In this document: one piece after another, positions 1-40,419 of the stretch
Layout of the letters: every line of letters starts with the position of its first letter
How positions within the stretch are numbered: the first letter of the stretch is position 1
NCBI GenBank assembly: GCA_001917815.1
Contig: MNES01000088.1
Location: 1 to 40,419, forward strand
Origin: Chloroflexi bacterium 13_1_40CM_65_17
Lineage (GTDB): Bacteria > Chloroflexota > Dormibacteria > Dormibacterales > Dormibacteraceae
DNA length: 40,419 nucleotides
Reading direction: 5' to 3'
Made by a program: the position numbers and the translations under genes
Notes under the pieces: model-generated
Seen by the model: the letters and a program-made list of their open reading frames with translations, nothing else
Databases searched by the model: none
Told to the model about the DNA's origin: nothing

Positions 1-64
1 GCACGACCGCCGCCGCGCCCAGGATGACGCCCCCGCGCAGGCCCTCCGACTTGACGACCTTCAC
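1..64 (-). CDS. N-terminus of an unidentified protein (partial)
   Basis: On the minus strand a GTG at 64-62, preceded by a GGGAGAGGGA purine run, opens a frame that stays open to the window edge. It reads VKVVKSEGLRGGVILGAAAVV. The Gly/Ala/Val-rich stretch could begin a membrane segment. Only 21 residues are visible, so no family can be named. The ribosome-binding purine run is also one arm of the hairpin at 66-100. Confidence 0.35.
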   Translation of the reverse strand, partial: MKVVKSEGLRGGVILGAAAVV

Positions 65-65
65 T

Positions 66-100
66 CCCTCTCCCCATCGGGGACACGGCTGGGGAGAGGG
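66..100. repeat. 10-bp perfect inverted repeat (CCCTCTCCCC / GGGGAGAGGG)
   Basis: CCCTCTCCCC at 66-75 is the exact reverse complement of GGGGAGAGGG at 91-100, with a 15-nt loop. There is no T-tract, so it is a poor intrinsic terminator. It resembles the palindrome inside the ThyX-like gene at 10684-10706 (CCCTCCCC/GGGGAGGG). The two may be members of one dispersed palindromic element family. The stretch 65-330 holds no convincing gene. Confidence 0.6.
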
Positions 101-107
101 GCGCGGA

Positions 108-139
108 TAGTCACCACGCCTAATTCTGCGTGGCTACTA
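108..139. repeat. Imperfect dyad in the intergenic region
   Basis: TAGTCACCACGC (108-119) pairs with GCGTGGCTACTA (128-139) at 10 of 12 positions around an 8-nt AT-rich loop. It lies upstream of the partial minus-strand gene and could be an operator or a recombination remnant. Nothing else supports either reading. Confidence 0.35.
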
Positions 140-303
140 GGCCGGATTCATTCCGGCCGTCCCCAAGCATTCCTTCTCAACGCCAGTGTGGCCAGGAGAA
201 CTATTCCGAAAATCCAATCCCGGGAAGGTGAGCAGGGGCGCGAATCCGGCCGCAATAGCGACTCGCCGTTGGTGACCCGAAACCTCGGCCGTTGAGCGCC
301 CCG

Positions 304-338
304 ATGAGCGGAAACCGCCGAGGTTTCCGCTCATTTTT
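304..338 (+). terminator. Strong hairpin with T-tract
   Basis: ATGAGCGGAAACC (304-316) and GGTTTCCGCTCAT (322-334) form a perfect 13-bp stem with a 5-nt GCCGA loop. With the last T of the stem it is followed by five Ts (334-338). This is an intrinsic-terminator shape for plus-strand transcription, although no plus-strand gene ends here. On the minus strand the TGA stop of the zinc-ribbon gene (333-331) lies inside the stem, so the structure may also end that transcript. Confidence 0.6.
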
Positions 339-528
339 GGACAGCGTAGATCCACGTGAACGCGATCACCAGACCCACAACGAGCAAGAAGAAAAGGAGC
401 TCGACCCTGATCGCCAGCCTAACCAGGCGCCGCGCCCGTCGGGTTCGCGCGCCGCAGCGCTCGCAGTAGGCGGCGTTCGGGACCAGCTCCGCGCCGCAGA
501 CGTCGCAGGCGACCTGGGTCTGCTGCAT
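331..528 (-). CDS. Small zinc-ribbon membrane protein
   Basis: This is a 65-residue protein. The N-terminal half carries two CxxC knuckles (CDVC at residues 9-12 and CERC at 22-25), which should bind one zinc ion. A basic patch (RTRRARR) follows, then one strongly hydrophobic helix at about residues 41-62, so the ribbon should face the cytoplasm. Such zinc-ribbon plus TM proteins are common and mostly uncharacterised. I start at the ATG of MQQTQVACD because an upstream in-frame extension is Ser/Thr-rich and would overlap the DinB-like gene. The chosen start abuts that divergent gene. Confidence 0.6.
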   Translation of the reverse strand: MQQTQVACDVCGAELVPNAAYCERCGARTRRARRLVRLAIRVELLFFLLVVGLVIAFTWIYAVQK

Positions 529-1078
529 GTATCTGAGTATGTATGTTTGCGAAGTGGAGCTAGAAGAGGAGCTTGCGCCCGCCGACGCCGTGCTCTTGAT
601 GAGCTCGGTGCCCGAGCGCATCAGCGACCTCGTTTTCGGCCTCGACGAGGCTAAGCTCCGTTATCGCCATGGACCCGCCTTCCCGACTCTCGGCGGCCTG
701 ATCGGGCACCTGCTCGATTCGGGGACCAAGGTCGACGGACTGCTCCGGCACGCCCACCTGGACGGACTGGCCACGGCAGACGTGAGCGCCACGATCGACC
801 CTACCCACGACCATGACCTGGACCGGCCGCTGCAGGAGGCCATCGAGGACTTCGCGCGCGTGCGCCGGCGGACTGTCGATCTTCTTCACGGGTGGGGCAA
901 GAACGAGTGGGAGCGCACCGTCGTCGATCCGCGCGGCGGCACGTTCACGCTCCTCGAGGTTTGCCAGATGGTCACCCGCCACGAGGTGGCCCACATCGCA
1001 CAAATCCGGAACCTCACGGCGCTCCTGCCCGAGCCCGAGGATCTCGGCCCACTGCAGCGGCAGGACATTACCTCATGA
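527..1078 (+). CDS. DinB/YfiT-like metal-binding protein
   Basis: The product is 183 residues, within the usual 150-180 range for the DinB four-helix-bundle family. The expected metal ligands are visible: one His in GHLLDS near residue 61 and two in RHEVAHIAQI near residue 150. The family includes damage-inducible proteins and thiol-dependent transferases, so the substrate cannot be told. The ATG at 527 abuts the divergent zinc-ribbon gene. An ATG at 539 or GTG at 545 are alternatives, and an acidic stretch (EVELEEEL) follows them. The stop overlaps the next gene's start as ATGA, suggesting co-translation with the EVE-domain protein. Confidence 0.75.
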   Translation: MYLSMYVCEVELEEELAPADAVLLMSSVPERISDLVFGLDEAKLRYRHGPAFPTLGGLIGHLLDSGTKVDGLLRHAHLDGLATADVSATIDPTHDHDLDRPLQEAIEDFARVRRRTVDLLHGWGKNEWERTVVDPRGGTFTLLEVCQMVTRHEVAHIAQIRNLTALLPEPEDLGPLQRQDITS

Positions 1079-1641
1079 CGGTTGACGAATCGCCACCGCC
1101 CGCGCCCGCCGCGGACCGTCCCGCGAAGAGCGGCCGTTCGCGCCGCAAGCGTAAATCGGCGCGATCGGAGGCACGATCGTCGCAGTTCTGGATGGTGGTC
1201 AGCTCGCCGGACAACTTCCGCAAGACCCGCGAGCTTGGCTTCACGATCCAGGGCCTGAAGAGCCGTCACCGCCGCCGCGTCGAGACCATGCGGGTCGGCG
1301 ATCGGCTGCTGTATTACGTCACCGGGCGCATGGGTTTCGCCGCCACGGTGACCGTGGCCTCTCCGATGTACGAGGACCACACGCCGATGTGGCGATCCGC
1401 GCGACGCGACGAGGACTATCCCTGGCGGGTGCACATCCGGCCGGATATCGTGCTGGACGACACGGACTGGGTGCCGGCGAAGGAGCTCGCCTATCGCCTC
1501 GACTACGTGCGAAAGTGGCCACCTGAGCACTGGACGCTCGCGTTTCAGGGCCACATCCACGCTCTGCCGCGAAACGATTTCGGAATCATCGAGGACGAGA
1601 TCGCCCGTAGCGCTCGGCGGAAAAGATCCCTGGCCGGCTAG
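1075..1641 (+). CDS. EVE (PUA-like) domain protein
   Basis: The product is 188 residues. A disordered, basic, Pro-rich N-terminus (about residues 1-37, with SRRKRKSARS) precedes an EVE domain beginning FWMVVSSPDNF. Family features are visible: MRVGDRLLYYVTGRMGFAATVTVAS in the core, and a W/P-rich end (WPPEHWTLAFQG). EVE domains belong to the PUA-like fold and are thought to recognise modified bases in DNA or RNA. The start is the ATG whose last bases form the upstream TGA. The basic tail could aid nucleic-acid binding; that is inference. Confidence 0.8.
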   Translation: MTVDESPPPAPAADRPAKSGRSRRKRKSARSEARSSQFWMVVSSPDNFRKTRELGFTIQGLKSRHRRRVETMRVGDRLLYYVTGRMGFAATVTVASPMYEDHTPMWRSARRDEDYPWRVHIRPDIVLDDTDWVPAKELAYRLDYVRKWPPEHWTLAFQGHIHALPRNDFGIIEDEIARSARRKRSLAG

Positions 1642-1646
1642 CAGTA

Positions 1647-2135
1647 GTGATCGCCAGGCTTTATCGCTTCCATTTCAAGAGCGAGCGCAGAGAGCGACTC
1701 TTCTTGGCCTCGCTCGCGTTTCTGCTCACCTTTGCGGGCGTACGGGCAATGACGTTCACGATTCATATCGGCATCGGGCCGTTTCAAAATGTGACCGCCG
1801 GCGGCCTCCACATCCATCACCTGGTTTGGGGAATCCTGCTGCTGCTGGTGGTCGGATACCTGTGGCTGATCCAGGTGGGAACCGGTCAATCCCAGCATGC
1901 GGGCTGGTTCTCGCGCATCACTGCCATCGCATATGGGGTTGGAGCCGCCCTGGCGCTGGATGAGTTCGCGCTATGGCTCAACCTTAAGGACGTCTACTGG
2001 GAACGCGCCGGCCGCCAGAGCGTGGACGCCGTCTTCATCTTCGCCTCGTTGCTTTCGGTTGGCGTGTGGGGCGGTCCCTTCTTACACGGAGTCGTGAAGG
2101 AGATCCTCGCGCTGTCCCGGCGCCCCAAGACGTAG
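1647..2135 (+). CDS. Four-TM integral membrane protein, unknown function
   Basis: The product is 162 residues and starts at a GTG five bases after the EVE gene's stop. Four membrane helices are visible at about residues 18-37, 52-77, 90-110 and 127-149. Conserved-looking polar residues sit at or in the helices: HIHH before helix 2 and DEFALWL at the end of helix 3. Such buried His and acidic residues suggest metal or proton chemistry but do not identify a reaction. Similar hypothetical proteins occur in actinobacteria, as I recall them. Confidence 0.7.
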   Translation: MIARLYRFHFKSERRERLFLASLAFLLTFAGVRAMTFTIHIGIGPFQNVTAGGLHIHHLVWGILLLLVVGYLWLIQVGTGQSQHAGWFSRITAIAYGVGAALALDEFALWLNLKDVYWERAGRQSVDAVFIFASLLSVGVWGGPFLHGVVKEILALSRRPKT

Positions 2136-2180
2136 GCGTGTCACAAACCGCCGGTGCGTGGTGCTTCGGGAGTAGTGGGT

Positions 2181-2723
2181 TTGAATCTCGAGGCGGCTCC
2201 TGATGCCTCAGGGCGAATCGTGAAATCCCGCGATGAGGCGTTCGAAGCGCTGTTCAAAAGTGAATATGCGCGCGTTGCCGGCATTGCCAATCGCGTGCTG
2301 GCGGACTCGCATGAGGCTGAGGACGTGGCGCAGGAGGTCTTCATCAACTTCCACCGCCTGCACTCGGCCAACGCGCAGTTTGCACCCGCGTGGCTACACC
2401 GCGCCGCGGCGCACACGGCGCTGAACCGCCTTCGGGGCCGTCGCCGGCGCGAGAAGCGAGAGCTGGCACAGGCGCCAGGCGAAGCCGAGCGCACCGTTGA
2501 CCCCCAGCGGATGCTCGAGGTCAACGAAGACCGGCGACTGGTGCGAGCCGCGCTCGCCCGGTTGGCGCCAAAACCCGCAGCCGTGCTCGTCTTACGCGCC
2601 AGCGGCCTCAGCTACGCCGAGGTCGGGCAGGCGCTCGGAGTTGGAACTGGACAGATCGGAACCATGTTGAGGCGCGCAGAAGCAGCCCTGCGCAAGGAGG
2701 TCACCCGTGGCACATCTCTCTGA
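2181..2723 (+). CDS. ECF-family RNA polymerase sigma factor
   Basis: It has the two-domain ECF layout. Region 2 contains FKSEYARVAGIANRVLADSHEAEDVAQEVFINFH, and region 4 contains ALARLAPKPAAVLVLRASGLSYAEVGQALGVGTGQIGTMLRRAEAALRK, with no region 3. It should direct RNA polymerase to a small regulon, usually including its own operon. I prefer the TTG at 2181, which has GGGAG 8 nt upstream. GTG at 2154 or at 2220 are alternatives. The 3' end overlaps the anti-sigma gene by 17 nt, the usual arrangement for a sigma/anti-sigma pair. Confidence 0.88.
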   Translation: MNLEAAPDASGRIVKSRDEAFEALFKSEYARVAGIANRVLADSHEAEDVAQEVFINFHRLHSANAQFAPAWLHRAAAHTALNRLRGRRRREKRELAQAPGEAERTVDPQRMLEVNEDRRLVRAALARLAPKPAAVLVLRASGLSYAEVGQALGVGTGQIGTMLRRAEAALRKEVTRGTSL

Positions 2724-3813
2724 TGGAACTTTGCGCCGGATGTTCGACGATCCGGACGCGCTCACCGGCTCGGACCGCCGGCACTACGTCGACTGCGCCG
2801 GCTGCCAGGCCCGCTACAGCGGGATGGCGGATGACGCGCGCGCGGTCGCGACGCTGCTCGCGGCGCCCGAGCTGAGGCTCGACGTGGCGTCCGCCCTGAA
2901 ACGCGTGGAGGCCGCTCCGGCCGCGAAGCCCCGTTTTGGCTTCAGCCTGCCGATCCTGAGCCCCGCGTCGCGGCCGATGTTCGCAGGCCTCGCCGCGGCG
3001 GCCGTGCTCGTCGCGCTTGTCGTCACAGCGTTCGCGGAGATCCTGCCCCTGTTCCAACCGAAGACGGTGGAACCCGTCCCCGTGACAGTTGCCGACCTGC
3101 AGTCGCTGTCGGCGCTTAGCGACTACGGCACCCTGACCTGGACCGAGAAGCCGACGCCTCAGATTGTCCTGTCGGCGGCGGATGCACAGAACGTCGCCGC
3201 GGGAATGCACGCCCCTGCCGTCACCTACCTGCCATCCACCGTGTCGTCCACGGTCACCTACGCGGCGATGCCCAAGGCTGAGGCGGTGTTCACGTTCGAC
3301 GCGGCAAAGGCGGCGGATGCGGCGGCTAAGACCGGCAAGCCTCTGCCGACGCTGCCCGCAGGCATCGACGGGGCCAAGCTCACCGTGAAAGTCGGACCGG
3401 CGATCATCGAGGTGTTCGGCAACCTCAAACAGAGCTCGAGCGCAAACGCGTCCTCGAACGACATCAATCTTCCGCAGCTGGTGATCGCCAGGTCGAGCGC
3501 GCCCGTCGTCAGCTCGACGCAGGTGAGCGCACAGGAGCTCGAGAACTACATCCTCTCGCTTCCGGGCATCTCTCCTGGACTCGCGTCGGCGGTCCGAGCC
3601 ATCAAGGACCCCTCGACCACGCTCCTGGTTCCCGTGCCCGTCGAATACGCAAGCTCGAGCAAGGTCAAGGTAAAGGGCGTCGACGGCGTTGCGCTTGGGG
3701 ACAACACCGGCCTCGGCGCAGCGGTCATCTGGATCAATGGCGACGTCTTCGTGGTCGCCGGGTCGGTCTCGCAGATTGATGTTTTGAAGATCGCCGAAGG
3801 GCTGACGGTTTAG
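2707..3813 (+). CDS. Membrane anti-sigma factor with zinc-finger-like motif and large outer domain
   Basis: The product is 368 residues. Near the N-terminus is H26-x3-C30-x2-C33 (HYVDCAGC), the ZAS-type zinc motif of anti-sigma factors. One membrane helix follows at about 92-112. The remaining ~250 residues lie outside the membrane and match no family I recognise. They are Ala/Thr/Ser/Val-rich, with a segment ELENYILSLPGISPGLASAVRAIKD similar to the outer domains of DUF4367-like proteins. AAGGAGG upstream of the GTG start is a near-perfect SD inside the sigma gene. The likely role is to hold the sigma factor at the membrane until the outer domain senses a signal. Confidence 0.82.
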   Translation: MAHLSDGTLRRMFDDPDALTGSDRRHYVDCAGCQARYSGMADDARAVATLLAAPELRLDVASALKRVEAAPAAKPRFGFSLPILSPASRPMFAGLAAAAVLVALVVTAFAEILPLFQPKTVEPVPVTVADLQSLSALSDYGTLTWTEKPTPQIVLSAADAQNVAAGMHAPAVTYLPSTVSSTVTYAAMPKAEAVFTFDAAKAADAAAKTGKPLPTLPAGIDGAKLTVKVGPAIIEVFGNLKQSSSANASSNDINLPQLVIARSSAPVVSSTQVSAQELENYILSLPGISPGLASAVRAIKDPSTTLLVPVPVEYASSSKVKVKGVDGVALGDNTGLGAAVIWINGDVFVVAGSVSQIDVLKIAEGLTV

Positions 3814-3822
3814 CCTGCATGC

Positions 3823-4782
3823 GTGGCTGAGCCGGCTCTTGTTTCCGAAGCGGCCGCTCCGATGGGAGCGGCCGCTACTGCTCCCGCGATCCATACAGTC
3901 GACCTGACGAAGCGATTCGGCAGCACCATCGCGCTTGCAGGTTTGTCGATGACCGTGCCGCGGGGCGAGATCTTCGGCTTTCTCGGCCCCAACGGTGCAG
4001 GCAAGACGACCTCGGTCAAGCTTCTGCTCGGTCTGCTCAGGCCCAGTTCCGGAGAGGCCTGGCTGCTCGGCGAGCGGATCGGCGACCTCGAGACGCGCCG
4101 GCGCATCGGCTACCTGCCGGAGCTTTTCCGCTACCAGGGTTGGCTCGACGCCCGCGAGGTCCTCGCCCTCCACTGCGAGCTGGCGCCGCTCCCTCGCTCG
4201 ACGTGGAAAGAGGAGATCAAATCGGCCCTGAACACCGTCGGGCTGTCGGATCGGGCCGACGATCGCGTGAGCACGTTCTCGAAGGGTATGCAGCAGCGGC
4301 TCGGGCTCGCGGCGGCCCTGGTCGGCAAGCCCGAGCTCGTTTTCCTGGACGAGCCCACGTCGGCGCTGGACCCCGTCGGCCGCCACGACGTGCGCGAAAT
4401 CATTCGAGGCCTCTCCGCGCGAGGCACCGCCGTCTTCCTCAACTCGCACCTCTTGAGCGAGGTCGAGCAGGTCTGCGACCGCGTGGCGGTGGTCGACCAC
4501 GGCCGGGTCATCGCCTCCGGGACGATGGACGAGCTGCTCAGCGGTACAGCAGTGCGGGTGAGGGTGAGCGGCCTGGACCAGGCGGCGAAGGCGAAGCTTG
4601 CCGCCTTCGGTCCGATAGACGACGAAGGTGAGCAGCTGACTTTCACGAAGCTCGACATCGAGCGCGTTCCCGAGCTCGTGTCGACGATCGTCGCAATCGG
4701 CGGAAGGGTCTACGAGGTCGCTCCCCGCCACCAGACGCTCGAAGACCGATTCCTACAGCTCCTCCACGAGGAAGAGGCGTGA
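3823..4782 (+). CDS. ABC transporter ATP-binding protein (ABC-2 exporter type)
   Basis: All nucleotide-binding motifs are present in order: Walker A GPNGAGKTT, signature FSKGMQQR (an LSGGQ variant usual for ABC-2 systems), Walker B LVFLDEPTSALD and the switch His in NSHLLSEVE. The family drives export, or membrane-linked processes, together with a separate permease, here the next gene. The GTG at 3823 gives a 21-residue Ala-rich extension before the ABC fold. The ATG at 3862 is an alternative and lies in a hairpin loop. The stop overlaps the permease start (ATGA). The position behind sigma/anti-sigma genes suggests induction by that sigma factor. Confidence 0.92.
   Translation: MAEPALVSEAAAPMGAAATAPAIHTVDLTKRFGSTIALAGLSMTVPRGEIFGFLGPNGAGKTTSVKLLLGLLRPSSGEAWLLGERIGDLETRRRIGYLPELFRYQGWLDAREVLALHCELAPLPRSTWKEEIKSALNTVGLSDRADDRVSTFSKGMQQRLGLAAALVGKPELVFLDEPTSALDPVGRHDVREIIRGLSARGTAVFLNSHLLSEVEQVCDRVAVVDHGRVIASGTMDELLSGTAVRVRVSGLDQAAKAKLAAFGPIDDEGEQLTFTKLDIERVPELVSTIVAIGGRVYEVAPRHQTLEDRFLQLLHEEEA
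3849..3876. repeat. 12-bp perfect GC-rich hairpin at the 5' end of the ABC ATPase gene
   Basis: AGCGGCCGCTCC (3849-3860) and GGAGCGGCCGCT (3865-3876) pair perfectly around a GATG loop. It lies 26-53 nt into the coding sequence if translation starts at GTG 3823. The possible alternative start ATG 3862 falls in the loop. It could dampen translation or transcription between the anti-sigma and ABC genes. There is no T-tract. Confidence 0.55.
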
Positions 4783-5645
4783 TGTCCCCGGTGTTCGTGT
4801 TCGCCAGGCTCACGGTCCAGGAGGCTTCGCGCCGCCGCCTGCTGCTGGCGCTCGTCATCCTCACGCTGCTGGTGGTCGGGTTCTCGGCCTGGGGCTTTAA
4901 CAAGATCACGACCGTCACCAGGAGCGACGGCACCGTTCTACCCGCCCAGCAGGTCACGCTGATCTCTTCACAGCTGCTGATCGTCGTCACGTTCATGTAC
5001 AGCGGCGTGCTCGCGCTCAGCGCGGCGGTGGTCGCGGGGCCACTCATCTCGAGCGAGGTCGAAAGCGGGCTCCTGCTCTCGGAGCTCGCAAGGCCGGTGC
5101 GGCGAAGCGAGGTAGTGATCGGCAAGTGGCTCGGGCTTGCGATCCTGGTGACGGCGTACGCGGCCGGGTCAGCCTTCCTGGAGCTGACCGCGGTGGACTG
5201 GGCAACCGGCTACGTGCCTCCGCATCCGATCGAGCTCGTGATCTACGTGGCAGCCGAGGGCCTGGCACTGCTCTCGCTCGGTCTCCTGCTCTCAACGCGT
5301 CTATCAGGCATCACAGGCGGTGTGATCGCGCTGGTCGCGTGGCTCATGGCGTGGATCGCGGGCGTCGTGGGCGACATCGGGACCGGCCTACAGAACTCAG
5401 CGCTCCAGAACGTCGGCACCATCAGCCACCTTCTATTGCCAACTGACGGGCTGTGGCGCGGCGCGGTCTACGCGATGGAACCAGATGTGATCCTGGCGAC
5501 GCTCCGCGCGGCAGGAACCGCGGGCCGCGCCAATCCTTTCAGCGCCGTCGATCCGCCACCGACCGCTTTTCTCACGTGGGTCGTGGTGTGGTTCGCGCTC
5601 ATGCTCACACTCAGCGTATGGAGCTTCCGCACCCGCGAGATCTGA
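4782..5645 (+). CDS. ABC-2 type permease
   Basis: The product is 287 residues with about six membrane helices, near residues 20-40, 65-90, 110-130, 150-170, 175-197 and 263-283. Between helices 2 and 3 is the typical ABC-2 segment GPLISSEVESGLLLSELARPVRRSEVVIGKWLG. It pairs with the preceding ATPase to form an exporter; the cargo cannot be inferred. I use the ATG at 4782 (overlapping the ATPase stop); GTG at 4779 is one codon earlier. The gene ends only 4 nt before the convergent thioesterase gene, with no room for a separate terminator. Confidence 0.87.
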   Translation: MSPVFVFARLTVQEASRRRLLLALVILTLLVVGFSAWGFNKITTVTRSDGTVLPAQQVTLISSQLLIVVTFMYSGVLALSAAVVAGPLISSEVESGLLLSELARPVRRSEVVIGKWLGLAILVTAYAAGSAFLELTAVDWATGYVPPHPIELVIYVAAEGLALLSLGLLLSTRLSGITGGVIALVAWLMAWIAGVVGDIGTGLQNSALQNVGTISHLLLPTDGLWRGAVYAMEPDVILATLRAAGTAGRANPFSAVDPPPTAFLTWVVVWFALMLTLSVWSFRTREI

Positions 5646-5649
5646 ACTG

Positions 5650-6021
5650 CTAGGAAGCGGGCGGGATGATCGCCTGCGTTTGGGTGACACGTGCCACCCG
5701 CCGCCCTTGAGCATCCAGAAGATCGGTCTGGACCACGATTGTCGTGCGGCCGACGTGCAGCGGTGTGCTCACCGCCTCGACGTAACCCTCGCGCACAGCG
5801 CGGAAAAAGTTGGTCTTCGACTCGATGGTTGCCGTGCCCGCGCCGGCGGGAAGGTTGAGCGCCGCGCAGTAGGCGCCGATCGAGTCGGCAAGCGACATCA
5901 GTACCCCGCCGTGAAGCACTCCGCCGGTCGTGCAGCGCTCAGGTGTCCAATCCAGCCGCCCCCGCACTTCCTCCGGCGACGCGGACACGAGCTCGGCACC
6001 GATGAGGGACGCGAACGGCAT
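5650..6021 (-). CDS. PaaI-type hotdog-fold thioesterase
   Basis: The product is 123 residues, the usual size for a single hotdog domain. The family signature is clear: CTTGGVLHGGVLMSLADSIGA (central helix with the HGG motif) and TATIESKTNFFRAVREG. Enzymes of this group hydrolyse acyl-CoA or aryl-CoA thioesters, often as housekeeping steps in aromatic or fatty acid metabolism. The ATG at 6021 matches the usual family start (MPFASLIGAEL). An in-frame CTG at 6045 overlaps the TGA of the upstream gdhA-like gene and would add eight residues. It is last in a minus-strand run with gdhA and the ThDP enzyme. Confidence 0.85.
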   Translation of the reverse strand: MPFASLIGAELVSASPEEVRGRLDWTPERCTTGGVLHGGVLMSLADSIGAYCAALNLPAGAGTATIESKTNFFRAVREGYVEAVSTPLHVGRTTIVVQTDLLDAQGRRVARVTQTQAIIPPAS

Positions 6022-6041
6022 CGCTACCAGCGGAGAGTCGT

Positions 6042-7313
6042 TCAGGGATAAAGCCCTCGTTCTCGGGTCGCGCCGGCCACGCGAGACACCGCATGGCAGT
6101 AGGCGGCCATGCGCATGTCGAGCTTGTTTTCGACCTTCGTCTTCAGCACCTCCGAGAACGCGCGCGTCATGATCGCCTTCAGCTTCTGGTTCACCTCGTG
6201 TTCGGACCAGAAGAACGACTGCAGGTCCTGCACCCACTCGAAGTACGAGACGGTGACGCCGCCGGCGTTGGCCAGGATGTCGGGCACGACAAAGATGCCG
6301 CGCTCGCGAAAGATGGCATCCGCCTCGGGCGTCGTCGGTCCGTTGGCGCCTTCGACTATCAGCTTCGCCTTTACGTCGCGCGCGTTGCGCGAAGTCAGCT
6401 GGTTGCCGATCGCCGCCGGCACGAGCAAGTCGCAGTCGACGAGCAGCACGTCCTGGTTGCCGATCTCCTGGGCGCCCGGAAAACCGCGAAGCGTTTTCTC
6501 GCGTGCTCGATATTCGAGCACGCGCTTGATGGAAAGGCCGAGTGGGTTGTAGATGCCGCCGTAGTCCTCACTGACCGCAACCACCGTGCATCCGGCTTCT
6601 TCGAGAAGCCGCGCGCTGATGCTGCCCACGTTGCCGAAGCCCTGCACCGAAACGCGGGTCTGATGAGGCTGGCGACCCAGGTGCTCGAGCGCCGCCATTG
6701 AGCAGATCGTGACCCCGCGTCCGGTTGCCTCGACCCGGCCGAGGGATCCCCCGACCTCAATCGGCTTGCCGGTCACGGACGCAGGCACCGAGTAGCCGAG
6801 GTGCATCGAGAGCGTGTCCATGATCCACGCCATCGTCTGACCGTCGGTGTTGACGTCTGGCGCTGGGATGTCGCGGTCGGCGCCGATGAGAATCGAGATC
6901 TCGGTCGCGAACCGGCGGGTCATGTGCTCGAGCTCGTTGAGCGAAAGCTCCTTCGGATTGACGATGATGCCGCCCTTCGCGCCGCCGAACGGGATGTTGA
7001 CCACAGCGCATTTCCACGTCATCCACATCGCGAGCGCCTTCACCTCGTTGAGGGAGACATCGGGGTGGTACCGAATGCCGCCCTTCGCCGGGCCGCGGTT
7101 GATGTTGTGCTGCACCCGATATCCTGTGAAGACGCGAAGCCGGTGGTCATCCATCTGCACCGGGAAGTTGCAGGTGAACTCGCGCTGCACCTCGCGCAGT
7201 ACTTCGCGCAGCCACGGCTCGAGCTGGATGAGCTCGGCCGCGGTGTCGAACTGCGACTGTGCAGTACGCCACTCGTCGGCTTCGACGACTGGGTGCAGCT
7301 CCGCGGTGCTCAC
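6042..7313 (-). CDS. gdhA: Glutamate dehydrogenase (Glu/Leu/Phe/Val family)
   Basis: The product is 423 residues, typical of hexameric NAD(P)-dependent GDH. Substrate-site and catalytic motifs are visible: NRGPAKGGIRYHP, CAVVNIPFGGAKGGI and DIPAPDVNTD. The Rossmann motif GFGNVGS lies near residue 225, and the C-terminal part holds EGANGPTTPEAD and PDILANAGGVTVSYFEW. It interconverts glutamate with 2-oxoglutarate and ammonium. Coenzyme preference cannot be read reliably. The GTG start overlaps the upstream ThDP-enzyme stop by 4 nt (GTGA). The asparaginase two genes upstream suggests a role in amino-acid nitrogen release. Confidence 0.92.
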   Translation of the reverse strand: MSTAELHPVVEADEWRTAQSQFDTAAELIQLEPWLREVLREVQREFTCNFPVQMDDHRLRVFTGYRVQHNINRGPAKGGIRYHPDVSLNEVKALAMWMTWKCAVVNIPFGGAKGGIIVNPKELSLNELEHMTRRFATEISILIGADRDIPAPDVNTDGQTMAWIMDTLSMHLGYSVPASVTGKPIEVGGSLGRVEATGRGVTICSMAALEHLGRQPHQTRVSVQGFGNVGSISARLLEEAGCTVVAVSEDYGGIYNPLGLSIKRVLEYRAREKTLRGFPGAQEIGNQDVLLVDCDLLVPAAIGNQLTSRNARDVKAKLIVEGANGPTTPEADAIFRERGIFVVPDILANAGGVTVSYFEWVQDLQSFFWSEHEVNQKLKAIMTRAFSEVLKTKVENKLDMRMAAYCHAVSRVAGATRERGLYP

Positions 7314-8938
7314 ATCAACACCGATGATCGCGGATATTCCGCCTGGGGGTCACAAATTACGTTCACGCATGCGGGCAGGCCGGAGGCGAAGGCGCGCTCG
7401 AGAGCCGGCCGGATCTGGTCCGGGCGCTCGACCAGCTCGCCGTGACCGCCGAGCGCCTCCACCACCTTGTCGTAGCGTGTGCGCGGAGCAAGGTCGGAGG
7501 CGACGCTCATGCCGAGCATGCTCTCCATGGGGTGCTTCTCGAGCGCCCAGATCCCGTTGTTGCCGACGACGCAGAGCACCGGGATTCGGTGCCGGACCAT
7601 GGTGTCGAATTCCATCGCCGAGAAGCCGAATGCTCCATCGCCTGACAGGAGGATGACCTGCCGCTCGGGATGGGCGAGCTTGGCGGCCATGGCATACGCC
7701 GGGCCTGACCCCAGTGAGCCGAACGGACCGGGGTCGATCCAAAGGCCCGGCTTGGGCCGCTCGATGAGACGGCCCGCGAAGGAGACGAAGTCGCCGCCGT
7801 CGCCGACATAAATCGCGGTTGGATCGCAGAACCGATCGACCTCCGCTATCAGTCGCGCGGGGTGGACCGGCGATGAGTCCGAATGCGTCATCGCCTCGTC
7901 GCGGGCCCGCACCTTAGCCTCGGACGCGCGCAGGTGTTCCAGCCAGGGCCTCTTCTCGGGGACGCCGGCGGCGGCCTGGCCTAGCGCGGCCAGCGCCGCC
8001 CTGACGTCTCCGTACATGGAGACCTCGGCGGTGCGGTGCTTGCGGTGGGCGTCTACGTCGATGACGACAAGGCGGGCATCTTCGGCGAACACCGGCGCTC
8101 GACCGAAATTGAGGCGAAAGTCGAGCGGAACGCCGACGACCAGAATCAGATCTGCCTCGCCCAACGCCGGCCCTCGCGCGCGCGGGAAGAACAGGGGGTG
8201 GCCGGGCGGCAGCATTCCCCGGGCCATCCCGTTCACACACAAGGGGAGGTGTGAACCTTCGACGAGTGCCTTCAGCTCCAGCTCGGCATGCGACCACCAG
8301 ACGCTCCCACCAGCGATCATCGCCGGGCGCTCGGCGTCGCGAATGAGCTGGGCAGTGCGCTCCACCGCGTCCGGGTCGGGAAGAGGACCGAGGTCGGGGG
8401 TGAGGTGCTCTGTCGCCTCCGGGACGTCATCGGCCCCGTAGAACACGTCGAGCGGGATGTCCATGAAAACGGGGCCGGTACGACGGCTCAACGCGGTCCG
8501 CATGCAGTCGGCCGCCACGCTGTAAGCCTCCTCGGGAGACCCGAGAGTCAGTGCCTTTTTGGTCAAGCTCTGCACGACCGCAACGTGGTCCATCTCCTGC
8601 AGCGAGCCCATGCCCCATCGCGCCGCCGGCGCGCGGCCGCCGATGACGAACATCGGACTGTCCGCCGACAGTGCCTGCGCAAGCGCCGTTACCGAGTTGG
8701 TGACGCCGGGTCCGGCCGTGACCGCCGCCACGCCGCACTCGCGCGTCACCTTCGCCCAACCCTCGGCGGCGAATGCCGCCGACTGCTCGTGACGGACATC
8801 GATGATCCGTATCCCGTGTTCGCTGGCGCCGACCAGGATCGGCCAGATATGACCGCCGTTCAGCGTGAACAGGTGGCTGACACCGGCCCGCTTGAGGGCG
8901 AGCGTGATCAGCTCGCCAGCGTTGGCGGAATCGCTCAA
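7310..8938 (-). CDS. Thiamine-diphosphate enzyme, acetolactate-synthase-like
   Basis: The product is 542 residues with the three-domain ThDP layout. The N-terminal Pyr domain has the activating Glu in RHEQSAAFAAEG near residue 50, followed by TAGPGVTNSVTALAQA. A central domain follows. The C-terminal PP domain has the diphosphate/Mg motif starting GDGAFGFSAMEFDTMV and ending GNNGIWALEK. The family includes acetolactate synthase, oxalyl-CoA decarboxylase and 2-hydroxyacyl-CoA lyase. No ilvN regulatory subunit or ilvC lies nearby, so biosynthetic IlvB is not assured. The start is TTG, three bases after the asparaginase stop. The stop overlaps gdhA. Confidence 0.87.
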   Translation of the reverse strand: MSDSANAGELITLALKRAGVSHLFTLNGGHIWPILVGASEHGIRIIDVRHEQSAAFAAEGWAKVTRECGVAAVTAGPGVTNSVTALAQALSADSPMFVIGGRAPAARWGMGSLQEMDHVAVVQSLTKKALTLGSPEEAYSVAADCMRTALSRRTGPVFMDIPLDVFYGADDVPEATEHLTPDLGPLPDPDAVERTAQLIRDAERPAMIAGGSVWWSHAELELKALVEGSHLPLCVNGMARGMLPPGHPLFFPRARGPALGEADLILVVGVPLDFRLNFGRAPVFAEDARLVVIDVDAHRKHRTAEVSMYGDVRAALAALGQAAAGVPEKRPWLEHLRASEAKVRARDEAMTHSDSSPVHPARLIAEVDRFCDPTAIYVGDGGDFVSFAGRLIERPKPGLWIDPGPFGSLGSGPAYAMAAKLAHPERQVILLSGDGAFGFSAMEFDTMVRHRIPVLCVVGNNGIWALEKHPMESMLGMSVASDLAPRTRYDKVVEALGGHGELVERPDQIRPALERAFASGLPACVNVICDPQAEYPRSSVLM

Positions 8939-8941
8939 GAC

Positions 8942-9763
8942 TTACTGCGCCTTGGCCCAGGGCATGGCGGGCGTGTTGAACGCGGCGTGAGGTGGCCCCT
9001 CGCGGCCGATCACGATGACTCCTCCCCGCGCCCTCAGGGACTTGCCGAGGAAGTCGACCGCGCCACGCGCCACCGCCCCGGCCTCCATTCCATGCTGCAG
9101 CTCCACCACCATCAGGCGCGCCAGGCCCAGCCGGATGAAGGCCTCACCCTGGCCGGTGCCGCAGACGGCCCCGAAAAGATCATCGGCGTACATGCCTGCG
9201 CCCGGGATGGGCGAGTCGCCGATGCGTCCGGGCAGCTTGCCGCTGATGCCTCCGGTTGAGACCGCCACGGCCAACCGCCCCTCCGAGTCTCGGGCAACCG
9301 CGCCGACTGTGTCAGCGCCCTGCTGTCGCAGCTGGCGCTTGCGGTTGTTGATGAAGATCGACGGATCTGTCATCTCCACCCCGTGGTCGCGCGCAAAGCG
9401 CGAGGCGCCGGATCCGGACAGCAGCACGTGACGCCCATCCCGCATCACCTCCATCGCCAGGTCGACGGGATGCCGCACGTCTTTCACGCAGGCGACGCCG
9501 CCGGCCCGCAGGGCCGCCCCCTCCATCACGCCTGCGTCCAGCTCCACTTCGCCGTCCGCGTTGAGGCACGCGCCGATGCCGGCGTTGAGCAGCGGTTCGT
9601 CTTCCATATGGCGGACGGCAGCCACGGCGGCGACCAGCGCACCGTCAGCGATGTGGGCCCAGCCAAGCTCTAGAGCGCGCTCGACGGCTGCCTGGCGGAG
9701 CGGCCGCTCGGCCGCCGGAACCGGTCCCGCGCCGCCGTGGACTACGAGTGCGGGCGGAGCCAG
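8942..9763 (-). CDS. Isoaspartyl peptidase/L-asparaginase (Ntn hydrolase) with probable CTG start
   Basis: The frame encodes a type 2 asparaginase. It shows LAPPALVVHGGAG at the N-terminus, GADTVGAVARDSEG with the autocleavage Thr, STGGISGKLPGRIGDSP in the substrate site, and CGTGQGEAFIR. It should self-cleave into two subunits and hydrolyse isoaspartyl dipeptides or asparagine. The first standard start in frame is too far downstream and would remove the HGGAG strand. Reading back to the nearest stop (TAG), the only near-cognate codon is CTG at 9763-9761. The stop of the small upstream gene lies 7 nt before it, so coupled re-initiation is plausible. The length from CTG is 273 residues. Confidence 0.82.
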   Translation of the reverse strand: MAPPALVVHGGAGPVPAAERPLRQAAVERALELGWAHIADGALVAAVAAVRHMEDEPLLNAGIGACLNADGEVELDAGVMEGAALRAGGVACVKDVRHPVDLAMEVMRDGRHVLLSGSGASRFARDHGVEMTDPSIFINNRKRQLRQQGADTVGAVARDSEGRLAVAVSTGGISGKLPGRIGDSPIPGAGMYADDLFGAVCGTGQGEAFIRLGLARLMVVELQHGMEAGAVARGAVDFLGKSLRARGGVIVIGREGPPHAAFNTPAMPWAKAQ

Positions 9764-9770
9764 AACTTTG

Positions 9771-9953
9771 TCAGGCCGGCTGGAAGGCCCGGTCTACCGC
9801 ACGGCGTCCGTCGAGCCGCCGGTCGGGGACGAAGAGGACGCGCCGGCCGACGGTGGCGCGTTCAGGCGATCGCCTCTCGCCAAACCGCCGTTCCTCGATC
9901 AAACGCCGGACCGCCATCCGCCTCTCCGCGTCTTGGGCACCCTGAATTTCCAT
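9771..9953 (-). CDS. Small Arg-rich protein
   Basis: This 60-residue frame begins at an ATG behind a strong purine-rich SD (GGAGGAGAGGAG). It ends with TGA 7 nt before the asparaginase CTG. The sequence is dominated by RR pairs (RRMAVRR, EERRFGERRSPER, GRRVLFVPDRRLDGRR), giving a very basic, probably disordered chain. I recognise no domain. It may be a nucleic-acid-binding micro-protein, or mainly a leader whose translation delivers ribosomes to the asparaginase gene. Confidence 0.5.
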   Translation of the reverse strand: MEIQGAQDAERRMAVRRLIEERRFGERRSPERATVGRRVLFVPDRRLDGRRAVDRAFQPA

Positions 9954-9998
9954 GGACACCACTCCTCTCCTCCCTGGTTGACTTCGCGGAGATCGATG

Positions 9999-11606
9999 CT
10001 ATAGCACTCGCCTATCGAGTGCGCTGAGTTTCTCGTCCAGATGGCGTTCGGAACGCCGGCGCTCCAGTTCGTCGCCCGGACCCATATCCACGAACTTGGC
10101 ATAGCGTGCGAGTCGTGGATGCACCTGGCCGACCAACCGAAACATCTCCTGGGCGACCCATCGGTAGTCGGGGTGGCCCTGCGGGGTGGTCCGGAGCTCG
10201 CACATGTGGTAGATCTCGCGCAGGTTCACCCGGAAGTACCAGCGAACCCGGTAGGCGAGCGGGACCACGTACTGCGCGAGGGCCGGACCGAAGTCGCGCT
10301 CGAGACGCGCGTGTGCTTTGGCGGCGCGCTCGATGGCATCTACGAAGCGATGCTGCATGCCGAGCTCGGCGAGGCCCGGCGGCACGTCAAAACCGAGCGC
10401 GGTCCCGAGCAGCTGCCGGTCCTGGGTGAGCATTCGATGCCGGTGCAGGTCGCGGTAGGCGGCGAAGTTGGCCACGATCTCGAAGGCGTACTGCGCGTGC
10501 TCGAGAGCCCGAGCCGGTCGCTGGCGGCGGTTGGCGCGATCGGCCAGCAGGGCTTCCAGGACCTGGCCGGGGTCTGCGCGGAGATCCTCCCAGCGCGCGT
10601 CCGAATGAGGGAACAACGCCGCGGCGGCGACCTTTCGCTCTGCGTCAGGGTCGCTTTCCAGCAAGCGGACCTCCCCACCCAATCCCTCCCCACTGCGCGG
10701 GGAGGGCGTATGCGCATCAATACTTTTCACCGCCTCCCGGACCCGCATCATCCGTTCGGCCGCGGGGCTTCCATACCGCTCGTCGAGGGCGCGCTTGACG
10801 AATGCGGGGATCACGAGCGCGAGCTCTCGATGGAGATCGGTGGCCAGCGCCCGGCATTCGGGAAGCTCGTGGGCCGCGAGCTTTGTGATGAGGTATTCGA
10901 AGGCGCGACCGTTGCCGAACAGGCCGAGGTTCGTCAGTGTCCCGGCGGGCAGGAGCCCGCGCAGCATGTCAAGCGCCTTGGCTCTGGTCGCGGCCTTCCA
11001 CGCGCGTTCACTTTCGCCTTCTTCGATTGGAAATCGATCGCGAATCGCCTGCGTGAGCGGGTCGACAAGAGCGCTGTACGTCTCGAACAGGGAGTCCGCC
11101 GCAGGCTCGTAATCGGGGTGGGCGAGCTCTGATGCGCGGTGATACAGAAACCGGCCGTCACGATCCGGGCGGTCGAATCGAACGTATCGCGTCGACTTCT
11201 CCAGGGGCGAGATTCCGATGCGGCTGTCCTCGAGCGCTTTCGCGGCGAGGGTCGACGTCCGCTCGACGGCCACGTGTGCGCCCGCGAGCTCAGCCACGGA
11301 GTCGTCGCCGTATCCGACCAGGACCCGTTCGTAGAACTCCTCGGCGCGGCGGACGGCCACCATGTCGTCCGAGCTGCCCGACGTGTTCGCCAGTGCCTGG
11401 AAGCCCGAGTCAGGCACGTTGATGAACTCGTCGAGCAGGACGCGGCGAAGGCTCTTCTCGGTGCGCGAATAGCGAGAGAACAGCGCGCCCTTGACTACCT
11501 CTGGGAGGTTGCGCAGGGCGAAGACCGGACGGTCGAGATTGGTGAAATATCGCGCCAAGACGGCCGCTTCGTCAGTATTGAATTCTAGCGACGGTTCGAT
11601 TGCCAT
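9999..11606 (-). CDS. Tandem ThyX-like protein (FAD-dependent thymidylate synthase family)
   Basis: The product is 535 residues, about twice a normal ThyX. Domain 1 (about 1-295) has DSRIGISPLEKSTRYVRF at 128-144 and a downstream helix pair LPAGTLTNLGLFGNGRAFEYL. Domain 2 (about 320-535) has LHRHRMLTQDRQLLG at 387-401 and a matching helix pair (VPLAYRVRWYFRVNLREIYHM). The family signature RHR-x7-S is split: domain 1 keeps the S..E.S.RY half and domain 2 keeps RHR. Canonical FAD/dUMP chemistry is therefore uncertain. Residues 299-314 are encoded by a palindromic element. The start is ATG 11606. The gene heads the minus-strand run. Confidence 0.78.
   Translation of the reverse strand: MAIEPSLEFNTDEAAVLARYFTNLDRPVFALRNLPEVVKGALFSRYSRTEKSLRRVLLDEFINVPDSGFQALANTSGSSDDMVAVRRAEEFYERVLVGYGDDSVAELAGAHVAVERTSTLAAKALEDSRIGISPLEKSTRYVRFDRPDRDGRFLYHRASELAHPDYEPAADSLFETYSALVDPLTQAIRDRFPIEEGESERAWKAATRAKALDMLRGLLPAGTLTNLGLFGNGRAFEYLITKLAAHELPECRALATDLHRELALVIPAFVKRALDERYGSPAAERMMRVREAVKSIDAHTPSPRSGEGLGGEVRLLESDPDAERKVAAAALFPHSDARWEDLRADPGQVLEALLADRANRRQRPARALEHAQYAFEIVANFAAYRDLHRHRMLTQDRQLLGTALGFDVPPGLAELGMQHRFVDAIERAAKAHARLERDFGPALAQYVVPLAYRVRWYFRVNLREIYHMCELRTTPQGHPDYRWVAQEMFRLVGQVHPRLARYAKFVDMGPGDELERRRSERHLDEKLSALDRRVL
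10004..10022 (-). other. Hairpin at the 3' end of the ThyX-like gene
   Basis: GCACTCG (10004-10010) and CGAGTGC (10016-10022) form a 7-bp stem with a 5-nt loop. The stop codon (10001-9999) lies just downstream on the minus strand. There is no T-tract, so it is at best a weak terminator or a processing site before the small Arg-rich gene. Confidence 0.35.
10684..10706. repeat. Palindromic element inserted in frame in the ThyX-like gene
   Basis: CCCTCCCC (10684-10691) and GGGGAGGG (10699-10706) form a perfect 8-bp stem. A further CTCCCCACCC copy of one arm lies at 10671-10680. On the minus strand it encodes TPSPRSGEGLGGEV, which interrupts the linker between the two ThyX-like domains. It is similar to the intergenic hairpin at 66-100. 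Short GC-rich palindromes encoding Pro/Ser/Arg/Gly/Glu peptides are known to invade coding regions in other bacteria. Confidence 0.6.
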
Positions 11607-11689
11607 AAATTCCGCCTAATCCTAACTCCGGCCCTATATCTTGTGGCTGTGATTCCGACGACCCCATCATCTGGGCGAGTCCCTCGAAA

Positions 11690-11709
11690 CTTGTCCCCTG
11701 CTTGTCCCC
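11690..11709. promoter_or_regulatory. Direct repeat CTTGTCCCC in a divergent promoter region
   Basis: CTTGTCCCC occurs at 11690-11698 and 11701-11709, an 11-nt period that places both copies on one DNA face. The region 11607-11740 separates the divergent ThyX-like and methyltransferase genes. A weak promoter TTGTCC (11702-11707) with TAGCGT 18 nt downstream can be drawn for the plus strand. Confidence 0.3.
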
Positions 11710-11740
11710 AGTGGTGTTAACAAGCTAGCGTCAGACTCAA

Positions 11741-12550
11741 ATGGAGGTGGGGATAACCAGCGCGGGGGCGGGGATCAACTGGGCAGAACATTGGCGCGCC
11801 ATGGTGAGCCAACGGGCCGGGTCGCGAGGCAACCGCCCGACCGATTACTGGGACCGCCGCGCGCCTTCCTACGCTCGGATCACACGGGATCGCACCGACA
11901 GCTTTCTGCGCGTGCTCGAGCCCTACCTGTCGCCACGGAAGACGCTCATCGACGTCGGCGCCGGGGCGGGCCGTCACGCGGTACCGCTCGCGGCGCGGCT
12001 GGAATGGGTGACCGCGGTCGAGCCGTCGGAGGGCATGCGCGCCCAGATACCCCACCGCGACAACATCACAGTGGTCGCAAGCACCTGGCAGGACGCCGAC
12101 GTCGCGCAGGCTGACTTGGTGATCTGCTGCCATGTCCTCTATGGAATCGAAGATCCTGTCTCCTTCCTCGAGAAACTCCAGTCGTCAGCGCGGGAGCGCC
12201 TATTCGTCATGATGCGCGAGGGCCCGGTCCCGCATCCAGTGACGATGCTGCGCAGGCGCCTTCATGGCCAGCCAGAGCTGCCCATACCGCAGTTCAGCGA
12301 CCTGTTCATGCTGCTGATGCAGATGGGAATCGCACCTGACGTCGACTTCGTGCGCTACCCGGTCTTCAACCGCTACAAGGATATGGACGAGGCGGTGGCC
12401 GACTGCCAGTCACTCGTGGGCGACGACTGGGACGAAGCCCGGGCTCGTACTGTGCTCGAGGAGATGCTCATCAAGGACGGGGACGAGCTCGTGATAGACA
12501 GCGGCATCGCGCTGGCCGGGATCGCACATTGGCAACCAGAGACCTCCTGA
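11741..12550 (+). CDS. Class I SAM-dependent methyltransferase
   Basis: The product is 269 residues. It contains YWDRRAPSYARI, typical just before the Rossmann core, then motif I LIDVGAGAGRHAVPLA near residue 69. An acidic strand end (TAVEPSEGM) follows and then CCHVLYGIEDPVSFLEKL as motif IV and beyond. Such enzymes methylate small molecules, lipids or proteins; the substrate is not evident. The ATG at 11741 gives a slightly long N-terminus, and an internal ATG at 11801 is an alternative. The end overlaps the GNAT gene by 22 nt, so the two are probably co-translated. Confidence 0.82.
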   Translation: MEVGITSAGAGINWAEHWRAMVSQRAGSRGNRPTDYWDRRAPSYARITRDRTDSFLRVLEPYLSPRKTLIDVGAGAGRHAVPLAARLEWVTAVEPSEGMRAQIPHRDNITVVASTWQDADVAQADLVICCHVLYGIEDPVSFLEKLQSSARERLFVMMREGPVPHPVTMLRRRLHGQPELPIPQFSDLFMLLMQMGIAPDVDFVRYPVFNRYKDMDEAVADCQSLVGDDWDEARARTVLEEMLIKDGDELVIDSGIALAGIAHWQPETS

Positions 12551-13377
12551 TCCGGCCGGTGAGGCCGGCCGATCGCGATCGCGTCATCGAGCTCACTAAA
12601 GACATCTGGGCCGGCCATGACTACATCCCGAACGTCTTCGACGACTGGGTCTCCGATGCCGGCGCGACGTTCCAGGCCGTCGAGGTCGATGGCGTGGTCG
12701 TCGGTTTGCAGAGGCTGCGGCCGTACGCGCCCGGCCTTGCCTGGTACGAGGGCCTGCGCGTTGCTACGAGCCACCGGCGCCAGGGGCTGGCCCGCGCGAT
12801 GCTCGAGTCGGCGATCGCGGAGGCGCGCGAGCAGGGGTTCGGCGAGGTGAGGCTGGCCACAGGGAACCCGGACGCGGTGCGTCTCTTCGAGTCCTCCGGA
12901 TTCAGACGGTTGGTCGACGCTCGCTGGTGGAGGGGGAGCCGGGTCGAAGGCGGCGAGTCTGCCCGCATCCCAGACGAAGCCGAGGCCGCCCGGCTGTGGC
13001 CTCGAATCTCCGGCACTCCCGGCACCGAGCTCTACCACGGGGTCGTGGCCGACTTCAATGGCGCCGGTGACCTGGGCGCCGCTGAGCTCGCGCGGCTCGC
13101 CTCGATCGGCATGCTGCGGGTCGGACCTGGCGGGCGCGCGGTGGCCGGACTCCGACGGCCATGGGGCGACAACCTGGCCGTCAGCTTCATCGCCGGCCAG
13201 GGCGGGTCGCTGCGCGAGCTGCTGATAGCGCTGCGTTTCGAAGCCGACGCAGACGGCCTCGATGACGTCGTGGTGACGTTGCCTCGCGACCACCCGGCCG
13301 CCGACGACATGCATGCTTCCGGATACGATTTCGCGAATGCCGACGACCACAGCTACATCTACGCGCTGACCCTTTAG
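12529..13377 (+). CDS. GNAT N-acetyltransferase with C-terminal extension
   Basis: The product is 282 residues from a TTG start inside the methyltransferase gene. The N-terminal half is a GNAT fold. It runs LIRPVRPADRDRVIELTKDIW, then the acetyl-CoA loop ATSHRRQGLARAML near residue 80, then NPDAVRLFESSGFRRL. The C-terminal 130 residues look like a second, degenerate GNAT-like half (LLIALRFEADADGLDDVVVTLP). The acceptor is unknown. The stop TAG shares its G with the GTG of the next gene. Confidence 0.82.
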   Translation: MATRDLLIRPVRPADRDRVIELTKDIWAGHDYIPNVFDDWVSDAGATFQAVEVDGVVVGLQRLRPYAPGLAWYEGLRVATSHRRQGLARAMLESAIAEAREQGFGEVRLATGNPDAVRLFESSGFRRLVDARWWRGSRVEGGESARIPDEAEAARLWPRISGTPGTELYHGVVADFNGAGDLGAAELARLASIGMLRVGPGGRAVAGLRRPWGDNLAVSFIAGQGGSLRELLIALRFEADADGLDDVVVTLPRDHPAADDMHASGYDFANADDHSYIYALTL

Positions 13378-14600
13378 TGGCTCGTCGTTACGTGATCCTC
13401 GGCAACGGGATTGCCGGGCAGACAGCCGCGGAGGAGCTACGCAAGCTCGATGCCGACGCCTCGATCGTGATGATCGCGGCCGAGCGCCACCCGCTCTACA
13501 ACCGCGTCGCCCTGCCGCGGTACCTGCGCGGCCAGGTCCGCCGCGAGAAGGTCTTCATGCGGACCGTCGAGGACTATGCCAGGCAGACCCTCGAGATCCA
13601 CTTCGAGACGTGGGCCACCGAGATCGATTTCGCCGGCAAGATCGTCCGCACCAATCGCGGCCAGGAATTCGGTTATGACGCCCTTCTGATCGCCACTGGC
13701 GGACGTCCCAAGCCGCCCCCGTGGCCCGGCTCGGACCAGGTTTCGCAGACGATCGGGTTCCAGACCCTCGACGACACCGACGCGATCATCGAGAAGGCCG
13801 ACACGTCGGAGCGCGTGCTCGTGATGGGCGGCAGCTTCATCGGCTACGAGCTCGCGGAAGGCGTGAGCTTCCGCAAGAAGGCGCAGCTGACGTGGATCAT
13901 GCGGGGACCCTGGTTCCTCCGCTATGTGCTCGACGAGGAGGGTGGGCAGCTGTGCCGGCAGCTCGGGGAGGCGCAGGGCGTGGAATTCATCTCGTCCGAC
14001 GAGGTGCAGAAGTTCAGCCGGACCAATGGACGCTTTCTCGCCGAGACCGTCAATGGAAAGCGCGTCGAGTTCGACCTGCTCACATATGGTGTCGGGCTCG
14101 ACTACTACACCGAGCCGGTGCGCGGCTCGACGATCGAGCTGGACAAAGGAATCGTCACCGACGCGAAACTGCGCGCGTCGGCGCCTGATGTCTATGCGGC
14201 CGGCGACATCGCCGTCTTCTTCGACCTCATGGTCGAACGGCACAACCAGATGGGAACGTGGGACAACGCGGAGGCACACGGCAAAGTCGCCGCTCGCAAC
14301 ATGGCCGGCGCCGACGAGGACTTCTTCGATGTGCCCACATACACGACCACGATGTTCGGCTCGACGCTTGCGGTGATGGGCGTGACGCCGGATGTACAGC
14401 CCGACCTCGAATCAGTGCGCACATACAGCTTCGAAGAGAAGTTCTATCGCAAGCTCTTTTTCAAGGACGACCGCCTGGTGGGGGCGATCATGATCGGGCC
14501 GCCGAAGGGCCGCAAGAAGCTCATCGAGATCATGAGGTCGCGTCAGCGCATCGAGCGGCCGAAGCAGGAGATGCTGGACCCGAACAACCTCAAGGATTGA
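13377..14600 (+). CDS. FAD/NAD(P)-dependent oxidoreductase
   Basis: The product is 407 residues of the pyridine-nucleotide disulphide-reductase-like (rubredoxin/ferredoxin or nitrite reductase) type. It shows the FAD-binding start VILGNGIAGQTAAEEL, then ALLIATGGRPK, a second nucleotide-binding motif VMGGSFIGYELAEG near residue 153, and APDVYAAGDIAVFFD, which contacts FAD. No redox-active CxxC is visible, so it probably passes electrons between NAD(P)H and a small carrier. It overlaps its upstream neighbour by 1 nt. The GTG start gives MARRYVILGNG, correct for the first beta strand. Confidence 0.87.
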   Translation: MARRYVILGNGIAGQTAAEELRKLDADASIVMIAAERHPLYNRVALPRYLRGQVRREKVFMRTVEDYARQTLEIHFETWATEIDFAGKIVRTNRGQEFGYDALLIATGGRPKPPPWPGSDQVSQTIGFQTLDDTDAIIEKADTSERVLVMGGSFIGYELAEGVSFRKKAQLTWIMRGPWFLRYVLDEEGGQLCRQLGEAQGVEFISSDEVQKFSRTNGRFLAETVNGKRVEFDLLTYGVGLDYYTEPVRGSTIELDKGIVTDAKLRASAPDVYAAGDIAVFFDLMVERHNQMGTWDNAEAHGKVAARNMAGADEDFFDVPTYTTTMFGSTLAVMGVTPDVQPDLESVRTYSFEEKFYRKLFFKDDRLVGAIMIGPPKGRKKLIEIMRSRQRIERPKQEMLDPNNLKD

Positions 14601-14602
14601 TA

Positions 14603-15130
14603 GTGGCTGCCGAATACCACTTCATAACCCACTGGAGGATTCGCGGCACCGCCGACGAGGTCGCGGAGGTGTTGGGCGATGCGCAAGGTCTTGCGCGCTG
14701 GTGGCCGTCCGTCTACCTGGAGGTGCGCCAGATCGAGCCAGGAGATCCCGTCACCGGCGTGGGCCGCGTGGTGGACCTCTACACGAAAGGCTGGCTCCCA
14801 TACACGCTGCGCTGGCGTTTCAAGGTCACCGAGTCACGCGGCGCCCGGGGCTTCAGCCTGGTGGCCGAAGGCGATTTCGTCGGCACCGGCGTCTGGACGT
14901 TCGAGCAGCGCGGCGAAGTGGTCGACGTAATGTATGACTGGCGAATCAGGGCCGACAAGCCGCTGCTGCGGTATGGCTCCTTCATCTTCCGGCCGATCTT
15001 CGCCGCCAACCACCGCTGGGCGATGGCCCGCGGCGAGGAGAGCCTGGACCTGGAACTGCGGCGGCGCCGAGCAAAGACCAACTCAGAACGCCGGGCGATA
15101 CCCGATCCGCCGCGGCCGACCTTCCGGTAG
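14603..15130 (+). CDS. SRPBCC (START-like) family protein
   Basis: The product is 175 residues, starting at a GTG three bases after the oxidoreductase stop. It has the polyketide-cyclase/START-like pattern. The N-terminal strand EYHFITHWRIRGTADEVAEVL leads into DAQGLARWWPSVYLEV. A set of alternating strands and a long C-terminal helix (NHRWAMARGEESLDLELRRR) follow. These proteins bind hydrophobic ligands in a central cavity; the ligand is unknown. Close spacing suggests it is transcribed with the oxidoreductase. Confidence 0.78.
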   Translation: MAAEYHFITHWRIRGTADEVAEVLGDAQGLARWWPSVYLEVRQIEPGDPVTGVGRVVDLYTKGWLPYTLRWRFKVTESRGARGFSLVAEGDFVGTGVWTFEQRGEVVDVMYDWRIRADKPLLRYGSFIFRPIFAANHRWAMARGEESLDLELRRRRAKTNSERRAIPDPPRPTFR

Positions 15131-15146
15131 ACTTCGCTTCAGAAGA

Positions 15147-15569
15147 ATGGCGTTCGCCTACAGCGAATCAGCGCAGATGGTTCGAGGAGCCCTCGGTTCG
15201 GTCCTGCGGCAGCGGCGGGAGGCCGTCCACCGGACGCTGACCGAGGTCGCGGCCGAAGCCGGCCTGTCCCCGGCCCACCTATCGGAGGTGGAGCGGGGCC
15301 GCAAGGAGGTATCAACCGAGCGGTTGCTCGCTGTCGCGCACGCGCTCGGGATCCGAACGCCCGATCTGTACGCCGAGCTGGCGCGGCTCCTGGGCGCCGA
15401 CACGGAGCGGCCCGCATGGCCGGAGGACCCTCCGGTAAAGCTGCGACTGGCGACGGCGGGCCTTCCCCTCGAGGCGCTGCGCAGCGTCGCCGACTTCAGC
15501 GCCTACCTCGCAATGTCCAACCCGCCACCCAAGTCCCGGCCGCGCATCGGGTTCGAAACCAGGAGGTAA
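15147..15569 (+). CDS. XRE-family regulator, ClgR-like
   Basis: The product is 140 residues. An HTH_3 domain at about 15-70 reads [20 protein letters not shown], then [30 protein letters not shown]. This is close to the ClgR proteins that activate clp protease genes in actinobacteria, especially the segment [11 protein letters not shown]. The clpP gene starts four bases after its stop, which strongly supports the assignment. The start ATG follows a TAGACT -10-like hexamer (15127-15132) by about 14 nt, so the mRNA may be nearly leaderless. A TTCGC-N5-GCGAA dyad lies just inside the coding region and could serve autoregulation. Confidence 0.82.
15153..15167. promoter_or_regulatory. Dyad TTCGC-N5-GCGAA, candidate ClgR-type operator
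   Basis: TTCGC (15153-15157) and GCGAA (15163-15167) form a perfect dyad with a CTACA spacer. The central CGCCTACAGCG fits the CGC-YNANR-GCG core that I recall for actinobacterial ClgR boxes. It sits only 6 nt into the ClgR-like gene and directly upstream of most of the clgR-clpP unit. The match to the consensus is from memory. Confidence 0.45.
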
Positions 15570-15573
15570 TGAA

Positions 15574-16182
15574 ATGCACCTGATCCCGACGGTGATCACC
15601 AACGACGGGCGCGGCGAACGCGCATACGACATCTACTCACGGCTGCTCAAGGACGGAGTTGTCTTCGTGCGTGGAGTCATCGACGACGACATGGCGACCA
15701 CGGTTACGGCTCAGCTCCTGTTTCTCGAAAACGAGACTCCCGACCGAGACATTCAGCTCTACATCAACAGTCCAGGCGGCTCGCTGACGGCAGCGCTGTC
15801 CATCTACGACGCCATGCAGTACGTCGGGCCCAAGGTCGCCACGTTGTGCACGGGGTTGGCCGCGAGCGGGGCGTCGATTCTGCTCGCCGGCGGCGACCCT
15901 GGAATGCGGATGTCGCTGCCGCATGCGCAGATCCTCATCCACCAGCCCTTCACGCAGGGCATCCAGGGCCAGGCCACCGACATCCAGATCCACGCTCAGG
16001 AGATCCTCCGCCAGCGCGAGCAGGTGGCGCGGATCTACGCCAAGCACTGCCACCGGGAGCTCGAGGACGTCGAGCGCGCGATGGAGCGCGACTTCTTCAT
16101 GACGCCGGAGCAGGCCAAGGAATGGGGCCTCGTCGACCTGATCGTTGAGAAGAACCCGACAACCGCAAAACCCGTGGCTTGA
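15574..16182 (+). CDS. clpP: ATP-dependent Clp protease proteolytic subunit
   Basis: The product is 202 residues, a typical ClpP without a long propeptide. Ser98 lies in TGLAASGAS, His123 in ILIHQPF and Asp173 in MERDFF, giving the complete catalytic triad. YINSPGGS forms the oxyanion-hole strand. It should form tetradecameric barrels with ClpX or ClpC-type unfoldases, which are not in the window. AGGAGG is an excellent SD before the ATG. The match GLAASGAS in place of the usual AASMGA suggests a divergent paralogue. Position behind a ClgR-like activator fits stress-controlled proteolysis. Confidence 0.93.
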
Positions 16183-17147
16183 GAATCGTCGTCCTCGGCG
16201 GGACGAGGTTCATCGGGCGGGCGATCGTCGAAGAGCTGGCGGGCGAAGGCCACGACGTGCTGGTCGTTCACCGCGGCCGCCTCGAGCCGGACGACATGCC
16301 GCCCGTGGCGCATCTTCACTGCGACCGCACCGAGCTGGCGGCTCACCATGCAGAGCTCGCTGCGTTTGAGCCCGATGCCGCCGTCGACTGTCGCGCGCTC
16401 ACGCGCGAGGACGCACGCGCCGCCCTCGAGGCATTGCCAGGAGGCTTGCGGCTGGTGGTGATTTCGAGCCTCGACGTTTATCGAGCGTTCGGAGCGCTCA
16501 ACGACGGGCGCGAGACCGACCCGGTCCCGCTCGACGAGGACTCCGCCGTGCGCGCGGAGCGCTATCCGTATCGCGGCAAGACGCCCGGTATGGAGCACTA
16601 CGACAAGCTCGACGTCGAAGAGGAATATCGGCCCCGAGGCGGGACCGCGCTTCGCCTGCCGATGGTCTACGGCGAGCGCGACTACCAGCGCCGCGAGGAG
16701 TTCCTGCTGCGGCGAGTGCGGGCCGGCCGGCCACGCATCCCTTTCGGTTCCGGAATGTGGCTAGCCTGCCGGGTCTACGTCTGCGACATGGCTCACGGGG
16801 CCCGTCTCGCGCTCGAATCGCCATCGACTGTGGGAATGGCGCTCAACCTGTGCGACGACCGCACGTACTCGATGGCGCTGTGGTCTCGAATGATCCTCGA
16901 GGCTGCAGGCTCGAATGCCGAGCTGGTGAGGGTGGCCGACGAGGTCCTGCCGGAGGACCTCAAGCCGACCGGTACGATGACGCAGCACATCTGCGCCAGC
17001 GCGCAGCGCGCCAGAACGCTGCTCAGCTGGACCACCACTGATCCGGGACAGACGCTGCGCGCCACCGTCCGCTGGCATCTCGACCATCCACCCGCTGACC
17101 AGGACACGGATTTCAGCTCGGACGACCTCGCTCTGGCTACCGTCTAA
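16179..17147 (+). CDS. NAD-dependent epimerase/dehydratase-like (extended SDR)
   Basis: The product is 322 residues from a TTG that overlaps the clpP stop (TTGA). The N-terminal Rossmann motif GGTRFIG is clear, with [12 protein letters not shown] as the catalytic-region strand. The usual YxxxK is not obvious: [10 protein letters not shown] occupies the area, so the active-site Tyr/Lys pair may be altered. Similar atypical SDRs act as epimerase-like sugar-nucleotide enzymes or RNA-binding proteins. The stop is 12 nt before the UPF0182 gene. Confidence 0.78.
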
Positions 17148-17159
17148 GCTTCGGGTCAG

Positions 17160-20006
17160 ATGACCCGCCGGTACCGGCCGTTTGATCCGTTCGAGCGCGG
17201 CGGACCGTTCGAAGCGCGAGAGATCCGGTTCCCGCGGCCGCCTCGACGATTCTGGATCGGCGTCGGACTCTTCGGCCTGGCGCTGCTGATCTTCCTCTTC
17301 GCCAGCCCGATCATCTGGTTCTTCACCGAGCTGCAGTGGTTCGACTCGCTCGGGTTCAAGGACGTCTTCACAACCCGCTTGTTCCTGCAGACGGCGCTCT
17401 TCATCGGGAGCTTCGTGCTGGCGTTCGTCTTCCTGGTCGCCAACGTCGTCATCGCGCTACGCGTCCGCTCGGGACCGAGCCTGCGCGCGGTCGGGATCAG
17501 GCGCTCGAGCATCCGCAGCCCCACCGGGGGCGCGGCCCTGGGCGCGGCGGCGCTGGTTGCCCTCGTGCTGTCAGGCGGGGCCGGCACCCAGTGGCAGAGC
17601 CTCGCGCTGTTCCAGCATGCCCGGGCCACCGGCATCACCGACCCCGTGCTGGGCCAGGACGTCTCGTTCTACCTGCTGACGCTTCCGTTCCTCCATTCGG
17701 TCGCCAACTGGGCGCTCGGACTTGGATTTCTCACCCCTCTCTTGATCGGGATCGTGTATGCCTGGCGAGGCGACACTTTCGACCTCAACCTGAGCCCGCT
17801 GTCGATCGCGCATCTATCGGCGCTGATGGCGGTGTTCGCTCTGGTTCTCGCGGGATGGATGTGGCTTGGACGCTACGACCTCCTGTATGCGCACAACACC
17901 AACACTGTCTGGGGCGCGGCCTACACCGACGTCAACGCCAGGCTGCCGATCATCACCTTCCAGGCAGGTGCGGCGGTCGTCCTGGGCGGGTCTCTGCTGG
18001 TCAATGTCTGGTTGAGAAGGATCTGGCTGCCTGTGACGGCGGCGGGCGCCTGGGTGGCCCTCCTTTTGATCGGACAGGTCTATCCCGCGGTGGTCCAGTC
18101 GTTCCTGGTGACCCCGAACGCGCAAACGTATGAACTTCCGTACATCCAGCGTGAGATCTCGGGCACCCGCGCCGCTTACGGGCTGCCAAACGTGGGGGTC
18201 AGCAACTTCACCGGGGACCAACCGCTGACACTGGCGAACGTCCAGAACGACCAGGTCACTGTCAACAACCTGCGAATTTGGGACTTTGCGCCGCTCAAAG
18301 ACACGTACGAGCAGCTGCAGACCATCCGCACGTACTACACATTCCACGACATCGACATCGATCGGTACAACATCAACAACCAGTACACGTCGATGGAGAT
18401 CAGCGCGCGCGAGTTCGATTTTTCGAAGTTGCCACCGGCTGCGCAGAACTGGGTCAACCAGCACCTTCAGTACACGCACGGGTATGGCTTGGCGGCCAGC
18501 CCGGTGAATGCGGTGGTGGGCGAAGGCCTGCCGGACTACGTGGTCGGCGACATCCCGCCAACAGGCCAGCTGAAGGTGACCCAGCCGGCGATCTATTTCG
18601 GAGAGGTCACGACCACCTACGCGCTGGCGCCGAACACAAATCGTGAGTTCGACTATCCGCAGGGAAGCCAAGACGTGTTCACGTCATACACCGGCACCCA
18701 TGGTGTGCCTATGACCCCGGTGAATCGCGCCCTCTGGTCTCTGAAGCTGGGTGATTTCAACCTTCTCGTATCGGGCCAGGTGAACAGTCAGACGCTGATG
18801 CTGTACCGGCGGCAGATCGTCGCCCGGGTCACTGAGCTGGCGCCGTTCCTCAGCTTTGACTCAGACCCGTACGTGGTCATCGTCGATGGCCACGTCTACT
18901 GGATCGTCGACGCCTACACGACCGCGGCGACTTATCCGTATTCGCAGACCGTGACCTTCCAGGACAGCAACGACATCAACTACATCCGCAACTCGGTCAA
19001 GGTCGTCATCGACGCCTACGAAGGCACCGCAGTGTTCTACGTGGTCGATCCGAAGGACCCGATCATCCGCGCTTATGCAGACACCTTCCCAACCCTGTTC
19101 ACGGCTATCGACGCGATGCCTGCGGGACTGCGGAATCACATCCGCGTGCCTGTCGACCTGTTCAACACTCAGGTCGGCATCTACGCCACCTACCACATCA
19201 CCGACCCCAAAGTCTTCTTCGCTCGAGAAGACGTTTGGGACATCCCGACGGCTCAGACTTCGCCGGGGTCCGCACAGGTGCCCGTGCAGCCGTACTACGT
19301 GCTGTTCCGGCTGCCCGGAGAACAGAACCCCGAGTTCCTGCTCATCATGCCCTTCACCCCCCATGGCAAGAACAACTTGACGTCGTGGATGGCGGCTCGG
19401 TCAGACGGCTCCCATTACGGCGAGTACGTGTCCTACGTGCTGCCGAAGGACAAGGTGATCTTCGGCCCGCAGCAGGTCGCCAACCGCATCAACCAAGACC
19501 CAGTCATCTCTCGTGACTTCACCTTGTTCCATGGGACTGGCTCCCAGGTCCAGCAAGGCAACCTGCTGGTGGTGCCGATCGGTGACTCGTTCCTCTATTT
19601 CGAACCGATTTATCTTCGCGCCACGTCTGCATCGGGCCTCCCCGAGCTGAAGAAGGTCATCCTCGCGGACCAGGCGTCGGTCGCGTACGCAGACACGCTC
19701 CAGCAGGCGATCGACCAGCTGGTGGGGACGGCGACGGCGCCGCCGCCTACAAACACGCCGCCGGTTACGATCACGCCGGCGGTGCTGGCCCAGATCGCGG
19801 ACCTGGTGACGCAGGCAAACGCGCATTACACCGCCGCCTACAACGATTTGAAGAACGGCGATTTCGCGGGCTTCGCTTCGGAGATGAAGCAGGTAGGCGA
19901 CATCCTGCAGCAGATGCAAAAGCTGACTGGCGGTAGTACGTCGCCAAGCACCGGTGCATCACCGACACCCGGTCGTACGACGCCGTCTCCGACCAAATCA
20001 CCGTAG
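17160..20006 (+). CDS. UPF0182 family large membrane protein
   Basis: The product is 948 residues, as usual for UPF0182. The N-terminal ~320 residues hold about seven membrane helices, for example near 30-50, 70-95, 125-145 and 170-195. A large outer domain follows with family-typical text such as YELPYIQREISGTRAAYGL, YTGTHGVPMTPVNRALWSLK and PYVVIVDGHVYWIVDAYTT. The C-terminus is a low-complexity Pro/Thr region (TATAPPPTNTPPV and a final TPSPTKSP). The function of the family is unknown. The gene overlaps the convergent pcm-like gene by 9 nt. Confidence 0.92.
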   Translation: MTRRYRPFDPFERGGPFEAREIRFPRPPRRFWIGVGLFGLALLIFLFASPIIWFFTELQWFDSLGFKDVFTTRLFLQTALFIGSFVLAFVFLVANVVIALRVRSGPSLRAVGIRRSSIRSPTGGAALGAAALVALVLSGGAGTQWQSLALFQHARATGITDPVLGQDVSFYLLTLPFLHSVANWALGLGFLTPLLIGIVYAWRGDTFDLNLSPLSIAHLSALMAVFALVLAGWMWLGRYDLLYAHNTNTVWGAAYTDVNARLPIITFQAGAAVVLGGSLLVNVWLRRIWLPVTAAGAWVALLLIGQVYPAVVQSFLVTPNAQTYELPYIQREISGTRAAYGLPNVGVSNFTGDQPLTLANVQNDQVTVNNLRIWDFAPLKDTYEQLQTIRTYYTFHDIDIDRYNINNQYTSMEISAREFDFSKLPPAAQNWVNQHLQYTHGYGLAASPVNAVVGEGLPDYVVGDIPPTGQLKVTQPAIYFGEVTTTYALAPNTNREFDYPQGSQDVFTSYTGTHGVPMTPVNRALWSLKLGDFNLLVSGQVNSQTLMLYRRQIVARVTELAPFLSFDSDPYVVIVDGHVYWIVDAYTTAATYPYSQTVTFQDSNDINYIRNSVKVVIDAYEGTAVFYVVDPKDPIIRAYADTFPTLFTAIDAMPAGLRNHIRVPVDLFNTQVGIYATYHITDPKVFFAREDVWDIPTAQTSPGSAQVPVQPYYVLFRLPGEQNPEFLLIMPFTPHGKNNLTSWMAARSDGSHYGEYVSYVLPKDKVIFGPQQVANRINQDPVISRDFTLFHGTGSQVQQGNLLVVPIGDSFLYFEPIYLRATSASGLPELKKVILADQASVAYADTLQQAIDQLVGTATAPPPTNTPPVTITPAVLAQIADLVTQANAHYTAAYNDLKNGDFAGFASEMKQVGDILQQMQKLTGGSTSPSTGASPTPGRTTPSPTKSP

Positions 20007-20618
20007 AGGGACGAAGCGCACCGCGAACAGCGATCGCGCGGCAAGCGCGTCTCCGTGGCGTTCGTAAATGCGCAGGTCCTGGTGCTCGTCAGAGGCCCTG
20101 CCGACCGGGATCACGAGCCGGCCTCCGGGCGCAAGCTGTTCGATGAGCGCGGGCGGTACATCGGGTGAGGCGGCCGCGACCAGGATGATGTCGTATGGCG
20201 CGTACGAGGGCCAACCTAACGTGCCATCGGCCACGGCGACCTCCACGTTGGAGTACCCCAGCCGCGCCAGCGTCTCCGACGCGTGCTCGGCGAGCGCCGG
20301 CTCGAGCTCGAGGCTGATCACGTGCCTTACCAGGCGGCTCAAAACCGCAGCCTGATAACCCGAACCGGCGCCGACCTCTAGCGCGCGGTCATCAGGCTTT
20401 GGCGCCGCAGCCTGGGTCATGAGCGCCACGACCAGCGGTTGGGAGATGGTCTGGCCGCACTCGATGGCGAGAGCGCGATTCTCGTACGCATGGCGGCGAA
20501 GCCGGCCGGGCAGGAACTCCTCGCGCGGGACCTTTGACATCACGTCGATGACGCGCTGATCGGTGACGCCGTTGGGCAGCAGCTGCTCGGCGACCATCCT
20601 CTGCGCCGGTGTGCTCAT
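19998..20618 (-). CDS. pcm: Protein-L-isoaspartate O-methyltransferase
   Basis: The product is 206 residues, the normal Pcm size. Typical segments are MVAEQLLPNGVTDQRVIDVMSKVPREEFLP, ECGQTISQPLVVALMTQ, and SAM motif I ALEVGAGSGYQAAVLSRL. The family end (RLVIPVGRASDEHQDLRIYER) is also present. It methylates isoaspartyl residues in aged proteins to start their repair. An isoaspartyl peptidase is encoded elsewhere in this window. The ATG at 20618 is chosen since the upstream extension is not family-like. The gene is divergent from the nuclease-like/HPRT fusion. Confidence 0.9.
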   Translation of the reverse strand: MSTPAQRMVAEQLLPNGVTDQRVIDVMSKVPREEFLPGRLRRHAYENRALAIECGQTISQPLVVALMTQAAAPKPDDRALEVGAGSGYQAAVLSRLVRHVISLELEPALAEHASETLARLGYSNVEVAVADGTLGWPSYAPYDIILVAAASPDVPPALIEQLAPGGRLVIPVGRASDEHQDLRIYERHGDALAARSLFAVRFVPLR

Positions 20619-20637
20619 GGCAGTGATTCGCGGAGAG

Positions 20638-20643
20638 TACAAT
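20638..20643 (+). promoter_or_regulatory. TACAAT -10-like hexamer for the fusion gene
   Basis: TACAAT lies 12 nt before the TTG at 20656 and in the divergent gap after the pcm start. No good -35 is visible at the expected distance. If used, the transcript would begin near 20650, giving a very short leader and supporting the TTG start. Confidence 0.3.
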
Positions 20644-20655
20644 CTCGGCGTTTCC

Positions 20656-21651
20656 TTGGCGTCGTCCGTCCACCAATCCGTCCCCCAGAAGTGGCGCCGC
20701 CCCGTCAAGCAGAGATCGCGCCTCGTCAGGCGATCGGGCCCGGCGCACTCACGCATTGAGTTCGCACACCCCTCTGAGCAGGAGTTCGCGCGCTTCCTCG
20801 ACTACTACCGGATCCGGTGGGTCTACGAACCGGTGTCGTTCCCGATCGCGTGGGACGGCACGCGAGTGTCGGAGATGTTCACGCCCGACTTCTACCTGCC
20901 CGAGCACGACCTCTACGTCGAGCTGACGACCATGAAGCAGTCGCTGGTGACGCCCAAGAACCGCAAGCTCCGGATGCTGCGCGAGATCTATCCGGACGTC
21001 AATGTCCGCCTGCTCTATAGGAAGGACTATCAGCAGCTGCTCGCCAAGGCGGGCTACGAAGCGCTCGAGGTCCAGGACCTGCGCAAGCAGGACATTGGCA
21101 GCATCCTCATCTCCCCGGTCGAGCTCGAGACGCGGGTGAGAGCGCTCGCGCGAAAGATCTCCCGCGACTACCGCGGGCGCACCATCGTGGTCGTCGGCGT
21201 CCTCAAAGGGGTGACATTCTTCCTCGCCGACCTCGCTCGCCAGATCAAGGTCCCGTTCGTCATCGACTACCTCGATCTCAGGCGGTTCGCCGGGGCCCAA
21301 CCGCGCGAACGGGTGCGCATCGCGCGTGATATCGACTATCCGATTGAGGGCCGGCACGTGCTGCTGGTCGAGGATATCGTCAACACCGGTCTGACACTCG
21401 ACTACTTGCTTTCCGAGCTCCGCGAGCGAAGGCCCGCCTCGATCGAGGTAGTGACCCTGTTGAACCGTCCCGGCCGGCGGCTCGTCGAGGTGCCCGTTCG
21501 CTACGTCGGGTTCCAGATTCCCAACGACTACGTCGTCGGCTACGGGCTCGACTACCGCGAGCTTTACCGCAACCTTCCTTTCATATGTGCGCTGAAGGCG
21601 AGCGTGTTCGAGCTCGACACCGGCGCGGCCGCCCCCGAGGTCGTGAAGTAG
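20656..21651 (+). CDS. Nuclease-like domain fused to hypoxanthine phosphoribosyltransferase
   Basis: The product is about 331 residues in two parts. Residues 36-135 resemble a PD-(D/E)XK-like fold: an acidic helix (EQEFARFLDYY), then FTPDFYLPEHDLYVELTTMK with Asp78 and Glu89 as candidate ligands. Residues 145-325 are a type I phosphoribosyltransferase of the HPRT group. Key segments are IVVVGVLKGVTFFLADL, the PRPP loop VLLVEDIVNTGLTLDYLL, and a C-terminal FQIPNDYVVGYGLDY. The latter part should salvage hypoxanthine/guanine to nucleotides. I choose TTG 20656; ATG 20617 is in frame but lies upstream of a possible -10. Confidence 0.8.
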   Translation: MASSVHQSVPQKWRRPVKQRSRLVRRSGPAHSRIEFAHPSEQEFARFLDYYRIRWVYEPVSFPIAWDGTRVSEMFTPDFYLPEHDLYVELTTMKQSLVTPKNRKLRMLREIYPDVNVRLLYRKDYQQLLAKAGYEALEVQDLRKQDIGSILISPVELETRVRALARKISRDYRGRTIVVVGVLKGVTFFLADLARQIKVPFVIDYLDLRRFAGAQPRERVRIARDIDYPIEGRHVLLVEDIVNTGLTLDYLLSELRERRPASIEVVTLLNRPGRRLVEVPVRYVGFQIPNDYVVGYGLDYRELYRNLPFICALKASVFELDTGAAAPEVVK

Positions 21652-21965
21652 GGGCCGGCGCGCGGCTGCAGCGCCTGCTGGCCTGGATGGCGGTGCAGGA
21701 CTTCGCAAGCCTGACCGCTGGCAACCCAAGCCTGCTGCGCCAGGTCGAGCGGATCGTCGTCGACACCCACCGGCGCTTGTACGAGGCGAGAGGCCGGCAG
21801 TGGTCAGAGCCGATTGCGTACAACTGGCTCCATTACGAGGATCCGATGCCGGTGGCTCGCCTCGCCGACGGCGTGCGGAGGCTTCTGGCTGAGGGTGCGA
21901 TAGTGAACGCCGATGCTGTGGACAACGCGTGCATGGAGGCGCGCAAGAGGGGATTTTCGAATTGA
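21585..21965 (+). CDS. Small hypothetical protein downstream of the HPRT fusion
   Basis: The frame is 126 residues from ATG 21585, overlapping the HPRT 3' end in another frame by 67 nt. An internal ATG at 21687 gives a 92-residue version that avoids the Arg-rich stretch. Codon third positions are GC-rich as in its neighbours, which supports coding. The protein is helical and mixed in charge (LRQVERIVVDTHRRLYEARGRQWSEPIAYNWLHYED). I do not recognise a family. Confidence 0.5.
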   Translation: MCAEGERVRARHRRGRPRGREVGAGARLQRLLAWMAVQDFASLTAGNPSLLRQVERIVVDTHRRLYEARGRQWSEPIAYNWLHYEDPMPVARLADGVRRLLAEGAIVNADAVDNACMEARKRGFSN

Positions 21966-22283
21966 GAAGCGGGCTGTGGACGCCCTGTGGAAAAGAGATG
22001 CCCCAAGAGACCTTCCTGTTTACCCTGAAGTACCCTATGCGTTTTTCGGTTTCCAGCAACGGCTTGCGCCGCACCTTCCACCTACTCGACGTTCGGTATC
22101 CTCAGGTTTACCGTACTCAGCCGCTTGGGGCGTCGCGAAAGTTAACAGGGGCCTAAGAGCACGTCAACAAATAAAAAAATCCGAGAGCCAGGCAAACGAT
22201 TGGGGGCTTGACACCATATCGCGAGAGGGATTAGTGGCCGGTCGTAGAATCGGCAGCACCAACACGCTTAGGAGAAATTGAAC
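21966..22283 (+). promoter_or_regulatory. Intergenic region with candidate promoter before the thiolase gene
   Basis: This 318-nt stretch has no convincing gene and is less GC-rich than its surroundings, with an A-run at 22172-22178. A perfect -35 consensus TTGACA is at 22208-22213. The hexamer at 17 nt spacing (TTAGTG, 22231-22236) is a poor -10. TAGAAT at 22245-22250 is a better hexamer but too far away. AGGAGA precedes the thiolase ATG. It probably holds the thiolase promoter and possibly a regulatory leader. Confidence 0.4.
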
Positions 22284-23447
22284 ATGCGCGAAGCCGTCAT
22301 CGTCGAGGCCGTGCGAACACCGATTGGCCGGCGCAACGGCAAGCTCAAGGACACCCATCCTGTGGTGTTGGGCTCGCTCGTGTTGAAAGAGATCGTCAAC
22401 CGCTCGGGCATCAAGCCCGAGCAGGTCGAAGACGTGGTCTTCGGATGTGTGAGCCAGGTCGGCGAGCAGTCATTGAATGTCGGGCGCAACGCGTGGCTGA
22501 CCGCCGGCTTTCCAGTTACCACCCCCGCGACCACCGTCGACCGCCAGTGTGGGTCGAGCCAGCAGGCGCTCCACTTCGCGGCCAACCTGATCCAGTCAGG
22601 CGTTTGCGACATCACGATCGCGGGCGGCGTGGAGTCGATGAGCAGGGTCCCGATGGGATCAAATGCGGTGTCCCCCGGAACTCCTTTCCCACCCGAGCTG
22701 ATGGAGCTGTACGACCTGGTTCCGCAGGGCATCTCGGCAGAGCTGATGGCGCGCAAGTACGGAATCTCACGGCGGCAGATGGACGAGTTCGGCGTCCGCA
22801 GCCACAAGCTCGCGCACGAAGCCACGGAGAAGGGATATCTCGCATCCCAGATCATGCCGATCGACGTCCCGGTCGAGGGCAACGGTCACACCAGCCTCTT
22901 CACGAAAGACGAGGGCATCCGCGCAAACGCAAGCTACGAAGCGACCGCGGCCCTGCAGCCGGCGTTCAATCCGGAGCACTCGATCACGGCGGGCAACTCG
23001 AGCCAGATCTCCGACGGCGCCGCGGCGGTGCTGCTGATGTCGCTCGAGAAGGCCAAGCAGCTGGGGCTGCGGCCGCGCGCACGCATCCGGGCCCAGGCCG
23101 TCGTGGGCACCGACCCGGTGCTGATGCTCGAAGGCCCCATCCCCGGCACCGCGGCGGTGTTGAAGCGGGCGGGCCTCGACCTGAAAAGCATCGACCTCTT
23201 CGAGGTCAATGAGGCGTTCGCATCAGTTGTCCTTGCGTGGCAGAAGGAAACCGGCGCGGACCTCGACAAGACCAACGTCAACGGCGGGGCCATCGCCGTC
23301 GGGCATCCTCTGGGAGCATCCGGCGCCATCCTCATGAACAGGCTCCTGTACGAGCTCGAGCGGCGCGACCTTCGCTACGGCCTCGAGACGATGTGCTGCG
23401 GAGGCGGGCTGGGCACCGCGACGATCATCGACCGAGTCATCGAATGA
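22284..23447 (+). CDS. Acetyl-CoA C-acetyltransferase (thiolase)
   Basis: The product is 387 residues, as usual for thiolases. The nucleophile Cys89 is in TVDRQCGSSQQA. The catalytic His is in GGAIAVGHPLGASGA and the second Cys in MCCGGGLGTA. NEAFA is also present. It catalyses either thiolytic cleavage in beta-oxidation or acetoacetyl-CoA formation; sequence alone does not separate these. The ATG at 22284 follows AGGAGA and gives the family start REAVIVEAVRTPIGR. The stop overlaps the cupin start (ATGA). Confidence 0.93.
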   Translation: MREAVIVEAVRTPIGRRNGKLKDTHPVVLGSLVLKEIVNRSGIKPEQVEDVVFGCVSQVGEQSLNVGRNAWLTAGFPVTTPATTVDRQCGSSQQALHFAANLIQSGVCDITIAGGVESMSRVPMGSNAVSPGTPFPPELMELYDLVPQGISAELMARKYGISRRQMDEFGVRSHKLAHEATEKGYLASQIMPIDVPVEGNGHTSLFTKDEGIRANASYEATAALQPAFNPEHSITAGNSSQISDGAAAVLLMSLEKAKQLGLRPRARIRAQAVVGTDPVLMLEGPIPGTAAVLKRAGLDLKSIDLFEVNEAFASVVLAWQKETGADLDKTNVNGGAIAVGHPLGASGAILMNRLLYELERRDLRYGLETMCCGGGLGTATIIDRVIE

Positions 23448-23809
23448 AGACGTTCGAGGCGCTTCGAGACCTCCGTCCGCACCTGCTGCGAGACGGGATC
23501 ACCGCGAGGGCGGTCCACGGTGAGCGCATGACCATGGCGGTCGTCGACCTCGACCCCGACGCCCACCTGCCCGAGCACCATCACGAGAACGAGCAGATGG
23601 GTTTCGTGATCAAGGGGACGATCGACTTCCGCATCGGGTCCGACAAGCGCCTGCTCAAGGCCGGCGACACTTACGTCATCGCGAGTCACGTGCCACACGA
23701 GGCTGTCGCGGGCCCCGAGGGAGCTACCGTAGCGGACGTTTTCGCGCCGATTCGGGCTGACTGGGCCGACCTGAAACGCGCCGAGCCGTCGCCCGGCAAG
23801 TGGCCTTAG
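23444..23809 (+). CDS. Cupin-domain protein
   Basis: The product is 121 residues, a single cupin barrel. Motif 1 is visible as PEHHHENEQMGFVIKG, with three consecutive His and a Glu as metal ligands. Motif 2 is GDTYVIASHVPHEAV, with the His in VPHEA. It may be a small metalloenzyme or a ligand sensor; no reaction can be assigned. Translational coupling with thiolase is likely from the 4-nt overlap. The stop TAG shares four bases (TTAG) with the convergent glycosylase stop. Confidence 0.85.
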   Translation: MKTFEALRDLRPHLLRDGITARAVHGERMTMAVVDLDPDAHLPEHHHENEQMGFVIKGTIDFRIGSDKRLLKAGDTYVIASHVPHEAVAGPEGATVADVFAPIRADWADLKRAEPSPGKWP

Positions 23810-24360
23810 GGCGCTTTCCGGAGCTTCCGCGACAGGAACGGCGAGTCCCAGCAAAACCGCAACGGCTTTCCCGCCCATTCGCCTGAGCTCTCGACCCCAA
23901 TCCGCCGCGTGACGTAAACCCGGCGCCGGGGAGCGTGATCGTCGACGAGGTAAAGGTGCGGCGGCTTCAACGCCACGCCGTTCAGGCGGCGATCGATGTC
24001 GAGCGCGCGGCACACGAGGCCGGGCCCGCTTGCGCGTCCCACGCCAGGGCCCGGCTCGATGGCGCGCACGAGCACCGCCTGCGGGGTGCCAGCCGATCGC
24101 GTCACGAAGTTGAGGCAGTGGTGCATCCCATACGTGAGGTAGACGTAGGCATGGCCCGGTGGTCCATACATCACCTCGGTGCGCGGTGTCCGGCGCCCGC
24201 CCGCGGAGTGCGCGGCAAGGTCGTCCGGCCCGAGGTAGGCCTCAACCTCGACCAGCCGGCCCCAGACGCGGAGGCCATCGATCTCCCGTACCAGGAGCTT
24301 GCCCAGCACGGCGCGCGCGACGGCGAGCGTGTCGCGATCGAAGAAGTCGGGGCCGAGCAC
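23806..24360 (-). CDS. DNA-3-methyladenine glycosylase (AAG/MPG family)
   Basis: The product is 184 residues, the normal bacterial AAG size. Motifs include FFDRDTLAVARAVLGKLLV, the catalytic Glu in VEVEAYLGPDDLAAHS, and MYGPPGHAYVYLTYGMHHCLN near the intercalating region. The end contains IGVESSGEWAGKPLRF. It excises alkylated purines such as 3-methyladenine and probably hypoxanthine to begin base-excision repair. I choose GTG 24360, preceded by GGGAGA, which gives MLGPDFFDRDT, the usual family start. No other start fits better. The cyclase gene ends 55 nt upstream. Confidence 0.87.
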   Translation of the reverse strand: MLGPDFFDRDTLAVARAVLGKLLVREIDGLRVWGRLVEVEAYLGPDDLAAHSAGGRRTPRTEVMYGPPGHAYVYLTYGMHHCLNFVTRSAGTPQAVLVRAIEPGPGVGRASGPGLVCRALDIDRRLNGVALKPPHLYLVDDHAPRRRVYVTRRIGVESSGEWAGKPLRFCWDSPFLSRKLRKAP

Positions 24361-24373
24361 GGCGCCGTGGTCT

Positions 24374-24392
24374 CCCGCGACTGCGTCGCGGG
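24374..24392. repeat. Hairpin between the cyclase and glycosylase genes
   Basis: CCCGCGAC (24374-24381) and GTCGCGGG (24385-24392) pair perfectly with a 3-nt loop. It is 14 nt upstream of the glycosylase GTG on the minus strand. It could limit read-through or hinder ribosome access. No T-tract follows. Confidence 0.4.
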
Positions 24393-24415
24393 GGCCCCAG
24401 AGGACGGCTACTTCC

Positions 24416-25861
24416 TTATCCAGAAACGCCCTGCGCGCGCGGGGTTCCAGCCTTCTTGCGGTTCGCGTGGCGGCGCCGCTTGTCGACGTACAGAGCTTTG
24501 TCAGCGATTTGATACATCGCCTCCCAGTCCATCCCAGGCCTCCAGGCGACCACGCCGATGCTGAACTCAACTGGCACCGGAGTCTTGGAGAGCCGGTTGA
24601 GCTCCTCGAGGGAGGCGCGCACGCGGGCGCCGACTTCGTTGGCGTGGCGCTCGTCAGCGTCGGGCATAGCCACACCGAATTCATCACCACCGAGCCGGCC
24701 GCAGGTATCGGTGGCACGCACTGCTCGCTGGAGCTCGTGCGCCAGGACGCGGATCGCCTCGTCGCCGACGTGATGACCCTGTGAATCGTTGATCTCTTTC
24801 AGGTTGTCGAGGTCGATCATCATCAGCGCCAGGCGGCGCTTGTGCCGCTGAGCGGCGGCCACGGCCCTGTCGATCGCGCGCTCGAACTCCGGCCGATTGG
24901 CGAGCCCGGTGAGGAAGTCGGTCCGAGCTTCCTTCGTGTGCTGCCGGGCGCGGTCGAGGGCGACGGCGATCTGGTCTGCGACCGCGGCGACGAACTCGAG
25001 GTCGCTGGGCTCGAACGTTCGCGGCAGACGGGTCGCTACCGTCATGGCGCCGAGCAGGACTCCCTTCGTGCGCAGCTCGGCGCGGATGGCGCTCCACTCG
25101 CCGGTGATGCGGTCGACGCGTGACTCGGCCGGCCCCGAAGCGACCTCCACCACGCGCACGCGTGCCCCGAGGCGGCCCGATTCGAACTCCTCTTCCTCGC
25201 CGGGCTGCAGACCCAAGGTTTTCGCAAGCGCCAACCGCGCTCCTTCGCGCGTCCACACTGCGCCGGCCTGCAGGCGCAGCACCTTGAGCGTCTCTCGAAG
25301 ACCAACCTCGGCAATCTCGGTTACGTCGAGGGAGCGCCCAAGCGCGCTCGCGATGTGATAAAGGCCGTACAGCTCGCTCTGGCGAGCGCGGTAGCGCGCT
25401 TCGGTGTAGTCGAGATAGCCCCGGATGAAGCTCGAGTTGAGGTGTTCGACCACGTCGCCCAAGCGACTCTGAGCGAGCAGCAGCACCTCGTCGGCGAACT
25501 CATTGCCGGACATCTCCTCGGTGACCCGGGCAAGAACCGACCGGCGGAACACGGCAAGGCCCTCCATGACCGACTCGAGGGGGATCCCCTTTTCCGCATA
25601 TCGGCGCGACGCTTCGCGGGCGAGCGCGTAGTACTGCTGCCAAGGCACGCGCGAGTCTGCGCGGAGGGAGCGGAACAGGATCTCGAGGAAGCCGACCGAT
25701 GTACGCACGAGCTCGTCGATCGACCCGCCGTCCTTCTGCATCCTGAGCAGCTCAGGCTCGAGTGTGCGCACCGACTCGGCGACCACCTGGCCGCTGTCCC
25801 TGGAGTCAGCGGAAAGTCGGTCCGCGAGCCCGCTCAGAAGGTCGCTAGCGCGCTCGGTCAT
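24416..25861 (-). CDS. GAF-GGDEF diguanylate cyclase
   Basis: The product is 481 residues. The N-terminal ~160 residues form a helical sensor-like bundle (VRTSVGFLEILFRSLR, GIPLESVMEGLAVFRRSV) similar to RsbRD/PucR N-terminal domains. A GAF domain follows at about 165-300. The GGDEF domain has an intact active site GGDEF at 391-395. RATD five residues before it matches the RxxD inhibitory site, so c-di-GMP synthesis with product feedback is expected. There is no EAL domain and no membrane helix, so it is a cytoplasmic enzyme. It starts at ATG 25861, divergent from the aldolase gene. Confidence 0.87.
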   Translation of the reverse strand: MTERASDLLSGLADRLSADSRDSGQVVAESVRTLEPELLRMQKDGGSIDELVRTSVGFLEILFRSLRADSRVPWQQYYALAREASRRYAEKGIPLESVMEGLAVFRRSVLARVTEEMSGNEFADEVLLLAQSRLGDVVEHLNSSFIRGYLDYTEARYRARQSELYGLYHIASALGRSLDVTEIAEVGLRETLKVLRLQAGAVWTREGARLALAKTLGLQPGEEEEFESGRLGARVRVVEVASGPAESRVDRITGEWSAIRAELRTKGVLLGAMTVATRLPRTFEPSDLEFVAAVADQIAVALDRARQHTKEARTDFLTGLANRPEFERAIDRAVAAAQRHKRRLALMMIDLDNLKEINDSQGHHVGDEAIRVLAHELQRAVRATDTCGRLGGDEFGVAMPDADERHANEVGARVRASLEELNRLSKTPVPVEFSIGVVAWRPGMDWEAMYQIADKALYVDKRRRHANRKKAGTPRAQGVSG

Positions 25862-25947
25862 GAGGCTGCACTATAGAGTGACGCTTGCGGATTGGTGAAC
25901 CTGCGGGGTCCTGCAAACCGCACTAACCAAATGTGTAAGAGGAATTG

Positions 25948-27024
25948 ATGGCTACAGTTACAAAGGGGACGTCGGCAAAGTTGGAGGAGATCCTGGGCGG
26001 CGACGCCGCTGACCTCCTTGGGCACAAATGCCAAACCGTGCCCGCTTCGCAGCTCCACCTCCCCGGTCCCGATTTCGTGGACAGGATCTGGAAAGACAGC
26101 GACCGGCCGACGCGAGTACTTCGCAGCCTGCAGTCGCTGTTCGAGCACGGCCGGCTGTCCGGCACGGGCTATCTGTCGATCCTGCCCGTCGACCAGGGGA
26201 TTGAGCACACCGCGGGGTCTTCGTTTGCGCCCAATCCGATCTATTTCGACGGCGAGAAAATCGTCGAGCTCGCGATCGAGGGAAATTGCAACGCGGTGGC
26301 GTCGACCTTCGGCATCCTCGGCTCTGTCGCGCGCCGCTACGCGCACCGCATCCCGTTCATCTGCAAGATAAACCATAACGAGCTCTTGATGTACCCGACC
26401 AAGTACGACCAGATTTTGTTTGGAACTGTCAAAGAAGCCTGGGAGCTTGGCGCCGTGGCGCTCGGAGCCACCGTCTATTTCGGGTCCGCCGAATCCGACC
26501 GGCAGCTGCAGGAGATCGCGGTCGCCTTCCATGCGGCCCATGAGCTGGGCATGGCCACCGTCCTGTGGTGCTACCTGCGCAACTCGGCTTTCAAGAAAGA
26601 CGGCGTCAACTACGAGACCGCCGCGGACCTCACGGGTCAGGCCAACCACCTGGGGGTCACGATCGAAGCCGACATCATCAAGCAGAAGCTGCCGGACAGC
26701 AACCGCGGCTTCGAGGTCATCGGTTTCGGGAAGACCGCACCGGGCATGTACGACAAGCTGGCAACCGACCACCCCATCGACCTCTGCCGGTACCAGGTGA
26801 TCAACTGCTACATGGGCCGGGCCGGCCTCATCAACTCGGGCGGCGAGTCCCACGGGGCGAGCGACCTCAAGGAGGCAGTCCGCACAGCGGTGATCAACAA
26901 GCGGGCGGGCGGCATGGGCCTGATCAGTGGTCGCAAATCTTTCCAGCGCCCGATGAAGGAGGGAGTCGAGTTACTGCACGCGATTCAGGACGTGTACCTG
27001 AACCCGACGGTGACCATCGCCTGA
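25948..27024 (+). CDS. fbaB: Fructose-bisphosphate aldolase class I (FbaB/DhnA type)
   Basis: The product is 358 residues, in the FbaB range. The start of the TIM barrel is seen as [22 protein letters not shown], followed by [23 protein letters not shown] and VLWCYLRNS. The C-terminal phosphate-binding strand is near INSGGES and [20 protein letters not shown]. It splits fructose-1,6-bisphosphate through a Schiff-base lysine in glycolysis and gluconeogenesis. AGAGGAATT precedes the ATG. The stop TGA overlaps a CTG that appears to start the next gene. Confidence 0.9.
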
Positions 27025-27710
27025 GGCTGGCCTTCCTCGGGACGGGAGCAGCGTTTTCCACCGACCGTTACAACGGAGCGGTGGTGGTCAACGGACGTCT
27101 TCTCCTGGATGGCGGCGCGCCGCTGCTGCCGCACATGCAGCGAGTCGGTGTTGATCCCGGTGCAATCGACGTCGTATTCCTGACGCACTTTCACGGCGAT
27201 CACACATTGGGCTTGCCCACCTTCGTGCTGCATCGCGTCTTCGTCGATGAGCGCCCGCTGACCTTTGTCGGGCCAGAAGGCGTTGAAGAGAGGCTGGAGG
27301 CGCTTTGGGACGTGAGCTGGGGCCCTGACTGGAAGAAGGTCATGCGTCCGAAGTTCAAGGTGACCTACGAGACAGCGCAACCATCTGGCACGGCGGCGGG
27401 ATACAAATACCAAACCGTGAGGCTGGATCACGGCTCGAGCGGCAGCAACGGCTATCGCATCGAGGTCAACGGCCGCCTGCTCGCCTATTCCGGCGACACG
27501 GAGGCGACCGCTCCATTGGACACTCTGGTATACGGGGCCGACGTAGCGATCGTCGAGGCGACCGGACCGGGAGACGTCTTCAGCCACATGAGCTGGGAAA
27601 ACGCCGCCGACTTGAAACGCCGGCACCCCAAGACGAAGTTCATGTTCAACCATCTCTATTCCGGCACCGTCGAGGATGCGGTGAACGACCTTCAGGTGGT
27701 CGAGGTCTGA
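27021..27710 (+). CDS. Metallo-beta-lactamase-fold hydrolase with probable CTG start
   Basis: The product is 229 residues of the RNase Z-like MBL group. It begins [19 protein letters not shown] and contains the metal motif [12 protein letters not shown]. An Asp in [11 protein letters not shown] and a C-terminal FNHLYSGT His supply further ligands. It should hydrolyse an ester or phosphodiester; the substrate is unknown. The natural first residue is encoded by CTG at 27021, in the overlap CTGA with the aldolase stop. No ATG, GTG or TTG fits upstream. The next start downstream (GTG in [12 protein letters not shown]) would remove the first strand. CTG initiation with coupling is the simplest reading. 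Confidence 0.83.
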
Positions 27711-27928
27711 AGCCCGCGAACTTTGCGGGCGCCGTGGTCGGAATCGTCGCCGGCGCCCTGGTGCTGGTGGGTTTCATCGGTCTCGGTCTACTCCTGACGA
27801 GCCGCGTCGCAAACGCGGTGCCGGCCGTGGTCCTCGCCATTGCGGGTGCGTACGCTGCTTGGCTCGTGGGAGTGATCGTCTACGGCGCGGTCCGCGGCAG
27901 CGATGGTCAAGAAGCGCAGCAGCGCTGA
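27707..27928 (+). CDS. Small two-TM membrane protein
   Basis: The product is about 73 residues from a CTG that overlaps the MBL stop (CTGA), reading [19 protein letters not shown] at 27734 is a standard start nine codons downstream but lacks a clear SD and would fall inside the first helix. Two hydrophobic segments lie at about 7-30 and 38-62. I do not recognise a family. A GCCCGC/GCGGGC hairpin spans 27712-27730. The end overlaps the next gene by 26 nt. Confidence 0.5.
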   Translation: MKPANFAGAVVGIVAGALVLVGFIGLGLLLTSRVANAVPAVVLAIAGAYAAWLVGVIVYGAVRGSDGQEAQQR

Positions 27929-28322
27929 CTTATACTCGACGCGACCGCTGCTCGACAAGCTGGGCGTCAAACCCGGCTCCAAAGTGGCGGTTGTCAACCT
28001 CGACGACCCGGCCTTAGTAAAGCTCGTTCGCGAGCGGACCGCCGACATCGTCATCGGCAAGCCGCGCTCGAAGGTGGACCTCGTGTTCCTCGGCGCCAGC
28101 ACCTTCTCGGAGCTGCGTAGGCTGGACGACGCTAAGAAATGGATCGAGCCCAACGGTGCCGTCTGGGTCGTGCGCCCGAAGGGTGGTCGCAGCGAGTTGC
28201 GCGACACTGACCTGATCGAGGCGGGGCTCGCCGCGGGTCTCGTCGACAACAAGATCGCCAGCTTCTCCGACACTCACGGCGCCATGCGCTTTGTCTACCG
28301 ACTTCGGGATCGCCCGCAGTGA
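27903..28322 (+). CDS. DUF3052-like protein
   Basis: The product is 139 residues. It begins with a short basic tail, then STRPLLDKLGVKPGSKVAVVNL, a middle segment DLVFLGASTFSELRRL, then IEPNGAVWVVRPKG and AAGLVDNKIASFSDTHGAMRFVYR. This layout matches my memory of the DUF3052 family, common in actinobacteria and of unknown function. The ATG at 27903 overlaps the previous gene. The stop is overlapped by the GTG of the following acetyltransferase (GTGA). Confidence 0.72.
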   Translation: MVKKRSSADLYSTRPLLDKLGVKPGSKVAVVNLDDPALVKLVRERTADIVIGKPRSKVDLVFLGASTFSELRRLDDAKKWIEPNGAVWVVRPKGGRSELRDTDLIEAGLAAGLVDNKIASFSDTHGAMRFVYRLRDRPQ

Positions 28323-28798
28323 CCATCCAGCTGCGCGCTGCTGAAAAAGGCGATGTGCCGGTGATCGCGGAGCTCATTCGAGGACTCGCGCGCTACGAGA
28401 AGCTCGCCGACCAGGTGGAGATGACAGACGAGCTCCTTGCCGCCGGTCTGTTCGGCGAGCGCCCTTACGCGGAGGTGGTCCTGGCCGAGGAGGGCGGCCG
28501 ACCGGTGGGATTCGCATTGTTCTTTCACAACTTCTCGACCTTCCTCGGACAGCCCGGGATCTATCTCGAGGACCTGTTCGTGCTTCCCGAGCAACGAGGA
28601 CGCGGAATTGGCCGCATGCTGCTCGAGCACCTGGCTCGCCTCGCGGTAGAGCGCGGGTGCGGGCGCCTGGAGTGGGCGGTTCTCGACTGGAACCGCGACG
28701 CGATCGGCTTCTATGAGAGCCTTGGCGCGCGGCCGAACTCTGAATGGACGGTCTACCGCCTCACCGGCGAGGCGCTCACCGGCCTTGCCCGACAATAG
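28319..28798 (+). CDS. GNAT N-acetyltransferase
   Basis: The product is 159 residues, a complete single GNAT domain. The N-terminal TIQLRAAEKGDVPVIAELIRGLARYEKL resembles diamine/thialysine acetyltransferases. YLEDLFVLPEQRGRGIGRMLLEHLA is the acetyl-CoA-binding loop, and WNRDAIGFYESLGARP closes the fold. It may acetylate a polyamine or related amine. The start is GTG overlapping the DUF3052-like stop by 4 nt, so it belongs to the same transcription unit. Confidence 0.86.
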   Translation: MTIQLRAAEKGDVPVIAELIRGLARYEKLADQVEMTDELLAAGLFGERPYAEVVLAEEGGRPVGFALFFHNFSTFLGQPGIYLEDLFVLPEQRGRGIGRMLLEHLARLAVERGCGRLEWAVLDWNRDAIGFYESLGARPNSEWTVYRLTGEALTGLARQ

Positions 28799-28806
28799 CC
28801 GGGTAC

Positions 28807-29100
28807 ATGGAGATCCTGCGACCGAAGAAGCTCGAGACTCATCCTGGCGACCAGGTGATCCCGTGGGCGCGGCGCCAGCTTGAGCTGGCTGGCGAGATCC
28901 TGGACAACCCCGGCGGGGGCCTCCTTTTCGCGACCCAGACGATCGGGCAGGTGCGGGCGGATCTCCAGGAACGCGACCCTGAACGATGGGAAGAGGTCGT
29001 GGCGATCCTGGAGCGGGCTGAGGACGAGGCCGTGCACCGGGAGTTCGTGAAGTCGCGCCAGTTGATCGTTGAGGCGCTGCAGAAGCTTTCGTCTAAGTGA
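28807..29100 (+). CDS. Hypothetical small helical protein
   Basis: The product is 97 residues. It is highly charged and helical in appearance (ERDPERWEEVVAILERAEDEAVHREFVKSRQLIVEALQKL), with no membrane segment. I do not recognise a family. The ATG at 28807 lies 8 nt after the GNAT stop. The stop overlaps the UppP GTG start by 4 nt, implying co-translation with undecaprenyl-diphosphatase. Confidence 0.65.
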   Translation: MEILRPKKLETHPGDQVIPWARRQLELAGEILDNPGGGLLFATQTIGQVRADLQERDPERWEEVVAILERAEDEAVHREFVKSRQLIVEALQKLSSK

Positions 29101-29969
29101 CCCTGGCGCAGGCGCTCTTCATGGGCCTGCTTCAAGGCGCCACAGAGCTGTTCCCGGTTTCATCGCTCGGCCACTCCGTGATCATCCCCAGCCTTCTGCA
29201 CTGGAAGTTCAAGCAATCGGACCCAACCTTCGTGCCTTTCCTCGTCCTGCTGCATCTCGGCACGGCCGGCGCCCTGCTGGTGCTCTACCGGGTCCAGTGG
29301 ATCGCAATCACCCGTGGCTTCTTCACCGCCGCCGTGCGCGGTCGCATCACGACCGGGCCGGAGCGACTGGCCATGCTGCTGCTGACCGGCACGATCCCCG
29401 CCGGAATCCTCGGCGTGTTCTTTGAAACGCGCATCAAGTCGCTGTTCGCCAGCCCATACGTTGCTGCTGGGTTTTTGGTCGTCAACGGGGTTCTGCTGCT
29501 CGGGTTTGAGCAGCTCAGGCGGCGCGCGGAACGGCGCGCGGCGCTCGAGTCCAAACCACGCGCCGAGCAAGAGCAGAGCTTCTCGGAGGCCGAGCGCATC
29601 AGCTTTGTCGCCGCCGCCCTGATCGGGGCGTGCCAGGCCCTGGCGTTCTTCCCGGGAATTTCTCGTTCTGGAGTCACCATCGGCGGCGGCTTGCTGGCCG
29701 GGCTGCGACATCAAGAGGCAGCCCGTTTCTCTTTTCTTCTGGCGACGCCGGTGATCCTGGCCGCCGGGCTCGTCGAGGTGCCCCAGCTCTTCGCGAGCGG
29801 GGTGCCGGTTGTCGAGTACCTGGTAGCCGCGGCTCTATCGGGCGGAGCGGCGTATGCGAGCGCGCGATTTCTCTTGCGCTACTTTCGATCGGGAAGGCTT
29901 GACCCATATGGCTGGTACTGCGCCGCCGCGGGGCTGCTCAGCCTTGGACTGTTAGCCTTGAACCTGTGA
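29097..29969 (+). CDS. uppP: Undecaprenyl-diphosphatase (BacA/UppP)
   Basis: The product is 290 residues with about eight hydrophobic segments. The two family motifs are present: GLLQGATELFPVSSLGHSVIIP near the N-terminus (Glu and the SSxGH patch) and FFPGISRSGVTIGGGLLAG in the second half. It dephosphorylates undecaprenyl diphosphate to recycle the lipid carrier for cell-wall synthesis and can give bacitracin resistance. A charged loop (RRRAERRAALESKPRAEQEQSFSEAER region) separates the halves. The GTG start is in a GTGA overlap. Confidence 0.92.
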   Translation: MTLAQALFMGLLQGATELFPVSSLGHSVIIPSLLHWKFKQSDPTFVPFLVLLHLGTAGALLVLYRVQWIAITRGFFTAAVRGRITTGPERLAMLLLTGTIPAGILGVFFETRIKSLFASPYVAAGFLVVNGVLLLGFEQLRRRAERRAALESKPRAEQEQSFSEAERISFVAAALIGACQALAFFPGISRSGVTIGGGLLAGLRHQEAARFSFLLATPVILAAGLVEVPQLFASGVPVVEYLVAAALSGGAAYASARFLLRYFRSGRLDPYGWYCAAAGLLSLGLLALNL

Positions 29970-30166
29970 AATCGAACACGCTCGCAATCGGATTCGGAAT
30001 CCTCGCGCTTGTATTTATCGTGGTCGCCGCACTCTACGGTCTCGGAGTGCTGCAGATTCTTACCTCCACGACGTCGGGCCCGCATGTCAAGCATGCGATC
30101 CTCTTCGCAGTCCTCGCCATTGCCAGCTTGATCGCGGCCAACTTCACTCGCGAGAGGGCGGTCTAG
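29966..30166 (+). CDS. Small two-TM membrane protein
   Basis: The product is 66 residues with hydrophobic helices at about 6-31 and 43-60, joined by a polar loop containing GPHVKH. The GTG start overlaps the UppP stop (GTGA). The stop TAG shares CTAG with the convergent oxidoreductase stop. I recognise no named family. It may be an accessory of the cell-envelope genes upstream. Confidence 0.6.
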   Translation: MKSNTLAIGFGILALVFIVVAALYGLGVLQILTSTTSGPHVKHAILFAVLAIASLIAANFTRERAV

Positions 30167-31677
30167 CGCGCAGATCCCGCCAGCCGGGTCGGCACCTGGA
30201 GACCCGTCGTGTCCTTGTCGCCCACGCGCGACTCTTCGTGGTAAATCGCGTCGGCGTTGACCTTCCAGGGATCGAAACCGCCGCCTGTTGCGATGTTCCT
30301 CGCCACCAGGAGCGCGGTCATCATCGAGTGGTCCTGGTTGTTGTACTTGTGCATGCCATTGCGCCCGGCCAGGTGGAGGTTGGGAAGCTCGGCGCGTAGG
30401 TAGTCGCGAACGATGTCGACCCTCGCCTGGTAAGCATCGTCGTAGACCGGATACGCCTTTCGCTGCCTGACCACGACACCATCGAAGATCTCCTCGGGGG
30501 TGCAGATGCCAAGCTGCGCGAGCTCCTTGCGCGCGCGGTCGATGAGCGCCTCGTCGGTGGACGTCCACAATCCGTCGCCTTCGAAGCAGAAGTATTCGAG
30601 TCCCAGGCATGTCTTGCTCTGGTCGGGAACCATGTCCGGGCTCCAGTTCTTGAAGTTCTGGATGCGCCCCACCTTGACCGTGGGATCGTGGACGTAGATC
30701 CAGTTGTCAGGGAAAACATCGGGCCGATCGATCATCACCGCGACGCTGATGAAATCGCGATAGGAAAGGCTGTCCGCGGCGCGGCGTACCCGCTCTGGCG
30801 GAGCGGGATCCAGGCATTGCATCAGCTCGCGGATGGGCATGCTGGAGATGAAGTCCGTGCCCTCGTGCTCCTCGATCGACCCCAACGCGGTTTTCGTCAC
30901 CACCGACCTAACCCGCCCGCGGTCGTGCTTGATGCGTTCCACAGCTCGTCCGAGCCGCACTGGGCGCCCCTTCTCGCGATGGATCTCGGCCACGCGCTCC
31001 CACATCTGACCGGGACCGAAGCGTGGATACCTGAAGCTGTCGATCAGCGTGGTCACCAGGTCGCCTCGATTGGCCGGGCGGCGGTGCGGCAGGAGGGCGC
31101 TCTTCAGGACGAGCCACATGTCGAGGCTCTTGATGCGCTGCGCCGCCCAGTCTGCGGACAGCTCCTTGGTGCTGATGCCCCACACCTTCTCCGTGTAGGT
31201 CTTGAAGAAGATGTTGTAGAGGCGCCAGCCGAACTGGTTCCGCACCCAGTCCTCGAAGCTTCGCGGATCCCGAATCGGTTGGACGCGGGCCCGCGCGTAG
31301 CTGGCCATGCAGAGGACTGTCTCCACCGGGCCGAGGTTCCAGAGGGCGTTGGCCGCCTTGAGCGGATACGCGAAATACCGACCCCGGTAGTAGATTCGCG
31401 ACAAGCGATCGCGCGTGAGCATCTCCGTGCCCAGGATCTCAGTCCAGAGATCTTCGACCTCCTGGTTCTTGGAGAAGAACCGGTGGCCGCCGATGTCGAA
31501 TCGGTAGCCCTTGTGCTCGACTGTGCGCGCAAGGCCACCGACGTACGTCGGGTCCTTCTCGATCACGGTGGTCGTCAGGCCGTGCTTCATGAGCTCGTAC
31601 GAAGCCGTCAGCCCGGCCGGGCCGGCGCCGATGACCACAACGTGTTGATGACCGTTCCGGGAACCCAAGTCGCGCAC
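30163..31677 (-). CDS. FAD-dependent oxidoreductase, UDP-galactopyranose-mutase-like
   Basis: The product is 504 residues. The FAD motif VVVIGAGPAGLTASYELMKHG is at residues 13-33, followed by EKDPTYVGGLARTVEHKGYRFDIGGHRFFSK, typical of the amine oxidase/UGM group. Further family-like text is TYTEKVWGISTKELSADWAAQRI and LAGRNGMHKYNNQDHSMMTALLVA at the FAD-closing end. Enzymes annotated this way often act in cell-surface sugar or lipid pathways. True UGM activity cannot be concluded: Glf is usually shorter, at about 370-400 residues. The GTG start has TTGATACT just upstream, so translation may be nearly leaderless. Confidence 0.84.
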   Translation of the reverse strand: MRDLGSRNGHQHVVVIGAGPAGLTASYELMKHGLTTTVIEKDPTYVGGLARTVEHKGYRFDIGGHRFFSKNQEVEDLWTEILGTEMLTRDRLSRIYYRGRYFAYPLKAANALWNLGPVETVLCMASYARARVQPIRDPRSFEDWVRNQFGWRLYNIFFKTYTEKVWGISTKELSADWAAQRIKSLDMWLVLKSALLPHRRPANRGDLVTTLIDSFRYPRFGPGQMWERVAEIHREKGRPVRLGRAVERIKHDRGRVRSVVTKTALGSIEEHEGTDFISSMPIRELMQCLDPAPPERVRRAADSLSYRDFISVAVMIDRPDVFPDNWIYVHDPTVKVGRIQNFKNWSPDMVPDQSKTCLGLEYFCFEGDGLWTSTDEALIDRARKELAQLGICTPEEIFDGVVVRQRKAYPVYDDAYQARVDIVRDYLRAELPNLHLAGRNGMHKYNNQDHSMMTALLVARNIATGGGFDPWKVNADAIYHEESRVGDKDTTGLQVPTRLAGSAR

Positions 31678-31747
31678 AGTATCAACGGTCCCGACGGCGG
31701 TCCGGTTCGGAAATTGCGATCAATTTCGGCTAGCTGAGCGGCGCCGC

Positions 31748-32254
31748 CTAGTTCAACGGCCCCTTCCGGCGCGCCTCCTCGACTTTGACCAAAGCCTCTC
31801 GGAGCTTCTCGATCCAGTCAGCCTGGTGCATCCCGACGAGCCGCACGCACCACGCGAGGGCGTCGCTTCGGCTGCGGGCGACTCCGCCCGCCACGAGCGT
31901 GTCGAGGATCGCCCGCTCGGGCATCCGAAGGCGGGTCATCACCGGAAGGCTGAGGGTCGTGAACACCCTCGTCTCCTCCCCGCAGCGAGCGCCCCAGGCC
32001 ACCTTGCGGCGGAAGCGCCGTTCGGCTTCGCGCGCGATCTTCACCCGCTCATCGCGCGTCTCCTCGCGGAAACGGTCGATTCGGGCCACGCGCGCCGCGG
32101 CGCGGGCTTCAGGAGCAGTTCCGCCGGCCAGCTCCACGTCTGGAAGGTCGCCGATCACGAGGATCTCCTCACTATCCGAGCTGACCTGAGGCGGGCCGGC
32201 GAACCAGGTTTTGGGCAGGCGGGCGGCGAACCAGGCGCCGATGTCCTCACTCAT
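31748..32254 (-). CDS. Conserved hypothetical protein with RHH-like C-terminus
   Basis: The product is 168 residues starting at MSEDIGAWFAARLP. The first half (WFAGPPQVSSDSEEILVIGDLPDVE) is a compact acidic domain. A charged Arg-rich helix (EETRDERVKIAREAERRFRRKVAW) follows, then a C-terminal LSLPVMTRLRMPERAILDTLV with VARSRSDALAWCVRLVG. The last part resembles ribbon-helix-helix proteins and similar sequences I recall from actinobacteria. No function is established. Two copies of TCATCGATT surround the start codon. Confidence 0.7.
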   Translation of the reverse strand: MSEDIGAWFAARLPKTWFAGPPQVSSDSEEILVIGDLPDVELAGGTAPEARAAARVARIDRFREETRDERVKIAREAERRFRRKVAWGARCGEETRVFTTLSLPVMTRLRMPERAILDTLVAGGVARSRSDALAWCVRLVGMHQADWIEKLREALVKVEEARRKGPLN

Positions 32255-32328
32255 CGATTGCTCATCGATTACATCATTACGCCCGGGCCCCCTCACCCGC
32301 AAGGCAGTGCAGCCCGATACTCACGCCG

Positions 32329-32973
32329 ATGAACGGGTTGGCCTGGGCCGCCCTTGCGCTCGCAGCGGTCGCCTCCGGCGGGGATCTGACCTCGATCCTC
32401 CGCCACGACCGGCGCCTCGAATACATGACCAAGCCCGCGGTCGTGGTGCTGCTGATCGCAGCGGCGCTCCTGCTCCACCCGGCCAGCCAGGGCGAGCGTG
32501 CCCTCTTCGTGCTCGCCCTCCTGGCGGGCCTGGCCGGGGACGTGTTCCTGATGCTGCCCGACCGGTTCCTACTGCCCGGAATCGCCGCATTTCTGGCCGG
32601 CCACCTCGCCTACGTGGCCGGCTTCCGGTTCGCCGGCTTCAGCGTCGCCGGACTAATCGTGGGCTTGATCGTCGTGGCGATCACGGCCGCGCTTTTCTTG
32701 GGCCGGGTGCTCGACGCCCTGCTGACCTCGGGCCGGGCCAACCTGAGAAACCCGGTCCTCGCCTACGCAGTCGTGATCTCGCTCATGACCGTGAGCGCCA
32801 CCTCGAGCGGCAATCTCGTCGGGGCCGCGGGTGGCCTACTCTTCTTTTTCTCGGACGTGATCTTCGCCTGGTATCGGTTCGTCAAACCGGTCGCGTCGGG
32901 ACAAGCGGTCAACATCGTCATGTACCAGGCGGGCCAGGCACTGCTCGTGCTCTCGTTGGCGCTGGGAAGCTAA
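32329..32973 (+). CDS. YhhN-family lysoplasmalogenase-like membrane protein
   Basis: The product is 214 residues with about eight hydrophobic helices. The YhhN signature is visible in LAGLAGDVFLMLPDRFLLPGIAAFLAGHLAYVAGF, with GD and GH as candidate catalytic/ligand residues. A later FFFSDVIFAWYRF repeats the pattern. YhhN/TMEM86 proteins hydrolyse lysoplasmalogens in animals; the bacterial substrate is unclear. The stop overlaps the convergent SSB stop as CTAA. Confidence 0.82.
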   Translation: MNGLAWAALALAAVASGGDLTSILRHDRRLEYMTKPAVVVLLIAAALLLHPASQGERALFVLALLAGLAGDVFLMLPDRFLLPGIAAFLAGHLAYVAGFRFAGFSVAGLIVGLIVVAITAALFLGRVLDALLTSGRANLRNPVLAYAVVISLMTVSATSSGNLVGAAGGLLFFFSDVIFAWYRFVKPVASGQAVNIVMYQAGQALLVLSLALGS

Positions 32974-33320
32974 GCGGCCACCTCCTGCGGCTTGGGCCCG
33001 AGCATTTTGAACGAGTCGACAACTACCTCGGTTCCGTACTTCTTCACGCCGGTGGTTGCGTCGTCCCACGAGCTGGTCTGCAGGCGACCTTCCACATACA
33101 GGAGGCGGCCCTTGCGCAGGTACTCCCCGGCAATCTCAGCCTGCCTGCCAAAAACCACCAGGCGGTGGTACTCCGTTTTCTCCTTGGCGTCGCCCGCCTC
33201 GTCCTTGCCCGCATAGGTGTTGGTTGCCAGCCGCAGGTTGGCCACATAGACACCCTTAGGGGTCGCACGAACCTCCGGGTCCGCTGTCAGGTTGCCGACG
33301 AGTATCACCCTGTTGATCAT
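32970..33320 (-). CDS. Single-stranded DNA-binding protein lacking an acidic tail
   Basis: The product is 116 residues, almost entirely one OB fold. It starts INRVILVGNLTADPEVRATPKG and continues with VANLRLATN, YHRLVVFGRQAEIAGEYLRKGRLLYVEGRL and WDDATTGVKKYGTEVVVDSFKMLG. It should bind single-stranded DNA as a tetramer. The C-terminus (PKPQEVAA) lacks the flexible linker and the acidic DDDIPF-type tail that housekeeping SSB uses to recruit partners. It may therefore be a specialised paralogue of the SsbB type. GGAGG lies upstream of the ATG. Confidence 0.88.
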   Translation of the reverse strand: MINRVILVGNLTADPEVRATPKGVYVANLRLATNTYAGKDEAGDAKEKTEYHRLVVFGRQAEIAGEYLRKGRLLYVEGRLQTSSWDDATTGVKKYGTEVVVDSFKMLGPKPQEVAA

Positions 33321-33389
33321 CACGAAACCTCCATCGAATTCTTCAAAACCGAGCGTAGGTCTGCATCGACCAGACGCCAACCCACCTTG

Positions 33390-33884
33390 TTAAGAAGCAA
33401 GCCAGGTGACCGGATCGACCGCATGGCCGTCGACCTGGACCTCGAAGTGCAGATGGGCGCCGGTCGCCAGGCCGGTGGCGCCGACCTCGCCGATCACCTC
33501 GCCAGGCGCCAGATGCGAGCCCGCGACCACGTGCACGCGCAAGAGATGGCAGTAGAGCAAGCGCACGTGCTGGTCCACGACCTCGACCACGTAGATGCCG
33601 GCGCCGCCTGGATCAAATGCCACGTGTGCAGTCCCCGTAGCCGCCGCGTACACAAGAGAGCCGGCCGGCGCAGCCAGGTCTACCCCGGTATGGATGTGGA
33701 GGCCCGGGCAGAACGGATCGAACGGTTCCAACGCGAACGCTGTGCAGCCGAAGGGGAGCGTCTCGATGGCACCCGGCACGATAGACGTGAGTGGGAGCCG
33801 CTGGTAGCCTGCAACACGCGACGCGGTTACCGTCCAGATGATCGCGGCCACCATCGCGATGGCGACCAATCGAATGATGCCCAT
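33390..33884 (-). CDS. M23 family peptidoglycan endopeptidase, membrane anchored
   Basis: The product is 164 residues. One N-terminal hydrophobic helix (IIRLVAIAMVAAIIWTV) acts as an anchor or signal. The M23/lysostaphin-type domain follows: the first zinc ligands are in HIHTGVDLAAPAG (HxGxD) and the second pair in GAHLHFEV (HxH). All catalytic ligands appear intact, so it should cut peptidoglycan cross-links outside the membrane. ATG 33884 lies 4 nt after the upstream gene's stop; GTG 33887 is one codon earlier. Its link to two membrane genes suggests local wall opening for an envelope structure. Confidence 0.87.
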   Translation of the reverse strand: MGIIRLVAIAMVAAIIWTVTASRVAGYQRLPLTSIVPGAIETLPFGCTAFALEPFDPFCPGLHIHTGVDLAAPAGSLVYAAATGTAHVAFDPGGAGIYVVEVVDQHVRLLYCHLLRVHVVAGSHLAPGEVIGEVGATGLATGAHLHFEVQVDGHAVDPVTWLAS

Positions 33885-33888
33885 CACG

Positions 33889-34791
33889 TCAGGCGCGGGC
33901 CACCGCGTGCTCCACCGCATGGAAGCCCTGTTTCAGTGCTGATTCCAGCTTGTGCGCCACCTTCTCAGAGCTGCCCATCGCTCCGGGCACCTTGAACACC
34001 ACCAGCAGGGCCGCCAGCGCGAAGAGGTGATGAACCGATGAATAGCCGCCGCGCTCGAGCGCGAAACCGATTGCGAGCACGAACAGCTGGATTGGCTGCA
34101 TCAGCAGGTTGGTCATGAAGAGCGAGCTCCACTGCTTGGCCAGGTGGTGAGTCTCGGGCAGTGTGAAGAGAAGGCCCGCCAGCGGCGCCGTGATGGCGAG
34201 GACGATGAGGATCGTGTAGCGGATCAAGTAGGCGACCGCGAGCACGTCGTAGCCGACAACGAGAACAGCGGTCGTGAGTATCTGAAGGACGCTTGCTGAC
34301 GGATCGAGTCCGATGTTGTGGAGCCAGTTCTCCCAGTCGGGGAGCATCCCGAAGCCCCGTACCGCATCGCACGCCGCGTTGCTCGCCTGCACCAGCGCCT
34401 GCACTAGCGGGAGGGCGAAGTTGATCAGGACGGCCGACATCATCAGCCGTGGCAGCAGGATGCGTGCCGTGAACTGGCTGCGTAGACCGTGGCCCCACAT
34501 GACCCTGTACGAGGCCCAGATCGCGACCAGCGTGAGCGCGGCGTTGGCGACCAGCTGCACCTTGGGCTCGAACACCTGGATCGTCGAGTTGGCGGTGAAT
34601 TCGCGACCAGTCTCGAAATCGGTGGTGTGGAGGATCAAGCCGAACCAGACCTTGAGCAGCAGCCCGACGCTGTCGTCGAGCAGAGCCTTGACCACGAGGT
34701 TGGGATGCGCGAACGGGAAGAGGACGTTCGCGATGGCGGTGAGCTGAACGACGAGGTTCTGCACATCGCCGAGCAGCTTCTCGATGCCCAT
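33889..34791 (-). CDS. Polytopic membrane protein, TrbL/VirB6-like topology
   Basis: The product is 300 residues with six to seven hydrophobic helices, among them LTLVAIWASYRVMW, LLPRLMMSAVLINFALPLVQAL, VAYLIRYTILIVLAITAPLAGLL and MQPIQLFVLAIGFAL. The segment RYTILIVLAITAPLAGLLFTLPET and the later MQPIQ are reminiscent of TrbL/VirB6 inner-membrane components of type IV secretion systems and related Gram-positive conjugation proteins. This is resemblance by pattern, not proven homology. ATGA joins it to the pilin-like gene upstream. The M23 gene follows within 4 nt, so the three form a tight unit. Confidence 0.62.
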   Translation of the reverse strand: MGIEKLLGDVQNLVVQLTAIANVLFPFAHPNLVVKALLDDSVGLLLKVWFGLILHTTDFETGREFTANSTIQVFEPKVQLVANAALTLVAIWASYRVMWGHGLRSQFTARILLPRLMMSAVLINFALPLVQALVQASNAACDAVRGFGMLPDWENWLHNIGLDPSASVLQILTTAVLVVGYDVLAVAYLIRYTILIVLAITAPLAGLLFTLPETHHLAKQWSSLFMTNLLMQPIQLFVLAIGFALERGGYSSVHHLFALAALLVVFKVPGAMGSSEKVAHKLESALKQGFHAVEHAVARA

Positions 34792-35057
34792 CAGTGGCCG
34801 GTGGACGGCACCGACTTCGTGAGGATGTCGACCAACGAGCCGGCGATCTCCACGCCGATGGTCCCGACGACGATGCGCTGGATCCATTGCTTGGCGGCGA
34901 GTGCAGATTTGGACTCAGCAGCAGTGATCTTCCAGAGAAACGCAAAGATGAAAGCCAGAGCTCCGATCGAACCGACCAGGGCCTGGCCGATGTGAATCCA
35001 GGTCGTGATCAATTCCGTGATCGGCGCGATGTTTGGAGCCGAGTCGAGAAAAAGCAT
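34791..35057 (-). CDS. Small two-TM protein, VirB2/TrbC pilin-like
   Basis: The product is 88 residues with hydrophobic helices at about 20-44 and 62-82 joined by a short basic/polar loop (AAESKSALAAKQWIQR). This two-helix hairpin layout matches VirB2/TrbC-type pilin or small channel subunits, though holin-like or other small membrane proteins share it. CTGGAGG is a good SD before the ATG. The gene is first in the unit with the TrbL-like and M23 genes, as expected for the pilin of a small secretion system. Confidence 0.6.
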   Translation of the reverse strand: MLFLDSAPNIAPITELITTWIHIGQALVGSIGALAFIFAFLWKITAAESKSALAAKQWIQRIVVGTIGVEIAGSLVDILTKSVPSTGH

Positions 35058-35122
35058 GAGAGCCTCCAGGCGTTTTGAGCCGGGAGGTTAGGAGCGCGGC
35101 GAGCGGAGCGGAATCCTGGCTG

Positions 35123-36277
35123 TTAAGGGCGCCGGGTCCCCACTCGGCTTTCGACGCCATCGAGCAAGATTTCGAGGGCCGAGGCCGATTTTCCAGCCGG
35201 GGCTGGTCGCAACTCGACGTGCGGTTGGGGCTGCGCGGTCGCCTTGTTGTCGAGGGTGAGCTGCACCACACCGCTGTTGATTCGCAGCTCATACCGATCA
35301 GCCGCGCGCGCAGCTCCCTCGCTTTCCCATCTCACATCGGAGACGACAGCTTTGCTCGAGTAGTCATCCAGCTTCAGGCGCACCGCACCGCTGTGGATTT
35401 CGGCGATGACAGCGACGCCCGGCGGCCGGTGCAGGGTTACGCCGACCACGCCACTCGAGATGTCGATGGGGACGACGCCGCGAGGCCGCGGCAAGTAGCA
35501 CTCGACTTTCGCGGCGCCGCTGTCAAGCTTGATATCGCGGACGTCGATGGCCCCCACGTCGAGCACCGTGTTCCAGGTGGCCCCTTGAATCTTGAAACGC
35601 CAGGGGTGGCGCGGGTTCAGCTCGATCTCCCCGAGGCCGACACCACGTAGGCGTCGCACCACGACGGTCTCACCTCGCACGATCGCCGGCGCCGCGGCAC
35701 CCCGCTCGGCCGCGACCCTGATGAGGGTCTCCATCTCGGAACCGGCACGGAGGACCACGCCCCGGGAGCCGGAGTCCACCGCGATCGACGCGGCGGCCCC
35801 AGCCTCGAGGACAGGACCCTCGGCAGGCCTGCCCGCCGTGATCACCTGAACCATCACTGTCAATGCCACCTCGCGTGCCTCGCTGTCACGCAAACCCGCT
35901 GTTTGCAGTTGCCGTTTGAGCTCCGCAAACGTATCGCTCCGTTCCAGTTCCTCCGGGACCTCGAGCAGAATGCGGCCGGCGTCCTTCTGGGCTGAGACCC
36001 GCCGGCTCAGAGCCGAGCTTGCGTCGAGCACAGCGCCGCGCCATCCGGAACGACCGGAGACGGCGGGCACGGTCTCCAGGATCGCCTCCGCCAGGAGCTC
36101 GACGAGCTCGCGGCGGTCGCGGACGTGCCAGTAGAGCGACGCGGCCTTGACCTCCAGCCTGTCCGCCAGTGCCCGCATCGACAGGCCCTCCAGGCCTTCC
36201 TCCTGGATCAGCCCCAGCGCGGCCTGGACGAGTCGATCTCGCGTCAGCCCGCCTTCTTCCTTCCGCGTGTTGGTCAA
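35123..36277 (-). CDS. TetR-family regulator fused to a beta-repeat (DUF4097-like) domain
   Basis: The product is about 384 residues. Residues 10-60 form a TetR HTH (RLVQAALGLIQEEGLEGLSM then ALADRLEVKAASLYWHVRDR), with a helical ligand domain to about 165. The last ~180 residues are unlike any TetR core. They are beta-rich, with the unit S-G-x-(V/A) repeated in LDSGAAKVE, ISSGVVGVTL, IHSGAVRLKL and INSGVVQLTL, as in toast-rack/DUF4097-type adhesin-like domains. It probably represses the divergent methyltransferase-MFS operon. TTG 36277 is chosen; GTG 36349 would run through the operator region. Confidence 0.8.
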   Translation of the reverse strand: MTNTRKEEGGLTRDRLVQAALGLIQEEGLEGLSMRALADRLEVKAASLYWHVRDRRELVELLAEAILETVPAVSGRSGWRGAVLDASSALSRRVSAQKDAGRILLEVPEELERSDTFAELKRQLQTAGLRDSEAREVALTVMVQVITAGRPAEGPVLEAGAAASIAVDSGSRGVVLRAGSEMETLIRVAAERGAAAPAIVRGETVVVRRLRGVGLGEIELNPRHPWRFKIQGATWNTVLDVGAIDVRDIKLDSGAAKVECYLPRPRGVVPIDISSGVVGVTLHRPPGVAVIAEIHSGAVRLKLDDYSSKAVVSDVRWESEGAARAADRYELRINSGVVQLTLDNKATAQPQPHVELRPAPAGKSASALEILLDGVESRVGTRRP

Positions 36278-36306
36278 AGAATTCTCACTAATGTCCGAAG
36301 TGCCTC

Positions 36307-36336
36307 TTGTAATCCTAACACTGTTAGGGATATGAT
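36307..36336 (+). promoter_or_regulatory. Promoter of the methyltransferase-MFS operon
   Basis: TTGTAA (36307-36312) and TATGAT (36331-36336) with an 18-nt spacer make a good sigma-70-type promoter. Transcription should start near 36343, about 40 nt before the ATG at 36384. The spacer contains a perfect operator-like palindrome, and a second copy lies at the expected transcription start. Confidence 0.6.
36314..36328. promoter_or_regulatory. Operator-like perfect palindrome 1
   Basis: CCTAACA-C-TGTTAGG is a perfect 7+1+7 palindrome lying in the promoter spacer. It is centred at 36321, exactly where a TetR dimer would block RNA polymerase. The TetR-fusion gene is divergent and adjacent, making it the likely binder. 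Confidence 0.65.
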
Positions 36337-36348
36337 GGCACAGATTCA

Positions 36349-36363
36349 CCTAACAGCGTTAGC
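36349..36363. promoter_or_regulatory. Operator-like palindrome 2
   Basis: CCTAACA-G-CGTTAGC matches the first palindrome with two changes in the right arm. Its centre (36356) is 35 nt from that of the first site. It overlaps the expected transcription start region, so two TetR dimers could bind cooperatively. Confidence 0.6.
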
Positions 36364-36383
36364 GTAAACCTTGGAGGAGACGT

Positions 36384-37097
36384 ATGAGCGACAGAGTGCA
36401 GACAACAGAGCGTCGGTGGCGATTCAAAGGCCCGGAGATGGAAGGAGCGGTGGCGCGGTGGTATGCAGGCATCCGCAGCTCCGGGAGCCAGATCCAGGAG
36501 TACCGGAGGCAGGCTTTGCAGCTCACCCAAGACTTGGCGGCCGGCGCGGATGTGCTCGAGGTGGCCCCAGGGCCTGGGTACCTCGCCATCGAGATCGCCC
36601 GACTCGGCCGATTTCACGTGACCGGTCTGGACATCAGCCGGTCGTTCGTCCGGATCGCAGGTGAGAACGCCCGGCAGGCGGGGGTGAGCATCGACTTCGT
36701 TCAGGGCGACGCCGCGGTCATGCCCTTCGCATCGGAGTCGTTCGACCTGGTCATCTGCCAGGCCGCGTTCAAGAACTTCGTGTATCCGGCCAGCGCCCTG
36801 GACGAGATGCACAGAGTCCTGCGGCGTGGTGGGACCGCCGTGATCCAGGACATGAGCAGGGATGCCACCCATGCCGACATCGAGCTCGAGGTGAAAAAGA
36901 TGGAGCTCGGAAGGTTGAGCGGCTTCATGACGATGGCGACGCTGGAGATGCTCAAGCGCCGCGCTTATTCAACAGCTCAGTTCGAGCGCCTCGCGGCCGA
37001 AAGCCCATTCGCGTGCAGCGAGATCTGGACGGAAGGGATTGGGCTGGAGATTCGACTGACCAAGCAAGGAGAAAAGACCGATGACCGCGCTGCGTAA
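36384..37097 (+). CDS. Class I SAM-dependent methyltransferase
   Basis: The product is 237 residues. The SAM-binding motif I is VLEVAPGPGYLAIEIARLG near residue 57, followed by VTGLDISRSFVRIA and DAAVMPFASESFDLVICQAAFKNF. It resembles UbiE/small-molecule methyltransferases. It is the first gene behind the TetR-controlled promoter and overlaps the MFS gene by 17 nt. It may modify the compound that the MFS protein exports or one that is sensed by the TetR protein. GGAGGAG lies before the ATG. Confidence 0.85.
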   Translation: MSDRVQTTERRWRFKGPEMEGAVARWYAGIRSSGSQIQEYRRQALQLTQDLAAGADVLEVAPGPGYLAIEIARLGRFHVTGLDISRSFVRIAGENARQAGVSIDFVQGDAAVMPFASESFDLVICQAAFKNFVYPASALDEMHRVLRRGGTAVIQDMSRDATHADIELEVKKMELGRLSGFMTMATLEMLKRRAYSTAQFERLAAESPFACSEIWTEGIGLEIRLTKQGEKTDDRAA

Positions 37098-38682
37098 ACA
37101 CCCGATGGCCGCGCTGGCGGTGCTGGCGCTGGGCCTCTTCATGACCCTGCTCGACCTCACCATCGTCAACGTCGCGATCCCGTCCATCCTGGAAGGTCTG
37201 CACGCGAGCCTCGACCAGGTTCTGTGGGTGCTCAACGCCTACAGCCTCTTTTACGCCGTGCTTCTCATCACGTCGGCGCGGCTGGGCGACATCTACGGCC
37301 CGCGCAACATGTTCGCCGCCGGGGTCGTGATATTCACAGTCGCGTCGGCGTTCAGCGGCCTGGCGCAGGATCCAACTCAGCTCATCGTGTTCCGCGCCGC
37401 GCAGGGTTTCGGTGCTGCGGTCCTTGCCCCCCAGGGCCTGCCGCTCATGATCTCGCTGTTCCCGCCGCAGAAGCGCGGGGGCGTGTTCGCCATCTACGGG
37501 ACGCTTGCCGGCCTCGCCGTCATCGCCGGGCCGACCGTGGGCGGCCTCCTCGTAACCCACTTCGGATGGCGCTCGATTTTCACGCTGAACATTCCGATCG
37601 GCGTCGTCACCTTCGCACTCGCCCTCCTTCTCATCCCCGACCTGCGGCCCGGCCGGCGCCACCGGTTGGACCTGGCCGGCGTGGGGCTTGCCAGCGCGGG
37701 CTTGCTCGCGGTGATCTTCGGCCTCATCGAAGGCCAGCGGTACGACTGGGGGGTAGTGGCGGGAGCGCTCACGATTCCAGAGATCATCGCCGGCGGAGTC
37801 GTGCTGCTCGCGCTCTTCCTCTACTACCAGGCGCGACGCCAGGGAGGCGAGCCGCTGCTCCCATTCGTGGTGTTCAAGGACCGCAACTTCGCGCTGATGT
37901 CGGTCGTGATGGCGGCGATGGGCTTTGCCATCCTCGGCCTCTACCTGCCGCTGACGATCTATCTACAGTCGGTGCTCGGTCTCAGCGCGATCGATGCCGG
38001 ACTCACGATCGCGATTCAGCCGCTGGCGACCATCGTCACGTCCGGAATCGCCGCCTCCCTGTCCCAGAAAGTAAACGGCAAGTACCTGCTGGTCCCGGGT
38101 CTTCTCGCGCTGGCGGTGGGATCGGCCTACATCGACTGGGCCGCGCAAGCGGATTCGAGCCGCTGGGTCTTCGCGCCCGGTCTCATCCTCAGCGGGCTCG
38201 GAATGGGTTTCATCTGGACCCCGGTGTTCAGCATCGGGACACGCGACCTGCCGGCTCACCTGGGTGGGGTGGCGTCGGGCGTCATCAACACCATCCAGGA
38301 GCTGGGGGGCGTGCTCGCAAGCGCCGTGGTGGGTGCATTCCTACAAAACCGGCTTGCTCTGGCGCTGCGCGACCAGGCGGTGGCCGCCTCCGGACAGCTT
38401 CCGGACCAGTACCGCAGCGCCTTCGTTTCAGGCTTCAGCAACGCCGCCCACACCGGTTTCGAGGTCGGCGCGGGACAGTCCGGCGCGAGCCTGCAGCTGC
38501 CCCCGCAGGTCCAGGCGATAGCGCATTACGTCTTCACTCACGGGTTCGTCGACGCGATGCACCCAACCCTGGTTCTACCCATCGCGATTCTCTTGCTGGC
38601 GGCGGTCGCCAGTCTCTTCGTCCGCGCACACGGCGTCGCCGCGACGGCGACCGTACGCGAGGAGCAGTCGGCGGTGGCCTAA
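37081..38682 (+). CDS. MFS transporter, DHA2 (EmrB/QacA) family
   Basis: The product is 533 residues with about 14 hydrophobic helices, the DHA2 topology. The motif LDLTIVNVAIPSI in helix 1 is diagnostic of the family. SARLGDIYGPRNMF corresponds to the helix 2-3 loop motif, and AGPTVGGLLVTHFGWRSIF to motif C. It should export drugs or other amphipathic compounds by proton antiport. It is downstream of, and overlaps, the methyltransferase gene, with the TetR-type repressor divergent. This is a classic inducible efflux layout. Confidence 0.92.
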   Translation: MTALRKHPMAALAVLALGLFMTLLDLTIVNVAIPSILEGLHASLDQVLWVLNAYSLFYAVLLITSARLGDIYGPRNMFAAGVVIFTVASAFSGLAQDPTQLIVFRAAQGFGAAVLAPQGLPLMISLFPPQKRGGVFAIYGTLAGLAVIAGPTVGGLLVTHFGWRSIFTLNIPIGVVTFALALLLIPDLRPGRRHRLDLAGVGLASAGLLAVIFGLIEGQRYDWGVVAGALTIPEIIAGGVVLLALFLYYQARRQGGEPLLPFVVFKDRNFALMSVVMAAMGFAILGLYLPLTIYLQSVLGLSAIDAGLTIAIQPLATIVTSGIAASLSQKVNGKYLLVPGLLALAVGSAYIDWAAQADSSRWVFAPGLILSGLGMGFIWTPVFSIGTRDLPAHLGGVASGVINTIQELGGVLASAVVGAFLQNRLALALRDQAVAASGQLPDQYRSAFVSGFSNAAHTGFEVGAGQSGASLQLPPQVQAIAHYVFTHGFVDAMHPTLVLPIAILLLAAVASLFVRAHGVAATATVREEQSAVA

Positions 38683-38691
38683 CCTTTTCCT

Positions 38692-40122
38692 GTGGCCACC
38701 AAGCTCGCCGACTACAAGGCCAAGAGAGATTTCAAGAGAACACCGGAACCCGGCGCCAAGGTGCCCCGCAAGGGCGCCAAGGCGCCGCGGTTCGTCGTGC
38801 AGGAGCACCACGCCCGCCGGCTGCATTGGGACTTCCGGCTCGAGAAGGATGGCGTGCTCGTCTCATGGGCCGTGCCGAAGGGCGTCCCCTTGGACCCCAA
38901 GACAAATCATCTGGCGGTCCACGTCGAAGACCACCCGCTGGACTACATCGACTTTCATGGCGAGATTCCAGCCGGGAACTACGGCGCAGGAAAGGTTTTG
39001 ATCTGGGATCACGGGACCTACGAGACGGAGAAGTGGTCTGACCGCGAGGTCATGGTCGTCCTCCGCGGTAAGAAGCTCAAGGGCCGCTACGTGCTGTTCA
39101 AGACCAACGGCGAGAACTGGATGATCCATCGCATGGATCCGCCGCAGGATCCCGGGCGCGAGCGGATGCCCGAGCGAATCGAACCAATGCTCGCCAAGGT
39201 TGCCCGAAAGCCGCCGATCCCCGACGATGCCTGGGGATTCGAGTTCAAGTGGGACGGCATCAGGGCCGAGGCCTATGTGGACGGCGGCATCATCCGCCTG
39301 TTGAGCCGCAGCGGCGAGAACGTCACCGCGCGCTACCCCGAAATCCATCCCATGGGCAGAGCGCTCGGATCCACGCAGGTGATACTCGACGGCGAGATCG
39401 TGGCGCTCGATGACAGGGGCCGCCCCAGCTTCGAGGAGATCCAGCAGCGAATGGGCCTCACGTCCGAATCGGAGATCCGGCGGAAGATGAAGGAGGTCCC
39501 TGTCACGTACATGCTTTTCGATGTCATGTGGCAGGACGGACATTCGCTGCTGAAAGAGCCCTACAGCGGCCGGCGCAAAAAGCTCGAGGCACTGAAGCTC
39601 AAAGGCGCTTCGTGGCAGACGCCGCCATACGAGAAGGGAGGCGGGCCGGCGATGCTGGAGGCGAGCCGCAAGGCAGGGCTCGAAGGCATCATGGCCAAGA
39701 AGCTTGACTCGCCCTACGAGCCGGGCAAGCGCAGCGGCGCCTGGATCAAGGTCAAGAACCGGATGGGCCAGGAGCTGGTGATCGGCGGCTGGCTCGAGGG
39801 CGAAGGCAAGCGCAGAGGATTGCCGGGTTCTTTGCTCGTCGGCTATTACGACGATGGCGAGTTCGTCTACGCGGGCAAGGTGGGCACAGGCTTTACCGAC
39901 TCGATGCTCGAGAAGCTCACCGCCCTGATGAAGCCACTCGAGCGCAAGACGAGCCGGTTCGATCGTGGCTCGCCGCCCAAGGGAGCGCATTTCGTCGAGC
40001 CCCAACTGGTCGGAGAGTTCGAGTTCGTGGAATGGACAAAATCAGGCCAGCTGCGTGCGCCGGCATTCAAGGGGCTGCGCACCGACAAGCCGGCGAAGGA
40101 GGTCGTGCGCGAGCTTGGCTAA
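38692..40122 (+). CDS. ligD: LigD-type protein: 3'-phosphoesterase plus ATP-dependent DNA ligase
   Basis: The product is 476 residues. Residues 30-150 are a LigD 3'-phosphoesterase domain (RFVVQEHHARRLHWDFRLE, SWAVPKG, EIPAGNYGAG). Residues 160-470 are an ATP-dependent ligase: motif I EFKWDGIR with Lys186 as the AMP-accepting residue, then DGEIVALDDRG, GLEGIMAKK, WIKVK and an OB-fold end. It repairs double-strand breaks in the Ku-dependent NHEJ pathway; ku is not in the window. The polymerase domain, fused in mycobacterial LigD, is here a separate downstream gene. The GTG start is 9 nt after the MFS stop. Confidence 0.9.
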   Translation: MATKLADYKAKRDFKRTPEPGAKVPRKGAKAPRFVVQEHHARRLHWDFRLEKDGVLVSWAVPKGVPLDPKTNHLAVHVEDHPLDYIDFHGEIPAGNYGAGKVLIWDHGTYETEKWSDREVMVVLRGKKLKGRYVLFKTNGENWMIHRMDPPQDPGRERMPERIEPMLAKVARKPPIPDDAWGFEFKWDGIRAEAYVDGGIIRLLSRSGENVTARYPEIHPMGRALGSTQVILDGEIVALDDRGRPSFEEIQQRMGLTSESEIRRKMKEVPVTYMLFDVMWQDGHSLLKEPYSGRRKKLEALKLKGASWQTPPYEKGGGPAMLEASRKAGLEGIMAKKLDSPYEPGKRSGAWIKVKNRMGQELVIGGWLEGEGKRRGLPGSLLVGYYDDGEFVYAGKVGTGFTDSMLEKLTALMKPLERKTSRFDRGSPPKGAHFVEPQLVGEFEFVEWTKSGQLRAPAFKGLRTDKPAKEVVRELG

Positions 40123-40419
40123 AGAAACGTCGGTCGAGGTCGTCATCGAGGGCCGCACCCTCAAGCTCACCAACCTGGAGAAGGTTCTCTACCCCGAGGC
40201 TGGTTTCACCAAGGGGCAGGTGATCGATTACTACACGAGGATCGCGCCTGCGCTCCTTCCTCACACCCGCGATCATCCCCTCACGCTCAAGCGCTACCCA
40301 AACGGAGTCGACGCCGAGTTCTTTTATGAGAAGAACTGTCCCAAGCACCGCCCGCCGTGGGTGCAGACAGCGACCGTGTGGAGCGGGGGAAACAACCGCG
40401 ACATGTATTACTGCCTGTG
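40115..40419 (+). CDS. LigD-type primase/polymerase domain protein (partial)
   Basis: A TTG at 40115, inside the end of the ligase gene and behind AAGGAGG, opens a frame to the window edge. The visible 101 residues read VEVVIEGRTLKLTNLEKVLYPEAG, then IDYYTRIAPALLPHTRDHPLTLKRYPNG, then FFYEKNCPKHRPPWV. This is the N-terminus of the LigD PolDom (archaeo-eukaryotic primase superfamily). It fills gaps with ribonucleotides during NHEJ. The metal-binding residues lie beyond the edge. The 8-nt overlap implies co-translation with the ligase. Confidence 0.87.
   Translation, partial: MAKETSVEVVIEGRTLKLTNLEKVLYPEAGFTKGQVIDYYTRIAPALLPHTRDHPLTLKRYPNGVDAEFFYEKNCPKHRPPWVQTATVWSGGNNRDMYYCL

Follow-up and report, generated by a model that had tools for sequence, protein, structure and literature searches.

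Genomic context and domain layout of the regulator

The window analysed here, positions 1-40,419 of contig MNES01000088.1 of Chloroflexi bacterium 13_1_40CM_65_17, carries a regulator gene on the minus strand and, divergent from it, the two genes of a presumed target operon. The intergenic region between them contains a candidate promoter and two operator-like palindromes. The features are as follows.

35123..36277 (minus): TetR-Toastrack regulator gene, 384 aa, TTG start; same architecture at 30 loci in 29 other genomes
35813..36277 (minus): TetR DNA-binding domain and helical core, residues 1-155 (alpha1 to ~alpha8), by TetR_N match and structure alignment
35213..35806 (minus): Toastrack beta domain, residues ~158-355, by profile match to PDB 4QRK
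35126..35182 (minus): C-terminal segment, SALEILLDGVESRV and the residues after it, 366-384, conserved in the alignment
36315..36327 (no strand): operator-like palindrome CTAACACTGTTAG, in the spacer of the divergent promoter
36350..36362 (no strand): operator-like palindrome CTAACAGCGTTAG, 35 bp from CTAACACTGTTAG
36307..36336 (plus): sigma70-like promoter TTGTAA-18-TATGAT of the divergent operon, its spacer holding CTAACACTGTTAG
36384..37097 (plus): class I SAM-dependent methyltransferase, first gene of the presumed target operon (Pfam Methyltransf_11, 9e-24)
37081..38682 (plus): DHA2/EmrB-type MFS efflux transporter, second gene, overlapping the methyltransferase gene (MFS_1, 4e-56; TIGR00711 above cut-off)

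The regulator frame runs on the minus strand from a TTG at 36277 to a stop codon at 35123-35125, and a TTG, GTG or ATG start codon lies at, or a few codons from, the same alignment position in nearly all relatives. These limits are exactly those of the first-pass annotation, which did not state the strand. Pfam TetR_N (PF00440) matched residues 17-60 above the cut-off (E 2.5e-9), and with a profile of 24 relatives, residues ~10 to ~155 aligned with solved TetR and ActR structures and no further. The helical core up to ~155 matches the tetracycline repressor/ActR clade. The regulator gave no Pfam TetR_C match, and the C-terminal helical ligand and dimerisation domain is not complete to alpha10. 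The TetR HTH and helical core recognised in the first-pass annotation were indeed present, and the ordinary TetR C-terminal domain that it had named as a refutation was not found. Four S-G-x-(V/A) units are located at residues 253, 275, 296 and 335, in agreement with the at least four counted earlier, and this number was reached in one of 10,000 shuffles of residues 158-358. A membrane or signal segment is absent from the regulator (19-residue hydropathy maximum of 1.12), as had been reported, and the beta domain starts at ~158, close to the residue 165 given before.

Beyond a variable linker, the SALEILLDGVESRV segment is kept at the C-terminus in the alignment of relatives. As read from these alignments, the Toastrack domain and the short C-terminal segment stand in for the TetR helices past alpha8 (alpha9-alpha10). 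The final residues starting with SALEILLDGVESRV (window 35126-35182, minus), which are presumably helical, may form a separate docking or dimerisation helix. The main alternative to a signal-receiving Toastrack is that the domain is an oligomerisation module only, which would replace the lost TetR alpha8/alpha10 dimer interface or bridge dimers on the two operators, with a small-molecule inducer bound in the helical core. This explanation, which we consider unlikely, would account for the missing helices, because the TetR core stops where alpha9-alpha10 would start.

Identity of the beta domain

A mixed profile comprising TetR, MarR, TMEM175 and LiaF-like proteins matched 4QRK over nearly the whole domain length (E 4.7e-12). 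Because this profile contains LiaF-like rows, the search was repeated with TetR-fused rows only, and 4QRK was then the sole match (E 7.3e-4). 4OPW, another solved Toastrack structure, was absent from the profile matches. In the paper defining the Toastrack superfamily (DUF4097, DUF2154 and DUF2807), 4QRK is one of two example structures (PMC11237479). Pfam models searched against the window protein (P0001) yielded no Toastrack model at E up to 1. The relatives of the beta domain in the phylum include proteins with LiaI-LiaF-like membrane segments, showing sub-threshold Toast_rack_N and LiaF-like_C matches and a LiaF-TM match. Predicted structures were all-beta in the domain region but unreliable, with a pLDDT of 39 from a two-row alignment (P0001 and L001) and of 45 for the domain alone, and Foldseek with the domain-alone model (pLDDT 45) returned no match at E <= 0.001. 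On the basis of the profiles, the beta domain of the regulator is assigned to the Toastrack (DUF4097/DUF2154/DUF2807) superfamily. The fusion to a toast-rack/DUF4097-like domain suggested in the first reading of the sequence is therefore real, given the 4QRK profile match and its conservation in relatives. The literature contradicts the accompanying statement that an extracytoplasmic position is the norm for such beta-repeat domains: Toastracks are argued to be intracellular and membrane-proximal, and able to work through fused or associated HTH domains (PMC11237479). In enterococci, the antimicrobial response is held back by the Toastrack-bearing proteins LiaX and LiaF (PMC10269926).

Conservation and spread of the fusion

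Thirty loci, spread over 29 other genomes of the class, carry the uninterrupted fusion with 38-84% identity, and full-length matches were also detected in two further, more distant families of the phylum (G265 and G148). In an even draw of 400 phylum genomes, 17 had a full-length match, one of them carrying two. An assembly error, named in the first-pass annotation as grounds for rejecting the fusion, is excluded by this recurrence in the class and in the two more distant genomes. More generally, the joining of two genes by chimeric assembly or frameshift, for which we found no supporting point, is refuted by the relatives and has next to no probability, since the fusion is unbroken in the 29 other genomes over the whole identity range and its C-terminal segment is conserved.

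In a tree of the Toastrack domain, 17 of 18 TetR-fused copies formed one supported clade, with L096 apart, and a supported branch (98/94) split the regulator-fused Toastracks from the LiaF type. The latter separation bears on a special case of our best explanation, in which the Toastrack would hold the repressor to partners in the membrane, such as a LiaF-like Toastrack protein of the same genome, so that membrane stress would pull the repressor off DNA. Such a protein is indeed encoded in this genome (G000:C98), and Toastracks have been proposed as sub-membrane docking platforms (PMC11237479). However, regulator Toastracks group apart from the LiaF type and a partner gene was not noticed at the locus, where none of PspA, PspC, LiaI-LiaF-TM or a two-component partner was seen among the neighbouring genes examined. 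We regard tethering as improbable, and more so than the oligomerisation module.

No relatives of the regulator were found in viral contigs. A plasmid search with P0001 gave no match, and one with a MarR-Toastrack query retrieved MarR parts only, never 80% of the query. In addition, three regulator-group Toastracks (L086, L087 and L090) lie in short frames with no recognised HTH or membrane segment, representing either stand-alone proteins or broken genes. The same domain is also found at the C-terminus of a potassium channel protein of the TMEM175 type (L057:3986-5293, minus; PF06736, 9e-26).

Divergent operon and candidate operators

In the window, the gene next after the MFS transporter gene encodes DNA ligase D. 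Downstream of the regulator and on the same strand are genes for an SSB, an M23 peptidase and a TrbL-like membrane protein (window 32970-35057, minus), a set resembling parts of a conjugation or secretion cluster. The divergent operon includes an exporter in 28 of the 33 TetR-Toastrack loci (the window, its 30 relatives, L148 and L149); of these exporters, 17 are MFS transporters (that of L031 being a remnant only) and 11 are ABC systems (ATPase and/or ABC-2 permease). The divergent genes comprise either a methyltransferase or DUF998 gene together with an MFS pump, or a DrrAB-like ABC pump, and the DUF998 membrane protein replaces or joins the methyltransferase in several loci. The divergent operon of one locus (L029) is cut by the contig end. 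In the remaining four (L024, L025, L033 and L037), the methyltransferase is kept and an exporter was not detected. These four loci speak against the efflux-repressor reading, and the methyltransferase may itself be a main target.

The two palindromes conform to a 13-bp consensus, CTAACRNYGTTAG. With at most one mismatch allowed, 24 of 31 loci have two CTAACNNNGTTAG sites ahead of the regulator gene and the other 7 have one, with no other site in the ~0.4 Mb of the 31 loci; 50 sites were observed versus 0.002 per set of shuffled upstream regions. Exact CTAACNNNGTTAG is found only at the two promoter sites in the 2.5-Mb assembly, which is 84% complete. Degenerate palindrome pairs, 35 and 34 bp apart, are also present in the distant loci L148 and L149. 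The sole promoter-like match in the intergenic region is TTGTAA-18-TATGAT on the plus strand, and the TTGCAA/TTGTAA adjoining the first palindrome is conserved in relatives. Such a layout, with its putative operators, is expected of a repressor that acts locally, on its own gene and on the operon divergent from it. Where two CTAACNNNGTTAG sites are paired, their spacing is nearly fixed at 33-37 bp, which would suit a Toastrack that bridges dimers, but the seven relatives with one site only argue against such an oligomerisation module.

The same domain in MarR regulators

A phylum-wide survey further revealed the same Toastrack behind MarR DNA-binding domains, without membrane segments, in many genomes, several of which have more than one copy. 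Among the 13 MarR-Toastrack loci for which a wider context was examined, seven have exporter genes divergent from the regulator. The operon starts in two of them (L159 and L162) with a methyltransferase 58-60% identical to that of the window, and the L161 pump shares 61% identity with the MFS transporter of the window. A search covering loci within L150-L164 gave a candidate MarR-Toastrack operator, CTTAGTNACTAAG (at most three mismatches), which lies no more than 80 bp upstream of 9 of the 13 genes and is rare elsewhere there. The TetR and MarR fusions have the Toastrack and the type of target gene in common and differ in their DNA-binding part, from which we infer that the Toastrack supplies the input of these operons. 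Moreover, MarR regulators dimerise unaided and yet have this domain next to similar operons, which an oligomerisation module leaves unexplained. The first-pass annotation had put forward oligomerisation or the sensing of a large ligand as the role of the repeat domain, and either may apply, but the MarR parallel favours a shared input role over TetR-specific dimerisation.

Proposed mechanism of regulation

From the computed architecture and its conservation, the Toastrack homology, the conserved putative operators, the exporter context and the MarR parallel, we consider it likely that the window protein is a one-component, tetR/tetA-like autoregulated efflux repressor with the Toastrack as its input. 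By analogy with known families and from the promoter geometry, repression, autoregulation and dimer binding would proceed as follows. The TetR HTH would bind both palindromes between the divergent genes, one dimer on each, and the bound repressor would hold down its own gene as well as the methyltransferase/exporter operon. We hypothesize that the Toastrack, in the place of alpha9-alpha10, is the input domain that receives the signal through a ligand or partner. Speculatively, the partner on its face might be an antimicrobial compound, or else a protein of the stressed envelope or one close to the membrane. Binding of the partner would change the helical core and release the DNA, so that the modifying enzyme and the pump would be made. 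A small-molecule pocket could also exist in the truncated helical core, in which case the Toastrack need not be the sensor.

Beyond this locus, the Toastrack may serve in the cytoplasm as a portable input domain, placed on at least two unrelated DNA-binding folds (TetR and MarR) and giving one-component drug-export regulators that read an envelope or antimicrobial signal directly with no Lia-type two-component relay; we put this forward tentatively, as possible rather than probable. The part that Toastracks play in envelope stress is predicted and difficult to test, because the proteins known so far depend on membranes and relays. In a soluble repressor that has a defined, conserved pair of putative operators and its presumed target operon next to it, the question can be tested directly. 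In addition, TetR and MarR have each been fused to the domain next to similar target genes, a natural comparison for separating the role of the Toastrack from that of the DNA-binding part.

Comparison with known systems

In the papers searched for TetR or MarR proteins with DUF4097/Toastrack, we found no such fusion described, in line with the first-pass annotation, which knew of no described TetR of this design. The main text of the 2024 Toastrack paper does not include TetR or MarR, and foresees fused HTH domains in general (PMC11237479). As a described design, the TetR-Toastrack fusion therefore appears to be new, whereas the Toastrack itself is known mainly from membrane-stress proteins.

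Like members of the TetR/ActR clade (tetR/tetA, actII), the window protein has an HTH and a helical core and is divergent from an exporter, with two palindromic operator candidates. The tetR/tetA-like arrangement is present in that repressor and exporter genes diverge with putative operators between them, and the tetO half-site CTATCA resembles the CTAAC of the window palindromes. In contrast to that clade, the window protein lacks the helices past alpha8 and a Pfam TetR_C domain, and has the Toastrack and C-terminal segment instead. With LiaF, LiaG, LiaX/YvlB and VraT (DUF4097/DUF2154/DUF2807), it shares the same beta domain by profile to 4QRK. Those proteins are linked to membrane segments, PspC, SHOCT-like or HAAS domains, and two-component or PadR regulators (PMC11237479), whereas the window Toastrack is fused straight to a soluble TetR regulator. 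The MarR-Toastrack proteins of the same phylum (L058, L059, L062, L094 and others) resemble it in having the same domain, no membrane segment and, in 7 of 13 loci, divergent exporters, but differ in their winged-helix MarR DNA-binding domain and in their candidate operator, CTTAGTNACTAAG.
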